64,000 nt of DNA from a virus: positions 1 to 64,000 of the IMG/VR virus record IMGVR_UViG_3300021364_000012; one strand, 5' to 3'. Each line of letters begins with the position of its first letter. Position 1 is the stretch's first letter. Of the stretch, positions 1-64,000 are shown piece by piece. The translations under genes were made by a program, and so were the position numbers. The notes beneath the pieces are model-generated. The model searched no databases, was not told where the DNA came from, and saw only the letters and a list, made by a program, of their open reading frames with translations.

Positions 1-254
1 GCCTCAACTCCTGCCTCAGCTCCTGCTTCTGCACCTGCCTCTGCACCTGCCTCAGCACCTGCCTCTGCACCTGCCTCAGCACCTGCCTCAGCACCTGCCT
101 CAGCTCCTCCTTCTGCTCCCCCTTCTGAACCCCCTCCCATACCTGCTTCCATACCTGCTTCCGCTCCGGCTTCCGAACCCCCAACTACAGGCTTGGGTTG
201 ATCTTCTCCGCAAGAAATAATGAAAAGCAGTGATACAAGTAAGAATAGTCTCAT
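1..254 (-). CDS. repeat-rich lipoprotein, 3' end cut by the window edge
   Basis: A minus-strand reading frame opens with ATG at 254 and runs open to base 1. The first 16 residues are a lipoprotein signal: a basic start, a hydrophobic stretch and the lipobox FIISC with the lipidated Cys at residue 15. The mature part is almost only Gly, Ala and Glu (GAEA, GMEA units), encoded by an imperfect 12-bp repeat of the GCTGAGGCAGGT type. The product is predicted to be anchored in a host membrane. A role as an outer spanin is possible but unproven; spanins are normally Pro-rich, not Gly-Ala-Glu-rich. I do not recognise a family. Confidence 0.7.
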   Translation of the reverse strand, partial: MRLFLLVSLLFIISCGEDQPKPVVGGSEAGAEAGMEAGMGGGSEGGAEGGAEAGAEAGAEAGAEAGAEAGAEAGAEAGAEAGVE

Positions 255-331
255 GGTAAGTCTCCTCTATTTAAATTTAATTTTAAGGCTAAAAAAGAAT
301 TCAACCTTAGCCCATATAAAAAAACAATAAC

Positions 332-913
332 TTACACTCTTCTAGTTTTTCTTTCTATCATTTTCGCTATGACAGGAATAGAACGCATCTGCCCTTTTTT
401 TATACCATTCTCGATAAAATTGTATTTGTTTATGGAAGGGTGTACCCAAGCGTTTTTGGTCTTTAAAGGCACATTCCTAAACACCATTTTCCCTGTTTTC
501 TTATCTTTGATGGGTATGGTTTGCCTTTTACCTCGACTATTTTTAAGTCCAGTCAACCACTGCATCTCTACCTCTCCACGCTCTTTGAGATACCGTCCCA
601 CCCATAGCCAATCTGAGTGGAGATATAGTCTTAAAACACCTTTAGAATCGTTTTTAATCTCATAGAAAAAAGAATCTTTAAACTGATTATTTCTAGGGAC
701 GCCCGACCCAAATTTTGCGACCTTATCTATTTCTTCTCTTATGCCCATGAGGATATAGTCACCTATAACCTTAAGCACATCCTCCGTAAAAACATTATTA
801 TTCGCAGTGGAAATAATTGAGTTGTTGCTATTTCTGAAAGAAGCTTTAGGTCTAATCTTTTTGATAAATACAAACTTACCATCCGTTCTTCTCTGACTAC
901 GACCTTGAGACAT
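332..913 (-). CDS. hypothetical protein, possible neck/tail-completion protein
   Basis: A 193-residue basic protein with no signal peptide or membrane segment. It begins 11 bases after the end of the structural gene on its right and is read in the same direction. Its size, the basic C terminus and its position among neck-type genes are compatible with a head-tail joining or tail-completion protein. No diagnostic motif was recognised, so this is context only. Confidence 0.6.
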   Translation of the reverse strand: MSQGRSQRRTDGKFVFIKKIRPKASFRNSNNSIISTANNNVFTEDVLKVIGDYILMGIREEIDKVAKFGSGVPRNNQFKDSFFYEIKNDSKGVLRLYLHSDWLWVGRYLKERGEVEMQWLTGLKNSRGKRQTIPIKDKKTGKMVFRNVPLKTKNAWVHPSINKYNFIENGIKKGQMRSIPVIAKMIERKTRRV

Positions 914-924
914 GACTCAGCTCC

Positions 925-2286
925 TTATGAGTTGTGGTTCTCCCATGTTGCGGTTCTACCGCTAACTTCAAACTGATTGGGCTTGTCTGCTCGATCAGTT
1001 TCCATAGGGTACGCATTGTCTGAACTTAAAGAGTAAGGAGCATCAGACCTCGCATCATATGTCTCTCTGATATGCCAACGAGAGTATCGAGTCTGAGGCC
1101 AGCTTACGGGGACTCCAAAAATCGGAACTTTATAGCGTATGTCACCTTGGTCAAGGTAAGCAATATTAAACGCCTGATGTAATATATTTCCTCGGTTAGA
1201 AGAGTAAGTGATCGCACCGATTGAGAAGCGTTCGTTGTTCAGTTTAACAATAAAATCTTTCTGAGCAACAATAGGACTAGGACCTATCCACACACCGTAG
1301 TTGTGCTCTTTCCTACGCCCTCTTTCTTCTTGAGAAATACGCTTCTCACCTTCGTCTGGACCAACTATTATGTCATAAGGTCCGTCATAACCTCCCTTGA
1401 TGCCTGTCCCAAAACAGACCATACAAAGAGAGTCAGGTTGTTTGGCATATTCTAAAGTCTCTCTATTAAAGGAGACACACCCACAAGGCTCACCGTTTAG
1501 CCTCCTATTAAAAAGCTTAACTCGTTCTCCACCTTGCTCTAGTATCCAATTATTTCTTCGGATACCTTCTCTCCACATATAGTCTATACGCTCTATTTCT
1601 CTATCTGAGAAAGGAGGACAAAACTCTAATGGGGTTTCATATAAAGAACCTGTTAGTGGGTCTTCTGCAACGGTAGAAACACGATAATAATCTCTACGGT
1701 CTATGCCTGTATTTACTTTTCTATCAGAAAAGTAAGCCACATAAGAAATAAGCACCTCATCCCCTTCTCTAATTAGAGGAGGATAGGACTCAACCCTAAG
1801 ATTCTTAGGGTCTTCTGCGTGGTACTCTGCTAAAGAGACTTCTCCCGTCTGACCAAAAACGGACATTACAGGCACAACGATACCATTGACTGTAACTACA
1901 ACGTCTTTTGGAGAGGTCGAGGCTTCCCCCACAACAGAAACACTAGAAATAGAATACTTTGTCTTAAAACGATACGGTCTTTCTCCTTGGTTCCCAAAAG
2001 AAATCCAAGTGTCTACGACTTCATCATGTATCGTCTCAGTACACTCACCATCTCGATAGAAAGTCCCACCGACAGGACTCAGATTTACTCTCCGATATGG
2101 TCCAACATCAGAGGACTGTGAACGATATATATTCACGCCTCTAACGAGCCAACCCTCATTCTCATGTCGAGAAGAAGGGTTGTCCCAACGAAGGTCTATT
2201 AGACCTTTAATGAAGGGAGAAGTAGCACTAGCTGAAGTGGGCGGTAAAGGATATGGACTCCTTGAAGAATACCAACCTGCTGTCAT
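925..2286 (-). CDS. virion structural protein with a zinc-knuckle-like cysteine cluster
   Basis: A 453-residue protein preceded by a good AGAGAGG ribosome site. The N-terminal half is rich in beta-type sequence. Residues 268-291 hold four cysteines in the arrangement CGC and CMVC, followed by FGTGIKGGY. A Cys-x-x-Cys plus GTG-x-x-GGY-like element of this kind recurs in structural proteins of other large phages, which is recalled from memory and not searched. It sits between small virion-type genes, so a neck or baseplate component is likely. The precise role is unknown. Confidence 0.65.
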   Translation of the reverse strand: MTAGWYSSRSPYPLPPTSASATSPFIKGLIDLRWDNPSSRHENEGWLVRGVNIYRSQSSDVGPYRRVNLSPVGGTFYRDGECTETIHDEVVDTWISFGNQGERPYRFKTKYSISSVSVVGEASTSPKDVVVTVNGIVVPVMSVFGQTGEVSLAEYHAEDPKNLRVESYPPLIREGDEVLISYVAYFSDRKVNTGIDRRDYYRVSTVAEDPLTGSLYETPLEFCPPFSDREIERIDYMWREGIRRNNWILEQGGERVKLFNRRLNGEPCGCVSFNRETLEYAKQPDSLCMVCFGTGIKGGYDGPYDIIVGPDEGEKRISQEERGRRKEHNYGVWIGPSPIVAQKDFIVKLNNERFSIGAITYSSNRGNILHQAFNIAYLDQGDIRYKVPIFGVPVSWPQTRYSRWHIRETYDARSDAPYSLSSDNAYPMETDRADKPNQFEVSGRTATWENHNS

Positions 2287-2304
2287 ACTACCTCTCTTTC
2301 ATTC

Positions 2305-2628
2305 TTAGCCCTCTTCGCTAACTGCGTCCTCTGATGAATTCTCCTCTGAAGGAGCTTCCTCTGAAGTTTGCATGACGAAGATAGAGCCATCCTCACGGAT
2401 TTGCCAAGGAGTGTCACCTGAAACTCCAACTCGCTCTCTAGCAGAGTTAAGAAGAGCTTGAGCAGACTCCTCATTTGCGTTCAAATCTGCAACAAGTCGT
2501 GACTTACGAAGCTCAAGTGTTCCAAGTTGCTGAATCATCTGACTTGCAACATTACGGACACGGGTGAACTCTGCAAGCTCTTCCTCGTTAAGACTACCTA
2601 CTTGTACGGGCTGTGTGTTGACGCTCAT
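2305..2628 (-). CDS. small coiled-coil protein with acidic tail
   Basis: A 107-residue protein with a GGAGG ribosome site nine bases before its ATG. It overlaps the end of the next gene upstream by 35 bp in another frame. Residues 15-65 are strongly helical and heptad-like; the last 30 residues are mostly Glu and Ser. The short helical body with an acidic tail suggests a small structural or chaperone-like protein. No family was recognised. Confidence 0.65.
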   Translation of the reverse strand: MSVNTQPVQVGSLNEEELAEFTRVRNVASQMIQQLGTLELRKSRLVADLNANEESAQALLNSARERVGVSGDTPWQIREDGSIFVMQTSEEAPSEENSSEDAVSEEG

Positions 2629-2926
2629 TTGTCATATCCTCCAAGAGAGATTCTATTTCTCTGCATTTTTCTAAGTTTTCTGTCGCTTTGACAACAAGAC
2701 CTTTAGTCCGAATAACACTCGGACTGTCAAGTTGTACCGAACGAGGAAGACTTTTAAACACTTTTAATTGAGTGTCAAGCTCTCTTTTTTCGTCTAAACC
2801 AACCTCAGCAGAATCCACAGTCTCTTGTACTTCAACTCTTAAGTTACTTTGTTCACCTTGAGAAGGTATGGCAGACAACGCCACCATAGAGAATAAAACT
2901 ATGAAAATATAAGAAAGAGTCTTCAT
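2594..2926 (-). CDS. small secreted protein
   Basis: A 110-residue protein with an N-terminal signal peptide: Lys2, then a hydrophobic stretch to about residue 18, with a plausible signal-peptidase I site near ALSAIPSQG. There is no lipobox cysteine. The remaining part is charged and helical. It lies directly downstream of a one-helix membrane protein, so a periplasmic partner in lysis (spanin-like) is one possibility, but nothing in the sequence proves this. Confidence 0.6.
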   Translation of the reverse strand: MKTLSYIFIVLFSMVALSAIPSQGEQSNLRVEVQETVDSAEVGLDEKRELDTQLKVFKSLPRSVQLDSPSVIRTKGLVVKATENLEKCREIESLLEDMTNERQHTARTSR

Positions 2927-2934
2927 GTCTCAGC

Positions 2935-3297
2935 TCACCTTCTATTTTGAAAAAAGTTTAAAAGTTGGTTGTAGATTTTGACAAGAGACTCTTGAGTGTC
3001 GGATAAGTCTTTCTCAATCTTCTCCTGCGATTTCTCAATGTACTTAAAGTCACTGATCTTACTCTTATTAGAATTTATAGAAGAACTATTTGATTCTACT
3101 GACTTCTTGATTTCAGCCAAGTCACCATTCAAATCAGAAATAGAGTCTTTGATTATCGCTATATCTACCGAAATAGTATAAGCCCAAATCAACACAGGCA
3201 ACATCATCGCTGAAAGAGCTTTAAAAAATAAATCTAAGAGCTTCCTTTGGACTCTCTCTTCTTGCTTCATTTCATCGTGGTTTGAATCTTCAGACAT
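2935..3297 (-). CDS. membrane-anchored coiled-coil protein
   Basis: A 120-residue protein with an AGGAG ribosome site. A charged N-terminal tail is followed by one membrane helix at about residues 26-48 and then a long coiled coil (about residues 50-110) rich in Ser, Asn, Lys and Ile. This layout resembles inner-membrane spanins, with the coiled coil in the periplasm, and also small phage membrane adaptors. The neighbouring secreted protein would fit as a partner. Function not assigned. Confidence 0.6.
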   Translation of the reverse strand: MSEDSNHDEMKQEERVQRKLLDLFFKALSAMMLPVLIWAYTISVDIAIIKDSISDLNGDLAEIKKSVESNSSSINSNKSKISDFKYIEKSQEKIEKDLSDTQESLVKIYNQLLNFFQNRR

Positions 3298-3306
3298 AAT
3301 ATGCTC

Positions 3307-4203
3307 CTACAAGAAATTACGAGGAGAAAGAACCCCCCTACCAACATGAGGTCCAAACGCACTTCTAATACCAATGCCATACTTAGGTTGACTTAAACCA
3401 CGCATAAACTTAGTAGTCCTCGCTTTTGCTTCTACGCTTTGGCTCCACATTTGTTCTGCACTAGATTTTAAACCTTCGTACTTGCTCGATCTGTCAATGT
3501 TCAGACTGATACCACCAATACTATAGTCGAACTCATCTACAATCCAATTCGCTTGTAGTGCCATAGCTGCAAACTGTATTGCACCCTGTAGGATTGGAGT
3601 CCTCCAAGCAGGTTTCCGATCTACAAGGTTTTGTATTGAGCTTAAGTTTTCAGTTTCAGGTGGTTGCATGTTCCACCAATCTAACGCTCTTTCAAGGTAC
3701 TCTAAGAATTCAGCGTCTTCCCAAACCTGACCAAAAACACGATTATAAGCTCCAATGTTAGCTTCATGTTCGGGTGGTCTAAAGTGATAGTACTTGTCAG
3801 GGTTTTGATCTCTCAGAAGAAGACGAAGTTTATCTACCATGTCTTTCTCTGCTCGATTTAAAGAAATACCAAAAGAAGCATTCTCTGGTATAATCTGAAA
3901 CTCTTGCACCACAGTTTGAACGGGACTGTTAACTAGCTCTTTCAAAGACCAACGAATTCTGTATGTACCGTAAGAAGCTGTGGGAGGAATTCTTACGGAA
4001 GCATAATACTCACCCACACTTGGGTTCTCAGGAACCCTAGCAGGGTCTCCTATCAGGACATCAGCTTCAGGAGGTCCGGGGTCTACGAAATAAAGAGCAT
4101 ACGTTATTTCAGACGCATTAGAAACATTCCCACTACTGTTAGTTAGAAATATATCTAAATCACCTCTCCCGAGAGTCTGACTTCGCTTAAATAATACTGC
4201 CAT
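3307..4203 (-). CDS. virion structural protein with Ig-like N-terminal part
   Basis: A 298-residue protein. Residues 1-105 read as a beta-sandwich, including an interrupted YRIRWSL strand typical of Ig-like or carbohydrate-binding phage domains. The rest is helical and contains a tryptophan-rich segment (ALDWWNMQPPE). It lies in a run of same-strand structural genes between the Ntn-hydrolase gene and the membrane coiled-coil gene. A neck or tail-connector role is likely from position; no exact homologue is claimed. Confidence 0.6.
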   Translation of the reverse strand: MAVLFKRSQTLGRGDLDIFLTNSSGNVSNASEITYALYFVDPGPPEADVLIGDPARVPENPSVGEYYASVRIPPTASYGTYRIRWSLKELVNSPVQTVVQEFQIIPENASFGISLNRAEKDMVDKLRLLLRDQNPDKYYHFRPPEHEANIGAYNRVFGQVWEDAEFLEYLERALDWWNMQPPETENLSSIQNLVDRKPAWRTPILQGAIQFAAMALQANWIVDEFDYSIGGISLNIDRSSKYEGLKSSAEQMWSQSVEAKARTTKFMRGLSQPKYGIGIRSAFGPHVGRGVLSPRNFL

Positions 4204-4212
4204 CTTGAACTC

Positions 4213-5163
4213 TCAGTAGATTACGTCTTTTATTTCAAAGCCACCCTCTTCATCGAAGAAAGAAAACTCTTTCACTTCAAAAGAACAAACGGGGCTTTCA
4301 ATGTCTGAATTAATGTCAACGCCTAAGAAGCTCGCTTCTTCTGGGATGATGTACAAGACCATCTTTTTATTTTTAAGGTCTAAAAGTATCTGTGAGCTAG
4401 TGTACATGTTGTCGGTCTTACGGACAACATTGAACGGACTATCTAAATCTACATATTTCTGCGAATACAAAGAGGGGGCTATTTCTTCTATTTTAAGATT
4501 GGGCAAAGTATCAAGCGTGATCTGCATCCTACGCTTACTACTCTCTGCATTCTCTCCCAAGGTATATCCAGCATCAGGATACTTCGACCCATGATTACTA
4601 CGAACTAAGATTTCATCTTGAGCTATTTCTTGAAAATAAGGTGCGTGTTTCGCAGTGTGCTCAAGAGAAAAAGCACGAAGCCCATCTGAAACAATAGTAT
4701 GTCCTCTAATACCACCTTCAAAAGACACTAGCTCTTCCATCGCTTCTTCAAGCGTCTTACATTCTAAGGCTCTCAGAATTCTTCTAGCGTCTTTAGAGCC
4801 TATTGCACCAAGAACTGCCCCTTCACCTTTTTTCTTACCTGCCTTCCCTTCTTTCTCATCCCAAAGAACCATCAAAGCGGAGTTAACAAGTCCAATACCA
4901 AACTCATTGACACCTTCAACCCAACCAGTGTTTTCGTCTTTCATATAGACAATCTCAACACCTCTTGAAATCGTATGGTAAATCTTAAGTTCAGGAGAGT
5001 AATTTCTATCTCTATTTTTAAAGAGCACTCTATGCCCTTCTGAATTGACGTGTGCTATCACGCAGGCTTTCTTTTGAATGCTGCGGTAAATGTGAGTCTC
5101 TGCCACTTTCAGTCTTGAAAGTTTCTTGCTCGCTATTTTTGTAATTTCACTAGAAATAGCCAT
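4213..5163 (-). CDS. Ntn-hydrolase of the NRDE / acyl-transferase (C45-like) type
   Basis: A 316-residue protein with a clear AAGGAGG ribosome site. Cys34 follows a basic stretch (IQKKACVIAHVNSEG), and residues 48-54 read FKNRDRN. In the C45/NRDE families of N-terminal-nucleophile hydrolases, self-cleavage exposes such a Cys and the NRD element lies shortly downstream; WVEGVNEFGIGLVNSAL matches their core. These enzymes hydrolyse amide bonds in substrates such as penicillins, bile salts or acyl-amino compounds. There is no signal peptide, so it acts in the cytoplasm or rides in the virion. The substrate cannot be inferred. The family call is by motif only. Confidence 0.6.
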   Translation of the reverse strand: MAISSEITKIASKKLSRLKVAETHIYRSIQKKACVIAHVNSEGHRVLFKNRDRNYSPELKIYHTISRGVEIVYMKDENTGWVEGVNEFGIGLVNSALMVLWDEKEGKAGKKKGEGAVLGAIGSKDARRILRALECKTLEEAMEELVSFEGGIRGHTIVSDGLRAFSLEHTAKHAPYFQEIAQDEILVRSNHGSKYPDAGYTLGENAESSKRRMQITLDTLPNLKIEEIAPSLYSQKYVDLDSPFNVVRKTDNMYTSSQILLDLKNKKMVLYIIPEEASFLGVDINSDIESPVCSFEVKEFSFFDEEGGFEIKDVIY

Positions 5164-5202
5164 CGAAGCCTCCTTAATCTAAATATGAGACAAATATAAG
5201 AA

Positions 5203-5991
5203 CTACCAATCCAACTTCAAAGAAACTATATTCGTCAGATCGTATTTCTCAACCCCTTTTGGAGGGCGAGAGTCATAATTAAACTTAAACGCATTGGTGA
5301 TATATGTGTTCTTGTGGAATCTATAGTTGAACCCAAGCTCTGAGAGTATTCTAAAGTCTCTAAAATCTGAAACCTTTGGCTGATAGTATGCAATGAAAGA
5401 ATACGAAGAGTGGTCTGCCACAATATTTCTAATAGAAGCATAGTTTGTTAGCCTAAAAACAAAGCCCTCACCTCTCTCAGAAATAAGGGACTCATATTCA
5501 ACCATACCCCCAACACCGAAAGCGAGTACGTCTGAAATCGGAATCTTAACTGTACTCTCATCTCTCTCTTCATACCTTAAACCAAAACCTAAGAGTTGGC
5601 GTAGTTTAAGATCGCTAAACCTATCACTCTGATATTGAGTGAACCCCTCTACACCCAAAAAAGATTCATACCTGTCTACAAGAACACCCAAGTCATCATA
5701 GAACATGTAAGTATTTCTAACATGTGCAAACTTAGCGTCTTTATAGTCTGAATCATTACTTTGACCGTAATCATAACCACCCATAATGAAAAAATGATTA
5801 GATTGTGTGTTGTGGTCTAGTCTCAAAGAAGAACTCAAATCAAAGACATTGTTGTTCCCTCTTTTAAACTGAGAGCCTAAAGAAAGAGTGGTCAAAAAAC
5901 CTTTCTTTGAAGCTCTCATACTCTCAATATTAACTTGAGAGTACGAGACAAAAGGAAGAAGCAATAAACTCAGAAAGATCAACCGCACCAT
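5203..5991 (-). CDS. outer-membrane beta-barrel protein, DUF481-like
   Basis: A 262-residue protein with a classical signal peptide (residues 1-18, cleavage after VSYS). The mature part alternates polar and hydrophobic residues in about a dozen predicted strands and ends in an aromatic residue (LKLDW), the usual signal for barrel insertion into the outer membrane. The order of segments, including a QLLGFGLRYE-like strand, resembles DUF481 (YdiY-type) proteins. A phage-encoded outer-membrane protein would be made in the infected cell and could block other phages or change permeability. That role is inference. Confidence 0.6.
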   Translation of the reverse strand: MVRLIFLSLLLLPFVSYSQVNIESMRASKKGFLTTLSLGSQFKRGNNNVFDLSSSLRLDHNTQSNHFFIMGGYDYGQSNDSDYKDAKFAHVRNTYMFYDDLGVLVDRYESFLGVEGFTQYQSDRFSDLKLRQLLGFGLRYEERDESTVKIPISDVLAFGVGGMVEYESLISERGEGFVFRLTNYASIRNIVADHSSYSFIAYYQPKVSDFRDFRILSELGFNYRFHKNTYITNAFKFNYDSRPPKGVEKYDLTNIVSLKLDW

Positions 5992-6040
5992 AACGAACTC
6001 TTTTCTCTTATTTTTAAAAAGAGAAAAGAATATAAATAAA

Positions 6041-6307
6041 CTATATTTCCTCAGATTTGGTCATGTAAGTAAGAGACTTCATAGACCTAATCTCATCCAC
6101 ATAGTTTAAGGCTAATACTCTAGCAGAACGATTGAAGTAACCTTTTTTAAGGTCAGAAATACTATCTGTCTTTCTGAAGACAAATATTACTTTACGACCT
6201 TCACGTTCAGTCCCAAGAAGTTCCACACCTGCAACTTTCAAGTAAGCCGCAAAGTAGAGGTCTGAAGTCTTGTATTTAAGTTCAACTTCTTGGACACCGT
6301 TCAACAT
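6041..6307 (-). CDS. small conserved phage protein, DUF5659-like
   Basis: An 88-residue protein. The pattern YKTSDLYFAAYLKVAGVEL followed by GRKVIFVF, FNRSARVLAL and a short C-terminal helix resembles the small phage domain DUF5659. The function of that family is not known to me. It begins just downstream of the stop of the 70-residue gene on its right. Confidence 0.55.
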   Translation of the reverse strand: MLNGVQEVELKYKTSDLYFAAYLKVAGVELLGTEREGRKVIFVFRKTDSISDLKKGYFNRSARVLALNYVDEIRSMKSLTYMTKSEEI

Positions 6308-6311
6308 AAGT

Positions 6312-6524
6312 CTATAGCTCTATAAAATCCTGAATTTTCTTCACCCCTTTGTCGTCAGAGGGGATGAGGATAAGCTTATTTTTCTTATCCCACTTTGCTA
6401 TCAAAGGCTTCTTACCCCAAGAAGCTCTTAACTCTGAACCAAGTGAAAAAATAACACGCCCTTCAAAATTCTTCTTCTCTAAGAACGCACTTACAGCTTT
6501 CTTATCTAGCAAAGTGATTTTCAC
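6312..6524 (-). CDS. small hypothetical protein, GTG start
   Basis: A 70-residue basic protein. The only sensible start is GTG at 6524, preceded at a good distance by AAGGAG. It follows a structural paralogue gene and precedes the DUF5659-like gene in the same direction. No motif was recognised. Confidence 0.55.
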   Translation of the reverse strand: MKITLLDKKAVSAFLEKKNFEGRVIFSLGSELRASWGKKPLIAKWDKKNKLILIPSDDKGVKKIQDFIEL

Positions 6525-6534
6525 CCACTACTCC

Positions 6535-7206
6535 TTAAAGTACACTGCCATCTGAACCATATACGACAACTAGAGGATCAAGAGCCTCATTTGTTCTTGG
6601 GTCAACTCTAGCACTCTTAGCTTTTGAAAGAAAGCCCTCAGCGAGAGAGATATGGAAGCTTGAATCTTCATCGTGGATGGGAGCATATACCGTCTCATCA
6701 AAGAGACTAGCTTGGTCAGCCACAGAAATATAGGCATCATCTACGTCCGTTCCTGCTGGCACTGTAAAGTGAGCACCACCAAGAATAGCTAAGATGTTAG
6801 CAGTGGTAGCGGTACTGCTACCTGCACCTAGCTCACCCTCAAGACCGGTATCATCGTTGAAGACACCACCGATAATACCACCTAAGTCTGAAAGGTCTGC
6901 ACCATCTCGCATTTCTGCGATTACTGCATTTGCAAAAGCGGTAGCTTGAGCCACTGTAGGGTTAATCCCTGCACCGTCCACATCAAGCGTCACTAAGAAA
7001 TAAGCAGAAAGACCGCTAACGTCTCTAGTAACAACTAGATTTGAAACAGAAGGTGTCTCATTCTCTACGACTCTAAGGTATCTAGGGCCTTGTGGAGCAG
7101 GGTCAATTACGGCACTCGCTTGAGACTTGTTAGGGAACAAGTCCGACACCATAAGTTGACCATTCTTGATAGATGCGTCTCTAATACAAATTACTGGATT
7201 TGCCAT
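6535..7206 (-). CDS. virion structural protein, tandem paralogue 3
   Basis: A 223-residue protein and one of three adjacent paralogues (6535-7206, 7219-7932, 7951-8670). All share a segment near residues 20-30, here VSDLFPNKSQASA, followed by a short QGPRYL element, an Ala-rich central region and an ending close to VVVYGSDGSVL. It has a good AGGAAG ribosome site. The three copies probably form or decorate an oligomeric virion part; which one is not evident. Confidence 0.65.
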   Translation of the reverse strand: MANPVICIRDASIKNGQLMVSDLFPNKSQASAVIDPAPQGPRYLRVVENETPSVSNLVVTRDVSGLSAYFLVTLDVDGAGINPTVAQATAFANAVIAEMRDGADLSDLGGIIGGVFNDDTGLEGELGAGSSTATTANILAILGGAHFTVPAGTDVDDAYISVADQASLFDETVYAPIHDEDSSFHISLAEGFLSKAKSARVDPRTNEALDPLVVVYGSDGSVL

Positions 7207-7218
7207 TGTTCTCTTCCT

Positions 7219-7932
7219 TTACTGAATGAGGGTTCCGTCATCGGCATAAACAACGACTAAAGGCTCAGGTTCACCTTTAGCGTTCTTACGAGTTTGAGCT
7301 TTTTTGATTTGACCACTCTTAGCAGAAAGAATGAACGTGTTGTCAAAGTTAGTATAGAGCTTACTTGCATCAGAGGGGTCTGAGAAGAAACCAGCTTGGA
7401 CGTTAGGTAGAAGACGATTGAAAGCTCCACCGTCTTCTACATCTTGACCCGCAGGGACTGAATATACTTTGTAGCCACTGACAATCTGAAGAATTTCAAG
7501 AACGGTTGCAGTGGTGTTCCCAAGTGCAATGCCTTGTGCAGGTGGGTTATTTGGAGCACCTGTGCGAGTGCTAATAATAACATTAATGTCATAAGAAGTA
7601 AGAGACAAGCCCTTCTGCATTCTTTCGACAATATCTGAAGCCATCTCATTCGCCATATTCGCAGTAATTGCAATACGACCACCATTTGAATCTTCTACCG
7701 TAGTTAAAAGATAAACAGCCAAACCACTAAAATCTGCCGTAGTAGCGAAATCTGCATTAAGCTCTACTTCTTCTGTCAGAGGAGTGACAGGAGCATGGAA
7801 ATACATAGGACCTTGGAAGTTCGGGGTTAAAACCGCACTATGTTGAGTCTTATTTGGGAACAGATCAGTAACCTGAAGAGCGACACGATCTTCGGTAGAG
7901 TTAAGAACTCTAGGTGTACATAAAAAAGGCAT
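7219..7932 (-). CDS. virion structural protein, tandem paralogue 2
   Basis: A 237-residue protein, the middle one of three tandem paralogues. It carries VTDLFPNKTQHSA near the N terminus, a QGPMYF element and the ending VVVYADDGTL. An AGGAG site lies eight bases before the ATG. The copies have diverged strongly outside the shared motifs, so the duplication is old. Confidence 0.65.
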   Translation of the reverse strand: MPFLCTPRVLNSTEDRVALQVTDLFPNKTQHSAVLTPNFQGPMYFHAPVTPLTEEVELNADFATTADFSGLAVYLLTTVEDSNGGRIAITANMANEMASDIVERMQKGLSLTSYDINVIISTRTGAPNNPPAQGIALGNTTATVLEILQIVSGYKVYSVPAGQDVEDGGAFNRLLPNVQAGFFSDPSDASKLYTNFDNTFILSAKSGQIKKAQTRKNAKGEPEPLVVVYADDGTLIQ

Positions 7933-7950
7933 AGCATTAACTCCTATTTC

Positions 7951-8670
7951 TTAGTTTTGTAAAGAGCCATCTACTTCGTAGACAGAAAGAAGAGGTTGTG
8001 TGGAACGAACTCCAGCAAAGAGATCGCCCTCTTGACTATCTACAACTGTGGTCAACCCTTTAAGGACGCCATCTCTCAAAGAAATCTGCCAAGAGTCGTC
8101 ACCAGGAATAAGGTGTTTTTGATCGCCTTTGAATCCAAGACGATAATTTACGTCTGGAATAAAAACATTAGCTTCCTCAACCTTGGTGTTTGCAGAAACC
8201 TCGTAGGTTTCTCCCGAAAGGATTCTTAGGATGTCTTCCACTCTAGCGACAGAAAGACTCCCCCCTGCCCCATCATCAAGAACAGTACCTGCGTTATTTG
8301 TAGCGATAGCTAAAATAGCGTTGATTTCAGCCTCTCCAAGGTCTCCTGCACCATACACTTCGTCAAGAATTAGATTTGCCGCTGTCAGTGCTTCACTGCG
8401 TGAAAGTGAACCATTATCGCCGTGTTGAACATTCTTAATCAGAAAAGGCACAAGACCTTGTGCTCTAAATCTAATTACAGAAGTCCCTGCTACAGGAACG
8501 GAAAGCTCTACCTTTGCACCGATAAGAGGTGTTTTAATGTAGAGTGGACTCTGACCTTGTGGGTCAATAGTTGGGTTCGCTTGGCTTTTGTTTGGGAACA
8601 AGTCTGTTACCATCAAAGAGCCATTTTGAATTTCTTTTCTTCTTGCTACAAGATAAACTTGAGTAGGCAT
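7951..8670 (-). CDS. virion structural protein, tandem paralogue 1
   Basis: A 239-residue protein and the first-transcribed of the three paralogues. It contains VTDLFPNKSQANP, then a QSPLYIKTP element, and ends LLSVYEVDGSLQN. AGAAGGAG provides a strong ribosome site. The same spacing of motifs in all three genes supports gene duplication. Confidence 0.65.
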   Translation of the reverse strand: MPTQVYLVARRKEIQNGSLMVTDLFPNKSQANPTIDPQGQSPLYIKTPLIGAKVELSVPVAGTSVIRFRAQGLVPFLIKNVQHGDNGSLSRSEALTAANLILDEVYGAGDLGEAEINAILAIATNNAGTVLDDGAGGSLSVARVEDILRILSGETYEVSANTKVEEANVFIPDVNYRLGFKGDQKHLIPGDDSWQISLRDGVLKGLTTVVDSQEGDLFAGVRSTQPLLSVYEVDGSLQN

Positions 8671-8745
8671 GAGCTGATCTCCTTCTTTCAGATTCAGAGG
8701 TGCAGATTATTTTTTCACAAAACAGAGCTGACCATAAAAAAACTA

Positions 8746-9474
8746 TCACCCTCTATTTACTAAGGAACATCGGAGTGTAAATAGCGGAGTGTTAGACTCC
8801 CCAGCAATGAAGAATTCAGGAACAGCTCCACTTGTAAGCGTGAAGTTCTCGCCAGGTCTTAAGATAGAGGGAGACATTCCAGGAGCACAAGAAAAGAAGA
8901 TGTTACCTCCATCTTGGGCAGAAGAAATATTCTGAATGTTGACGGTCTGACTAAAGAAAGGAAGATGTATGTTCATACTCCCTTCCCCCAAAACATCTGG
9001 AATAACCCCATCTGTGTCGAGGTTCGGAGCAGAGCCGATAGCTGTAAATACAGGTGCAGTCACACCAAAAAAATCATAAGGTGGCAAACAAACTATAGGA
9101 CCTAGAGGTGAGAACGTGCCGTCTCTGTACTTCCCTCTAATTCTGAGGTAACAAACATCGGTGTCAGGGGGGATGCGTGTTACATTAGGTTGAGGTGCAG
9201 TAGAGAAGTCATTCAGGTTAAATATAAAACGTGTTTGATCTTGCTGAGACTCATACGCACCTCTCCTCTTCGTCCTACGAATCGTTTCAGAATAGAAAGT
9301 AGAGTCGTATAGGACAGAAAACATAAAAGCAGGACTAGACTGAGCATCTGTCAAGTTAGATGCTGAATATACCTCAATCTCCACCATATCTCTCAAAGAA
9401 ACAGAGGAGATGTGCATGTCTATAAACTCTTTATTTCTGTAATTTAAACTTGGAATTAGCCGGCCTCTACTCAT
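8746..9474 (-). CDS. virion structural protein
   Basis: A 242-residue protein rich in predicted beta structure with aromatic and Pro residues (IRGKYRDGTFSPLGPIVCLPP). It overlaps the stop of the upstream zinc-ribbon gene by four bases and precedes the three paralogous structural genes. Placement suggests a virion or baseplate part; no family was recognised. Confidence 0.55.
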   Translation of the reverse strand: MSRGRLIPSLNYRNKEFIDMHISSVSLRDMVEIEVYSASNLTDAQSSPAFMFSVLYDSTFYSETIRRTKRRGAYESQQDQTRFIFNLNDFSTAPQPNVTRIPPDTDVCYLRIRGKYRDGTFSPLGPIVCLPPYDFFGVTAPVFTAIGSAPNLDTDGVIPDVLGEGSMNIHLPFFSQTVNIQNISSAQDGGNIFFSCAPGMSPSILRPGENFTLTSGAVPEFFIAGESNTPLFTLRCSLVNRG

Positions 9475-9863
9475 TTCTTACTCTCTTTCTCTTTCGCAAT
9501 AAGGGGTTCATAAGATTCAGTGCTCTTACCCTTAGACTTAGCCAATTTCTGAGCTTCCGCCCAAGAACCCACTCGCTCACCATCCACATTCGGAGCAAGA
9601 CTAACATTGGGAGCGTCTCTTTTCATTTCAGCAGTACGAGCGTCCAACTTCTTGTTTTTCTCTCTCATCTGATTTTTGATACGCATGTTTTTTCCCGTCC
9701 AACCATCTCCTTTGAGAATGAAGTTACTTGTAGGTTGGAAAATCTTAGTATTCAACGCACCGCACTCAGGGCAAGGTTGCTCTTTCTTATAATCTGCCAT
9801 TGGTACGTTATAGAGAACGTACTCATTAGAACAGCTCTTACATCGGTAAGTATAAGTAGGCAT
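9471..9863 (-). CDS. FmdB-type zinc-ribbon protein
   Basis: A 130-residue protein whose start is taken at ATG 9863, because GGAG lies upstream of it and the family begins MPTYTYRC. Residues 1-45 form a zinc ribbon with Cys pairs CKSC and CPEC, as in the FmdB regulatory-protein family, followed by FILKGDGW and a charged tail. In large phages such ribbons are often small nucleic-acid or protein-binding factors. A second, shorter copy lies at 10791-10970. Confidence 0.75.
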   Translation of the reverse strand: MPTYTYRCKSCSNEYVLYNVPMADYKKEQPCPECGALNTKIFQPTSNFILKGDGWTGKNMRIKNQMREKNKKLDARTAEMKRDAPNVSLAPNVDGERVGSWAEAQKLAKSKGKSTESYEPLIAKEKESKK

Positions 9864-9874
9864 AAAAAAAACTC

Positions 9875-10240
9875 CTAGAAATAATCTCTCATGACAGCAA
9901 CAAGGTGTTTGCACACCTTATTTATACCATCTGGATCTCTTTTTTTTGGATCAGAAGCAGACCCTCTAGGTTTCCCTAACAAATAACCATTTTTGTGTGC
10001 GTGATACTCAGGACCCGAATACTGAAAAAAGTTGCAAGTACAAGAAACAAAGTAGTCAGGGGCTTGAGTCGAGCCTTGCATCTTTACTGTGACTAGATGA
10101 TCACCAACGATGAACTCCAAGGGTCGTGCCATTAGTTTACGATTGAAATTCTTAATGACAGACAACTCTGTAGCTCGATCTAGTATTTTCTGATCAAGGC
10201 CGACGAGCATCTCTTTTTTTGTAGCAGACTGTTTGTTCAT
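9875..10240 (-). CDS. SWIM-type zinc-finger protein
   Basis: A 121-residue protein. Near residues 87-90 it has CTC, and about 40 residues later CKHL, the CxC...CxH arrangement of SWIM zinc fingers, which bind DNA or proteins. The preceding residues (LVTVKMQGS...YFVSC) form the usual beta strands before the first Cys pair. The partner is unknown. Confidence 0.6.
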   Translation of the reverse strand: MNKQSATKKEMLVGLDQKILDRATELSVIKNFNRKLMARPLEFIVGDHLVTVKMQGSTQAPDYFVSCTCNFFQYSGPEYHAHKNGYLLGKPRGSASDPKKRDPDGINKVCKHLVAVMRDYF

Positions 10241-10284
10241 GTTTCCAACTCCAATGTCAAAAACAAGAACAGATAAAAAGACTA

Positions 10285-10374
10285 TTACTTTATGTTTTTA
10301 TAAGAGCGGTACGCCTCCCTAAAAAATAAATAGTAAGTGAAACAAGTGCCTAGAACACAAAGACTAATCATCAT
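10285..10374 (-). CDS. very small membrane protein (29 residues)
   Basis: ATG at 10374 is preceded by AGAGAGG at six bases. The frame codes for a short hydrophobic helix (CVLGTCFTYYLFF) followed by a basic tail, and ends at TAA 10285. It fills most of the otherwise empty 200-bp interval between the SWIM gene and the next membrane protein. The ribosome site and composition argue that it is real, but a frame this short can arise by chance. Confidence 0.4.
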   Translation of the reverse strand: MMISLCVLGTCFTYYLFFREAYRSYKNIK

Positions 10375-10442
10375 AGTAGACCTCTCTTTAAGATGGTTTT
10401 TTTAAGAGGACTCGAAGTACTATAAATAAAAAACAAATTCAA

Positions 10443-10772
10443 CTAAGAAAGGTGTGAGATGACCCCTGCAATCGCACACAAAACCAACGCAATCACACCC
10501 TTTATATTAAAACCAAAGAAATAGCAGTTAAGAATTAAATCTATAGTGAGAGAACAAAGCCCCCAAATTACACCTGCTTTCCAAACATCCCCCAACTCAA
10601 TCAACTTCCACCAAGCGGTAAGCGTCATATAGTTTGTCAAAAGACTCGTATAAAGCCACCACTTAAAAGGTGTCCAATCCCAACCGTATATTTCTTTTGA
10701 GTTCCCTTTGAACCAAAAAATAATATTGGCAAGACCAAACATTAAAACAGGGAAGAAATACTGCTTGTTCAT
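10443..10772 (-). CDS. small integral membrane protein
   Basis: A 109-residue protein with about four hydrophobic segments (roughly residues 5-20, 37-52, 62-82 and 88-106) and many Trp residues. The ribosome site is weak. It could be a holin, a superinfection-exclusion protein or a small transporter-like fold; nothing decides between these. Confidence 0.55.
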   Translation of the reverse strand: MNKQYFFPVLMFGLANIIFWFKGNSKEIYGWDWTPFKWWLYTSLLTNYMTLTAWWKLIELGDVWKAGVIWGLCSLTIDLILNCYFFGFNIKGVIALVLCAIAGVISHLS

Positions 10773-10790
10773 AAGACACCACTAAAAAGG

Positions 10791-10970
10791 CTAATAGCCT
10801 CCAGTATTAAACCAACCTTTACCCTTAAGAATAAAAGTAGTCGCCTTTATTACTTTTTCGACCACGCTCTTACATTCAGGGCAATCTGGATTCGGATCAC
10901 TCATCTTTTGTGTCCTCTGAAATTCATGCTTACACTCTTCATTTTTACAACGATAATTATATAAAGGCAT
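10791..10970 (-). CDS. short FmdB-type zinc-ribbon protein
   Basis: A 59-residue protein, start taken at ATG 10970 with GGAGAGGG upstream. Cysteines at CKNEEC and CPEC form one zinc ribbon, followed by FILKGKGWFNTGGY, close to the ribbon and FILKGDGW of the 9471-9863 gene. It is probably a paralogue lacking the charged tail. Its start overlaps the stop of the upstream gene (TGATG). Confidence 0.7.
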   Translation of the reverse strand: MPLYNYRCKNEECKHEFQRTQKMSDPNPDCPECKSVVEKVIKATTFILKGKGWFNTGGY

Positions 10971-11212
10971 CAGCCCTCTCCTTTCTTTGTTCTCTGTTCT
11001 TTGCGTTCTTTTTCTTTTATTTGTCGGTCTAACATTGCCAACATTTCTAAACACAAAGTTAAGTTTTTCAATGTTTGACTTACAAGATTCTTAAAGTCCT
11101 TGGGTAAACCCTCTACGTTATTGCGACTTACAAAAGAATTTACAGATCGAATAGAGTCATATCCACTTGCTATACGGTGTTTTATCTTACTCACATCTCT
11201 TTTATTAGACAT
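10970..11212 (-). CDS. small basic helical protein
   Basis: An 80-residue, mostly helical protein with a lysine/arginine-rich C terminus and a good CAGGAG ribosome site. Its stop overlaps the start of the short zinc-ribbon gene, so the two are likely translated together. No motif was recognised. Confidence 0.5.
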   Translation of the reverse strand: MSNKRDVSKIKHRIASGYDSIRSVNSFVSRNNVEGLPKDFKNLVSQTLKNLTLCLEMLAMLDRQIKEKERKEQRTKKGEG

Positions 11213-11261
11213 AAGGCAGTCTCCTGTGAAGCAATCTTGGAAAAACGTAGCGGGCTTGTTA

Positions 11262-11495
11262 GTGTACCCACACTTTAAGAAAAAACAGAAAATAAGAACA
11301 CATAAAAAAGGAGATTACGAGGGCTGGATTCCAGATTTAGAAGACCCTGTGACTCTCCACTTCTTTTTAGGACTCTTAATAGAGCAAGGAACAGAAATAG
11401 TAAAAATAGAAGAAACCTACAAGCTAGATGGAGAAGAAATGACTAAAGAACAACTCAAAGAGTGGATTTTCAGTGCATTTCTTGAGGAAGAATAA
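11262..11495 (+). CDS. small acidic protein, GTG start uncertain
   Basis: A plus-strand frame is open through this interval, and its C-terminal 60 residues (acidic, ending SAFLEEE) look like real protein. The frame continues upstream under the opposite gene without an ATG in the gap, so a GTG at 11262 is the best candidate; no clear ribosome site supports it. Its 3' end overlaps the convergent gene by 26 bases. Confidence 0.4.
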   Translation: MYPHFKKKQKIRTHKKGDYEGWIPDLEDPVTLHFFLGLLIEQGTEIVKIEETYKLDGEEMTKEQLKEWIFSAFLEEE

Positions 11496-12081
11496 ATGTG
11501 TCTTCCTTAGATCGACCATCATAGTAACCTAGCTTTGCCATCACCGAAAAAGAAAGAACGCCCCCATTCTCGTCTTCTCTGACAACATTGCCTTTTTCCA
11601 CACTCTTCTCAACAAACCCCTTAACATAAGAGGGAGAGACGCCCTCTTTGTTTAAAGCTATAGTGATGAAAGGGTGGGGGTAGGAAACAAGCTCTTTTAA
11701 AGAACTAGGTGGTTCTATCAACACAGCTACTGCTTTTTCGTTTGCAACAAGACCTGTGATCTTCAGACCTACTTCACTGCCAATCTTACCTACAAAAGAC
11801 TCAGGAATATCTGAAGCTCTCCCTTTCTCTCCAAACATCTGAATAGGCATATGATGTGAGACGATTGACCATCCTGCCCAATTGCTAGGGGTGGCATCTT
11901 GCTTCGACACCCAAGAAAGAAGCCTGTTCTTTTCAGACTCTGAGATGACGGCTTCAAGAAATAAAACAACCGTGTCTTCAGAGGCTTTCTTTAGGTAGCT
12001 TGCAATCTTCTGTCTCAACTCAGGACGCTCTTTTGCAATCCTAATCAATTTTTTTTCGGATTTGGTCAATCTCTCGTACAT
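11470..12081 (-). CDS. hypothetical protein with N-terminal PELR-type motif
   Basis: A 203-residue protein. Residues 12-33 read LIRIAKERPELRQKIASYL, a short helix motif also seen twice in the structural protein at 51725-52693. The rest is a mixed alpha/beta domain with no catalytic motif that I recognise. A shared targeting or capsid-incorporation tag is one explanation for the common N terminus (inference). Confidence 0.55.
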   Translation of the reverse strand: MYERLTKSEKKLIRIAKERPELRQKIASYLKKASEDTVVLFLEAVISESEKNRLLSWVSKQDATPSNWAGWSIVSHHMPIQMFGEKGRASDIPESFVGKIGSEVGLKITGLVANEKAVAVLIEPPSSLKELVSYPHPFITIALNKEGVSPSYVKGFVEKSVEKGNVVREDENGGVLSFSVMAKLGYYDGRSKEDTFILPQEMH

Positions 12082-12133
12082 GGTAGTATCTTCCCTTCTT
12101 AGAAAAAGCTAACAACCTTAATAAATAAAAAAA

Positions 12134-12484
12134 CTAACAATCTTTATAGGGGTGCTCACTAAAAGGCACAAAAATAGAGCGATACGGGAGAGAACAAGGT
12201 TCAAACTCTCCAAACTTGACATATATGTCGCCTCTCTTCTCATAATAGTCTCCTAGTGGACTACGATACAGCTCATAGTCTAAAAGCAATTTTATATTTC
12301 TCACCATGCTTCTTGAGTACATATCTTCGAGCACTTTACCCATGTGCTTCTCAAAGTCCAAGATCGTTTTGAAGTGACCACAGACTTCGGAATACTCTGA
12401 GTCTACAAAGACGCTACCGTCCTTATAAATAGTGAATACATCTTTGGGATTGCGACACAAGTTGAAAGAAATAAGAATCTTCAT
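12134..12484 (-). CDS. hypothetical protein
   Basis: A 116-residue protein with a TAGGAG ribosome site and a well-formed start. It contains several cysteines and many aromatic residues but no recognised motif. It is separated from the divergent plus-strand gene at 12612 by a 127-bp AT-rich gap that probably holds promoters for both, although I cannot pick out clear -35 boxes. Confidence 0.5.
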   Translation of the reverse strand: MKILISFNLCRNPKDVFTIYKDGSVFVDSEYSEVCGHFKTILDFEKHMGKVLEDMYSRSMVRNIKLLLDYELYRSPLGDYYEKRGDIYVKFGEFEPCSLPYRSIFVPFSEHPYKDC

Positions 12485-12611
12485 AGCAAGCTCTCCTACC
12501 GAAGTGAAACTTCAAAGAAAATGCCCAACATAAAAGAAGAAATAACAATGTTTTTTATTTTTTTATCTAAAGTCCAAAAGTAGAGTAAAACAATACTAAA
12601 GGTGAAAGAAT

Positions 12612-13022
12612 ATGAGAGCATCAAGTAATAAAGTAGCTTCTAGTCAAGCGTCTTGGTCTATCCTAGCAGGTGGTGTTTCGGAGGCTAGAGTTGAAGCGTA
12701 CAAGCTAAGAGTTGCAATCAACCAAATGGAGAAAGCAATCAAGTCATCTCCAGAAATAAGAGATGAAGTCTATCGCTTATGTGGAGACAACTTCCTTTCC
12801 ATTCCTCAGATTTTATCTGAAATGGAGAGACAACTCGATAAGACCAACTACGCACTTATTACTATGGGAGAGGATTTCTACAGACAAAGACTCACCCACA
12901 CAGACAGAGAAACAGTAGACATAGCGTCTAAAGCGACTCCTCTACCAAATGTCCCTATCACGAAAGACTCTGAGATGAAAGAACTGCTCTCTCAAGTTAT
13001 CGAGAGAATGAAGAATAGTTAA
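12612..13022 (+). CDS. hypothetical helical protein
   Basis: A 136-residue predicted all-helical protein, preceded by AAAGGTG. It runs towards the primase gene and the two stops overlap by four bases. No family was recognised. Confidence 0.5.
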   Translation: MRASSNKVASSQASWSILAGGVSEARVEAYKLRVAINQMEKAIKSSPEIRDEVYRLCGDNFLSIPQILSEMERQLDKTNYALITMGEDFYRQRLTHTDRETVDIASKATPLPNVPITKDSEMKELLSQVIERMKNS

Positions 13023-13714
13023 CTAAACATTCTTTTCATCATACGGAACCCACCTTTAGATAAGACTTCATTCGGGTCTTTGCCTCTGTATTTCCAAATA
13101 ACAGAGCGTATCCCGTTCTCAGTAAACTTACGATGGAGCATCTGAGACTTATTTCTCCCTGTCTCATCATTATCGTAAGCAATATATATAGTAGAGCGTG
13201 GAGTATAAAATCTTAAAAGAGTGTCGAATGTGATCTGAGTCATACCTGCTCTCAGAGTACACATGACTGCATCTGATTGGGAAACAGCTTGTTCCACCGC
13301 AGTAAAGTCAAAAGAGCCTTCTACGAGCCAGACATCTCCAGTTCCTCGCCACAAGGTATCTATGACTTTCTTAGCTCCCAAGAAATAGGGGTTCCAAGAA
13401 GCCCTGTCTGTTTGATACTTAAGAACAAACTTAGACCCATCAGGAGAGATTTTACGAGCTTCAAAACCCAAGACACTCCCGTCGTAAGAACATATTGGGA
13501 TGATTAAAAAGCCTTTCAGTTTCTGCCCTCTGTCTCCAAAAGAAGAAGCAAAGCGAGCACAAGGGCAAACTACAGAAGGAGGCTCCCAAACAAAGAAATC
13601 AAGACTATTTAAGTCTGTAACCAATCTTCGTTTTAAGTAGTCCCTATAGTAAGAAGAGACTTCAGAAAAACCCAACCGAAGATAGTCTTTGATTTTCATA
13701 CTGCTGGTGCCCAA
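13019..13714 (-). CDS. DnaG-type primase catalytic core (Toprim), lacking the zinc domain
   Basis: A 231-residue protein. Residues 67-85 (KGFLIIPICSYDGSVLGF) match the region before the Toprim fold in DnaG. The Toprim fold follows, with WLVEGSFDF (Glu132) and IAYDNDETGRNKS (Asp181, Asp183), which bind the metals used to make RNA primers. There is no N-terminal zinc-binding domain and no helicase part, so it is a stand-alone core of about half normal length. Translation may start at TTG 13714 with GGAGG just upstream, or at ATG 13699. Confidence 0.8.
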   Translation of the reverse strand: MGTSSMKIKDYLRLGFSEVSSYYRDYLKRRLVTDLNSLDFFVWEPPSVVCPCARFASSFGDRGQKLKGFLIIPICSYDGSVLGFEARKISPDGSKFVLKYQTDRASWNPYFLGAKKVIDTLWRGTGDVWLVEGSFDFTAVEQAVSQSDAVMCTLRAGMTQITFDTLLRFYTPRSTIYIAYDNDETGRNKSQMLHRKFTENGIRSVIWKYRGKDPNEVLSKGGFRMMKRMFS

Positions 13715-14475
13715 GGAGGAGCCTCCTCTTCTCCACTTCTAACTTTAGCTCCTTTGTTGTACCCTTCCATATATAACGCAGAGTCACTCTGAGCCTCTTT
13801 CTCTTTGATAGAGTCAACATAGCCCTGTATTTTCTCTAAAGGAACAGCAAGACTCGGAGCACCTGTTTTAATCATAGCCATAAATAACTCTCTTTCTTCA
13901 CAGAAGTTCTTAGCAATAGAATAATAAGTGACCCAATAATCCACTCTATGTTTATAGAAACTAGAGCATTTCCCATAAAACCCACTGTTATGGTGGCAGA
14001 TGTGTAAGTCTTTCTTGTCCATCATAGTCAGTAAACGATTAAGAGTGTCTATAGAGTAAGAGAGCTTTTCTAACTTACGGCACTCTTTTTGTATCTCAAG
14101 AGTGTTCTCACTCTCTTCCCACCCAACATAACCCCTCTTCCTGTGGAAGAGAGGATAGGAGTGTCGAGCGTGAATCTGAAAAGTACCACAAGCCTTTCCC
14201 TTGTCTCCACGGCTTATATTGAGTCTTAATCTTGACTCGACCCAAGAAAGAGCAAGAACCCTCACGTCCGTATCTGCTCCTTCCCAAATATAACGCACAA
14301 ACTTCTCAACGTCTTTCCTTTTTGTCGGACGATGCTTATGAAACTCCAAAACTCTAGTCTTCTTGTAGTCTTTGCCTTTCGTGATGTGGTACTTAGAAGA
14401 CTCATGTACTGCATCTACGAAACACTGAAAAAAAGAAGAAAAAACAACAAGTAAACTCAACATAACAAAACTCAA
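13696..14475 (-). CDS. secreted lytic transglycosylase (SLT-like endolysin)
   Basis: A 259-residue protein. A hydrophobic N terminus (residues 1-20) acts as a signal or anchor. Residues 75-102 match the lysozyme-like transglycosylase core: SWVESRL with the catalytic Glu80, then GTFQIH. It probably cuts glycan strands for lysis or DNA entry. Cys pairs downstream may form disulfides in the periplasm. The start is either TTG 14475, overlapping the stop of the upstream gene as TTGA, or ATG 14463. Confidence 0.7.
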   Translation of the reverse strand: MSFVMLSLLVVFSSFFQCFVDAVHESSKYHITKGKDYKKTRVLEFHKHRPTKRKDVEKFVRYIWEGADTDVRVLALSWVESRLRLNISRGDKGKACGTFQIHARHSYPLFHRKRGYVGWEESENTLEIQKECRKLEKLSYSIDTLNRLLTMMDKKDLHICHHNSGFYGKCSSFYKHRVDYWVTYYSIAKNFCEERELFMAMIKTGAPSLAVPLEKIQGYVDSIKEKEAQSDSALYMEGYNKGAKVRSGEEEAPPWAPAV

Positions 14476-15485
14476 AGAAGCGGTAGTAAAGAAAGGTCTT
14501 CGGCTCTATACATAATCAACATATGTGTTAAAAGAAAAATCCTACCTTGCATCTTCGTGGCTAAAGGTATTTCTTTGCTGTCCCAAAGACTACGGGCTTT
14601 AATCTGCTCTAATTGATTTCGGACGTATAAAACGACATCCTTAACTGCTTCTGAGTCTGAATGTTCGTCCCCTAAAATATCTGCACAAAGGCGTTGGATA
14701 TTTTTAGCTTGGAAACACTTCTCCAAACCTCGACCAAGAAGAAGCATATTCTGAGGAGTGTTCGCATACGCACCGTCATCGTTTGTCTTTAGGTAAGATA
14801 TTTTCTCACAGTGATCGTGGAACAGAGAAACCAAAGAAGAGTTTAACACCACATTAACTCTCGAACCGTGAGCATCTACTAAGAAAGTGTCTGTCTCTGT
14901 CCCATCTAAAAAGTCATATGAGGAGAAATAATCAAGATCGACTTCATCTAAAGGCACACTCTTAGATATTTCTAGCATGTCCGAAAAAACACCCACATCC
15001 AAAGGTATCTTGTAACGTGTCAAACTATTTCTTGTGTAGCGTAGAGGGTCTTTTACTCGAACTGAGGGAAAAGAGTTTTCTGAGAAATACCTACAAAACC
15101 TTGTTCTCAGGGTTTTGTTGGGGACACAATCAAAGAACTGGCATACTTCAAGAGAGGAAAGTAAAAGCTCAGAGGAGCCTTCCCACTCTAAAAAAGCGTT
15201 GGCGAACTTAAGTATTGCGTCAGGTTCTTCTACAGGTTCACTTGTAGCCGCCCCCTCAAGCTCAACCTCTCCCTCACCTTCGTCAGTTTTTTCACTGACG
15301 CAAAGTTGTAAAACTATCTCTTTTAACTGATCTTTTGAGAAGCCATATTTCTCACCTAAAGAATACAATTCAAGAGTATGCTTGACTTTCTCCAAGCCAT
15401 GTATAGAAATGACGTTGTGGAACAATCCGATTCCACTTTTTTCCAACTCATTTAGTTGGATGATTATGTTTTTTGTTTCTCCCAA
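14472..15485 (-). CDS. hypothetical protein near primase, TTG start
   Basis: A 337-residue protein. The frame is open further upstream, but a TTG at 15485 lies eight bases after AAAGGAG, and this choice also frees the divergent promoter region. An acidic linker near residues 70-95 separates a helical N-terminal domain from a larger C-terminal domain. It is read with the transglycosylase and primase genes. No motif was recognised. Confidence 0.55.
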   Translation of the reverse strand: MGETKNIIIQLNELEKSGIGLFHNVISIHGLEKVKHTLELYSLGEKYGFSKDQLKEIVLQLCVSEKTDEGEGEVELEGAATSEPVEEPDAILKFANAFLEWEGSSELLLSSLEVCQFFDCVPNKTLRTRFCRYFSENSFPSVRVKDPLRYTRNSLTRYKIPLDVGVFSDMLEISKSVPLDEVDLDYFSSYDFLDGTETDTFLVDAHGSRVNVVLNSSLVSLFHDHCEKISYLKTNDDGAYANTPQNMLLLGRGLEKCFQAKNIQRLCADILGDEHSDSEAVKDVVLYVRNQLEQIKARSLWDSKEIPLATKMQGRIFLLTHMLIMYRAEDLSLLPLL

Positions 15486-15552
15486 AGCAAAAACTCCTTT
15501 GTTTTTAGTATTTCTCTCCAAGAAAGGGGATACCACTGTGCCGAGAACCTTA

Positions 15553-15558
15553 TATAAT
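15553..15558 (+). promoter_or_regulatory. candidate -10 box for the sigma-thymidine kinase operon
   Basis: A perfect TATAAT lies 54 bases upstream of the proposed start of the sigma-like gene, in the space between two divergent genes. No convincing -35 hexamer is seen at 17 bases, so it may be an extended or phage-specific promoter. Confidence 0.35.
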
Positions 15559-15606
15559 ACAAAGATCAAATCTCAAAGAAAACCTTGGCAAAAAGGAGTA
15601 ATCCCT

Positions 15607-16173
15607 ATTCAAAGCTTAAGTTTGAAGTATGGAAGAAATCAGAAGCAGAGAAAGTTGGGGATTGACTTAAATGAGAAATACGAAGAGGTCAAAAAGCTTT
15701 TCTACAAACATTGTGGGAAAATGTGTTTAGACGCAAAGTGCGACCCTCAAGACGTTCTTCAAGAAGTGTGCAAAGGTATTCTTATCCGAAACAAAGGAAC
15801 ATGCCCCTTCGATGAAAAGAAGTCTGCTTTCTCAACTTATGTCGTTATGGTGAGCAGATGTGTCACAACAAACTATATAAATAAAAGAAACAGACACTCG
15901 CAGAAAGAAACCACAGGAGTGGAAGACACAATCGAAAAAACAGATTACGCAATCGCACACAGTTGCACTGTAGAAGACTATGACACTATTTTAACAATCA
16001 AAGAAGTAAGAGACCACCTCGCAGGAAATATGAGGGACATTTTCGATGACTTATTACTAGGACACAACGTGTCACACATCTCTAAGAGTCGTGGGATAGA
16101 CAGTCGAAAAATTAAAAACTACATAGAAAAAATAAAGAAGGTCTTAATACCACTCGGAGTAGCACCATGCTGA
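15607..16173 (+). CDS. sigma-70-like RNA polymerase sigma factor, probable ATT start
   Basis: A protein of about 188 residues. The segment DPQDVLQEVCKGILI followed by FSTYVVMVSRCVTTNYI matches sigma region 2, which binds core polymerase and melts the -10 box. The C-terminal part ends in a helix-turn-helix-like segment (VSHISKSRGIDSRKIKNYI), as in region 4. It probably redirects host polymerase to phage promoters. No in-frame ATG suits: AAGGAG at 15593-15598 is ideally spaced for the rare start ATT at 15607; TTG at 15622 or 15655 are alternatives. It overlaps the thymidine kinase gene by seven bases. Confidence 0.65.
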   Translation: MQSLSLKYGRNQKQRKLGIDLNEKYEEVKKLFYKHCGKMCLDAKCDPQDVLQEVCKGILIRNKGTCPFDEKKSAFSTYVVMVSRCVTTNYINKRNRHSQKETTGVEDTIEKTDYAIAHSCTVEDYDTILTIKEVRDHLAGNMRDIFDDLLLGHNVSHISKSRGIDSRKIKNYIEKIKKVLIPLGVAPC

Positions 16174-16769
16174 CTTTTATATATTCCACCGTCAACGCAG
16201 GCAAAACTGCTAATCTTCTCATGAGAGCATATTCTTGCTGTGAGAGAAATATCTCCCACTCAATATATGTTCCAGACGTAGCTTCAGCGAGAGACGGTAA
16301 AAATCAAATCGCATCAAGAATTGGATTCACTAAACAAGCCATCTCGGTGTCAGAAGAAGACAACCTCCTAGAAATAACCGTCAAGAAACTTATTAATGGT
16401 GGGAAAGACGATGTGATCTTTGTAGATGAAGCACAGTTCTTAACCAAAGAACAGGTTATTCAGCTATCAAACATAGTCTCAGAGCTAGAAATAAAAGTCT
16501 ATGCGTATGGTTTACGCACAGACTTTAGAGGCGAGCCTTTTGAAGGTTCAGTATATCTAATGTCTTGGGCAGACGAGATACAGGAAATATCCACATTCGG
16601 AAGTAATGGAAGCAAAGCCATCTTTAATCAGAAGATAGACAAAAACGGAAACGGAGTCTCTGAAGGAGACTCCGTTGACGCAGGGTTCCACTATATCCCT
16701 GTAACTCGATCTGAGTTCGTACTACTAAATCGAGCTACGGATGTTAAAGGTGAACTGGATATAGAGTAG
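16167..16769 (+). CDS. tdk: thymidine kinase (type II) without zinc cysteines
   Basis: A 200-residue protein that should phosphorylate thymidine to dTMP. Visible are the P-loop STVNAGKT (residues 7-14), the Walker B VDEAQFL with catalytic Glu88, and the lasso-region motif YGLRTDFRGEPFEGS. In cellular type II enzymes two Cys pairs bind zinc. Here the first pair is replaced (ISTFGSNGS, residues 141-149) and the second is also missing. It overlaps the sigma-like gene and converges on the sheath gene with a 45-base overlap. Confidence 0.8.
   Translation: MLTFIYSTVNAGKTANLLMRAYSCCERNISHSIYVPDVASARDGKNQIASRIGFTKQAISVSEEDNLLEITVKKLINGGKDDVIFVDEAQFLTKEQVIQLSNIVSELEIKVYAYGLRTDFRGEPFEGSVYLMSWADEIQEISTFGSNGSKAIFNQKIDKNGNGVSEGDSVDAGFHYIPVTRSEFVLLNRATDVKGELDIE
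16641..16676 (-). terminator. Rho-independent terminator of the sheath transcript, inside the tdk gene
   Basis: A perfect 11-bp inverted repeat (AACGGAGTCTC / GAGACTCCGTT, loop TGAAG) lies 49 bases beyond the sheath stop. Read on the minus strand the stem is followed by TCCG and then five T. It sits wholly within the coding sequence of the convergent thymidine kinase gene. Confidence 0.65.
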
Positions 16770-19700
16770 TGGGAACACAGGCTTGTAATAAACCTCTACA
16801 AGAAGACCTGTTGGGTCTTCGGGGTCTCTTACAACTGAAAGACCTGTGTAAGAATCAATGATCTGCTCTTTCACAAGGTCTTTAAAGAGCATATTGACTC
16901 TACCCTCAATCTGACCAATCACAGAAGATAGGTATTTCTGACCAATATAACCTTCAAGAAGGTTTCTTGCTCTGAGATGTACCTCATCTGCAATCTGCAC
17001 TACGGTAGGAACCTTGGTCAAGGTAGAGCTAACATCCGTAGTCAAACCATGTCTGATCTTCAGATTATTTCCTGCGGGGACAAGAACACTCACACCTGAG
17101 TTCGCCACTTGATTAGCATCTACAGCATCAAGAGTTCTCAAGAGAGAATCGAAGCCAACAACAAGACGGTTTGTCCAAGGAGTCGCCGCATCAATTGTCG
17201 AAGAAGTTGTCGCACAAGCCACTGCAACTGCGAGGTATCTTCCGTCTACAATCAAATTCTGAGAAACACCCTGTGTGTTGGTGAAAGTCAAGCTCAAGAT
17301 GTCAGGGTAAACAAGACGAACTCTTGAGTTATTTGTCACACTAGCAAGATGACTTGCTCTCTCAGGTAAAGTGCCTGCACTCATACCCAAAATAGCAGTA
17401 CGCTCTGATCTAAATCTGAGACTAGACTGAACATCGCAGTGCTTAGAAATCTCAGAAAGAATAACCTCGTCAGCAGGTACAAGCGGAACGATAATGTTCG
17501 GCTGAATCGCATTCTGAACAATATCACCTTCAACATCTGCAAGAGCGTTAGCTACTTGAAGTGAAGTTAGGCTTGTCGCACCCTCCTCAAGAGGAACCTG
17601 ATGCAAGGCAACAGCGTTAGCTCCATTTAAGAATGCAAGGTAAGCACCCAAAGAAAGAGGATTCTCTGCACCTACTTCACCGAACGCAGAAACAACATCT
17701 GAAAGACGAGTGAACACACTTGTACCAAACACAGATTTCTTACGAACAAGGTTCATATAATAAAGAGTGCCGATAGAAGGTTCACTACCACTCTTATTAA
17801 ACGTCTCAACAATCGCAGTGTCACCACTTGCAGTCCCTAGCGTATTGCTTACGAAAAGCTGAACACCTGGAACCACATTAACAGGGATGTTTGCGTTTGC
17901 AGTTAATGTCTTGGAGACCTTGAAAGTAAGAGTCGCATTAGCCCCTGTAGGATAAGGTTGCTCTCCGTCTCTAGGCAGAAGCGTGAAGGTGAAGCCTGTC
18001 ACACTGTCCACATAAGTTTGACCAATAACACCGTCTGCACCCACTCCTGCATTAAGAGTAGAAGTATTGGCAGAGCCTGTTCCGTTAGAAACAGAAGATA
18101 CTACAAAGAACCCTTGATAAGGAGCTTCACCTACAGCACCATCTGCGGTAGTGATCTTCAGTCCATTCCCAACGGTAGTGATCGCATTTCCACCTGTAAA
18201 GTTAATTACAGATTGAACTCCGCCTCTCAACTGCTCGAAAGAAACAAACTCTGAGCCTGCTTCATTTCTTGTAACGTAAGAAATACCATGTGCTCTGTAT
18301 TTATCCGCTTCCACACCGTCAAGCATAGCCCAAGCAAAATCAGTCGCAACACTATAGTTGTTGTTGAGAGCTGAAGAAACTGCACTTGCAGAAACAAGAC
18401 GAGGCGTGAAAATCTGACCCTCTGAAAGACCGAAGACAGAGTTCGCACTACCATCGAGAACTTCAATGAAAGAGTCTACAGTCTCAAGAGTATCTACAAT
18501 ACGAAGACGTACACCCTCTCTCTTCAGAGAAACATTAGCCAAGCCCCCTAGAGCGGTGTGGATGTCACCATTGATGCTTGTGACTTCCCCATTCGCAGAA
18601 CCTAAGAAAGTTATTTCTTGTGCTACACCTGAAATGTTTAATCTTAAAACATTGTTAGCTGGGAAATCTCCGCTACCGTCATAGAATTTAACCGCAGGGT
18701 CTGTGTCCACTTGAAGACCTTGCCAAGAAGAGCGAAGTACAAGAGATGCAGGCTCAACTACAGATTGTCTCGCTGACTTAGTGAACCCAAGCTGTAGTCC
18801 GAGCTTCGGAAGAATATCTCCACCAACAACCTCAATACCAAGATCAACAGGTGGGAAATAGTTGTCTCCAATAAGAGTTCTGCTTCTCAGTAAGATACGA
18901 GCCTTAGCAGTGTTAGTACCATCGCTATCAAGAGAAATAGTAATGTCTTCTGCAATAGGGAGAATACCCCACTTAGTCTGAGTCCCATTTGACGCCACAT
19001 CGGTGTCAATACCTGCAATAGAAGCAAAATCGGTTATGGCAACACCTTGTGCAACAAACTCAAGATACCCAAAAGTATCTGCATCAGCTACGGTATTCAT
19101 TCTGAATACAAGACGACCATCCTCTACTACGCAGTCTACGTCCAACCCTGCGGTAGCATTCGCATCAAGTTGATCGAGTTCTGTAGAAATAGCCGTTGCC
19201 AACTCATCTGGAGTATAATCATCAGCAGGTACGGTAATCGTAAATTCAGTCGCCGCTACAGTATCACCTACATAATTCAACTTAATCTTATCGTATGAAC
19301 CTGCAACAACAGTCAAGTTGCCGATTGGAGACATACAATGATACTTTGCACCTGTTAAACTCGAAGAAGCATTTAAAGCTGCTACGATGTGAGATGCTTT
19401 TGCATTTGCTTGCCCTAGAATAGACGAAGAAATAGCGACCCCATCTATTTCTAACTCAACAGCTCCAGTTAAAGTGCCAAGATGAGAATTATCTGAAGCG
19501 GCGGTGTAAGGGAGAGGCTCACTCACTAAGGTAGTAAAGAAACCCTTTTGAGCAAGACCTGTTGGGTTGCTCAAGTCTACAGTCTTTGACTTATCTGCAC
19601 TCGTACCAAGATCAACTCTAATTGTATCTGAGTGTGAGTCTACAATACGATAAGGAGCAGAACCATGAGAAGTGAATACCGCAGGGGTTGCTTCAAAGCT

Positions 19701-21488
19701 CTCAATCTGAACAGTCACAGTCTCTTCTACAGGAGAGCCACCTTCGACTCTTGCGTCAGAAATAGCCTCTGAGCCTGAAGGGAAAGAAAGGAACGTAGTC
19801 GTTAAATCTGAGCCTTTCCCTGTAAATCTAGGTGCAAAAAGACTCTTACCGCTATTAGAAATAGTGTAAGTGCCTTCTGTGCTACCACCAACAGAAACTA
19901 CAGAGAGAGTATAACCTTCACCCGCAAGAGAAATCTCATCTTGGATGTTGTTGTAGTAGAAAGTAGCAAAGACTTTCTGACCAACAGGTACAGGAGTCTC
20001 CAAAACAATAGTGGAGTCCGAAGGATTAACTCTTACTACTCTAACAGGCTCTTTGTCGAGAGCGTCTGAAAGACTCACACCGACTCTAGCAGTAATAAGG
20101 TTAGGGTTGGAAGTTGCAAGACCTCTACCCGAACCATCAGTAGCTTGATGTGGGAGCTTGAAAGAAATAGCAGAAGTAGAAGTATCTACTACAGAAGAAC
20201 ACTCCATTAAGAATGCTCTTTCGTCTCTCAATACAGGGTTAATCTGATTAGAGCCAAAAGAGACATCACCAATCTGACCTGCACCTGCTGATGCAAGTGC
20301 AGAAGTCCCCCAATAGATTTTATCATCTCTGAGAACCCAATCAACACCTTCTAAGAAGTTAGAAGAAGAGCCACCACCTCCTGGAACCAAGGAAACGAGA
20401 CCAAGAGAAACCACGTCTCTACTAGGAACGTAGTCAAAAGAATCTCTGAAAGTATTGTGGTGGTAGCTTATTTCTACGCTAGAACCTACAAGCGGTGCAG
20501 AAGGAAGAACTATAGCACCTGTTGCCCCATCGACAGATGAAGGCACAACTGCCACTCCGTCAACTAATACGGTAACGTCCGAAACGTCTGTGGTTACAAT
20601 ACCACCATTCGTACCATCAACAAGTGGTGTGTTGTGGGTATAGAAAGTACTATTTCTTGAAGAACCTGTCTGACCTTCAACCACGCCAAGAGACGAGTTT
20701 GCAGAGCCAGAACCGATCAAGATAGAACCTTTTGCAGAGAACTTAAGATTCTTAGAGCCTTCTTGGTCTGTATAAGAAGTAACTGTAAGAGAACCTAAGC
20801 TCTGTGCGTCAAATCGAGATACGATAACATCAACATGGTCATCTCTTGTAGTACCTTCACCCTTTAGAGGAAGAGTCACTACATAAGAAGCACCATCTAC
20901 AGACACCATGAAAGTACGGCTCTCAGGCCCAATCGCCATATCACCCTGCCCCCCAAACAAATCAGAGTTTGTTGGGGTTACTTGAGATGAAAGGTCTTCG
21001 AGACTTACAGAAGTATCTTCACGATTGAAGAAATAACTGATTCTAACATCGTCACCAAGGCTAGGAGCTTCAGAAAGAGTGACTACACCTAGCCCACCAT
21101 CTACAGAAAGAACTACAACAAGGTTTCCATTGATTGTAGCTGTAACCGAGCTAGGAGAAAGTGTAGTAGTCCCTGTGCCATCTCCCGTAACTAATGGGAA
21201 ATGACGTGCTCGTACTTGCTGAGAAGTCCCGTCAAAATCCCCTAAGATCAGGGAGCCGTCAGGGTTAGTGCCAAATACCGCACGACCTGTAGCATCCTCC
21301 TCTACCATAGTCTGATCTACAGTAGAAGAAGAGCCTCTAACCAAGCTGACTCCCTCAACAGAAAAAGTCTCTTTGCCTGATCCAATCAAAAGAGGGACTC
21401 GACCTACGACGCCTGCTGTGACGGTAGGACTCTCAAAAACAGATTCAGTGTAAACTCCGGGAGGAGCGTATCCACCTCTAATAGCCAT
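16725..21488 (-). CDS. tail sheath protein, unusually large
   Basis: A 1587-residue protein. The N terminus (AIRGGYAPPGVYTES) and the last 200 residues, including NNLKIRHGLTTD and a long helix ending DLVKEQIIDSY, match contractile tail sheath proteins. The sheath contracts to drive the tube through the envelope. Usual sheaths are about 350-800 residues. Here a long series of beta-rich repeated-looking domains lies between the conserved ends; they probably form extra outer domains. Strong AAGGAG ribosome site. The downstream terminator lies in the tdk gene. Confidence 0.85.
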   Translation of the reverse strand: MAIRGGYAPPGVYTESVFESPTVTAGVVGRVPLLIGSGKETFSVEGVSLVRGSSSTVDQTMVEEDATGRAVFGTNPDGSLILGDFDGTSQQVRARHFPLVTGDGTGTTTLSPSSVTATINGNLVVVLSVDGGLGVVTLSEAPSLGDDVRISYFFNREDTSVSLEDLSSQVTPTNSDLFGGQGDMAIGPESRTFMVSVDGASYVVTLPLKGEGTTRDDHVDVIVSRFDAQSLGSLTVTSYTDQEGSKNLKFSAKGSILIGSGSANSSLGVVEGQTGSSRNSTFYTHNTPLVDGTNGGIVTTDVSDVTVLVDGVAVVPSSVDGATGAIVLPSAPLVGSSVEISYHHNTFRDSFDYVPSRDVVSLGLVSLVPGGGGSSSNFLEGVDWVLRDDKIYWGTSALASAGAGQIGDVSFGSNQINPVLRDERAFLMECSSVVDTSTSAISFKLPHQATDGSGRGLATSNPNLITARVGVSLSDALDKEPVRVVRVNPSDSTIVLETPVPVGQKVFATFYYNNIQDEISLAGEGYTLSVVSVGGSTEGTYTISNSGKSLFAPRFTGKGSDLTTTFLSFPSGSEAISDARVEGGSPVEETVTVQIESFEATPAVFTSHGSAPYRIVDSHSDTIRVDLGTSADKSKTVDLSNPTGLAQKGFFTTLVSEPLPYTAASDNSHLGTLTGAVELEIDGVAISSSILGQANAKASHIVAALNASSSLTGAKYHCMSPIGNLTVVAGSYDKIKLNYVGDTVAATEFTITVPADDYTPDELATAISTELDQLDANATAGLDVDCVVEDGRLVFRMNTVADADTFGYLEFVAQGVAITDFASIAGIDTDVASNGTQTKWGILPIAEDITISLDSDGTNTAKARILLRSRTLIGDNYFPPVDLGIEVVGGDILPKLGLQLGFTKSARQSVVEPASLVLRSSWQGLQVDTDPAVKFYDGSGDFPANNVLRLNISGVAQEITFLGSANGEVTSINGDIHTALGGLANVSLKREGVRLRIVDTLETVDSFIEVLDGSANSVFGLSEGQIFTPRLVSASAVSSALNNNYSVATDFAWAMLDGVEADKYRAHGISYVTRNEAGSEFVSFEQLRGGVQSVINFTGGNAITTVGNGLKITTADGAVGEAPYQGFFVVSSVSNGTGSANTSTLNAGVGADGVIGQTYVDSVTGFTFTLLPRDGEQPYPTGANATLTFKVSKTLTANANIPVNVVPGVQLFVSNTLGTASGDTAIVETFNKSGSEPSIGTLYYMNLVRKKSVFGTSVFTRLSDVVSAFGEVGAENPLSLGAYLAFLNGANAVALHQVPLEEGATSLTSLQVANALADVEGDIVQNAIQPNIIVPLVPADEVILSEISKHCDVQSSLRFRSERTAILGMSAGTLPERASHLASVTNNSRVRLVYPDILSLTFTNTQGVSQNLIVDGRYLAVAVACATTSSTIDAATPWTNRLVVGFDSLLRTLDAVDANQVANSGVSVLVPAGNNLKIRHGLTTDVSSTLTKVPTVVQIADEVHLRARNLLEGYIGQKYLSSVIGQIEGRVNMLFKDLVKEQIIDSYTGLSVVRDPEDPTGLLVEVYYKPVFPLLYIQFTFNIRSSI

Positions 21489-21490
21489 AG

Positions 21491-21922
21491 TTATTTCTCC
21501 TTGGTTTCTATGTTATTCTGAGCCTTAATATTGTCCATAGCAGAAATCCTGCTAGTACGCATTTTAGAACTTACTTCAGGAATGGAGTCATACGAACCAT
21601 CTTCCATTCTTACGATCTCTTTACCTGTGACATTATTTCTATTGATAATGTCCCATTTATCTCTTCTTCTTTGATAGATCGTTTCCCATTTTTGACGTGC
21701 GTCTTCTCCGATAACTCGATCAAAATCTAAATCGAAGGACTCTATCCCTGTTTCTTGTGTCTTCATCGTTTTATTAACAGTAGATACGAAACCTACAGAC
21801 AACGAAGAACCTTCTGCCACAGCTTTTTCCCCACAGTCGCAAGTAACGCTGTGTGTTTCTTTTGAAGTTCGTCTTCTAAGACTTAAACCACAAACTTGGC
21901 ATTGGAATTTCTTCAAGGGCAT
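21491..21922 (-). CDS. zinc-ribbon protein upstream of sheath
   Basis: A 143-residue protein, start taken at ATG 21922 because the ribbon begins MPLKKFQC; a longer start at 21949 is possible. Two Cys pairs (CQVC and CDC) form a zinc ribbon, followed by a long charged helical part. It ends two bases before the sheath start codon, so the genes are probably cotranscribed. Possible sheath or tail assembly factor (inference from position). Confidence 0.6.
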   Translation of the reverse strand: MPLKKFQCQVCGLSLRRRTSKETHSVTCDCGEKAVAEGSSLSVGFVSTVNKTMKTQETGIESFDLDFDRVIGEDARQKWETIYQRRRDKWDIINRNNVTGKEIVRMEDGSYDSIPEVSSKMRTSRISAMDNIKAQNNIETKEK

Positions 21923-21971
21923 AAAAGTATTCTTTCTCCACACGACCAATAAAACAAACTACATAGAAAAA

Positions 21972-23072
21972 CTATAAGAGACGCTGTATCAAACTTCTAT
22001 TTCCTAAGCCCACCACAGGCTTCTCTAACGTATCTAGCTGAATGCCTTGCCTAGAGATACTCTGAATCGGCGTCACTAAAGGATAATGAAGAAACCAATC
22101 TGTTTGTAACGTAAAAGAAATAGATGCGGTATAGAAATAATCGTCACCATTATCATCATACACCTCTTCGGCTTCGCCACCGAGAGACACGTCTGAAAGT
22201 TCGATCCCCATCGTAGCCAACCGAGGTCTAAGAGTAGACCAAATCCAAACAGCAGTATTATCCGCAATATCTGCTTGGCTGTGTACATCTCTAGCGATCA
22301 TATCCAAGTCTACGCTCACATCCCACCTCCCACCATATTCATGGGCTACCTCTTCCCTTTCCTCCGTCACTATAATCGCCATTTCATCTCCACCTCTAAG
22401 TCTACGACCAAAGACAATATTAACACCCTCAACGATTTCCCTATAAGCCATAGCAGGGCGTACCTTAAAAGGACCTGTCTGTTCTTTTTTTGAGGTGTAA
22501 AGAACCTTGTAGCTCAAAACTTTAGATGGCTCTTCGAGAAGAGTAACTTTATCCTCCTCAAGAATATACTCTGAAAGACCAAGCGATCTACCTGAAGGAT
22601 ACTCAACCACTCTCAAACTGTCTTCTATGGGAAGATCAGAAAGCATTATTTCTGTTTTAGAAATAAAAGTAGGAGAAGACTCTACATTCCTAACATATTT
22701 CTGAACATATACGTCATGTTCTCGGACACTAGGGTCTGTGTGATCGGGTTCATAAACAGAAATAATATAAACACCCGGCTCTCTAGGTTTGAATGTGTCC
22801 TCTCGCACCCACTCTATAGAGCCATATGTTTTGTCGGGAACTTTAGCTAAAGAAACAAAACCTTCCACTGTAGCAATAAAATTGTTTGGGCTGAGAACAA
22901 CATTGCTCGCTCCGCTAGTCTTTACAACCATCCCAAACTGAGGACGCTCTTCAAAAGAATATTTCCCCTGTATATTCTTAGCGAAATCCTCATATCTAGG
23001 ATGGTCTGACCAATACGCCCTAAGTTCTCTTATAATACGATCTCTTACTGCAAGTGAAAGGTGGTGGTACAT
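21972..23072 (-). CDS. virion structural protein, possible tail terminator/connector
   Basis: A 366-residue protein with a good GAGGAG ribosome site. It is mostly beta-rich, with a helical N terminus typical of connector proteins and a C-terminal segment SISFTLQTDWFLHYPL. It precedes the zinc-ribbon and sheath genes in the same transcription unit, where tail-terminator or neck genes usually sit. No specific family was recognised. Confidence 0.55.
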   Translation of the reverse strand: MYHHLSLAVRDRIIRELRAYWSDHPRYEDFAKNIQGKYSFEERPQFGMVVKTSGASNVVLSPNNFIATVEGFVSLAKVPDKTYGSIEWVREDTFKPREPGVYIISVYEPDHTDPSVREHDVYVQKYVRNVESSPTFISKTEIMLSDLPIEDSLRVVEYPSGRSLGLSEYILEEDKVTLLEEPSKVLSYKVLYTSKKEQTGPFKVRPAMAYREIVEGVNIVFGRRLRGGDEMAIIVTEEREEVAHEYGGRWDVSVDLDMIARDVHSQADIADNTAVWIWSTLRPRLATMGIELSDVSLGGEAEEVYDDNGDDYFYTASISFTLQTDWFLHYPLVTPIQSISRQGIQLDTLEKPVVGLGNRSLIQRLL

Positions 23073-23075
23073 ATC

Positions 23076-23285
23076 TTACTCCTCTCTTTTTATGTGCAAT
23101 TCTAAAGTATTATTCTTCATCTTTACATAGATAACACCTTTAAGGTGTTGCTCAGAATAAACTAAGCCCTTCGAGTCTTCGCACAATATCTTTACTGTAT
23201 CGAAGCCTTTTGCATGTTGGCTTTCAACTCCTATGTAAATTACAGGTTGCGTTTCTGTACAAGCTTCTTCGTATTTCTTGGGCAT
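23076..23285 (-). CDS. small hypothetical protein
   Basis: A 69-residue protein with an AGGAG ribosome site and predicted alternating beta strands. It ends three bases before the next structural gene. Function unknown. Confidence 0.5.
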   Translation of the reverse strand: MPKKYEEACTETQPVIYIGVESQHAKGFDTVKILCEDSKGLVYSEQHLKGVIYVKMKNNTLELHIKREE

Positions 23286-23338
23286 AGCTATTTCTCCTGT
23301 CTCACACGGGAGAAATATATAAAGATTTTAAAAAGAAG

Positions 23339-23375
23339 CCCTCTATGTAGTTTTTTTATAGCTCATAATAGAGGG
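23339..23375. promoter_or_regulatory. inverted repeat between divergent genes
   Basis: Eight-base arms CCCTCTAT and ATAGAGGG with a 21-base AT-rich spacer lie just upstream of the plus-strand gene at 23396. The spacing suits a dimeric repressor site over a promoter, but no clear promoter boxes are seen. Confidence 0.3.
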
Positions 23376-23395
23376 TAAGAAACACAAAAAAGAAA

Positions 23396-23740
23396 GTGAA
23401 AACCATGAAATCAGTAATTGAAGAACTAGAATCAAGAGTTGCACAGCTAGAAAAACAAGCAAAGGCTGAAAGTGCAGGAGACAAGATAATAAAAGAAACC
23501 AAAAAGGACCTTGAAGAGATGGAAATGTCTCTTAATATGTGGGGGAAAATTATAGAGGGACATTACACAAAAAACAAAGAGGCATATGGGAGTGAAGGTT
23601 CTTCTATGGAACTTTACATAAACACGCTGACAGGTAGAGGCAAAAGAGACATCCAAATGTCGATTATGAAGTTAATCACAGCCTTAACTGCGGTAAAAGA
23701 AGCCTATGACCGCATAGACACGGTTGAGAAAAACAAATAA
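23396..23740 (+). CDS. small coiled-coil protein
   Basis: A 114-residue protein on its own plus-strand unit. The first 45 residues form a heptad coiled coil (VIEELESRVAQLEKQAKAE); the rest is helical. GAAAGTG precedes the start codon. No family was recognised. Confidence 0.5.
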   Translation: MKTMKSVIEELESRVAQLEKQAKAESAGDKIIKETKKDLEEMEMSLNMWGKIIEGHYTKNKEAYGSEGSSMELYINTLTGRGKRDIQMSIMKLITALTAVKEAYDRIDTVEKNK

Positions 23741-23764
23741 GAAGGACACTCTATTGGCTTCATT

Positions 23765-26674
23765 TTAGGGTGTCACGGCATCTACAAAGATACCTAAAGC
23801 CTTTGCCCAATTCTTACGCTTATATCTCTTGAGACTCACCCAAAAAGGACGATCTGAAACCCATTTGCGTATCTCGCTATTGAGCTTATCCGCACTAACC
23901 TTACGCCTCTTAAATTCTGTGACCTCATCGAGGAGGCGAGAGTAAAACTCAATGTCATCCAAAGCATGAATAGAAATCAGCTCGGAGTCCATACCCTCTC
24001 TCGCATACTGTACTCTTAACTCTTTCTGTTTCTGTTTCATATCCAAACGAAACTTTTTTCCTCTTGTTTGACCTGGTAACCCTGCTTCCTCTATGTTCGC
24101 TTTGTTAGCGTAATGCTGTTGCATGGCGTGGACTAGCTCATGTCCTGCTATCGTTTCCCGATCTTGTAGATACCTGAGAGGGAGTTCAGTCATATTCTTG
24201 AGAACATTAAAGATGATGTGGTGAATACCATCCCAATAATAGTTAGCTGCACCATGTGAGGACTCTTGAAGATGCACTGCGATTAAACCTAGTTCATCAT
24301 CTTCAATGTAGTATCTACCTCCGTCTTTAACCTTGTACTTTGACAGTCGCTCAACCGCTTCTAGGTAATCATCACGCATTATGGCGAGGATGTATTTCTT
24401 ATCCCCTGTTGTCCATTTTTTAAGCTCACGAATTATTTCGATTTGCATGTCTGAGATCGTCCCAATGAGAGCCTTATTCCCTCTTGGGTTATTAAAGATG
24501 CTCTGTGCATCAAGTTGATCTACTTTTGCCTTAAGCTTATAGAAATCAGGGTAGGTAAGATTTGCAGACTTTAACTGATCTGCTATTTCTGAAAACGCAC
24601 GTTGTGCGTTATTTACTTGGAAGATGACCTCTTCCTCATCATGCTCACCTCTTTTGACCCCAAGGGGTAGGTATCCAAGGTCTTCAAGTATCCATTCAAG
24701 ACCCTCAACGGACTCAGCGTTCAGCCCCCCTTTGGAGCTATCCTCTTTTTCCCTTCTAAGCCAGTATTGGGCGAGTAAGCCTTTACCTATTTCTGATACT
24801 TGGTCGATGAGATGTTGTGGGGGTCTGATTAATCCTGCTTTTCTTAAAGGAGAGCCGTTGTTCTCAAAACCACTGTCATAAGGTATGACTCTAGCAGAAC
24901 CGCTACCACTATCATGCACATAACCTAAATCTAAGTTATTAGCGGGCTTTCTGCCATTAGCCTCTGACTTGTCAAGATTACGATACTTCAAGTTCGGAGA
25001 GTCGGGGGAAGGTCTGCCAATATTTCTAGCAGTGTCTCCATTCGGTAAAGAGCTTCTGTTTTTACCTTTAGGATTCTCTGAATCTCCGACAGGAGTCCCT
25101 GTCGTAAAGCTAGAAAGAGAGTCGGGTGGCGAGACTTCCCTATAGAACTCAGCTCTCTTATTGATTTTACTATTTCTCTCATAGAGCCGTTTAGCTAGTA
25201 GAACACCTGCCTCATTATCTGAATAATAATGGACTCCACGATCTATCCGAGACTGTGCCACCATATTTGCCACCTCTAATAACTCTCGCCTTAAAGAGGG
25301 GTATTTCTCAGATAGCAAATAAGCAACATAATACGCCTGTGTCGTATGTCCACTAGGATATGAAGGAGTCTGTGCTGACTCTAAGTAGTCAAACTTAAAG
25401 TCAAAACCGTACATTTGTGCGAGCACGTTTGGTCGAACGACGTTGAAATAGTTTTTATGGGAATAAATAATATCTGATATTTCTTCCATAGTATTTCTAA
25501 TAGTAACAGCGTCCTCTGAAATACCATATTCACTTAAAAGAGAAGAAAAAAGATACTCTGATTTCTGATCTAAAAAGTAACGGAGACTCTCGGAGTTATA
25601 TTTATTCTCATATTGATGAGAGATTAAAGGCAACTCACTGAGTAAATACTCATAAGTAGGTGGGCTAGGGATCAAAATCTCAGTAAGATTCGCCTTCTTC
25701 TTCTTGATCTCTTTAGCCTCCTCACTAAAAGTCGGAGTGTTAACAGGCTTTTGCCCACGATGTTTAGCCTCTTCCCTCCTCTTATTCTTAGCAAGCTCTG
25801 CCCTTTCTTCTTTGGGCATCCCGTATGCTTTTTCTCTTGGCATACATTTGAGGGGTTTCTTTCCGTTGCTTGTAACAGTAGCCCATTCTTTCGTACTAGA
25901 CACGCCGCATGGGCCAACAATGTCACCTGGTTCATACTCTTTCTCGTCTCCGTCTTTTTTCTTAACAGTGTGTTTGATTGGAGTGATAGCGATCCAATCC
26001 CCCCAAGTAGCTCGCTCATCGGGTTTACCACCACCATGCCCCGAGAACCAAGTATCTAAGCCACCATGCCCCGTATTTTTCATTTTAGAGTCATCTCGCT
26101 TCGACACCTTCAAGTATCGAGAAACAATTTTAGTACCCATATCTTGACTCTTAGAGCCTGTTTTGCCCCCATAGCAGTCAACATATGGACGACAAGAAGC
26201 CTTCTCTGAGAACCCCATGTCCTCACAACTCTTAGACTCACAATGCTCTCTATCCCACTTACGAGGCATCTTGTACGAGGTGTCTTTCCCCGAAGAGTTC
26301 TTTCTCAGAGAAGGATTTCTGAGCATGGTATCTCTTGTCCTGAAATCCTTGTTCCTACCCTTGTTAGGCTTGAACCCAAATCTCCTATAAAATTTAGTCA
26401 AACGAGACACCGAACTAGCACCAAAGTCTGTGGAGGGAGAAAGAGATAACATAACCCCATTATCATCTGCCCAAGAGATAATCTGAGACATAACCTCTGA
26501 GCCTAAGCCTCGTTTTCGGTTTTCAGAGGGAATCTGAACTGTCATGATCCTGACGATAGGGGCGTGATATTCATCGCCACTCGATAGGAAAGAAGTCCAT
26601 AAGACAAGACCCTGATATTGGCTCTCTAAGTTACCTTCTAGTGTCTTTAGCGATTGCTCTAAAGTAGGCGACAT
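23765..26674 (-). CDS. fusion of GNAT, Cys-rich, PAP2 phosphatase and zinc metallopeptidase domains
   Basis: A 969-residue protein with four recognisable parts. Residues 1-105 resemble a GNAT acetyltransferase (VQIPSENRKRGLGSEVM). Residues 135-285 hold a Cys-rich module (HCESKSC, SCRPYVDCY). Residues 355-500 carry the complete PAP2/haloperoxidase signature: KX6RP (407-415), PSGH (440-443) and SRX5HX3D (475-486). Residues 845-849 are HELVH, the HExxH zinc site of metallopeptidases. Low-complexity linkers join them. It lies in the structural gene run, so it may be packaged and cleaved. The combined role is unknown. Confidence 0.7.
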   Translation of the reverse strand: MSPTLEQSLKTLEGNLESQYQGLVLWTSFLSSGDEYHAPIVRIMTVQIPSENRKRGLGSEVMSQIISWADDNGVMLSLSPSTDFGASSVSRLTKFYRRFGFKPNKGRNKDFRTRDTMLRNPSLRKNSSGKDTSYKMPRKWDREHCESKSCEDMGFSEKASCRPYVDCYGGKTGSKSQDMGTKIVSRYLKVSKRDDSKMKNTGHGGLDTWFSGHGGGKPDERATWGDWIAITPIKHTVKKKDGDEKEYEPGDIVGPCGVSSTKEWATVTSNGKKPLKCMPREKAYGMPKEERAELAKNKRREEAKHRGQKPVNTPTFSEEAKEIKKKKANLTEILIPSPPTYEYLLSELPLISHQYENKYNSESLRYFLDQKSEYLFSSLLSEYGISEDAVTIRNTMEEISDIIYSHKNYFNVVRPNVLAQMYGFDFKFDYLESAQTPSYPSGHTTQAYYVAYLLSEKYPSLRRELLEVANMVAQSRIDRGVHYYSDNEAGVLLAKRLYERNSKINKRAEFYREVSPPDSLSSFTTGTPVGDSENPKGKNRSSLPNGDTARNIGRPSPDSPNLKYRNLDKSEANGRKPANNLDLGYVHDSGSGSARVIPYDSGFENNGSPLRKAGLIRPPQHLIDQVSEIGKGLLAQYWLRREKEDSSKGGLNAESVEGLEWILEDLGYLPLGVKRGEHDEEEVIFQVNNAQRAFSEIADQLKSANLTYPDFYKLKAKVDQLDAQSIFNNPRGNKALIGTISDMQIEIIRELKKWTTGDKKYILAIMRDDYLEAVERLSKYKVKDGGRYYIEDDELGLIAVHLQESSHGAANYYWDGIHHIIFNVLKNMTELPLRYLQDRETIAGHELVHAMQQHYANKANIEEAGLPGQTRGKKFRLDMKQKQKELRVQYAREGMDSELISIHALDDIEFYSRLLDEVTEFKRRKVSADKLNSEIRKWVSDRPFWVSLKRYKRKNWAKALGIFVDAVTP

Positions 26675-26676
26675 GA

Positions 26677-28638
26677 CTACCCTCTCAACCTTTGTCTGAG
26701 AAGATAAACATTCGTCTCATGAGCTGAAGCTAAAGACATGATGAAATCGTCCATCCCTAAAGAAAGAGTCTCTTGCTGTTGAAGGTAGTCGTAAACTCTC
26801 TTAAACACCTTCTGAAGTGCCTCTTCCACAAACAACGCTCTTAAAATAGGATGATCTTGAGATTGCATCTCTACAATAGGAAGTAAAGCATTTGCCATAA
26901 TCTGAGCTTGATCTACAGGAGCCACTGCTTCTGGACCATAAGAACCGACTATCTTTTCTGCAAGAGTGTCTATTTCTTCCACAAGTCCTGTGTAGAGTCT
27001 TTCCATAAGAAGGTGATCACCATAGTAAGGAGAGCCTTTAACTTGCCAATGTGATGTCCAATGTGCCCAATGAGCACCACGAAGACAAGCTAGAAATATC
27101 TGAAGGGCAGTTAGACTGTTCATTGGCATACTCGCTTTCTTTTTTCTCCACTTACCACCTAGTCGCTTATATTCTTTGGCGGCGTATCCATTCGCATAAG
27201 CACTAGGATAAGTCTCAAAACCTTCACCACCCTTTACAGGTTGAGAACACTCTCCATTCTTACATACCTCTTTAGAACGATCTCCTCGAACTAAGTCGAG
27301 AATGTCTTCCCAAAGGTCAGGGTCGATAGGCTCATTGTCTCCTGCGGTTCGCATAGAGAAATAATCTGAAAGACTCTCAACATATATTTCTTCGAGCATC
27401 TTCTCTTGGTTTGGTTCTTGCCAATCCACAAAAGCAAAGAAATGAGAAAGAGGCATCTCTAAGTAACCTACCTCAGAACCCATAGAAATAATATTTTGAA
27501 TTGGGTTTAAATGATACAAAACCACATCGCAACCTAAAACCTTACATGAGATGTTGAGCAACATCTGTAAATCTGAAGCTCTGCGAGTTCCTGGTCTTTT
27601 GTATCGCTTAAGTGTATTCTTGTGCTTTCTTCTCCAACTTTTAACTCTTCGCTTAATCTTAGATTTGTTTTTTCTATAGTAAGCTCTAGCTCTTCTTCTA
27701 GCCTGTTGAATAGAGCCACCTGTTTGTCTCTTTCTTTTTGCTCTCTGCCTCTGCTGTTTAGGTCTCGAACGACTACCCGGACCTTTCTTGTAAATAGCAC
27801 CTGCATCTATTTCTTCAGAGAATTTAACCTCTGAGGTTCCTTCTAAAGGAACCAAAACTTCTTTATACATCGCAGACATGACATCAAGAACAGCCTGTTT
27901 CTTCATTTCCTCAAACAACATATAACTAGCCTTTCTTTTATTTCTCATATCTTTATTCTTTTTAGCAGGCGAAGAATATCCACCACCTTCGTATCTCTTA
28001 TATCTTTCAGGAGATTGCCTTCTTCTTTTCTGATACATAAGAATACGTCTTTTATTTCTTCGGTAGTATCGTCTTCTTTGTTGTATTTGCTTACTACGAT
28101 TTGTACGCATAACTTTCTTGCGATAAAGATCGTAAATCCTTCTGACTCTGCCTTTTGTTTTGCGTTGTCTTCTTTTAGGAGGACGAATATTTATTTTTCC
28201 ACGACCTGTATAAGCACTTTCTATTTCTGAAGAAAGAACTCTTCTTTTCAGTCCTGTGGACTGAGATTGATCTATATGTGGGTTTCCGTATTCATCTCCA
28301 GGAACTCCCGAAGACCTTGGTCTTTTATGTAAGGGCTTTCCATCAGGATGGTCAGAAATAGCAAACTCACTCTTGGGCTTTTTATTCGTATTCCCTGCTG
28401 AGTCTGAAGGCACATTATGTATAGGAGGACCAGCTCTTTGCTCGTCTCTACCTTTCGGATGACCACTCGGTAAAGGTAAGACTCGATCTCTTTGAGGTTC
28501 ACCATCAGCGTAGTCTGGACGACTTGGGTCAGGACTAGAAGAGTCTTCTTGAAGACCGTCTTGACGGTTCTTCTCTACCCAAGTCTTCACCCCTGCTAAA
28601 TCTTGAAAGGGCTGACTATGTGAATAACTGCGATCCAT
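26677..28638 (-). CDS. protamine-like basic protein with C-terminal Dps/ferritin-like domain
   Basis: A 653-residue protein. Residues 1-130 are a disordered Pro/Asp-rich arm. Residues 130-230 and 285-352 are extremely Arg/Lys-rich with repeated YYRRNK-type units, suited to DNA binding. Residues 467-500 (TYPSAYANGYAAKEYK) resemble DUF5872. Residues 508-570 match a Dps-type ferritin helix pair: AHWAHWTSHWQVKG, YYGDHLL, EEIDTLAEKIVG, with likely metal ligands His523, His530, Asp541 and Glu554. It probably condenses or protects packaged DNA. That role is inference from composition and fold. Confidence 0.65.
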   Translation of the reverse strand: MDRSYSHSQPFQDLAGVKTWVEKNRQDGLQEDSSSPDPSRPDYADGEPQRDRVLPLPSGHPKGRDEQRAGPPIHNVPSDSAGNTNKKPKSEFAISDHPDGKPLHKRPRSSGVPGDEYGNPHIDQSQSTGLKRRVLSSEIESAYTGRGKINIRPPKRRQRKTKGRVRRIYDLYRKKVMRTNRSKQIQQRRRYYRRNKRRILMYQKRRRQSPERYKRYEGGGYSSPAKKNKDMRNKRKASYMLFEEMKKQAVLDVMSAMYKEVLVPLEGTSEVKFSEEIDAGAIYKKGPGSRSRPKQQRQRAKRKRQTGGSIQQARRRARAYYRKNKSKIKRRVKSWRRKHKNTLKRYKRPGTRRASDLQMLLNISCKVLGCDVVLYHLNPIQNIISMGSEVGYLEMPLSHFFAFVDWQEPNQEKMLEEIYVESLSDYFSMRTAGDNEPIDPDLWEDILDLVRGDRSKEVCKNGECSQPVKGGEGFETYPSAYANGYAAKEYKRLGGKWRKKKASMPMNSLTALQIFLACLRGAHWAHWTSHWQVKGSPYYGDHLLMERLYTGLVEEIDTLAEKIVGSYGPEAVAPVDQAQIMANALLPIVEMQSQDHPILRALFVEEALQKVFKRVYDYLQQQETLSLGMDDFIMSLASAHETNVYLLRQRLRG

Positions 28639-28686
28639 TTAGAACTCCTCACTCCAACACTTGAAGTAAAGAGTTTTATCAATAAA

Positions 28687-28950
28687 CTACAACTCTAAAG
28701 TTTCAAACTCGGAGTTAGAAATATAAACGGGAGTGTGTTTCCCGACATATGACCCTAAAATATTAAAGTCAAAGTGCTCTACTGCCATAGTATAAGCATC
28801 TTCTTCAGAAATACCTTCCTCTCCTGAAAATATTTCTTTTTGTAGATGTTCTAAAATCTTATCTTTATCATAAGCTACAACATGTCCGTCTATAGAATAG
28901 CAGAGTCCTATAATCATAGAGTCAAAAACAGATCGTGGTTCTAAAAACAT
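28687..28950 (-). CDS. small conserved phage protein
   Basis: An 87-residue protein starting at ATG 28950; TTG 28962 is an alternative. Features such as FDSMIIGLCYSIDGHVVAYDK and a later EHFDFNILGSYVG are those of a small protein found in many phages, whose function is not known to me. It is divergent from the operon at 28977. Confidence 0.6.
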   Translation of the reverse strand: MFLEPRSVFDSMIIGLCYSIDGHVVAYDKDKILEHLQKEIFSGEEGISEEDAYTMAVEHFDFNILGSYVGKHTPVYISNSEFETLEL

Positions 28951-28976
28951 TAAATTTTCCAAGGGAAGTACTCGCT

Positions 28977-29255
28977 ATGAAAGATTATGTAAAAAAAAGA
29001 GCAGACAAAATATACAATGAAATATCTTCTGCAAAAAAACAATGGATTACCTTAATATACCCAAGCGAATCTTATAATAGCAAAAAAGGCTACGAGCTTT
29101 GGGTAGAAGACTATAAAGAAAACGTACTCATAATAAAATGCGACTTTGAAGAAACATACTTAATCCAATATGAGATGGTGGAAATAAGAATGTACTCTTT
29201 TGATACAGTCCTGAAGTTCCTAGACATCATTATACTCGAAGGGAAAATCATTTGA
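28977..29255 (+). CDS. hypothetical protein, first gene of the glutamine synthetase operon
   Basis: A 92-residue protein, start taken at ATG 28977, which has AAGGGAAG upstream. It is followed by two genes whose TTG starts each overlap the previous TGA stop, so all three are likely translated in series. No motif was recognised. Confidence 0.55.
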   Translation: MKDYVKKRADKIYNEISSAKKQWITLIYPSESYNSKKGYELWVEDYKENVLIIKCDFEETYLIQYEMVEIRMYSFDTVLKFLDIIILEGKII

Positions 29256-29473
29256 GTGATTACGAAAAAATAGACCATCCAGATCATTATCAAGGCGTAA
29301 ATATGGAAGCCATTGATGTGATAGAACAGTATAATCTTAACTTCTCATTAGGGTCGGCTCTTAAATATATTTTAAGAGCAGGAAAGAAACCTAATGAGAA
29401 AGCATCTGAAGACCTCAAGAAAGCAGTATGGTATCTCCAAAGGGAGATAAGCAGAAAAGGAGAAAGCAATTGA
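29252..29473 (+). CDS. DUF3310 family protein, TTG start
   Basis: A 73-residue protein. HPDHYQ near the start, then FSLGSALKYILRAGKK and DLKKAVWYLQREI, match DUF3310, a small phage family sometimes annotated as nucleotide-kinase-like. The start is a TTG at 29252 that overlaps the preceding TGA (TTGA), so translation is coupled. Confidence 0.8.
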   Translation: MSDYEKIDHPDHYQGVNMEAIDVIEQYNLNFSLGSALKYILRAGKKPNEKASEDLKKAVWYLQREISRKGESN

Positions 29474-30489
29474 ACTACATTGCAGAATACTTATGGATTG
29501 ACGGGGGGAACCCAACATCAAGAATAAGGTCTAAGACCAAAGTTTTTGAGACAGACAAAGAATTAAGCTTAGAGGTTTTCCCTGAGTGGTCTTTTGATGG
29601 CTCTTCTACAGAACAAGCAGTAGGAAATAACTCAGACTGCGTTCTAAGACCTGTGTTCTTTTGTTTCGATCCTACAAGGAAGGGAGTCAACACTGTCATC
29701 GTCCTATGTGAAGTGTACGATGTAGATGGAAACCCACACCCTTCAAACCATCGAGCTAAGTTAAGAGAGACTCTTAACCAAAAGCCTAACCTCGACGCTT
29801 GGGTAGGTTTTGAACAAGAATACACTCTATTTCTTGGATCAAGACCTTTAGGATTTCCTTCAGAAAGAAGATTCCCTCCCGCACAAGGTCCTTATTATTG
29901 TGGCGTTGGTGCAGATGAAGTATCTGGAAGAGAACTTGTAGAAGAGCACCTCAACGCATGTATTTCTGCTGAAATACCAATCACAGGGATCAATGCTGAA
30001 GTGATGCCGGGTCAGTGGGAGTTTCAAATCGGAGGACCTGGAGTAGACCCACTTACAGGTTCAGATTGTCTATGGGTGGCTCGTTGGTTGCTCTATAGAC
30101 TTGGAGAGAAATACAATATTTCTGCGACTCTCGAACCTAAGCCCGTGACTGGAGATTGGAACGGTGCAGGTATGCACACAAATTTCTCAACAGAGTCTAC
30201 AAGAGCAGAAGGAGGTCTTTCAGTGATAGAGCAAATCATGCACACCATGAAAGAAAGAATCTCTGAACACCTTGCAGAATACGGAGAAGGTTACGAAATA
30301 CGTCTCACCGGCAAGCATGAGACTTGTCGATATGACGAGTTTAAATGGGGAGTGTCAGACAGAACTGCGTCTGTAAGAATCCCCGTGACCACATCCAAAG
30401 AAGGAAAAGGCTACTTTGAAGATAGAAGACCCAACGCCAACGCAGACCCATACAGAGTCGCTAGAGTTATCGTTGAGTCCTCTAAATAA
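29470..30489 (+). CDS. glutamine synthetase, type II (eukaryote-like), TTG start
   Basis: A 339-residue protein joining ammonia to glutamate with ATP to make glutamine. The start is TTG 29470, overlapping the DUF3310 stop and preceded by GGAG. Metal ligands Glu115 and Glu117 lie in WVGFEQEYTLF. GINAEVMPGQWEFQIGG, NGAGMHTNFST and RLTGKHET also match GSII, and the length is normal for the decameric type II enzyme, not the longer bacterial GSI. Phage-borne GSII is unusual. It could capture ammonia released by the GuaC and deaminase steps encoded elsewhere in the window (inference). Confidence 0.9.
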   Translation: MNYIAEYLWIDGGNPTSRIRSKTKVFETDKELSLEVFPEWSFDGSSTEQAVGNNSDCVLRPVFFCFDPTRKGVNTVIVLCEVYDVDGNPHPSNHRAKLRETLNQKPNLDAWVGFEQEYTLFLGSRPLGFPSERRFPPAQGPYYCGVGADEVSGRELVEEHLNACISAEIPITGINAEVMPGQWEFQIGGPGVDPLTGSDCLWVARWLLYRLGEKYNISATLEPKPVTGDWNGAGMHTNFSTESTRAEGGLSVIEQIMHTMKERISEHLAEYGEGYEIRLTGKHETCRYDEFKWGVSDRTASVRIPVTTSKEGKGYFEDRRPNANADPYRVARVIVESSK

Positions 30490-30492
30490 GAA

Positions 30493-31458
30493 TCAAAGTT
30501 CAGCAAGAGCCTTGTCAATCGCTTTAACGACACCCTGAGACTCTACTTCTTTAATAGCATCTAAAATCTCAGAGTGGCTTGCATATCTCTCCACTGCGAT
30601 CTTTGCTCTCTTAGACCAATGTGGAGACATATCCCAATCTACACCTACAGGTAAAGAGACTACCTTAGACTCGTCTGCCCCAATCGTCACAGCACCTTGA
30701 GTCGGGCTAACGTCCCCATCAATTGCTTGTAACAACTGAGCGTCCTCTACTTGTTGTGCGTCAGGAGTAGACATACTCTCTAAGAGTCCGTCAATAGCCT
30801 CGTCTGATACCTCAACGCTATCCGAAACTTCTGCTTCTTCTGCCGAAGCAGTCTTAACGACAGGAGAAACCTCTACAGCATCTTCAACTTGTTGTACTAC
30901 AGGGAACTCTTCTCGGGCAGTCACATTGGCAGAAATACTATCGAGCTTGTTGATCTCAGAACTCGCTTGGTTCCCATCTGAGATTACAGTCTTAACCTTA
31001 GATGAAGTCTTTAGAGAAATAGCAATCTCTTCACCCTCAGAAGCAGAAGGAGCATCACTCGCAATGGTAGCTCCACTCTTATTCTCAATCTTTGCAACAG
31101 GGATAATATCATCCTCTTGTTGCTCAACCACAACCTGAAACTTCTTCTTCTCAGGGGTAGCCTCTTTCTTAATCTCAGAGACGGCTCTCTCTTCGTCATA
31201 GACTTTCTGAACCGCCATCTTCGGCTTTTCTTCCACAGGTTGCTCTTGTGGAAGAGCAGAAGAACCGTCAAAAATCTTCAACCAACCACGCTTCACACCT
31301 GCCTTCAGCTCTGGCATCTGAACAGTCTGACCAAACACCTTAACCTCAAAACCATCGAACTCCACAACATCATCTTTTGAGAGATTCTTTTCGATTTTCC
31401 CAAGATGAATAGTCGTAGTTGCGACTAATTTTACAAAGTTACCTTTTTGAAACGACAT
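30493..31458 (-). CDS. acidic structural protein, possible head core
   Basis: A 321-residue protein. Residues 1-65 form a small beta domain. A long acidic, low-complexity middle (about 75-255, rich in Glu, Val and Ser) is followed by a compact helical end with WDMSPHWSKRAKIAVERY. Its place after the capsid genes and its composition suggest a virion or internal head protein. Contains VKTASAE, a Lys-Thr-Ala element seen in several structural proteins here. Confidence 0.5.
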   Translation of the reverse strand: MSFQKGNFVKLVATTTIHLGKIEKNLSKDDVVEFDGFEVKVFGQTVQMPELKAGVKRGWLKIFDGSSALPQEQPVEEKPKMAVQKVYDEERAVSEIKKEATPEKKKFQVVVEQQEDDIIPVAKIENKSGATIASDAPSASEGEEIAISLKTSSKVKTVISDGNQASSEINKLDSISANVTAREEFPVVQQVEDAVEVSPVVKTASAEEAEVSDSVEVSDEAIDGLLESMSTPDAQQVEDAQLLQAIDGDVSPTQGAVTIGADESKVVSLPVGVDWDMSPHWSKRAKIAVERYASHSEILDAIKEVESQGVVKAIDKALAEL

Positions 31459-31547
31459 ATTTCTTTACTCCTATGGAACGTGTACTAGACCATACCGATT
31501 AAAAGATATAAAAGAACCATAAATGTAATTCAAACAGGAAAGAAACT

Positions 31548-32129
31548 ATGGATTTGTCATACCAAGAAACCAAGTACCAACAATATGCAGAAAAAATAAT
31601 AAGGGAGTCCACAAAAATAAAAATACCCCCCGATAAAGATTTAGAAATAAAAGCAAGAGTAAGGGAAATAGTCAAAGAGAAAAAGAAAGAAATAGGATAT
31701 GTCCGAGACCCAAAGTCCATGATAAAAAGATGGTACACAGGGTGGGGTGGGGAATGTGCCTTAGAAATATTCTTAAACGAGAAGTTCGTGGATTTCACGA
31801 TTGGAGAATCTCTTAAGTACAACGTATGTGACTTATCTAAACTTGGACTTGAAGTAGGTGTGAAGTCGGTAGAAATAGGACACTTCCCCCTCTTAAAAAA
31901 ACCAAGCCCCTCTTCTCCCACACACAGCCCACAAATCATCTTAGTAAAAGAAGACTCAAGCACCTTCTACCTATGTGGGCTTGCCACAACCCAAACCGTA
32001 AACGACCCTAAAAACTTCAACGACAACTTGGTTAAGAGTAAAGACGTAAGAAATAAGTCAGCGTTTTTCAGGTTCGATCTTTTAACAAGGTTTAAAAACC
32101 TTGAGGAGTTGAGAAATCTACTCACATGA
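31548..32129 (+). CDS. possible PD-(D/E)xK-type nuclease
   Basis: A 193-residue protein with AGGAAAG upstream. Residues 65-110 contain WGGECALEIFL, then YNVCDL and LEVGVKSVEIG. This order (Glu, Asp, then a strand with a basic residue) resembles the restriction-endonuclease-like core, but the sequence is weak and no exact motif is complete. The long N-terminal part is charged and helical. It converges on the small gene at 32118 with a 12-base overlap. Confidence 0.4.
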   Translation: MDLSYQETKYQQYAEKIIRESTKIKIPPDKDLEIKARVREIVKEKKKEIGYVRDPKSMIKRWYTGWGGECALEIFLNEKFVDFTIGESLKYNVCDLSKLGLEVGVKSVEIGHFPLLKKPSPSSPTHSPQIILVKEDSSTFYLCGLATTQTVNDPKNFNDNLVKSKDVRNKSAFFRFDLLTRFKNLEELRNLLT

Positions 32130-32333
32130 GCAAATTACTTTCCCACCTTCAATTCTAACTATGAAGTTACCAGGAAATACAAACTTCTTATTGTTCTTGT
32201 CTGAAATGTGTATCTCAGAAGCCCTTATCTCCTTGGGTGCAGGCTCACGCACTTCAGAGATTTCTTCCCATTCGTTCCTTGGGTTTAAAATACTGCGTAC
32301 TATTTCATCGACATCGAACCCATCTTTACTCAT
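32118..32333 (-). CDS. small hypothetical protein
   Basis: A 71-residue acidic protein, start taken at ATG 32333 with GAGAGGTG upstream; GTG 32339 is an alternative. It ends CSCE. No family was recognised. Confidence 0.5.
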   Translation of the reverse strand: MSKDGFDVDEIVRSILNPRNEWEEISEVREPAPKEIRASEIHISDKNNKKFVFPGNFIVRIEGGKVICSCE

Positions 32334-32430
32334 ATGCACCTCTCAAAAGTATAATTATTATTTCAAGTTAAGTGTCTGCATTTAGAGTTGTCAATCTTTT
32401 TTATAAAACCCTAGAAGCATTGTATATAAA

Positions 32431-32976
32431 CTAAAATCTCGTACCTACCCCATAGACAAATCCCACAACTAAATCTCCATCTGCATTATATGGAGAAGTA
32501 GTCGCACCCGCATATATTGAGGTGTCTTCATTAATGAAGATTTTAATACGAAAAGCACCCACAGGAAATAACTGACCTACTTTAGCCAAAGACCTACCTA
32601 TAGAGACACCTGTATCTATTCCTAAACTCTTTTTATCATCAATCTTAAGTTTAGCAATCTCATAGCTGACACCTAACATCAACGAGGGTGGGGTTTGAGT
32701 GTCTTCAAGCACCCCTTCTTCTGTTATTCTCTTGTTTGGTACGAGTGGTAAATTAACTACGCCCCACAGAGCGAAATGACTAAACACAGTACGAGAAAGA
32801 ATAAGAGTAGTTGAAGCAGTAGGAACAGGAAAAGCACCCTCTCTGTTCCAACCAAGAAACATCTGAGTTGTACCAAAGCTCACTTCCCATTTGTTTTCCT
32901 CAACTGTTTCCTCAGCTAGAGTAGTTGTGGGAAATAGAAGAATTAAGCTCAGAATCATTAGTGGCATGTATTTCAT
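32431..32976 (-). CDS. secreted outer-membrane beta-barrel-like protein
   Basis: A 181-residue protein, start taken at ATG 32976 because TGGAG lies before it and the signal peptide begins there (MKYMPLMILSL, cleavage near TTLA). The mature part is made of alternating polar and hydrophobic strands and ends FVYGVGTRF, a terminal Phe of the kind recognised by the barrel-insertion machinery. With the DUF481-like gene this makes two phage-encoded outer-membrane candidates. Function unknown; surface modification or exclusion is possible. Confidence 0.55.
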   Translation of the reverse strand: MKYMPLMILSLILLFPTTTLAEETVEENKWEVSFGTTQMFLGWNREGAFPVPTASTTLILSRTVFSHFALWGVVNLPLVPNKRITEEGVLEDTQTPPSLMLGVSYEIAKLKIDDKKSLGIDTGVSIGRSLAKVGQLFPVGAFRIKIFINEDTSIYAGATTSPYNADGDLVVGFVYGVGTRF

Positions 32977-33050
32977 CTTTATCTCCATATCTTATTTATC
33001 TTCGTATGCTCTAAAAAGAGAAGATAAAAGAAATACAACCCCTAGAAACG

Positions 33051-33081
33051 AAAAAACCCCGTTTCCGAAGAAACAGGGTTT
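33051..33081 (-). terminator. Rho-independent terminator after the major capsid gene
   Basis: On the minus strand a hairpin forms from AAACCC-x-GTTTC, loop TTCG, GAAAC-x-GGGTTT, followed by a run of six T. It lies 59 bases past the capsid stop and before the outer-membrane gene. The TTCG tetraloop is unusually stable. Confidence 0.8.
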
Positions 33082-33139
33082 AATCTGAGATCAACTCAGC
33101 CCACCGAAGTAGGCTTCGTCATTCGCTATTTCTTAAAGA

Positions 33140-34015
33140 TTAGCGAGTAACGGTGAGTCGTGCAAGACCCTTCGGGTTATAGGCCCCAATACCCAAGTTC
33201 TCAAATACGCTGAAGCCAATGGTACGAGCCTTTGGATCGTCAGCAGAGAGAACGGTAAGCTCAGTACGAACAGGAATACGACCGAACATCTCAGGCTCAC
33301 AGCAGACGTAAACAGTTCCAACAGGAACAAGACGGCTAGTGATAATCTGAGCACCCCAAAGGGTAGCCTGAAGACCTGTCTTGAGAAGTGCCGCTTGGCT
33401 CTCAATGTCGAGAATGTCACGACCGAACTTACGGATGTCAGCGTAGTCACGAGCATTCATGAATACACGGGCAACACGAAGATCGTGACGCTCGATGAGG
33501 CTGTATGCGTCAGCAAGAACAGCACCATTAAGTGGAGCAATAACAGGGATGTCAGCGTTAGTCTGACCAGGAACGCTGTCAAAGCCAGAAGTCGCAACAG
33601 CATCAAGAATAGCGAATACACGCTCGTCCTCTGCCGCCTGAATCTGTGCTCTAGCGAGGTCCTGTGCTCTCTCGATGAGATCGAAGCGTCTTTCCTTAAT
33701 CTGAGTCAATGGAATCTCAGGGTTAGAAGCAATCTCAAAGAGAGGGAAGATCACACGACGTGGCTTGGTGATAGCGAGGATGTTCTCACCCTCTTCACCA
33801 ACTACAAAAGCAGTCACGTCTGGATCTTTGTCATAAATCGGCAAAGCACCATCAGGAAGTTGCTCTACGAGGAAGGTCTTACGACCAACGCTCGTATAGT
33901 CTCTTCTTAGTCTGAGAGGCTGAGTCATGCTCGCCGCTAACTTACTACGACCCTGTGGAGTCTTGATGTAGTCAGAAATAATCTTCTGCTTTACTGCGTT
34001 ATCTACTGTACTCAT
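33140..34015 (-). CDS. major capsid protein (HK97-like)
   Basis: A 291-residue protein with strong AAGGAG ribosome site. The N-terminal helical part, E-loop-like residues 90-125 and the ending IGFSVFENLGIGAYNPKGLARL fit HK97-fold capsids. Its codon use is more GC-rich and regular than its neighbours, as expected for the most abundant protein. It lies between the decoration-like gene and a strong terminator, downstream of the scaffold and protease genes. The enriched heptamer AGAAATA occurs only once in it. Confidence 0.75.
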   Translation of the reverse strand: MSTVDNAVKQKIISDYIKTPQGRSKLAASMTQPLRLRRDYTSVGRKTFLVEQLPDGALPIYDKDPDVTAFVVGEEGENILAITKPRRVIFPLFEIASNPEIPLTQIKERRFDLIERAQDLARAQIQAAEDERVFAILDAVATSGFDSVPGQTNADIPVIAPLNGAVLADAYSLIERHDLRVARVFMNARDYADIRKFGRDILDIESQAALLKTGLQATLWGAQIITSRLVPVGTVYVCCEPEMFGRIPVRTELTVLSADDPKARTIGFSVFENLGIGAYNPKGLARLTVTR

Positions 34016-34033
34016 ATCTCTAACTCCTTTCTA

Positions 34034-34663
34034 TCAGATGCGTTGATCGTAAACCAACTCGTCAGAGTCAGAATCGGGTACAATTTTAAGAATAGCAATC
34101 TCAGTAGTAGTTGCGATACCATGTTCAGCATCGTGACGGTCTTCTGCCACAATGCTGTTAGTGAGATAGCCGTTCACAGAAGCAACGAGTGAGTCACCGA
34201 CACGATAGTCGAGATCGTTCCCTGCTCCAGCTCCGGTGAGAACCTGAGTCTCATAGAGCTTGTTGCCGTAAGAACCCTGTGCAGAAACATAAGGTCCTCT
34301 GTTGCTTGCAACGCCAGGCTGATTCTCAAAAGCATTTCCACTAGCATTGTTAATGAAAATGCCAAGTACACGCTCACGCTCGTCTGCTTGTACACCTGAG
34401 TCAGTTGGGCCACCATGCGTATTGCCGTCTGCTGAAGAACGTGCAAATGCAACAGAACCACTTAGTACACCAAGTACGCCTGAAACGAGTGAAAGACCGC
34501 TAGACTGAGATACAGTCGATGTGGTTGTAATAATTGGGGGGTTAGTCTGAGTGAAGCTGTCAGACGTAAGTTGACCAAGGGTGTTACGAACACCGATGTG
34601 CAAAATACGAAGAGCAGAGCTACTCTCAGTAAACCCACCACTAGCTTGTCCAAGTAGAGCCAT
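34034..34663 (-). CDS. capsid decoration/stabilisation-like protein
   Basis: A 209-residue Ser/Gly/Thr-rich protein with an AGGAG ribosome site, immediately upstream of the major capsid gene and in the same transcript. Size and position match head decoration or cement proteins. No motif proves this. Confidence 0.5.
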   Translation of the reverse strand: MALLGQASGGFTESSSALRILHIGVRNTLGQLTSDSFTQTNPPIITTTSTVSQSSGLSLVSGVLGVLSGSVAFARSSADGNTHGGPTDSGVQADERERVLGIFINNASGNAFENQPGVASNRGPYVSAQGSYGNKLYETQVLTGAGAGNDLDYRVGDSLVASVNGYLTNSIVAEDRHDAEHGIATTTEIAILKIVPDSDSDELVYDQRI

Positions 34664-34821
34664 AGTATTTCTCCTAGAAGCTCATACTCTCTGTTTCCAA
34701 GAGAGTAGTGTGTTGGTTAAAAAGGGATGGGCTAAACCAACCCCCAAAAAAAAGAATTCAACAATATAGCAAAGAAATATAAAGGAACTATTAAGCCTCA
34801 CTTTATATTTCTCAACATTTC
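34664..34821 (-). promoter_or_regulatory. leader region of the capsid transcript with hairpins
   Basis: This 158-bp gap before the decoration gene holds a perfect 7-bp hairpin (ACTCTCT / AGAGAGT, 34686-34706) about 23 bases before the start codon, and 7-bp arms GTTGGTT / AACCAAC at 34712-34741. AT-rich sequence further upstream could contain a promoter, but no canonical boxes are clear. Structured leaders of this kind often stabilise abundant mRNAs. Confidence 0.4.
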
Positions 34822-37104
34822 TCAGAAGAACTTGCTTACGTCAGGAGCTGACTCCCAAAGCTTGCTGAGTTCATCTGAAGCAGAGCTTGCTTCACGAGAA
34901 ATATTTCCTAAAGTCTTAACAGAAGACTTACGAGCTGTGGTCTGAGGGCGGAAAGAAGCAGACTTCGCAGATGGAGACTCGCCACCATTCTCTGAAGCGT
35001 TGCCTGGACCAACATCCTCACCCTCATGTCCTGTGGCTTCCTGCATCTCATCACCTGCCATAAAGATACGAGCCAACTTAGGATCAAGACCTGCTTCTTC
35101 GTCAGAAAGACCCATCATGTCCTCTGCAAAATGATCTGGATCATTCTGATCTGCAACAGGCTCTTCACCTGCCATGAGGTCAGTCATGGAAATCTCTTCC
35201 TCAGCCATAGGCTCCTCTGAAGCTACAGGCTCTTCTTCTGAGAACATCATAGCCATCTCTTCCTCAGCCATAGGCTCCTCTGAAGCAACGGCTTCTTCCT
35301 CAGCCATAGGCTCCTCTGAAGCCATAGGCTCCTCTGAAGCTACAGCTTCTTCCTCAGCCATAGTCTCAGCTTGCTCGATCTCTGCAAGCATCTCCGCTAG
35401 GATTTCTTCGTCTGAAGACTCCATATCTTCTGCTTGTCTCTTATCACGCCACATAGACTGATATGCCGCATGGTAGTCTTTATCTGAGTGATCGCCCTCG
35501 CCCCAAGTATCACCAGAAATAGTTGAAGCAGTCTCTTTCGTAGCGTGATCCTTGTGCTTAGTACCAGCCTCAAGCTCTGCAAGCATCTCTGCAAGCATTT
35601 CACGCTCTTCAGCATTAAGATTCATAGCTTGCTTCTTCCAACGATCCTTGTTCTGTGCGTAATACTCCGCATTATACTGCTCTTTCACAGAAACAGGCCA
35701 ACCGCTCTTACCTTTAGTAGACTGATTGTCAGCTCTTTCTTCAGGAGTCATATATCCGAAAGCCTTACCTAGAGCTTCAGCATATCCTTTGCTTTTGTTC
35801 CAATCCGCTCTTGTACCCTTGTTATTGCCTCTAGCAACCATCTCAAGAGTAGCCATAAGAGTTGCGAACTGCTCCTCAGAAAGGATGTTCTCTGCTTCTC
35901 TAGTGCGAGTCTTAACAACTCTCTTAGTCTCGTTTTGTGCAGTAGAAACAGACTTAGCACCACCCTCACCGATAGTACGGTTTACGTTTTTCTTGGTGTA
36001 ATTAGGCTTCTCACCTGGTGCACGACTCTTAACACCCCAAATTTGAGGGTTATCTCGGTAATAAAGGTCATTGTGGTTCTGCTTTACTTGCTTATCCCAC
36101 ATACCTCCACCTTTTTGTGAGCGGCGAGCACCTCTCTCAGCAGGCTTCTGATAGAAACTATCGTCATCAATAGCTTCACCATACGCATTGTGCTTCTTGT
36201 AAGACTTAGCAAGAAGCTCCAAATCTGCAAGAAGGTCTGCCATAAGCTCATGTGACTCAGAGTCATGCTCTTCAGCCATCATCTCGTCAAGGACTGAAGC
36301 TAAACGTGCAAGACCTGCGAGCTTCTTAGTAGGAACACCGTCCTCCTCAGACTCGTCAAGAACATCTACGCTCTCGTCGTCCCCTTCGTATCCAGTCTCA
36401 TCTTGAACTTCGTCGTCTGCTTTTTTTTTTAACTCTGAACGAAGGTGAAGATTTGCTTGGCGAAGCATAGCGATTTCCTCTGCAAGAACTTCAGCAGGAC
36501 TCATAGCCATATCTTCATCTGCCATGATGTCTTCATCTGCCATAAGGTCTTCATCTGCCATGATGTCTTCATCTGCCATAAGGTCTTCTGCCATGACATT
36601 ACCTGGACCGACATCATCTCCCTCGTAGCCTGTCTCTTCCTGCATCTCGTCGCCTGCTAAGAAATCAGAAGCAATTCTCTGAAGTCTAGCGTTGATAGCA
36701 CGATTAGGAAGGTCCATGAAACGAAGTGCGAGGTCTTCTACTTCATCCTGAGAAGCATATTTCCCAAGACGATGCTCTGCAATCTCAATGCACTTAGCAG
36801 CCTTACGCTCCATAGCGAGCTTAAGGTTCTGCTCCTTGAGAGAACGAGTCTCCTCATAGTCAGAAATAGTCTGCTCTTGGGTTGCGGGGTGATCAGGCAT
36901 CCAACCATAAGAAGCTGGAGCAGGACCTGAGCTGTAAGGGCCATCAGTGACACCCTCTCCAAACTCTGAATCAATACCGTAGGCATCTACAGAGGGTTGA
37001 CCTTGAGAAGCAGGGTGTCCGAAATCCTCATAGCCAAGATTATCATAGCCGGGGATTGCAGAGTTAGCCCTGCGATTAAAAGCTGGATATCTACGTTTTG
37101 ACAT
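34822..37104 (-). CDS. acidic repeat-rich scaffold/prohead core-like protein
   Basis: A 760-residue, strongly acidic protein. It has MADED repeats (residues about 170-195), MAEEEAV/SEEP repeats (about 580-645) and three copies of an ETGYEGDD-type motif. Between these lie basic segments such as KNHNDLYYRDNPQIWG. Position between the prohead protease and the capsid genes is that of scaffold or core proteins, which are normally acidic, helical and cut during maturation. Assignment is by position and composition. Confidence 0.55.
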   Translation of the reverse strand: MSKRRYPAFNRRANSAIPGYDNLGYEDFGHPASQGQPSVDAYGIDSEFGEGVTDGPYSSGPAPASYGWMPDHPATQEQTISDYEETRSLKEQNLKLAMERKAAKCIEIAEHRLGKYASQDEVEDLALRFMDLPNRAINARLQRIASDFLAGDEMQEETGYEGDDVGPGNVMAEDLMADEDIMADEDLMADEDIMADEDMAMSPAEVLAEEIAMLRQANLHLRSELKKKADDEVQDETGYEGDDESVDVLDESEEDGVPTKKLAGLARLASVLDEMMAEEHDSESHELMADLLADLELLAKSYKKHNAYGEAIDDDSFYQKPAERGARRSQKGGGMWDKQVKQNHNDLYYRDNPQIWGVKSRAPGEKPNYTKKNVNRTIGEGGAKSVSTAQNETKRVVKTRTREAENILSEEQFATLMATLEMVARGNNKGTRADWNKSKGYAEALGKAFGYMTPEERADNQSTKGKSGWPVSVKEQYNAEYYAQNKDRWKKQAMNLNAEEREMLAEMLAELEAGTKHKDHATKETASTISGDTWGEGDHSDKDYHAAYQSMWRDKRQAEDMESSDEEILAEMLAEIEQAETMAEEEAVASEEPMASEEPMAEEEAVASEEPMAEEEMAMMFSEEEPVASEEPMAEEEISMTDLMAGEEPVADQNDPDHFAEDMMGLSDEEAGLDPKLARIFMAGDEMQEATGHEGEDVGPGNASENGGESPSAKSASFRPQTTARKSSVKTLGNISREASSASDELSKLWESAPDVSKFF
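35170..35370. repeat. short DNA repeats coding acidic MAEEEAV/SEEP units
   Basis: Several imperfect copies of a unit containing CCTCAGCCATAGGCTCCTC occur here within the scaffold-like gene, as a tandem array of Glu-rich peptide repeats. Such arrays can expand or contract by slippage. Confidence 0.7.
36511..36592. repeat. 18-bp tandem repeats coding MADED units
   Basis: Four copies of an 18-bp unit (CTTCATCTGCCATGATGT, alternating with CTTCATCTGCCATAAGGT) encode alternating MADEDI and MADEDL in the scaffold-like protein. Confidence 0.8.
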
Positions 37105-37135
37105 AACGTGTTTCCTTTCCTATTAAAGAGCAGGA

Positions 37136-38485
37136 CTACTGCTCAGAGTTTAGTGAGATCAGTTTTGCTAATCTAACAAGACGAATTGAATCTTTACGAT
37201 TAAGCTTAAAGCCTAGAATGCTCTCTGCTTCCTTAATCAAAGAACCTACACTACTATATTTCTTTGTAAAGGACATTTGTTTAGCCACTTTATAAATATA
37301 GTTTGGTAGATATACATCAAAGTGATCATTAACTATCTGTATATTACGAATAGCATGATCTTTAGTCGAAGCTTTCTTAATTGCAAAGCTAAGATTTCTC
37401 AGATATTTCTGAGAGGCTTCTTTGATAACTGTGTCATCCGTAGTCGTAGCAGAAGCTGTTGGAGGGTTCTGTTGACCACCACCCATGCTTTCGCTTATTT
37501 CTTTCTCAAGCTTTTTCTTTAGCTTGTCAAGAACAGCATCTTTAATGACATCTTCTATCTGATTTAAGAATGACTCAGGAGTCTCATTCTTTGAGCCTTC
37601 CTCTTCATCATCCTCATCATCGCCCATACCAAAGGCACTCTTTTCAATCCACTTAGATGGAACAGAATTCAAAGAAGCTCTATTTGTAGGTATCTCCAAA
37701 GTATTTCTTGCGACCGCACCTCTAAATGCAGGAACAGAAACCCAAGACGCTTCAATAAAAGTGACGCCACCTGTGTCACCTTCCGTCTCATGACCACAAA
37801 GCTCTGCAACTCTGTGCTTGTTCCCACTCTCATCGTAGAAAGTGTTACCCTTTTCATACTTAACGTGCGTACACATTTGTGCTTCATCTGAAGCGACATG
37901 ACCACACTTAGTGCAGATTGTAAAATCCACACTACAGCCCATTGACATCCCGTTCATTTCACCAGAAATAATCTGACTTACGAGGTCTTCGTGCTTTTTA
38001 TCTGTGGCAACAAGTATGTCTACATAGATAGACTCTCCAATGTCTCGGAGAACTGCGTCAATAATACGACCTTTAGAGAGTTCTTCAATCTGAACATGCT
38101 CTACAAAGTTATGAGCACCTACAAAAGTCTTGTAAGATTTCTTAATAACACCCCTAGACCAACAATCTAGGTTGTTATTGATATACTTGTCTGTTTCAGA
38201 AGTAACTCTATAATCTGAGTACTTCCTGTTTATTTCTGTGTTCCCTTCTGTGACGGAACCTGTCTTAGTTCCGGGAACTTGAACTGCATCTACAGAGCAA
38301 ACAATAGTTGCATGTGAAAGAAGAAATCTTTCTGGAGTAAAAGGCTCTCCAAGAATATCCTCAGCTTTTTTTCGCAGAGAATCATTCAGCTTAGAAGAAC
38401 CTGAAGCAACTCTTACTTTGTCCCACTCCCTAGTACGAAGTTGAGGGTGGACAATATTTGCTCTTGCATATCTAAGAAAAGCCAT
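37136..38485 (-). CDS. prohead maturation protease
   Basis: A 449-residue protein that should cut scaffold and capsid proteins during head maturation. Residues 125-135 (NFVEHVQIEE) carry a candidate catalytic His130. NGMSMGCSVDF (about 178-188) carries the candidate nucleophile Ser181. These are followed by a zinc-like cluster CTKC...CTHV (191-207) typical of large-phage versions of the enzyme. The C-terminal half is charged and may be a self-cleaved core domain. Strong AAGGAG site. It lies directly before the scaffold-like gene. Confidence 0.7.
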   Translation of the reverse strand: MAFLRYARANIVHPQLRTREWDKVRVASGSSKLNDSLRKKAEDILGEPFTPERFLLSHATIVCSVDAVQVPGTKTGSVTEGNTEINRKYSDYRVTSETDKYINNNLDCWSRGVIKKSYKTFVGAHNFVEHVQIEELSKGRIIDAVLRDIGESIYVDILVATDKKHEDLVSQIISGEMNGMSMGCSVDFTICTKCGHVASDEAQMCTHVKYEKGNTFYDESGNKHRVAELCGHETEGDTGGVTFIEASWVSVPAFRGAVARNTLEIPTNRASLNSVPSKWIEKSAFGMGDDEDDEEEGSKNETPESFLNQIEDVIKDAVLDKLKKKLEKEISESMGGGQQNPPTASATTTDDTVIKEASQKYLRNLSFAIKKASTKDHAIRNIQIVNDHFDVYLPNYIYKVAKQMSFTKKYSSVGSLIKEAESILGFKLNRKDSIRLVRLAKLISLNSEQ

Positions 38486-38489
38486 CTTC

Positions 38490-41405
38490 TTATCTCCTTC
38501 TCTTTAGGGATAAGTACAGAGATGCGACTTTTTCTTTAGAAGGTCTTTTACCTGCCGAGACAGGATAACTTCTACTTTGGGATTTCTCATCTATCATAGA
38601 GTTATAGTCGCCGGATGTATCTAAGACCAAATCTTCAGCGGGGTATCGAGAAACGCCATGTGGGAACTGTAAATCTACCATCCCAATCGCAGGAAATACC
38701 GCCACGATCACACCACCAGTCTTAGGGTCTCCCTTGAAAAATGGATATGCTCGCATACCAACTTCAAAACGAGAAGCCCTTTCTTGGTAGTCCGTATCGT
38801 AAACCGTGGCTTTTTTCTGCATGTATTTTATTTCTCCCTCACTATCTAAATAGCACCCTCGAATAAACAAACTATTAAAAATATCTGAACCTCTCTTCGT
38901 TTTTCCTAATTTAAGAAAAGTATCGTCTGTAGAGAGGTCTGCTTTCATAGCCTCGTCTAAGTTTGAAAGCATTTCTCGGATGTCTTCTTCCTTGTTTTTC
39001 TTAATCATTTCGAGAATAGCGTCTCTTTTCGCTTTTTCTCTTGAATCTTGGTCTTTCCCTTTATTCTTCTTTGACGAATAAGAACCAAAATCCATGTCTT
39101 TTATCCGCTCTATCCTCATCTGATATATAAGATAAGCAAGAGACTCCTCTTTCTCTTTCTCAGTGCCTTGTGTAAGAATCTTTTGAAACTTCTCAGGAGA
39201 CACCTCAAAAATCTGCTTCATCTTTTTATGTTTCTTAGCCTCCTCCTTCTCTCCCTTAGATTCTTGTTTACGAGAGGAGGATGAGAAGGAAGAACTCCCC
39301 AAAGGTGCAGTAGGTGTAAGAACGTGATGGTCAACCATCATTTGAATGACATGCTTCTTTAAAGTTGCCTTGACTTCAGCCCCGACAGGATAAGGACAAA
39401 CATCTCCCGGACCTATAGGCTCTCCTGCCATGTCGCCGTTAATTGGGATATTGGGACACACCTCGCCTTGAATTATTTCTAAAGCGTCTGCAAAAGGACC
39501 CGAGTCTCCTCCAAGGGCTTGTGAAAGTTGATCGTCACTTAGACTACTTAAGACTTGGGTCTGCACGTCGCTTTTTTTCTGATCAGAAGCTCCACCTTTA
39601 AGACTTTTGATTGCATCGTATGCCGCATCTAAGTCTGTTTGCTTCGCTAATTCCACAAGATATTTCATGGCTGGTGATAAGTTATTTGGAAGAGGCTTCA
39701 CTTCTTGAACTAAAAGAGAAACCTCAATGCCGTCTTTCACAGACTGCAAAGAAAGATATTCCGCAGAGCCTTCATCTCCTTTTTTCTCAAGAGACCTCAT
39801 TTTGCTCTCAACATCATCAAGAGCACCTCTTGTTTCAGACTCTCCCATCCTGTTGTATCTCCTAGCAGAGAAACGGCTCGTTTCGTCTAGTAACAACTCG
39901 TTTATTTCTTCGATCTCCCTACCCATTGAGTCTCTAGTAGTCTTAAACACAGAGCTAGGTTCTGTGTTTACTCCAAATAGAGGATTTCTTGTGTAAGCCA
40001 TCTCCATCGCACCAGCGGCGATGGAAGCCCCTAACTCAGCCCCCTCTTTATTATTGATGGCGTCATCGAAAATATCATTTATTTCTTCTTGGAGTTCTGA
40101 AAGCTTTTCGAGCAGACCTTTATCTTCGTCGTCATTGTTCTCCAAGATAGCCTGTAACTTCGTGGACGCTGCTTTGAAGCCTTCAGCAACTTGATCCATA
40201 TCTTCTTGCGACAGCTTATCTATATCTATTTTAGAAATCATTTTGGAGATCATAGCTTTTGAGTCTACATCAGAGCCTGTCATAGACTGACCAGAACCAA
40301 AAGCACCTAAGCCTGCAACAGAACCCACAAGACTCTCTAAGAAATTAGTCCTCAGTTGTTTTTGTTGCCGTTCATTTAGATTTGTCTTCTCGTCTTCAGC
40401 CTCTTGTCTTGAAACCGTTTGTCTGAAAGAAGACATCAACCTCAGAACAGGATTGTTTTTTAGTATTTCTTGGTCTTGCTCTGTCTCACCTTTTAATACT
40501 CGCTCTATGTTTTCAGTAACATCACCTTGAGTAAGTTCAGGATAACGCTCTCCTGCGATCTCTTTCTTTTTTCTAGCGATTTGAGCTTTAGCTTTATTTC
40601 TTTCTTTCGCAGACATAAGATTGAGCTTCTTTTTTGAAAGACCAAGCTCACCCATCGCTTCTTCATCTGAAATATTTGGAAAACTCATCCCCTTCAGACC
40701 ATCCAAAGCTCGGATTATTTCTTTCTTTCGCTCTTTCTTTCGCAGCTGTTGCTTGGCTTTGCGTCTCTGCTCAAGACGAGTAAAATCAAGCTTAGTTATT
40801 TCACCGTCTTTTAATTTTCTCTTATTTTCTTTGGCTTGCTCTTCATTTTCTTTTTTCTCTCGATCTGTAGCGGTAAATTTAGAAGAGTCTAAGCCTAAAA
40901 TCTCTTCGAGAGAAGGCATGTCAGGATTGCGTTTAGCCACGGCATCGTAACTGTCTGCTAGGTCTTTTGCGACTTCATGGGCATACTGCACATGAATGGC
41001 TTTTTCTCTTGATCCTCCAAGTAAATTCTGAATGAACCTTTGAGGGTCGTCATACATGTCAAGTCGGAACTGATCCTTCGTCGCCTTTATCTCGTCCAAC
41101 TCCTTCTGCCGGTCTACCCTTTTATCTTCCCTAGCTTCCGCTTCAGATTGCAACTGTTCTGTAGACTTCCTACGTCGATTTTCAGACTTCTCTTTTCCTT
41201 TATTAAAACTTTCAACTTCTTTGTTGTAGTCTTCCACTGCTTTATCGTGTTGACGACTGTACGCAGTAGTGAAAAGAATATCATTCCCCGAATCCTTATC
41301 TCTGTAAGTGTTCGGGGCAAGCTTCTTCATTATTTTCTTGTGAAGTTTCGGAGATACTTTGTCTGAAGCATACCGATATATTATTTCTCTAAATAAGTTA
41401 TACAT
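38490..41405 (-). CDS. large charged coiled-coil virion protein
   Basis: A 971-residue protein, mostly charged coiled coil (about residues 40-330), with a helical middle and a distinct C-terminal domain (about 850-960) containing GGVIVAVFPAIGMVDLQFPHG. That C-terminal element resembles a domain I recall from other large phages. It lies between the portal-side genes and the protease, so an internal head or portal-associated protein is likely. Function unknown. Confidence 0.5.
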   Translation of the reverse strand: MYNLFREIIYRYASDKVSPKLHKKIMKKLAPNTYRDKDSGNDILFTTAYSRQHDKAVEDYNKEVESFNKGKEKSENRRRKSTEQLQSEAEAREDKRVDRQKELDEIKATKDQFRLDMYDDPQRFIQNLLGGSREKAIHVQYAHEVAKDLADSYDAVAKRNPDMPSLEEILGLDSSKFTATDREKKENEEQAKENKRKLKDGEITKLDFTRLEQRRKAKQQLRKKERKKEIIRALDGLKGMSFPNISDEEAMGELGLSKKKLNLMSAKERNKAKAQIARKKKEIAGERYPELTQGDVTENIERVLKGETEQDQEILKNNPVLRLMSSFRQTVSRQEAEDEKTNLNERQQKQLRTNFLESLVGSVAGLGAFGSGQSMTGSDVDSKAMISKMISKIDIDKLSQEDMDQVAEGFKAASTKLQAILENNDDEDKGLLEKLSELQEEINDIFDDAINNKEGAELGASIAAGAMEMAYTRNPLFGVNTEPSSVFKTTRDSMGREIEEINELLLDETSRFSARRYNRMGESETRGALDDVESKMRSLEKKGDEGSAEYLSLQSVKDGIEVSLLVQEVKPLPNNLSPAMKYLVELAKQTDLDAAYDAIKSLKGGASDQKKSDVQTQVLSSLSDDQLSQALGGDSGPFADALEIIQGEVCPNIPINGDMAGEPIGPGDVCPYPVGAEVKATLKKHVIQMMVDHHVLTPTAPLGSSSFSSSSRKQESKGEKEEAKKHKKMKQIFEVSPEKFQKILTQGTEKEKEESLAYLIYQMRIERIKDMDFGSYSSKKNKGKDQDSREKAKRDAILEMIKKNKEEDIREMLSNLDEAMKADLSTDDTFLKLGKTKRGSDIFNSLFIRGCYLDSEGEIKYMQKKATVYDTDYQERASRFEVGMRAYPFFKGDPKTGGVIVAVFPAIGMVDLQFPHGVSRYPAEDLVLDTSGDYNSMIDEKSQSRSYPVSAGKRPSKEKVASLYLSLKRRR

Positions 41406-41416
41406 ACAGAGACACC

Positions 41417-42313
41417 TTAGATTTCAGCTAACTTCAAAACACGCTCACTCACGAAAAAATAAGGGAGCGACTTTAACCCTATTTCTTTGGCTTTTTGTAA
41501 ACGATGTAGCCCATCAACAACGGTTGGAAGTCCTGATTTGCTAGGTGCAATAAGAATAGGTGCGGAAACGTCAGCCCTTCTGACTCTAATAGGGTCTGCA
41601 TCAGCGAAATCTAAAACCCAAATAAGGCGACCTATTTCCATTCTTTGAATTGGATCGTCTTCCACAAGAGAAAGAACAGCATTTAAACTATATTTACGAC
41701 CTTCATGTGTGAAAGTAGAACTCTCTTCTTCTCTGTAAGACGCCACCCTCTTGTGGTTTAAAGAAAGGTCTCTATCCCCACCAGCTCCTCCACCCATATA
41801 CTGAATGTCAGGGTCTTCAACCTTCATTCTTTTTCGCATCAAATCTTTGCGTGGAGGCTTCTTTTTTGGTTTCTGCTTTACTAGACGCTCTGTCTCTCTT
41901 GTTTCTTTCTCTTCTGTAGAGAGTGTTGCGTATTTCTTGTGTGTGCAAAGGTCTACACTAGCCATCTTACGAACATCAAAACAAAGAGGAGCAAACTCTT
42001 TTCTGAGCTTCCTCAAAATCTGAGCGATTACTAAATAAGCAAGGTGCGACCTATCTGTGTCTTTTAGATCAATCCAACACCCTTGGAGGAGACGTATCTT
42101 CTCTGCCTTGCCATCTAGTAATTCTACGAACTCAAATCTCTTATCTAAAGAAATAGCTTCTTCAAACAAAGCCTCTATCGTTAAGAAATGCTTTCGGATA
42201 CAGTCTGGACATCTTTTTCTAGGATTGTTTAAGTGATCTTCTAAAAGAGACATCTGTTTTACGGACTCTCTCAAATTAAAGAGAGGACTCATTATCGGTA
42301 ATAAGTTTCCCAT
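41417..42313 (-). CDS. protein with C-terminal ParB/sulfiredoxin-like domain
   Basis: A 298-residue protein. The N-terminal half has a CPDCIRKH cysteine motif and a basic linker. Residues about 205-295, with SAPILIAPSKSG, VVDGLHRLQKAKEIG and LPYFFV, match the ParB N-terminal nuclease/CTPase-like fold. It sits between the portal and the coiled-coil gene, an unusual place for a ParB-like domain. A packaging or DNA-handling role is possible. Confidence 0.6.
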   Translation of the reverse strand: MGNLLPIMSPLFNLRESVKQMSLLEDHLNNPRKRCPDCIRKHFLTIEALFEEAISLDKRFEFVELLDGKAEKIRLLQGCWIDLKDTDRSHLAYLVIAQILRKLRKEFAPLCFDVRKMASVDLCTHKKYATLSTEEKETRETERLVKQKPKKKPPRKDLMRKRMKVEDPDIQYMGGGAGGDRDLSLNHKRVASYREEESSTFTHEGRKYSLNAVLSLVEDDPIQRMEIGRLIWVLDFADADPIRVRRADVSAPILIAPSKSGLPTVVDGLHRLQKAKEIGLKSLPYFFVSERVLKLAEI

Positions 42314-42370
42314 TTTCTATACGCTCCTATTTTTTGTCACCACAGGAAATAAGAGCGTATAGAAAATATA

Positions 42371-44047
42371 TTAGAATCTTCCGTCATCACCCTCATCCGG
42401 AGGAGTATATTTCAAACCAATATTCTGAGCAATCTTCTCTATTACTTCAGTGTTCTCAGCGAGCATACGTCCTGCTTCTCCATAAATACCACGGAGAACT
42501 TCATTGAACTGAGAGTCGTTGAGAGTCCACATATCTCTCTCTAGCTTTCTCTTAGTTGACTCAGGGTCAACATTCAAAAGCTCAAGGATAATGTCAATAT
42601 CCAAAGAACCCTTCTGATAAAGATTAAAGAGAGCATCGAAGGTGTCTTGGTTATCTCTCAAACCAAGACGAGTAAAGCTAAGACTTGGATGAACGACTAT
42701 TTCCTCCCCATCGTCATCTTCTTCTATGAAGCCCATGCGTCTGCACATCGGCTTCAAGATGTTCTCCTCTACCATCTCTTGAAGAACTTCACGCATCAGC
42801 ATGTAGCGTGTATTGATCACTTCAAGATTGATACGATCTCCACTATAGCTCGACTCCCCTGAAAGTAGAGACTCAGTTACGCCAAGACCTGCATACATCT
42901 GTCTGTCGGTCATGTCATACTCTGAGCCAAGGTCAAGAAGACGTTGGTCTGACCCCATCTCTTCCCAAGAAATTTGAAAGTTAGCTATGATAGAGTAATC
43001 GGGGTCTTGAAGAGCTAAATCCACTTGCTCTCTCAAGGCTTCGACATCTGCCATGTCCATATCTTCTGCATAAACCAACCGAATAGGCGTCATATGTCGA
43101 GAAGCAATAGAGGTGTTAGCTTGCCTCAACTTATCTCTGTACACCAATATTCTGAGACAACGCTCCAACATAGAGTGTCCTCTCGGCTCGTATTGGGATT
43201 TCTTACGAGCCATATAATAAACAAAAGAACCCTTCTCGGCATCACTATTTAAAGGGATATTTCTCCCTTCCCGAATAGCATCCACCACATCTTCAGGCAT
43301 CGACTCCACAATTCTCATTGCTTCAGGGTCTTGGACAGAAGCTCTCTCCACGACATTCTTAGTCTTAGAATCAGGAATAAGCTCTATGATTTTTTGATCT
43401 GTAAAAGGAAAAGACTCCATATGTACTTGCTCTGGAGGAAGCACACGAATACCTGTCCAACCCTTGTAGTTTTTCTTCATCCAAACATAAGCACGATCAT
43501 CAGCGTCTTCATATCTCTCCCAAAGAACTTCAATCTCTCCATCGGGAGTAAGCTGATTCTTTTTTTTATGTGTAACTTCTTTAGGCATGTCTGGATTATT
43601 GTCTTCACAAAAAACAAAAACCTCACCTAGAAGATTATACTCATGCAATATTTCTATGAGACGGTGGAGCAACCCCACTCTTCTTGCCCATTTCTCACAA
43701 AAACGAAGAGAAGCCCAAGCCATCTCTCTATTCTTAGACTTAGGCATACCAAGTCTAATCTTGGAAAGCGGTAGCTCCGTGTGAAGGTCTACAGCTTGAC
43801 CCACGAAAGGGTCTGTCCGATAGAAGAAACGGAAATAATTACGTTGTTCGTCTTGGCTCTGCGGAAGCTCTAAAAAATCCGTAGATAGCTCTGGAGAATA
43901 AAAGTTACCTCCGGAACCCATCTGTGTTCCACTCGTTGTCATCGCCACTTTAACACGGGACTTCATCTGAGAAGGCTTAAGAGGTCGAGTAGTTACGTCT
44001 CCTTTAGTCTTAACTTCTCCTACTTTTAAAGGCTCATCACTAGACAT
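42371..44047 (-). CDS. portal protein
   Basis: A 558-residue protein forming the dodecameric DNA-entry ring at the head vertex. Its length, the helical central region (about 280-420) with GHSMLERCLRILVYRDKLR and DRQMYAGLGVTESLLSG, and the basic-acidic C terminus fit portals of contractile-tailed phages. GAGGTGA provides the ribosome site. It follows terL with one small gene in between, the common packaging order. Confidence 0.75.
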   Translation of the reverse strand: MSSDEPLKVGEVKTKGDVTTRPLKPSQMKSRVKVAMTTSGTQMGSGGNFYSPELSTDFLELPQSQDEQRNYFRFFYRTDPFVGQAVDLHTELPLSKIRLGMPKSKNREMAWASLRFCEKWARRVGLLHRLIEILHEYNLLGEVFVFCEDNNPDMPKEVTHKKKNQLTPDGEIEVLWERYEDADDRAYVWMKKNYKGWTGIRVLPPEQVHMESFPFTDQKIIELIPDSKTKNVVERASVQDPEAMRIVESMPEDVVDAIREGRNIPLNSDAEKGSFVYYMARKKSQYEPRGHSMLERCLRILVYRDKLRQANTSIASRHMTPIRLVYAEDMDMADVEALREQVDLALQDPDYSIIANFQISWEEMGSDQRLLDLGSEYDMTDRQMYAGLGVTESLLSGESSYSGDRINLEVINTRYMLMREVLQEMVEENILKPMCRRMGFIEEDDDGEEIVVHPSLSFTRLGLRDNQDTFDALFNLYQKGSLDIDIILELLNVDPESTKRKLERDMWTLNDSQFNEVLRGIYGEAGRMLAENTEVIEKIAQNIGLKYTPPDEGDDGRF

Positions 44048-44051
44048 TCAG

Positions 44052-44303
44052 TCACCTCTTATTTTTCTTGTCTATTTTTTCTTTCATTTTCACAGCCAAT
44101 ATAGCTCTCTTTAAAAGCTTTATTGTTTGTGGGTCTCCCTCAAAGAAAGAATACCAACTCCCCCCTGCGTTAATGAACACTTTTGAACATAAGTCCAATT
44201 TTTCTTCTGAAGGACTCTTATCCCCATGAGAAAGTTCTAGTATCCTAGCAATGACACGATGGTCTGCAAAGTCTCTGCTCTTAGGTCTTATTTCTTTACT
44301 CAT
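44052..44303 (-). CDS. small hypothetical protein between terminase and portal
   Basis: An 83-residue basic helical protein with an AAGGAAG ribosome site. It is tightly placed between terL and portal on the same strand. Its role in packaging is unknown. Confidence 0.5.
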   Translation of the reverse strand: MSKEIRPKSRDFADHRVIARILELSHGDKSPSEEKLDLCSKVFINAGGSWYSFFEGDPQTIKLLKRAILAVKMKEKIDKKNKR

Positions 44304-44305
44304 AG

Positions 44306-47300
44306 TTACTTCCTTTTTCCTAATATCCTATTTCTTAAAGAATACTTATTTTCTCTAGGAGCTGTCCTTTGAGAGGACACACCTCGACCACGCATTCTAG
44401 GATAAGAAGACGCAAAACCTTTTCCGCTAATAGAAGTATTATTAGGAGTTCCACTCGCAAAATATTTCTGTTTCCCAAAGTTCCTTGAAGCTACCCACAC
44501 CATTCTTATTAGTGCATCGGACATATCGTCATGCTTACCCTGCACTTGAGGAGCTTCGACTGTAATCACATGCTTACTGTGTACATGTGCTTGTAGCTCA
44601 AAAAGCTCAGAGATATAGGGTGCGTGTCCTTCAACTTCAGGGTTAGGGTTGTCGTATAACGCTAATTTCTCATCCCACATCAAAGACTTGAAGTTCTGAT
44701 ACATATCCGAAGTCTTATTCTTAGTCATGTGTTCCGACTTCATCTGACCCAAGCCTCTTTTTGAGAGAGCTTGTTCCAAAGGAATACCAGCCCATTGGTC
44801 AAATATACCCTCAGAAACATAAAACTTCTTAGTCAGTTGCAAAATCCAATCAGCAACATCGTCAAAATCGAGCCTGTCCTTATCAGCGTAATCACCTTCC
44901 CCTGCTTTAATCTGATCTACAAGATCAACCACCACCTTGTTTTCTTCTAAATGACCAATCGCTATAGCGGTTCCGTCGCCTACGAGACCTAAGTCGATAC
45001 CCATAAAATGTGGCTTTCTTGCAGGTGCTCTATTTCTTTGTCTGAGACTAGGGTCTACACACGCTAGGAGGTCTTCTTCTTTCTCTATCCAACCCCTCGT
45101 TCTATCCGTAAACTCTCCACCATACTCCGTAAAGAAAACAGCGGCGTTCTTTAAATAATGCTTCTCAAACTCTTCCGCAGGGACGGTGGGGTTCACCTCC
45201 CAAGTAGGGGCTTGAACACAAAGCATATTTGAAGAAGCCCCTCCACCTTGCATACCTATATTAAATAGCTTGTAGAAGAGTCCCTGTTTGCCCAATGGAG
45301 AAGAAATAAGAATAACCCGACCTTCCACGTCTCCAATGGGCTTTGTTGGGTTTGTAGGGTCTTTCGGAGAATATGCCGAAGTTGAAGGCACTACCGCATT
45401 ATAGACTTCTTCAGCTCCCGACTGTCCACTCTCAGTAAAGTGAGCTACCTCGTCAAGTATCACGCAAATATTACCTGCACCACGAAGACCTTTAGCGACA
45501 CAAGATCGGAAGGTTACTTTAAGAGTGGCTTTTGCATCTGCGTTCTCAATATACCTCCCGTATTTCTCCACATCGTTTGGTGTTTGAAAACGTGCATAAG
45601 ACAGTGTGTTATTTGCTGTGTAAGGACCAAAAAAAGCACAGTTCCGATAGTGACCTGAAACTTCTTGATAAAGAAGACCCGCTTGGTCTTTGTCTGTAGC
45701 GACAGAAATAATCTGAATATTATTGCTCGCAGGAAGACCATAGTATTTCTGAGGGTCGCCTTTTTTGATCAGCTTGTAAGTCTCATAAGCGGCGATGCAA
45801 GCAGAAATAGTAGTGTTATGGTTTGTAAAGCAATTCCCCACAAACATAGAGCCTTCAGGCACGTTCAAGTCATAAACATGACACTCTGAATCTTCGACAC
45901 TTTTAATAGTGTCGAAGAAATAGTGGGTATCTAAAATATGCTCAAGCTTATCTTTTATTGAGTTAGACAAACGCTCGGAGTCAAGCACCTTCTTTATACG
46001 AGGGAAAGAAAGAGAATCTGAGTTATTTAAAAGTCGAGTCGGTACACCTCTTTCTTTTAAGTACCCACCTAAACCACGAACATAGAAATCATGAGAGCTT
46101 CTCAAAGTGGACTCAAGTTCTTTGAGTACCTTTTTCTTTCTATCTGAAATAAATCCGATCTCCCTACAGAACACACGATAGGACTCTAAACCTTTTACCC
46201 GAACACGACCTCTAACCTGACCTTCCTCATTTTTTGAATGGGAAAATGAAGAAACGACACCTAAGTTCATAAGAATTATGTGGACTTGTCGTAAAAGCTC
46301 CAAAGAGGCAGAACACAAAGAAATCTCTTTTGATTGCTTTTCAGAGCAAACGTAGCCGTCCGTCTCAAAGAGTCCCCTTAAAAAAGCACAGATAACAGGT
46401 TTGGGGCTTCTAAGAATTACTTCTGGAACACACTTCTGTTGTAGCGGTGTTTTAATTCCCCAACCAATCTGATGTAAGAAATCCCTGTGCTTCTTACTGT
46501 GACACACGACACGATACGCATTTGCTTCCAATACAGGATAACAAGAAACCTTGCCAAAGAGGTGTACCATCTTAAGCACTAATATATCTTTAAAGTCTTT
46601 CTCCCCAACAGTAACCACAACATCTTTTTCTGAAGCCCATGTCCCATCTCCCACTAGGACACCAAGCATCTCCCCCCAATCTTCATTCAAATATTCTGGA
46701 AGGTTCTTCACACCTTCAACGATATGCTCTGAGAAAGAAACATAATCTTCTGCAAATATGCCCCTCTTGTAATTAAGACAAGCAACATCCCCCTCAACCA
46801 CATCCTCTAAATACTTCCAAGAAATATTAAAGTCAGAGTCTAGCACCTTTATACGATGATTTGGAGTTCCTTCTATTTCAAAACCCGAACGTGTTGTTAT
46901 TCTTTTAGTTTCCTTGATGCCTCCATTATAGAAAAAGGCCGCCCTAGACTTTCTCCCACCCTCTTGTAAGACTTCCGTAGAAATAGGTTGATACTCAGGA
47001 GCACCCAAAGACGCATCACCTAGTGTGTCTATTCTTACTAGACCCCTACTCGTAGGTATAAGAGTGTCTCCCCGAACACACTTTCCCGAGCGTCTCCCTA
47101 TTGAGAGAATCATCTCTCTTCTTTGCTGTCCCGGAATCACTTCTCCGATGTTACAGCGTCCTTCATCAAACAGTTTCTTCAAATAAGTCTTTTCAGTGTG
47201 TTCTTCCCAATCTTCCCTCCTCCAATCACTTATTTTGAAGGTGTAAGTGTCGTCTAGCTCTAAGCCGTAGTGAGCTTTAAGAATGATTTTCTGTATTGGA

Positions 47301-47419
47301 AATAAAGTCATCTTCAAGCCCCAAGGGGCTTCTACAAACTCTATAATGTCTGCATCTCTCTCAGACTGCTTGCCCATTCGAGCCGAAGCACCAATGGCTA
47401 AAGAAGAAAGACTCATCAC
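44306..47419 (-). CDS. terL: terminase large subunit, interrupted by an intein
   Basis: A 1037-residue precursor giving a 615-residue ATPase-nuclease that pumps DNA into the head. The Walker A loop GRRSGK (residues 108-113) is split by an intein of 422 residues and continues with TTISACIAAYE. Walker B with catalytic Glu is NICVILDEVAHF. The nuclease domain starts with GIDLGLVGDGTAI. Two starts are possible: GTG 47419, used for numbering here, or ATG 47416. Excision is needed to rebuild the ATP site, so an unspliced enzyme would be inactive. Confidence 0.9.
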   Translation of the reverse strand: MMSLSSLAIGASARMGKQSERDADIIEFVEAPWGLKMTLFPIQKIILKAHYGLELDDTYTFKISDWRREDWEEHTEKTYLKKLFDEGRCNIGEVIPGQQRREMILSIGRRSGKCVRGDTLIPTSRGLVRIDTLGDASLGAPEYQPISTEVLQEGGRKSRAAFFYNGGIKETKRITTRSGFEIEGTPNHRIKVLDSDFNISWKYLEDVVEGDVACLNYKRGIFAEDYVSFSEHIVEGVKNLPEYLNEDWGEMLGVLVGDGTWASEKDVVVTVGEKDFKDILVLKMVHLFGKVSCYPVLEANAYRVVCHSKKHRDFLHQIGWGIKTPLQQKCVPEVILRSPKPVICAFLRGLFETDGYVCSEKQSKEISLCSASLELLRQVHIILMNLGVVSSFSHSKNEEGQVRGRVRVKGLESYRVFCREIGFISDRKKKVLKELESTLRSSHDFYVRGLGGYLKERGVPTRLLNNSDSLSFPRIKKVLDSERLSNSIKDKLEHILDTHYFFDTIKSVEDSECHVYDLNVPEGSMFVGNCFTNHNTTISACIAAYETYKLIKKGDPQKYYGLPASNNIQIISVATDKDQAGLLYQEVSGHYRNCAFFGPYTANNTLSYARFQTPNDVEKYGRYIENADAKATLKVTFRSCVAKGLRGAGNICVILDEVAHFTESGQSGAEEVYNAVVPSTSAYSPKDPTNPTKPIGDVEGRVILISSPLGKQGLFYKLFNIGMQGGGASSNMLCVQAPTWEVNPTVPAEEFEKHYLKNAAVFFTEYGGEFTDRTRGWIEKEEDLLACVDPSLRQRNRAPARKPHFMGIDLGLVGDGTAIAIGHLEENKVVVDLVDQIKAGEGDYADKDRLDFDDVADWILQLTKKFYVSEGIFDQWAGIPLEQALSKRGLGQMKSEHMTKNKTSDMYQNFKSLMWDEKLALYDNPNPEVEGHAPYISELFELQAHVHSKHVITVEAPQVQGKHDDMSDALIRMVWVASRNFGKQKYFASGTPNNTSISGKGFASSYPRMRGRGVSSQRTAPRENKYSLRNRILGKRK
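45815..47080 (-). mobile_element. intein with LAGLIDADG homing endonuclease in terL
   Basis: Residues Cys114 to Asn535 of the terL precursor. Splicing motifs are visible: the first Cys after the Walker A Lys, block B GTPNHRIKV with His188, and the C-terminal HN before Thr536. Endonuclease motifs are LGVLVGDGTW and LRGLFETDGYV. The usual histidine of block F is not obvious (VYDLNVPEGSMF). Insertion at the P-loop is a known hot spot for inteins. Confidence 0.9.
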
Positions 47420-48093
47420 TCACCCTTCTCTAACTTGGCTTTCGCTTCTTTCATCCAATCAATGTCATCTACAAGCTTGCCAAATACTGCAAAGACACTC
47501 TCACTCATTTCGGGTCGAATACCTGCTTCATCGCAGGCTTTCCTAAATGTCTCGGCTATAAAGATAAAGATAATCTTAAAGGCAGGAGACTCTAAGTCTA
47601 TAGAGGAGTTTGAAATAAGCTCTTTCTTCTTTAGCCAAGTGTCGCCAACAGCTTTCAAAGCATTCACACGTCTCAAAGAAATCTGAGACGTGGACTCTCC
47701 TCTTCTCTCTGCCTCTGCTCTTTCAAAAGCTAGAGACGCAGACTCCTCTGCCAAACCGACCAAAACAGAAGTAAGAACCTCTGAGGAGTCGGGGTTTAAG
47801 CTAGTCGTACTTAAAACAGGGTCTCTGCTTAGTGCGTCTTGTTTCTTGCTTTGTATTTTCTGAATTGTAGCTTGAGGCGAGCCTGCTACAGGGAGATTAT
47901 TCGGATTAGTAACGCTTGGCTTCCCTGGAGAACCAAACATAACGAACAACTCCCCTGTAGAAGGGTTAAACTGTAGTGTGTCTGAAGGCTTCAAATCCGT
48001 GGGTTTTCTCCAAACCGTCTTACCGATTTCATCTCGAACTTGGACTCTTGTGACACCTTCTGGTATTAAAGCTAAATCTTCAGACTTGATCAT
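47416..48093 (-). CDS. candidate small terminase subunit
   Basis: A 225-residue protein ending at the terL start with overlapping codons. The N-terminal half is beta-rich with a disordered linker; the C-terminal half is helical, ending WMKEAKAKLEKGE. Placement just before terL is the usual place of the small, DNA-recognising subunit, but no helix-turn-helix is clear. Confidence 0.4.
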   Translation of the reverse strand: MIKSEDLALIPEGVTRVQVRDEIGKTVWRKPTDLKPSDTLQFNPSTGELFVMFGSPGKPSVTNPNNLPVAGSPQATIQKIQSKKQDALSRDPVLSTTSLNPDSSEVLTSVLVGLAEESASLAFERAEAERRGESTSQISLRRVNALKAVGDTWLKKKELISNSSIDLESPAFKIIFIFIAETFRKACDEAGIRPEMSESVFAVFGKLVDDIDWMKEAKAKLEKGE

Positions 48094-48107
48094 GTGTGTG
48101 ACTCCAT

Positions 48108-48764
48108 TTAAAATTCTTTAATCGGGTCAACGTCCTCATTTCTTTTTACAACTACACCTACCCCACGATCATCCTCGTCAGGGTCGTAAACTACGTTGCC
48201 GTCTGAATCTTTGACTACAAAAGGAGGAACCCCGTTTAAAAGTTTATAAGAATAACTTACTATAGTTAATACCAAGTCGTCGTCTATAGATTCCGTTTTT
48301 ATATTAACTAAAGTGTTATCTACATCATCTACGCTTGCAGAAACGCCAATTCGCTTCTCGTTCAGTGCTCTTGCAAGCTCAGAAGCAACGTCGGCAACCA
48401 CACCCACACCACCACCTGCTAATTGACCAAAGTTATCCCCTGCCTTTAATGAAGGCAACTGATCGAGAGTTGGAATTCGAGAAGCATACGCCTGTATTTC
48501 ATCCTTATCATAGAAAGGCGGAGCACCCCCGAGTCTATCATTAAAGAAATCAACAGAATTGACTTGGATAGCTAACTTTACTTTCTTTTCAGAAAATAAA
48601 CCGATCTGAGAAAAGCCTGTAGTGTTTGAGATATTCTGACACTCGAAGCCTCTCCTTATTGGAGAAGGATTACCAGAGACGCCTTTACTTGGGTCGGAAG
48701 CTCTCCTGTGGTGTGCTACAAGGAGTTGGTATTTCTGAGAAGTATTAACTTTATTATACTGCAT
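48108..48764 (-). CDS. hypothetical structural protein
   Basis: A 218-residue protein with strong AGGAG site. It contains an alanine/glycine-rich centre and an acidic end DPDEDDRG. It precedes the terminase genes on the same strand. No family was recognised. Confidence 0.5.
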   Translation of the reverse strand: MQYNKVNTSQKYQLLVAHHRRASDPSKGVSGNPSPIRRGFECQNISNTTGFSQIGLFSEKKVKLAIQVNSVDFFNDRLGGAPPFYDKDEIQAYASRIPTLDQLPSLKAGDNFGQLAGGGVGVVADVASELARALNEKRIGVSASVDDVDNTLVNIKTESIDDDLVLTIVSYSYKLLNGVPPFVVKDSDGNVVYDPDEDDRGVGVVVKRNEDVDPIKEF

Positions 48765-48775
48765 AAGTATTTCTC

Positions 48776-51127
48776 CTATAGCTCAATACCGCCAAACAAC
48801 ACCTCGCCTATTTTTTCAGGACTCGGAGACTCCTCAGAAATAGTGAAGTTGTCATTGGCAGTTAGATTGAATTCCGACTGATCGTAATCATTCACAAAAA
48901 GAGAAGCTGTCCTCTCAGCGTCAGAAGAGTTAGCTAACCTAATCATCTCTTTCTGATAGCTGTCTTTATCTTCTACGATTTCCTGTGATTGATCCACTGC
49001 GTATTTATTATATTTCTGACACTTACCGCCAACATTAAACACACAGCCTCCGCACTTAGCGTTCTTAAGAATTGCAGGAATCTGATTAGCTCGATGAATT
49101 AAAGCCCCCTTGTCACAACCCTCAGTGCCTGTCGTCATGTAGGCTTGAGAGTCTACATAAGCGTGTCCAGAAATACCTTCATGCTCTAACCTCAAAGATG
49201 CAACTCTCTCCTTGTGAAGGTCTAGGATATTCTGAGAGAACCTTGAAGCTAAGAGCACATCAAGCTCTTGACCTGCACTACCTTCTGACATCTTCTGTCT
49301 AAGCCAAGTAGCTACTTTATCCGACTGTACCTCATGTGCAGTCTTCATAGGAGCTGAAGCACTCTTAGAAATATGTGCCTCATATTTATGCCCACTAAAC
49401 TCGACTTTTTTTGCAGAAACACCTTCTTTAGCAAGCCTAGAGAGCGAAACATATTTATCATCACCCTCAAGAGACATCGCACGATTAGCGTCTGACTCTG
49501 AGATAAATCCATTAGAAACAAAGTGATCTATTCGGCTCGCAATCTTCTTCCCCTCTACCACATCTAAAGAAGACACTTCCCCGACAACCTTATTTCTTAC
49601 ATCTGTGAGGACGTGTGCTTTTACAGAGCCTTCATAACTCTGAGTCTCTTTAGGTCGTGCTAAATACTCAAAGACCGATGCCACTTTTTCTTCTGGCGTG
49701 TTCTTGCCTGAAGTAACCTTCTCTACTTCATCATAAGAAATAAGCCCACTAGAAATAAGTTTAGCCACTTTAGCCATTGCCATCTTATTTCTTTTACCCA
49801 ACTCCACCTTTTCAGAAGGCGTGAGAGATGCAGATACGCTACTTCTCTTTGGAACTAAGTAATGAGCTTCTTTGCCCTGACCTTCATATACTGAAGACTT
49901 GTTTGGAGTAGACGCTAGATCATAGAGACGGTCTATCTTCTGCTGTGCAGTCTTGTCCGAAGAAATAACAGCACCAACTTGCTCCGAGTCTAAAAAACCT
50001 TCCGAAACAAGTTGTGAAGCAATCCTATCTAAACGAACCTGTTTAGGGTCTGTTTTTTCCTCAATAAAGAAATCACTATACTCAGAAGCTTGAAGCTCTC
50101 TCTGTGCTTCTTCTGAAGAAATAGACTCAAAATCAAAAGATTGTGTAGGAAACCATGTGTTAGCAACATGAGTATTACCCTCTAAAGACTTAGAGTCTAA
50201 AAACGCTTGTTGAAGCATAGACTTATAACTAGAGCCTGAAACTTTAGTGACTCCAAGAGATTGAAGTCTAGGCATCAAAGTAGAGTAAGCCTTCTTCCAA
50301 GGAATTACATCTACAACCTCTTTCCCTAAGAATCTATCAAACGCACACCCCTGTTTTGAAGGGACAATGTAGAGAGAAGAAGCACATCTTTTATTTATAA
50401 CTTCATCCCATTTGCCGTTAAACAGACCTGGGAAGTACGCTTCTTTTAAGTACACCGTACCATGAAGACCATACTCGGAAGCCAACAACTCTGAAGCACT
50501 CTTTCTTTGTTGCTCAGAAGGAATTATTTCTTCTAAGTCTTTCAAGAGGTCTTCTAGGCTTTCACCGTAAGCCATCTTACGCATCGACTGCTCCACTTTT
50601 TCTCGATAGTCATCGGCAGGAAGCTCAGATACTTCTTCATATGTATTAGTGTATTTCTCGTGGACTCTGTTTTTATTGGGAACCCTCTTCAAGCCGTCTG
50701 TAGACTCTCCTAAGCCCCAAGATTCTTCAAGAGCTTTCATCTGATTAACTTGAGGGTGCTCAAACCTACCTTCAGCAAACTGCTCAAGAACTTCTTCATG
50801 CGTTCTTGAGCCTCCTTCATCTTCTTTAGGCAGAGTCGCCAGCCAAGTGTGATCTACAAGAGGAACAAGCTGACCTGCATCTTTTGTAAAATCCGAAAGG
50901 TCTAAATCTATTTCTCTCTCGACACCTGTAGGTAAATCTGAGTTTAGTTCACCTTCAGGTGGAACCATCCCAAAAGGAAGAGAAGAAATACCCTTAGCTT
51001 CAGGAAGACGTGCCTTATCTTCGACACCATTCCCATACTCAGTGTCGAAATGAAACCCGTCTAGCATATAGTTAGAGCCGTTCGTGAGTGAAAACCCACC
51101 ATTTGGAAGTTTGCTGTTCTTACTCAT
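48776..51127 (-). CDS. large virion-type protein with helical repeats and a Cys cluster
   Basis: A 783-residue protein. Three related helical segments of about 45-60 residues (containing KQVRLDRIASQLVSEGFLDSE, NKMAMAKVAKLISSGLI and GKKIASRIDHFVSNGFI) suggest an internal repeat. Near residue 690 is CGGCVFNVGGKC, which could bind metal or an Fe-S cluster. It overlaps the upstream gene by four bases. Likely a structural or internal protein; role unknown. Confidence 0.5.
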   Translation of the reverse strand: MSKNSKLPNGGFSLTNGSNYMLDGFHFDTEYGNGVEDKARLPEAKGISSLPFGMVPPEGELNSDLPTGVEREIDLDLSDFTKDAGQLVPLVDHTWLATLPKEDEGGSRTHEEVLEQFAEGRFEHPQVNQMKALEESWGLGESTDGLKRVPNKNRVHEKYTNTYEEVSELPADDYREKVEQSMRKMAYGESLEDLLKDLEEIIPSEQQRKSASELLASEYGLHGTVYLKEAYFPGLFNGKWDEVINKRCASSLYIVPSKQGCAFDRFLGKEVVDVIPWKKAYSTLMPRLQSLGVTKVSGSSYKSMLQQAFLDSKSLEGNTHVANTWFPTQSFDFESISSEEAQRELQASEYSDFFIEEKTDPKQVRLDRIASQLVSEGFLDSEQVGAVISSDKTAQQKIDRLYDLASTPNKSSVYEGQGKEAHYLVPKRSSVSASLTPSEKVELGKRNKMAMAKVAKLISSGLISYDEVEKVTSGKNTPEEKVASVFEYLARPKETQSYEGSVKAHVLTDVRNKVVGEVSSLDVVEGKKIASRIDHFVSNGFISESDANRAMSLEGDDKYVSLSRLAKEGVSAKKVEFSGHKYEAHISKSASAPMKTAHEVQSDKVATWLRQKMSEGSAGQELDVLLASRFSQNILDLHKERVASLRLEHEGISGHAYVDSQAYMTTGTEGCDKGALIHRANQIPAILKNAKCGGCVFNVGGKCQKYNKYAVDQSQEIVEDKDSYQKEMIRLANSSDAERTASLFVNDYDQSEFNLTANDNFTISEESPSPEKIGEVLFGGIEL

Positions 51128-51723
51128 CTTTTGCTCCTCATATATCTATCTGCTAAGATTGTACATCTAGCTTTCTTACGGACACTTGCAGTTCTGACGT
51201 TAGAAGCTTCGTTCACTTTTTTAGCTTCTTCTTCCATCTGCTTCTGTGCGTGTTTTTCAGGGTCATCTTTCAACTCGTTAATGGACTCCACCTCTTCGGG
51301 ACTTCTAGTAGCCAAAGCCCAATGAGGTGCTTGTACTTCATCATTAAGAGTATCAGAAATAGCAGAGAGAGCCTCAACACAGTTCATAAACTGTTTACGG
51401 ATATGTTTGACTTCTTGAATGTAGCCCTTCCCCCCTAAGCTACCATCGGGAGAAATATCTCTACTCTTAAGTTTTGCAAAAATATCATACGCATGGAGCG
51501 TATGACCTAAAGCAAAAAGAGTACTCTTCAAAACAGTAACAAGCTTCTCGTTACAATCTGGATTGAACTTGAAGTTAGGGTTTATTTCTCTTGAGCTAGG
51601 TGGAAAACCACCCCACGCCCAATTCCCTGCGTTCATTGGAGAGTTAGAGTCATCCTTGATGAAGCGAACTTCACCCGCTGTTTTTATGTATTTCTTATTT
51701 ATTTTGCTATCGAAGTCCGACAT
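51124..51723 (-). CDS. hypothetical structural protein
   Basis: A 199-residue protein with GAGAGG-type ribosome site. It has an N-terminal IKTAGEV element, a W-rich loop (NWAWGGFPP) and a helical middle. Its stop overlaps the start of the 783-residue protein as ATGA. Function unknown. Confidence 0.5.
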   Translation of the reverse strand: MSDFDSKINKKYIKTAGEVRFIKDDSNSPMNAGNWAWGGFPPSSREINPNFKFNPDCNEKLVTVLKSTLFALGHTLHAYDIFAKLKSRDISPDGSLGGKGYIQEVKHIRKQFMNCVEALSAISDTLNDEVQAPHWALATRSPEEVESINELKDDPEKHAQKQMEEEAKKVNEASNVRTASVRKKARCTILADRYMRSKR

Positions 51724-51724
51724 C

Positions 51725-52693
51725 TTAACCTCTTCTTCTCTTCTTCAGCTTAGGGTTCTTCTTTGGTGTCGGAGAAGGAGTTTGAGTAGGTGCTTTCTTG
51801 GCATCCTCTCTCTTAAGCTCATTCTTCTGTGTGTCTCTTTCTTTCTGAACATTGAGCTTAGAAGGATTATTCTCCCCCTTAACCTTACCAGCCCAATCAG
51901 GGACATCACTACGACTATCAGAGCCTTTATCTGAAGAAACTTCTTTCTTCTCATCCTTGTCATAAACAAGAAAACCCTTAGCTCTATAGTCCCTCATATA
52001 CTGAGCCATATTTTTAGAAGCTCCAGAGCCGTAGTCGTTGATCTTACGGTTACAAGAGCCGGTTGGAGAAGGCTCGCCCTTCTTCCTAGCCCTCTCCATC
52101 TCTATTTTTTCTTCTTTTGTCAGCTCAGAGCGGTCTTTAAATACTTCACTACACCCTCTTTGCTGTGCTTTAGAAGAAGGTGACTTAAATCCACTATCTA
52201 ATGCTGTTTTGAAAAAAAAAAGTTTTAAGATCGGCTCTCTTAACTCAGGTAGCTCATGTGCAAGTCTCACTAAATCTGAGCTTGCGTTCCTAGTGGCACT
52301 TTGACCCCAAGGTTTTGGTACAGTAGACCGATCCTTGCCATTAGCAGGACCCTTCTCTGCATCGTAGTTACCTTTATTCTTTTGCTTGTCTCGATATTCT
52401 TTCATGTAATCGGCTCTTTCAGTAGAACCATTTTCTCCACTATTTGCCGAACCATACTCGTTGTGTGTCTGATAACAAGTACCGTAACCGGGACGTGGTT
52501 TACCTCTTACATGTGGGTTACTACAATCCCCTCTAGGATTCTTAAGGGGTCTTGAGCCTGAAAGTCTCTCAAAAGATTCCAATTCTTCTGCTTCCTCTCC
52601 TAGCATTGGAGGGAGGATTTCAGCCAGTATCTCTTCTCTTAGCTCTGGACTATTATATGCAAGCCTAATCAAATCTGAAAGCCGTGATGACAT
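51725..52693 (-). CDS. internally duplicated structural protein
   Basis: A 322-residue protein made of two related halves. Each starts with a LIRLAYNSPELREEIL-type helix (second copy LVRLAHELPELREPIL) and continues to a Cys-Gly-Ser/Asn module ending YMKEYRDK or YMRDYRAK. The C-terminal tail is very basic. It begins the long minus-strand run that leads into the terminase and portal genes. Function unknown. Confidence 0.55.
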   Translation of the reverse strand: MSSRLSDLIRLAYNSPELREEILAEILPPMLGEEAEELESFERLSGSRPLKNPRGDCSNPHVRGKPRPGYGTCYQTHNEYGSANSGENGSTERADYMKEYRDKQKNKGNYDAEKGPANGKDRSTVPKPWGQSATRNASSDLVRLAHELPELREPILKLFFFKTALDSGFKSPSSKAQQRGCSEVFKDRSELTKEEKIEMERARKKGEPSPTGSCNRKINDYGSGASKNMAQYMRDYRAKGFLVYDKDEKKEVSSDKGSDSRSDVPDWAGKVKGENNPSKLNVQKERDTQKNELKREDAKKAPTQTPSPTPKKNPKLKKRRRG

Positions 52694-52758
52694 CTCAAAC
52701 TCCTTATTTTTTCCGATTCTTCAATAAAGAGAACATAAACAAACTAAAAATGAGCACA

Positions 52759-53280
52759 CTATAAAAGCATTATCGAAACCAAAACCCCATTTGACTCCAA
52801 GTAAGAAATACCATCCGTGTGGCTGTTAGGCACACTAGAAATAATAACTCTTGTAATACCAGCATGGTGGATTGCCTTCGCACACATCAAACAAGGACTA
52901 CAAGAAACAATCATCCACTTACCTAAAGTAGCTTGCCCTCTCCTTGAGCTGTTAAGAATTGCGTTCATTTCTGCATGGTGGCAACCCACATCATTCTGAG
53001 TGCCACTCACTACCGAAATGCTATTTCTAAGACACACTTCTCCCCCACAAAGAGAGTCTTTAGAACCTCTAGGTGTCCCATTATATCCATCACTTAAAAC
53101 CACACCATCCCGTGGGTCGATGATGATTGCACCTACAGACCTCCGAGGACAAGGTGAGGCTTCTGAAAGCAAAGCACACTGCTTTATTCTTATTTTTAGT
53201 AGTTTGTCTTTCACGTCTCCCCAAACTTTCTGGTCAATTAAAGACCGAAAAAGTATATAATACAGACAAGCAACCGACAA
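52759..53280 (-). CDS. dCMP/cytidine-type deaminase
   Basis: A protein of up to 173 residues that should deaminate dCMP to dUMP, the substrate of thymidylate synthase. The zinc site is complete: HAE (His102, Glu104) in CHHAEMNAI and PCLMC (Cys130, Cys133). Further Cys and His residues may form a second zinc site. The longest frame starts at TTG 53280, but these first bases resemble promoter sequence (TTGTCG and TATATA), so the true start is probably near residue 20-25. Confidence 0.85.
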   Translation of the reverse strand: MSVACLYYILFRSLIDQKVWGDVKDKLLKIRIKQCALLSEASPCPRRSVGAIIIDPRDGVVLSDGYNGTPRGSKDSLCGGEVCLRNSISVVSGTQNDVGCHHAEMNAILNSSRRGQATLGKWMIVSCSPCLMCAKAIHHAGITRVIISSVPNSHTDGISYLESNGVLVSIMLL

Positions 53281-53299
53281 AAATATAAAGGAGACTAAA

Positions 53300-54007
53300 A
53301 TGGAAGATATTCGGTTTAGTTTTTTTCACTTTACAAAAAAACCGTTAAGCCACGACTCTCAAAGTGAGACGTTTCTGAACTGCTCCAAAATTCAAAGAGA
53401 AGTCTCAAACAAAATGATGATGGGTTTTGACGAAAACTTCAAAGACAGAAACATCGGAGTTTCTGTACTCAAAGAGTCCAATTTGCGATCACTCTTTAAC
53501 CTCAGATTTTTCTCAAGATCGGAAGAGATACCTCACGTCAAATATGAGGGTTGCCACTTAAGTCTTTCAAAAAAAGACGATGGCTTTTTTGAGGTCTATT
53601 TCTGCCCTACAGAAACAGGATACGTCTCATTGACCCACAACAACAAAAAAGCGAAAGTAACTTGGGAGAAGATACAAAAAACAGAAGCACCTGTTTTTTC
53701 TCTCAGAGAGACAGAAAGTTGCTTCAAGGTTACAGATTTTTCAGGAAGAAGCATTTTGCTTTGGGTCTATGAAGATATGGCAGTAGTTGAAGAAATCTTA
53801 AAGAGAGATGAGAAAGACACACATCTAATCAAGAAGCAAGCAATCTCAGAGATCATGGATTTCAACGAGGGTGGTGGGGGAGACTACGAAAGATACAAAG
53901 AGAACATAAAGACGCTCTCTAACATCAAGAATATTTCTGAAGAGGAAGTCGAAAGGCTAATTTGGGGCTTCACCTCCTCTTTCACAAAAGGCGTCGTATA
54001 CCACTAG
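53300..54007 (+). CDS. hypothetical protein upstream of phoH
   Basis: A 235-residue protein with an AAAGGAG ribosome site. Mixed strand and helix, Lys-rich, with no recognised motif. It is divergent from the deaminase gene and precedes phoH; a hairpin lies in the gap. Confidence 0.55.
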   Translation: MEDIRFSFFHFTKKPLSHDSQSETFLNCSKIQREVSNKMMMGFDENFKDRNIGVSVLKESNLRSLFNLRFFSRSEEIPHVKYEGCHLSLSKKDDGFFEVYFCPTETGYVSLTHNNKKAKVTWEKIQKTEAPVFSLRETESCFKVTDFSGRSILLWVYEDMAVVEEILKRDEKDTHLIKKQAISEIMDFNEGGGGDYERYKENIKTLSNIKNISEEEVERLIWGFTSSFTKGVVYH

Positions 54008-54029
54008 ACAGTTGAGATTAGTTTCTTAA

Positions 54030-54071
54030 TAGGAGAATCCTTTCTTGTAAACAAAAGAAAGGATTCTCCTA
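54030..54071 (+). promoter_or_regulatory. long hairpin covering the phoH ribosome site and start
   Basis: Perfect 16-bp arms (TAGGAGAATCCTTTCT / AGAAAGGATTCTCCTA) with a 10-base loop TGTAAACAAA. The right arm contains the AAGGA ribosome site and ends at the A of the ATG. There is no T-run, so it is a candidate translational control element or a protein-binding operator, not a terminator. Confidence 0.65.
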
Positions 54072-55360
54072 TGAAAGCAGTCTTACTAGACACTTCTATT
54101 CTTATCCATGACCCTGAAAGTGTGAACGCATATGAGGATAAAAAAGTCCTCATACCTATCTTTGTCGTCATGGAACTCGACCTGCTTAAAGATGCCCCCA
54201 AAAGAGAAAAGGGACATGTGTCCCATCTCGCAAGAAAAGCATCTTCTATAATACTGTCGAAACTTGAAGAAGAAGATGAGAGTCTTGAGATCGTGTCTCT
54301 TGGAGACGAAATAAATCTGAAAGACCTAGACCAAGCAAGCAAAATCAGATATGTGGACTTGCTTATCTTACGCACAGCAATGGAGCAAAACGAGAAATAC
54401 GAAGACTTCACCGTTGTAAGTAAGGACGTAAACTTAAGGATCATAAGCGAGAGTGTTGGACTAAAGTCAGAAGACTACAATATTGATAGACCCGATAATC
54501 TGAATGTTGGGATGATTGAGGTAGTCCCTGACGATAGATTAGAGAAGATGATCCCCTCTTCTTATTGGCAAGGTGCGATAAGATACGATGACTCTATGGC
54601 TTACATAGGAGAACTGTACGAAAACAGATATGTCCACTTCGTCAGCCATACGACTGAAAAGACACACCTCTTTATCTACAAAGACGGCTCATTCAGTAAC
54701 GTCAACAAAAAACTCAAAGTCGAAAGAGCAAAGCCAAGAAATATCGAACAAGTAGCAAGTCTCGACCTTTTATTGGATCCAGAAATACAGCTAATAGCCC
54801 TTCTTGGTAAAGCAGGAACAGGTAAGACATTCTTAGCTCTAGCAGCTGCTCTTGAGCAACAAGCAAACTACAGTAAAATCTTACTGAGCAAGCCTGTTGT
54901 AGATGTAGGTAGAGGCATCGGCTTCCTTCCCGGAAGCCTAGACGAGAAACTAGAGCCTTGGATGCAGTCTTTCTTTGACAACCTCGATCAAATCAACCCT
55001 TATTGGGACGTGAGAAAATCTGAGGATGATCGTGGGGCGTTGATGGATAAGTGTAATATAGAGATACAACCCATCCACTCTATCCGAGGAAGATCACTTA
55101 AGAATGCGTTTATGATCATAGATGAAGCACAAAACCTCACTAAGCATGAAATAAAAAGCATCATCACAAGAGCGGCTGAAGGAACCAAAGTTGTTCTTCT
55201 AGGAGACCCGTACCAAATCGACCACCCCTACTTAGACTCGAAGTCAAATGGTCTTGTCCATGTCATAGAGAGAATGAAAGACCAACCTATTTTCGGTTGT
55301 ATGGAGCTACATAAGTCTGAAAGATCAACACTATCAGACATTACGGCAGACCTACTTTAA
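54071..55360 (+). CDS. phoH: PIN-PhoH protein (ribonuclease/ATPase)
   Basis: A 429-residue protein with an N-terminal PIN nuclease domain (LLDTSILI with Asp7, then Glu35 and later acidic residues up to about residue 125) and a C-terminal PhoH ATPase (Walker A LLGKAGTGKT near residues 244-253, Walker B MIIDEAQN). PIN-PhoH proteins couple RNA cleavage to ATP-driven unwinding. Phage PhoH genes are common but their role is unsettled. The start lies in a 16-bp hairpin. Confidence 0.9.
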   Translation: MKAVLLDTSILIHDPESVNAYEDKKVLIPIFVVMELDLLKDAPKREKGHVSHLARKASSIILSKLEEEDESLEIVSLGDEINLKDLDQASKIRYVDLLILRTAMEQNEKYEDFTVVSKDVNLRIISESVGLKSEDYNIDRPDNLNVGMIEVVPDDRLEKMIPSSYWQGAIRYDDSMAYIGELYENRYVHFVSHTTEKTHLFIYKDGSFSNVNKKLKVERAKPRNIEQVASLDLLLDPEIQLIALLGKAGTGKTFLALAAALEQQANYSKILLSKPVVDVGRGIGFLPGSLDEKLEPWMQSFFDNLDQINPYWDVRKSEDDRGALMDKCNIEIQPIHSIRGRSLKNAFMIIDEAQNLTKHEIKSIITRAAEGTKVVLLGDPYQIDHPYLDSKSNGLVHVIERMKDQPIFGCMELHKSERSTLSDITADLL

Positions 55361-55999
55361 ACCGTAAAACCCTTCTTTTTTAAGGAACCTAGCGTAGTCT
55401 TCCTTTAACCAAGGGTGCTTAGAAACGTCATAGTTCAAGTCTAACTCTACGGTAAAATGGAAAGTATCGTAAAAGCCGTTAACTAACTTATCTTCCACAA
55501 TGTAACTGTATGAGGAGGAGCTAGAGACTCTTAAACTTTCCTCATACATATTCTGTACTTTGATTTGCCAGTTTTTAATAGTGGGCTTTAGTTGAAAGCT
55601 CCCCTCCACCAACGAGGTTCCTTTTAAGAAAACTTTTCCACCCACCTGTTCATACTTATAGTCTCCGAATGGTTTACAACCCTCAATTTGTAAGTCCTTA
55701 GACCCAAAAAGACCACAGAGCCACTTGTCTTTTAAGTGCTTTGGAATGTCGAACGTGTTTAAGAAACTCTTGTACTCAAAGAACAAATCATCGACTCCGT
55801 TGTGGAAGCAATGCGTATATTTAAAGATTGTTTCAATTCGAGGTTTAAAAATAGCATATAAATTTTTAATAACAAAGGAGCCGTGTATTACAGTAGGGTC
55901 TACACTGCCATCAGAGCGTATATTACGATAGTTTGCATTCTTCAAAGAAGCCCTACGGACGGCTTCAAAAAGTATGCGATTGTTCTCTGTGTTTCCCAT
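55352..55999 (-). CDS. hypothetical protein
   Basis: A 215-residue protein, start taken at ATG 55999 with GAGGGG upstream. Aromatic-rich, mixed strand and helix, no motif recognised. Its stop overlaps the phoH stop by nine bases. Confidence 0.55.
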   Translation of the reverse strand: MGNTENNRILFEAVRRASLKNANYRNIRSDGSVDPTVIHGSFVIKNLYAIFKPRIETIFKYTHCFHNGVDDLFFEYKSFLNTFDIPKHLKDKWLCGLFGSKDLQIEGCKPFGDYKYEQVGGKVFLKGTSLVEGSFQLKPTIKNWQIKVQNMYEESLRVSSSSSYSYIVEDKLVNGFYDTFHFTVELDLNYDVSKHPWLKEDYARFLKKEGFYGLK

Positions 56000-56110
56000 A
56001 ACATACCCCTCAAACAAAAGTGAATATCTCGGTATAACATACACACATCAAAAGATACTCAGAATAGTAGCAAGACATAAGAAGCACCCTCCAACATAGA
56101 AATAAATGTA

Positions 56111-57394
56111 ATGTTACAAAGATACCAAGATCAAAGAATTAGTAAAATATTCAGCCAGAGAAAAAGAGTAGCAATCTTCACTCAAATAGAAGAAATAGTC
56201 TGCCTCTTTTATAGTACTAAAGAAGAAATGCCCGAGGAGGTCTATCTTTCACTGAGAAATATAGACCACGAACTCATCACAGAGAGAATGCCTGAACTAG
56301 AGCGACAAACAAAGCACGAAACAGTTGCCTATCTAAGAGCAATCTCTGAACAGATTGGAGAAGAAAACTCAAAGTACTTACACAAAGGACTAACTAGCTC
56401 TGATATTTTAGACACATGTCTCGCTCTCCAAATGAAAGAGAGCTTAGAACACTTGTTAGATTTAGTACAATCGTTCTTAGACACACTGAGGCACAAAGCT
56501 TGTGTCCACAAGCACACCAAAATGATAGGAAGATCACACGGAAGAGCTGGAGAAATAACTACCTTCGGACTCGTACTACTTTCTTTCTATACTGAATGGG
56601 CTAGAAACAAAGAACGAATTGAAATGGCATTGTCTGAAATAAGCTTCGGGTGTATTTCTGGACCTATGGGGAACTTCAGCTTAACTTCCCCAAAGCTCGA
56701 AGAAGAAATATGTAAGCATCTAGGACTCAAACATGAACCTGTTTCTAGTCAAGTAATCCCAAGAGACAGACACGCATTTTTGTCCTGTGTCCTTTCTTTA
56801 GTTGGTGCTTCCCTAGAAAGAATTTCTACCGAAATTAGAAATCTCAGCCAATCTGGAATAGATGAAATATCAGAGAAATTCTCAGACAAGCAAGCAGGAA
56901 GCTCTGCGATGCCTCACAAAGTGAATCCTATATTGTCTGAAAATGTAACAGGATTGGGCAGATTACTAAAAGGATATGTCTCTCCAAGTTTAGATAACGT
57001 ATCTCTTTGGTATCAAAGAGACATGAGCCACTCTTCGGTAGAAAGAGTAACCATAGAAGACTCTCTCCATCTAGCGTGTTTTGGGATAAAAAGAATGGAG
57101 AAAGTCATTAAAAACATGACGGTTTATTCTGAGAACATGCGAAGAAATATAAACCGAGAGAAAGGTTCATTTCTTTCCCACAGCATACTCTATTATCTAA
57201 TGGATCGTGGGTATGGTAGGAAAGAAGCCTATGAGATCACTCAAGAGCTTACGAAAGAAGAAAACAACTTGATTGAGACTCTGAACAAGCTAAAAGACAC
57301 ATACTTCACTAGCGAAGAAATTGAGAACATAGTCAGCGAAGAAAAGTACATCTCTAATGTAGACTACATCTTCAAAAGAACACTAGGAGGCTGA
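56111..57394 (+). CDS. purB: adenylosuccinate lyase
   Basis: A 427-residue protein that splits adenylosuccinate into AMP and fumarate. The family signature AGSSAMPHKVNP is intact, including the flexible-loop serine, and IGRSHGRAGEITTFG matches the catalytic His region. Length and overall layout fit cellular PurB. It is the first of three genes (purB, guaC, purA) with gaps of two and one bases, so one transcript is almost certain. The ribosome site is weak. Confidence 0.9.
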   Translation: MLQRYQDQRISKIFSQRKRVAIFTQIEEIVCLFYSTKEEMPEEVYLSLRNIDHELITERMPELERQTKHETVAYLRAISEQIGEENSKYLHKGLTSSDILDTCLALQMKESLEHLLDLVQSFLDTLRHKACVHKHTKMIGRSHGRAGEITTFGLVLLSFYTEWARNKERIEMALSEISFGCISGPMGNFSLTSPKLEEEICKHLGLKHEPVSSQVIPRDRHAFLSCVLSLVGASLERISTEIRNLSQSGIDEISEKFSDKQAGSSAMPHKVNPILSENVTGLGRLLKGYVSPSLDNVSLWYQRDMSHSSVERVTIEDSLHLACFGIKRMEKVIKNMTVYSENMRRNINREKGSFLSHSILYYLMDRGYGRKEAYEITQELTKEENNLIETLNKLKDTYFTSEEIENIVSEEKYISNVDYIFKRTLGG

Positions 57395-57396
57395 AA

Positions 57397-58452
57397 ATGC
57401 GTATGGAAAACGAGTTGAAGCTAGACTTCAAAGATGTCCTTTTCAAACCTAAGAGGTCTACTCTTACTTCAAGAAGAGAAGTCAATCTCGATAGGTCATT
57501 TAAGTTGAAATGGTCTAATAGGACTTGGAAAGGGATACCCATAGTAGCTTCAAACATGGATACAGTAGCCACTTTTGAAGCTGGGAAAGTTCTCACTAAT
57601 CTTAATATGATGATCTGCTTGCACAAGCACTACACCGAAGCAGAGTATGTTAAGATATATGAATGGGTCTGCGAAAGAGGAGGAGATTTCTCGCAACATT
57701 GGGCTTATTCTATGGGAATATCAGACGCAGAGTTTGATCGCCTAAGAAGCATCCAATCTCTAACAGAAAACGCAATCTCCACCATCTGCATTGATGTGGC
57801 GAACGGATACACTGAGAGATTTATCAATTTTGTCTCTAAAGTGAGAAGAGAGTACCCTGACAATATAATTATCGCAGGAAATGTCGTAACCGCTGAAATA
57901 ACAGAACAGTTAATCTTAGCAGGTGCAGACATTGTTAAGGTTGGAATCGGGTCAGGCTCCGCCTGTACCACTAGAATACAAGCAGGTGTGGGATTTCCCC
58001 AACTTTCAGCCGTCATAGAGTGTGCAGATGCCGCACATGGTCTTGGAGGACGTATCATGTCCGATGGGGGGTGTACTTGTGCAGGAGATGTGTCTAAAGC
58101 CTTTGGAGGTGGAGCAGATTTCGTAATGCTTGGAGGTATGCTCGCAGGGCATACAGAGAACCTCAGATTAAACGAAGAGGGCAAAGCAGTCTTCTATGGT
58201 ATGTCGTCTAGTACAGCTATGGAGAAATATCACGGAGGCGTGAGCAGTTACAGGTCTTCTGAAGGACGCACAGTGACACTCAACCCAAGAGGACCTTTAA
58301 AAGACACAATGCTAGAAATACTCGGCGGTGTTCGATCTACATGTACCTATATTGGAGCAAAAGAACTTAGAGAGCTGAGTAAATGCACAACATTCATTCG
58401 AGTACTTCAGCAATACAACCCCGTATATGAAGCACAGACAAAGGAGAAATAA
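57397..58452 (+). CDS. guaC: GMP reductase
   Basis: A 351-residue protein that reduces GMP to IMP and releases ammonia, using NADPH. It follows the Escherichia coli GuaC pattern along its full length, as recalled: LKLDFKDVLFKPKRSTL, IVASNMDTV, GIGSGSACTTR with catalytic Cys190, and GGGADFVMLGGMLAG. It lacks the CBS domains of IMP dehydrogenase, and the length is that of GuaC, so reductase is preferred over dehydrogenase. GGAGG lies before the ATG. Confidence 0.9.
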   Translation: MRMENELKLDFKDVLFKPKRSTLTSRREVNLDRSFKLKWSNRTWKGIPIVASNMDTVATFEAGKVLTNLNMMICLHKHYTEAEYVKIYEWVCERGGDFSQHWAYSMGISDAEFDRLRSIQSLTENAISTICIDVANGYTERFINFVSKVRREYPDNIIIAGNVVTAEITEQLILAGADIVKVGIGSGSACTTRIQAGVGFPQLSAVIECADAAHGLGGRIMSDGGCTCAGDVSKAFGGGADFVMLGGMLAGHTENLRLNEEGKAVFYGMSSSTAMEKYHGGVSSYRSSEGRTVTLNPRGPLKDTMLEILGGVRSTCTYIGAKELRELSKCTTFIRVLQQYNPVYEAQTKEK

Positions 58453-58453
58453 G

Positions 58454-59629
58454 ATGAGCACCGTTGCAGTTATCGGAACACAGTGGGGTGACGAAGGTAA
58501 AGGTAAGATCGTAGACACTATTTCTGAAAGCTCGAACTACTGTGTAAGATTCCAAGGCGGTTCAAACGCAGGACACACAATCATAGCCAACAATAAAACA
58601 TTCAAATTAAGATTGACCCCAAGCGGAGTGATACAAGGAGCAATCGGAATCGTAGGGTCAGGTTGTGTTGTAAACTTAGATGTCCTTGAACAAGAAATAA
58701 CGAGCCTTGAACTCCCAAAAGAAAAGCTTTTGTTAGACAACAAGAGCACTTTAATCCTCCCCCTCTATTTAAGAATAGACTCGGAGAGAGAAGAGAAGAG
58801 AAATAAACCTATCGGCACAACAAAGAACGGTATTGGAGTTGCCTACGAACAAAAAGCATCTCGAAGTGCTTTTAGAGCAGAAGACCTAAAAAACCCTAGT
58901 GTTTGGGTAGACAAAGCAAGAGGTGTCGTAACTAGATATTTCTCAGACAAAGAAACAATAAACAGAGAGGTTGACGAAATCATAACACACCTCTCACACC
59001 ACGCATCTTTCTTCAAAGAGAGAATTAAAGACACAGGGGAAATCCTCCACCAAGCATTTCTTAGGGAGGAAAGAGTAGTCATAGAAGGTGCTCAAGGCAC
59101 TCTCTTAGACATAACTCACGGCACATATCCTTTCGTCACAAGCTCCACAACTATTTCTGGAGGAATAAGTGCTGGAATAGGATGTGCCCTACCAAGAAAC
59201 TCTGAAATTATCGGAGTAACAAAAGCCTATTGTACTAGAGTTGGTGCAGGTGAGTTCCCTTCTGAAGAAGAGGGAGAGATTGAAAAACTGCTACAAACAA
59301 AAGGTAAAGAAATAGGTGTGGTGACAGGAAGAAGAAGAAGATGTGGCTGGCTTAATCTTGACGAGCTAAAGTACGCCCACAGGCTTAATGGGTTCACACA
59401 AATCGCTATTACAAAAGTAGATGTATTAGACGACTTCGAGCAAGTCAAAGTCTTAGTAAATGGCGAATTAGTTGCTTTTGAGGGTTGGGAAAACAGCTCA
59501 AACGCTACAAGCTATAGCGACTTACACCCCAACTTGAAGAAATACCTCTCATATATCGAAGGTCAAGTGGGAGTGAAAATAGGAATAGTCTCAACAGGAC
59601 CAAGAAGAGAAGACACTATTTTCGTCTAA
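58454..59629 (+). CDS. purA: adenylosuccinate synthetase (PurA type, not PurZ)
   Basis: A 391-residue protein that joins aspartate to IMP using GTP. The start is ATG 58454 with AAGGAG before it. The P-loop GTQWGDEGKGK retains catalytic Asp13, and NAGHT retains His41. PurZ, the phage enzyme for diaminopurine DNA, lacks the Asp, so this is a normal IMP-using PurA. Later motifs (GAQGTLLDITHGTYPF, STGPRREDTI) also match. With GuaC and PurB it makes a complete GMP-to-AMP route. Confidence 0.92.
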   Translation: MSTVAVIGTQWGDEGKGKIVDTISESSNYCVRFQGGSNAGHTIIANNKTFKLRLTPSGVIQGAIGIVGSGCVVNLDVLEQEITSLELPKEKLLLDNKSTLILPLYLRIDSEREEKRNKPIGTTKNGIGVAYEQKASRSAFRAEDLKNPSVWVDKARGVVTRYFSDKETINREVDEIITHLSHHASFFKERIKDTGEILHQAFLREERVVIEGAQGTLLDITHGTYPFVTSSTTISGGISAGIGCALPRNSEIIGVTKAYCTRVGAGEFPSEEEGEIEKLLQTKGKEIGVVTGRRRRCGWLNLDELKYAHRLNGFTQIAITKVDVLDDFEQVKVLVNGELVAFEGWENSSNATSYSDLHPNLKKYLSYIEGQVGVKIGIVSTGPRREDTIFV

Positions 59630-59913
59630 GAATAGAACAGAGTCTTCAAAAGAAAAAATGGGATTTGACTTTCATTGAAAGAGGAGCCATCGACGCTCAA
59701 CTCGATTTCGTAAAGGTCTTCGCCCTCAAGAGGAGAAGAGAAAAACACACTCTTGTATTTCTCGGTACGGTACTCGCCTCTCACCCAAATATGATCCGCT
59801 TTAAGAACCCATACTTCATTGATGAGATCATAGAAATCTTTAAAGACCCTAGTTGATATAATATATCTGCCTTTTTGTGTGACAGATATAAAGGTGCAAG
59901 TATATTCAGACAT
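59626..59913 (-). CDS. small hypothetical protein
   Basis: A 95-residue protein, start taken at ATG 59913 with a strong GGAGG site. Beta-rich, ending in aromatic residues. Its stop overlaps the purA stop by four bases. No family was recognised. Confidence 0.55.
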   Translation of the reverse strand: MSEYTCTFISVTQKGRYIISTRVFKDFYDLINEVWVLKADHIWVRGEYRTEKYKSVFFSSPLEGEDLYEIELSVDGSSFNESQIPFFLLKTLFYS

Positions 59914-59923
59914 CTCAAACCTC

Positions 59924-60106
59924 CTAAAAAAGAGATAGGAATAGTGCGAAATATCCAAACAAAGTAAAAAACAACATCTCAGGCAAATGCTCTTTAAACT
60001 GTATCTCTGTCTTCCCTGCACAGTTCTTATGAAAAACACTTCGAGCACGAAGGAAACATGCAACAGAGACTAGAGCACAGTAAACCTTTAACATTTGAAA
60101 CCCCAA
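59924..60106 (-). CDS. small membrane protein
   Basis: A 60-residue frame with hydrophobic segments at the N terminus and at LFFTLFGYFALFLSLF. The start is uncertain (60106 or ATG 60094) and the ribosome site is weak. Confidence 0.35.
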   Translation of the reverse strand: MGFQMLKVYCALVSVACFLRARSVFHKNCAGKTEIQFKEHLPEMLFFTLFGYFALFLSLF

Positions 60107-60165
60107 TCATTTCCTATATTTCACTTCAAGCTATCTCTAAGAAATAGCTACAGATAAACGAAATA

Positions 60166-60909
60166 TTAATCTAAGGGTGGAATCTTCCCATGCTTCACAA
60201 GATTCGCATGAGCAAGAGGCCACACTTTTTCAATCTGCCTAGAAATCTCCCGAGCTAAAATCTTAATCTCCCATTGTGCGTCCTCATGGTCACGCTTGGC
60301 GATGAAGCTGTTAGCCCAATTATGGAGCGAACCCGTACACCAATAGGTGGCATAAAGGTTCTGAGGTAAAATCATCCTAGCTTGCTCTCTCGCAACACCT
60401 AGCTCCACCATTTGATCAAAAAGACGTACAGAATCTTTAACATGATTCTTAACCGCAGAAACAGCATCTAGTCTTAGGAACTTCGGATATTCATATGGGT
60501 CGTACTCAATCGTAGGATTGAAAGTCTCGTCAAGGCTCGCTTGACGATTCTTAACGTCTTGCTTTCTCATCTCAGAAGGAAGATAAAACTCCAACTTCTC
60601 AGAAGTATATCTACGAGAAATCTCGTTAAAAGAAAAAGTGCGATGTCTCATGTGTTGTCGAGCAACAAACATCGGAACCTTTATCCAAAAAGTAATAACA
60701 TTATGCTCGGTAGTTGAAGTATGACCGCTTCGGATAAGGAAGTTTGAAAGTCGCTCTTCACGCTCACCCATCTCAGTGCTGACTTGATCGAGACTAGCCC
60801 GAGCCGCATTGACGATGGTTAGGTCATCGCCCATATGCTGAATGAGGGCAACCCCTCCAATCCCATCACCATAAATGGGAACCATATTTTCTCTGAAATC
60901 TTTTGCCAT
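60166..60909 (-). CDS. thyX: flavin-dependent thymidylate synthase
   Basis: A 247-residue protein that makes dTMP from dUMP with FAD and methylene-tetrahydrofolate. The defining motif RHRTFSFNEISRRY is intact at residues 88-101, and the length is normal. It uses the dUMP made by the dCMP deaminase at 52759-53280. It replaces or supplements a host ThyA. Confidence 0.95.
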   Translation of the reverse strand: MAKDFRENMVPIYGDGIGGVALIQHMGDDLTIVNAARASLDQVSTEMGEREERLSNFLIRSGHTSTTEHNVITFWIKVPMFVARQHMRHRTFSFNEISRRYTSEKLEFYLPSEMRKQDVKNRQASLDETFNPTIEYDPYEYPKFLRLDAVSAVKNHVKDSVRLFDQMVELGVAREQARMILPQNLYATYWCTGSLHNWANSFIAKRDHEDAQWEIKILAREISRQIEKVWPLAHANLVKHGKIPPLD

Positions 60910-61002
60910 GTAGATTGCCTTTCAAAAACTTGAGCACAAGAAGATATACCGAAAAAGCTATATTGTTTTTTGCTCAATTTGACTAGCACTCTACACAAAA
61001 AA

Positions 61003-61524
61003 TTAAACTTCAGAGTCTCCTTCTTTTTCTTCTCCGTCCCACTCTATTTCCACCTTCTCTTCTTTATCTTTATTATCTTTTGGGTTGATCCATTGACTGA
61101 CCACACCTTTAAGCTGAACTTGATCTTCTGTCCTAGTCTTAATGACAGTCTCCCCCTTAAACACGGAGAGCTTGTCTATCACAGCAGACTGAAGCTCAAA
61201 GATTTGCTCTCTAAGCAGTTGCATTTGTATCTGTGCATCCCTCAAACGGGCTATTAGAGCTTCACGATCTCCATTGGCGTTAGCCAACTTGTCTTTAAGC
61301 TCTTCTACTTCTGAAGGGTCTCTACCCGAAGCTATCGCAAGCATCGAAGAAATACTACCCGTAAGCATACCTATTATTCCAATAAGAATGTCTCGGTTCT
61401 CCTCCACAATCTTTGTGGTAGATAAAAAATAAATCAACTCACAGATAGCCAACATAAAGACGACACTAGCCCACCACCCTCTCTTGGCTTTTTCTGACTG
61501 TGTGAACTGTTTGTTTGTGCTCAT
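61003..61524 (-). CDS. two-helix membrane protein with coiled coil, coupled to the cyclase
   Basis: A 173-residue protein. Two membrane helices at about residues 17-35 and 46-66 are followed by a coiled coil (about 71-115) and an acidic tail. Its start overlaps the cyclase stop (ATGA), so the two are translated together. Small membrane effectors paired with a nucleotidyl cyclase occur in Pycsar-type defence. A holin is the other natural reading of a two-helix phage protein. Confidence 0.6.
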   Translation of the reverse strand: MSTNKQFTQSEKAKRGWWASVVFMLAICELIYFLSTTKIVEENRDILIGIIGMLTGSISSMLAIASGRDPSEVEELKDKLANANGDREALIARLRDAQIQMQLLREQIFELQSAVIDKLSVFKGETVIKTRTEDQVQLKGVVSQWINPKDNKDKEEKVEIEWDGEEKEGDSEV

Positions 61525-62381
61525 TTCCTACCTCTCTTCTTAGGTTTCTTTTCCTCTTTTTGATTAAAAATATATTCTATGAAAGCGTCATACTCAGGCA
61601 TGTAATAAGGAAGACCAATCCAAGTCCTCACCATTGGTCTCAAAGACATTTGAAATAAAAAATAGAGAATAAAAACAAGCTCAACTATGGCAAGTCTCCA
61701 AATAAACCACCAAAACCAATCCAACAACTTACGATCTCTAGCTCTTTTCTTTATATACTTCGGACCTCCAAGTCTTTTGACTTTCTCTGAACCTGGAGGA
61801 GGCTGTAGCGATTCGATGGTTTGCCCTACCGCATATATTTCTTGAGGTGAAGAAACGCCCTTAAATTTATACATGCCTACACAGACATATCTTGTGTTTT
61901 TTGGTGTGAACTGATTTGTTCTATTTCTTATAACTTGAAAAGCCTCTTTAGTCAGAAGAACCTGACCTGCTTGACATAAAGACATAGTTCGAGCGGCGAT
62001 ATTCTTAGAAAGACCCTCCAACTCAACTCTCTTAGCTCCCACACCAACATAAAGATCATCTTGCTGTACTTCTATGACTTTCCCCCAATGAACTCCAATC
62101 CTTGTGTTCAGCTTAACTTTTTTAGGGATTGTTTCTTGGTACGCCAAAGCGAAATTTACTGCGTCTATTACTCTTTCAAAAGAAAGAAGAAAACCGTCAG
62201 ACCTGTCTATTTCTCTACCATCATACTTATATACAAGAGAGCGAGCGAGTCGATCATGGACTTGAAACCACTGTGCGGCAACCTTTGCACCTGCTCTTTG
62301 AACAAATGCGGTAGAGCCAATTATGTCTAAAAGAACAATCGCTAAGTATCGCTCTTTCATTACTATTCCATGATGTGACAT
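61521..62381 (-). CDS. class III nucleotidyl cyclase with C-terminal membrane anchor
   Basis: A 286-residue protein. Residues 10-185 form the class III adenylate/guanylate cyclase domain: LLDIIGST with metal Asp19, EIDRSDGFLLSF with metal Asp62, and SKNIAAR with transition-state Asn127 and Arg131. A membrane helix lies near residues 222-245, with a basic tail. It should make a cyclic nucleotide from NTP at the membrane; which base is not evident, as the usual purine-specifying Lys-Thr is replaced by Asp-Arg. It is co-translated with a two-helix membrane protein. Confidence 0.8.
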   Translation of the reverse strand: MSHHGIVMKERYLAIVLLDIIGSTAFVQRAGAKVAAQWFQVHDRLARSLVYKYDGREIDRSDGFLLSFERVIDAVNFALAYQETIPKKVKLNTRIGVHWGKVIEVQQDDLYVGVGAKRVELEGLSKNIAARTMSLCQAGQVLLTKEAFQVIRNRTNQFTPKNTRYVCVGMYKFKGVSSPQEIYAVGQTIESLQPPPGSEKVKRLGGPKYIKKRARDRKLLDWFWWFIWRLAIVELVFILYFLFQMSLRPMVRTWIGLPYYMPEYDAFIEYIFNQKEEKKPKKRGRK

Positions 62382-62437
62382 TTCTCATCTCAACTTAATA
62401 CAAGAGCAATCTCCCCTTCAGACATGAAAGAAATAGC

Positions 62438-62977
62438 TTAAACTTTAAGAGGATTCCCATCGTCGTCAAAAAGACGCTCAATGTCGTATGTGCCGTCTTC
62501 CGCCAACTTAACCGTCCAAAGGTCTTTCGTTGACTTGTGTACAAGATCACCCGACTGTGCTCCTGTCAGCATTGTATTAGACAAGAGGGAAGGACCTGAG
62601 AGAACGATGAAATCTTCAAGACCTGCTACTTTTTTAGAAGCAATTCTTAAGAAATCAGGAGATACGCAATGCACCTTATCTCCCTTACCATCCCACTGAA
62701 TGAAGATACCCTTCTCAAAATGAGTAACCTCTCCACTTGCAGTCCTCACTTTGACTACAGTCCCTTTAGTACCAGAAATAGGAAGATCGTTCGGGATCAG
62801 TAGACCATTGTTCGTGTTAGCTACAACACGAACACCCTCTACAAAATCTTTTACTTTTTCTGAACTCAACTTCTCTCTTGTTCGGTCTACTAAAGCACTA
62901 ACACTTGGCGTATTAAGACACTCATCCAAGCTAGATGTTTTAGAACTTGAAAAAGAAAAATCATCTATAAAGCTCAT
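62438..62977 (-). CDS. virion-type conserved protein
   Basis: A 179-residue protein with an AAGGAG ribosome site. A beta-rich body contains GLLIPNDLPISGTKGTVVKVR and ends ERLFDDDGNPLKV, elements I recall from structural proteins of other large phages. Role unknown. Confidence 0.5.
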   Translation of the reverse strand: MSFIDDFSFSSSKTSSLDECLNTPSVSALVDRTREKLSSEKVKDFVEGVRVVANTNNGLLIPNDLPISGTKGTVVKVRTASGEVTHFEKGIFIQWDGKGDKVHCVSPDFLRIASKKVAGLEDFIVLSGPSLLSNTMLTGAQSGDLVHKSTKDLWTVKLAEDGTYDIERLFDDDGNPLKV

Positions 62978-63052
62978 AGTGGTTACTCCTTGTACTTCTT
63001 ATATGTATAAGAAAAGTGAAATATAAAAAAACAAAAGAAAAGGAAGTGGACA

Positions 63053-63997
63053 ATGTTGTCGTGGGACACAAAAGAGATATTTCTAAATAAGGTCAAATCA
63101 AAAGGCGGTTTTGCTTGTCACCACGCACATTTCGACAAGGCATATCTCATCAATGAAGAAGCTCTGGAAATATCCCAAAGCTCCTTACAAGAAAAATGGA
63201 AACTCTATCGGAAGTATAAGTCTGAGTACACAGAAGAAGACTTAGAAAGAAGAATGACCCTGTGCATAGAGAATATGATCTCTCAAGGTGCTAAATACTG
63301 TAAGACTTTTGTGGATGCAGATTCTATTGTGGGACTATTACCCGTAAAAGTAATGTCTTCTTTGAAAGAGAAATACAAAGAACAGATAAAGCTAGAAATC
63401 GCAATACAGCCCTTAGAGGGAGTCCTTAACCCTAAGACTCAAAAAACATTTATTGATGCGTGTGAGATTGCAGATGTTATTGGCGGTCTCCCCGACAGAG
63501 ACGAAAACCCAAGACAACACGTCGATTTCTTAATGGGACTTTCTAAAGAAATGAACAAGCCCATTGACATCCATGTAGGTCAAAACAACATCCCTTCAGA
63601 ACAAGAAACAGAGATGGTAGTGGATCGGATAACCTACCACCGATTAGAAGGAAGAGTTAATTTAGTACATGCGATTTCTCTTTCCTGTCAGCCTAAAAGA
63701 GACAGAGAAAGAATCATTTCTAAATTAAGAGACACAAATACAAGCGTTATTGTCTGTCCCTCAGCGGCTCTTAGTATGAAACAACAATCTGAGAAATATG
63801 CTCCAATACACAACTCAATAGCTCCTGTAATGGAGCTATTGGAGCAGGATGTGAATGTACTACTCGGAGTAGATAACATCCACGATCTCTTCATGCCTCT
63901 AGTAGATGGAGACCTCTACTTCGAGAGTCGCCTACTCATGGAAGCAATAAGATACTATGACTTAGATAAAATAGCAGAAATAGTATCTAAGTCTTAA
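63053..63997 (+). CDS. cytosine-deaminase-like amidohydrolase
   Basis: A 314-residue protein with AAAGGAAG upstream. It follows the CodA-type amidohydrolase order: HAH (His24, His26), HVGQ (His174), VHAISLS (His206) and GVDNIHD (Asp274). All four metal positions are present, but the catalytic Glu three residues after the third His is Gln177 here. It is shorter than CodA (about 427 residues) and lacks its C-terminal beta part. The substrate may be a nucleobase or a related ring, and activity is uncertain. Confidence 0.65.
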   Translation: MLSWDTKEIFLNKVKSKGGFACHHAHFDKAYLINEEALEISQSSLQEKWKLYRKYKSEYTEEDLERRMTLCIENMISQGAKYCKTFVDADSIVGLLPVKVMSSLKEKYKEQIKLEIAIQPLEGVLNPKTQKTFIDACEIADVIGGLPDRDENPRQHVDFLMGLSKEMNKPIDIHVGQNNIPSEQETEMVVDRITYHRLEGRVNLVHAISLSCQPKRDRERIISKLRDTNTSVIVCPSAALSMKQQSEKYAPIHNSIAPVMELLEQDVNVLLGVDNIHDLFMPLVDGDLYFESRLLMEAIRYYDLDKIAEIVSKS

Positions 63998-64000
63998 GCC

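Follow-up and report, generated by a model that had tools for sequence, protein, structure and literature searches.

A contiguous purB-guaC-purA set predicted to convert GMP to AMP in a tailed-phage genome fragment

Can a phage carry a complete route from a guanine to an adenine nucleotide? The question is raised by three genes at 56111-59629 (plus strand) of a 64,000-nt viral sequence, called the window here, which covers positions 1 to 64,000 of IMG/VR virus record IMGVR_UViG_3300021364_000012 (G000; 75,908 bp). The record is incomplete and comes from a tailed phage; among its genes is one encoding a major capsid protein of the HK97 fold (NF042927, 156 bits against a cut-off of 80). The genes lie in the order purB-guaC-purA and are flanked by minus-strand genes:

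56111-57394, plus strand: purB, predicted adenylosuccinate lyase (427 aa)
57385-57390, plus strand: Shine-Dalgarno site AGGAGG for guaC, within the end of purB, six bases ahead of guaC
57397-58452, plus strand: guaC, predicted GMP reductase (351 aa)
58440-58446, plus strand: Shine-Dalgarno site AAAGGAG for purA, within the end of guaC, seven bases ahead of purA
58454-59629, plus strand: purA, predicted adenylosuccinate synthetase (391 aa)

The tight packing described in the initial annotation was borne out, the intergenic gaps being 2 nt (purB/guaC) and 1 nt (guaC/purA). The list of open reading frames placed the purA start at 58427, inside guaC; the likely start is 58454, which has a Shine-Dalgarno site and agrees with relatives. 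Gene spacing is the evidence that suggests co-transcription as an operon. Promoter- and terminator-like matches at the locus were not above shuffled expectation, and a scan for repeats returned short degenerate matches only.

Each of the three proteins scored over a curated NCBIfam cut-off, as expected of the genuine family members they had been taken for, and their family matches (E-values of 1e-113 to 1e-157) rule out chance. PurB passed TIGR00928 (380 bits, curated cut-off 326) and matched T. maritima PurB (1c3u) with an E-value of 5e-97. It possesses His69, His143 and, from residue 264, SSAMPHK, with the fumarase-superfamily signature SSxMPxKxNP present as SSAMPHKVNP. On this evidence it is an adenylosuccinate lyase of the Bacillus/Thermotoga type, predicted to cleave adenylosuccinate to AMP and fumarate.

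GuaC passed the GMP reductase model NF003470 (524 bits, curated equivalog cut-off 397) and narrowly missed the sister model TIGR01305 (476 bits, cut-off 492). Its closest solved structures are the human GMP reductases (GMP reductase 2, 2a7r, E-value 1e-125), and the catalytic residues Cys190, in GSxCTT, and Glu289 are intact. The identity that the initial annotation had named as fatal to its own reading, an IMP dehydrogenase, was ruled out (TIGR01302, 192 bits against a cut-off of 481.5). By these scores the protein is a GMP reductase of the E. coli/animal type, predicted to convert GMP and NADPH to IMP and NH3.

PurA passed NF002223 (416 bits, curated cut-off 402) and narrowly missed its sister model TIGR00184 (380 bits, cut-off 396). 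Asp13 and His41 were found at exactly the positions first assigned to them, and a TGRRRR motif was also seen. A 2026 survey of Z-DNA gives Asp13 as 99% conserved in a PurA clade made up of 251 mostly prokaryotic sequences (PMC12884076). The early statement that the protein is not PurZ held, with a score of 118 bits against the PurZ cut-off of 300 (NF038379) and Asp13 retained. The protein is, as predicted from these features, a canonical adenylosuccinate synthetase that would form adenylosuccinate from IMP, aspartate and GTP.

Established enzymology fixes the direction of the route, as the initial annotation stated: GMP becomes IMP, then adenylosuccinate and finally AMP. Under cellular conditions the reactions of GuaC and PurA are practically irreversible. 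Activity, co-expression and benefit are what we infer: the phage probably encodes a one-way GMP-to-AMP interconversion, with extra adenine nucleotide as the gain. The three genes would probably be translated from one message. GuaC would convert GMP to IMP with NADPH, PurA would form adenylosuccinate from IMP with aspartate and GTP, and PurB would release AMP and fumarate. During infection the guanine pool, including host GMP from RNA turnover, would be drained into AMP and then ATP, a phage ribonucleotide reductase would carry adenine nucleotides on to dATP, and host control of the A/G balance would be bypassed. The benefit would be a larger supply of adenine nucleotides for the DNA and RNA of the phage and for its energy needs. 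A fall in GTP, which PurA requires, should slow the route and make it self-limiting. The motive first suggested, the needs of an AT-rich phage in a GC-richer host, is no more than plausible; set-carrying loci have 26-47% GC and guaC-only viral loci 26-50% (median 38%), a comparison of the phage side only that gives no signal for it.

We estimated how often the set recurs through pattern-based scans of viral contigs and whole-record searches, in which many records are fragments and counts are lower bounds. A single-sequence purB query found none in viral contigs, and a two-sequence alignment was required. The suggested search for the same gene order in other phages recovered the set, in other orders. 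G003 (312 kb), which is related to the window phage but rearranged, matched 54 of the 74 window ORFs and has the order amidohydrolase-purB-purA-guaC; its shared proteins are mostly 40-70% identical to those of the window phage and gene order is shuffled, with the trio still adjacent. Contig L002 (18 kb, 28% GC) carries purB-purA-guaC, the only genes it has in common with G000 and G003. By gene content, two further records, G008 (159 kb) and G011 (464 kb), are relatives of one another and unrelated to the window phage; their trio comes from other subfamilies. Scores were 375 for the GMP reductase (NF003966, cut-off 344), 614 for PurB (NF006764, 446) and 488 for PurA (NF002223, 402) in G008, and 628 for PurB (NF006764, 446) and 533 for PurA (NF002223, 402) in G011. 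G006 and G007 hold PurA, PurB and a guaC-like gene; they were counted as ambiguous, since the guaC-like gene at L150 stayed below the cut-offs of the GMP reductase and IMP dehydrogenase models alike.

Partial sets were found in three relatives of the window phage whose records may be fragments: G002 (227 kb) has guaC and purA, and G004 and G005 have kept purA with only a C-terminal scrap of guaC, purB being found in none of them. At L160:9986-11877, a relative has an intact purA and a C-terminal scrap of guaC; purB was not found in its 177 kb. Judged from L160, the set appears to be decaying in some members. Two guaC genes of other phages are interrupted. In a related phage (L157:5057-6541) a 142-aa intein-like insert with a Hint domain lies exactly between GSG and SACTT, in the loop of the active-site Cys, and the G011 guaC (L189:15187-16701, minus strand) is broken at the same position into two ORFs, an arrangement like that of a split intein, or of an intein whose frame is broken. 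A split intein from IMPDH-1 has already found use as a tool.

On phylogenetic trees the GuaC proteins of window-type carriers formed one clade apart from other viral GuaC (SH-aLRT 99), as did their PurA proteins apart from other viral PurA (SH-aLRT 96). None of 40 other guaC-bearing viral records had purA, and viral contigs with guaC alone far outnumbered those with the set, so that the step from GMP to IMP may often be the selected trait by itself. A PurA-type gene with no clear guaC was seen in a group of marine viral contigs that includes L094 and L096, two of which have a PyrD-like gene nearby. The domain AIRS_C (PurL/PurM) and GuaA were detected in 0 of nine set-carrying records, of which G000 is a fragment, and in 14 of 14 control genomes. 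A place for the set in a phage de novo purine pathway was rejected on this basis: it neither completes de novo IMP synthesis nor makes a reversible cycle. In the trio, amino-acid sites are conserved and synonymous sites saturated. The presence of the same trio, drawn from different subfamilies, in unrelated large phages makes the route look selected and not an accidental pickup.

Other genes for nucleotide metabolism are present in the record, including a cobalamin-type ribonucleotide reductase-like gene and the first three of the following genes, the fourth being a possible partner of the set:

16167-16769, plus strand: thymidine kinase (PF00265, 99.7 bits)
52759-53280, minus strand: deoxycytidylate deaminase-like gene (PF00383, E-value 3e-21; phrog_174 dCMP deaminase, E-value 2e-31)
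60166-60909, minus strand: thyX, FAD-dependent thymidylate synthase (TIGR02170, 155 bits, cut-off 88)
63053-63997, plus strand: amidohydrolase (NF005365, PRK06886; 365 bits, cut-off 340), cytosine-deaminase-like

The first three and the reductase-like gene are common in phages and fit, mildly, a remodelling of nucleotide supply. Elsewhere in the window, a protein with a nucleotide cyclase catalytic domain (PF00211; 61521-62381, minus strand) has a counterpart of 71% identity in G003, where its neighbour at 61003-61524 is kept too, and a phage glutamine synthetase with both Pfam domains lies at 29428-30489 (plus strand). A large ORF with a LAGLIDADG intein in the packaging and structural region (44306-47419, minus strand) is probably the terminase large subunit. 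The major capsid protein (33140-34015, minus strand) is 97% identical to that of G003 (180564-181442), while other shared proteins mostly show 40-70%; recent exchange or an unusual constraint would account for this.

The amidohydrolase has homologues in phages (L158:7814-8770, L160:8708-9673, G011:34998-35963) and at bacterial loci L161-L188. It adjoins purB-purA-guaC in G003 and purA in G004 and G005, and it is also present in the unrelated set-carrier G011; a partnership with the purine set is possible from this distribution. PyrD and PyrF-PyrE genes adjoin it in L161 and occur nearby in the phages (L158/L160; G003/G005), and in the bacterial relative L178 an N-terminal CarB-type MGS domain is fused to the amidohydrolase, other relatives looking alike. 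Among 18 bacterial genomes with the amidohydrolase, some of them incomplete metagenome assemblies, the PyrC dimer model had no match, the PyrC multifunctional model was passed by one and matched below cut-off by three more, none exceeded the ATCase cut-off and 10 exceeded that for OPRT. ATCase matches in these bacteria were considered as divergent PyrB and set aside, as L207, L208 and L210 adjoin arginine-biosynthesis genes and are probably ArgF, a reading that covers only these three loci with readable neighbours. The amidohydrolase is a candidate for a so far unrecognised enzyme early in pyrimidine synthesis. It is a tentative idea, and one that we find rather doubtful, that the trio forms part of a broader programme by which the phage rebuilds both A and U/T supply, the amidohydrolase then acting as a non-canonical enzyme of the early pyrimidine pathway, for instance a dihydroorotase.

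Four other explanations of the set were weighed. Its purpose could be to lower guanine nucleotides (GTP, ppGpp and the precursors of c-di-GMP/cGAMP) and so blunt host stress or defence signalling, with AMP as a by-product. The wide distribution in viral contigs of guaC alone, a pure GMP drain, speaks for such a role. Against it, guaC suffices to drain GMP, the presence of PurA and PurB argues that AMP matters, and PurA itself uses up GTP as a cofactor. The whole set is accounted for less well than by the GMP-to-AMP route, and we consider this purpose unlikely. Less credible still is that the genes are passengers, partly decaying and of little use to the window phage. The partial sets in G002, G004 and G005 would fit, whereas the three frames are intact and under amino-acid constraint, and the genes have stayed together through order shuffling and been re-assembled elsewhere from other subfamilies. 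PurA and PurB might instead repair IMP/ITP left by host deaminase defences (RADAR-like, Cad1-like) acting on adenine nucleotides, GuaC being an unrelated neighbour; the return of IMP to AMP is indeed the established PurA/PurB reaction, yet GuaC produces more IMP and stays with PurA/PurB across unrelated phages, and this very improbable reading also explains the whole set less well than a GMP-to-AMP route. Synthesis of a modified DNA purine (2-aminoadenine or similar) by PurA acting as PurZ has next to no standing, although phage PurA homologues are often PurZ and the best PHROG match of purA is named 2-aminooxy adenylosuccinate synthetase, because Asp13 is kept, the PurA model and not the PurZ model was passed, and GuaC would strip off the very 2-amino group required for Z.

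The one-way GMP-to-AMP interconversion that we favour corresponds to the cellular one (guaC, purA and purB in E. coli) in its three reactions and enzyme families; the phage genes differ in being contiguous, virus-borne and free of GuaA or PurL/PurM. In keeping with the view that such a phage-borne set was undescribed, a search of 5.4 million open papers turned up no purA/purB/guaC set of phages but only lone GMP reductases, for example in pelagimyophages (PMC7029224) and in haptophyte viruses. No phage isolate clearly carrying all three genes was among the matches listed. Xanthomonas phage XacN1, Stenotrophomonas phages RAS14/CM1 and Caulobacter phage Cr30 have a lone GuaC that belongs to the same family as the window protein, with 41-45% identity. 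Unlike in the window phage, purA/purB are not annotated within 8-10 kb of guaC in XacN1, RAS14 and Cr30, and the lone-GuaC isolates were absent among the matches listed for PurA or PurB. Records labelled as phages of Listeria, Staphylococcus, Enterococcus, Acinetobacter and Salmonella and rich in PurA/PurB were left out of the count as apparent host contamination, given their bacterial gene names and the many tiny unannotated contigs assigned to a single 'phage'. Also set aside was Microcystis phage MaAM05, whose purB lies amid bacterial genes (metG, ftsH, proS, lepA and the like).

The 2-aminoadenine phages with PurZ/PurZ0 (PMC8342488, PMC12884076) likewise reprogram purine supply through an adenylosuccinate synthetase-like enzyme, and some Streptomyces and Gordonia phages encode PurB too. 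The substrate of PurZ is dGMP, whose 2-amino group is retained, whereas the window phage has a canonical PurA and a GMP reductase that removes this group. General phage nucleotide genes (ThyX, dCMP deaminase, thymidine kinase and ribonucleotide reductase), several of which are present in G000, boost dNTP supply; they concern pyrimidines or the reduction of ribose, whereas the trio would turn one purine base into the other.

Overall, the observation behind the initial annotation was confirmed and its interpretation partly supported. Phages are known to be capable of pyrimidine synthesis, of ribonucleotide reduction and of swapping adenine for 2-aminoadenine. A complete phage route from one purine to the other was not found in the literature searched, and the recurrence of this set from different subfamilies suggests that the supply of adenine versus guanine is limiting in some large phages.
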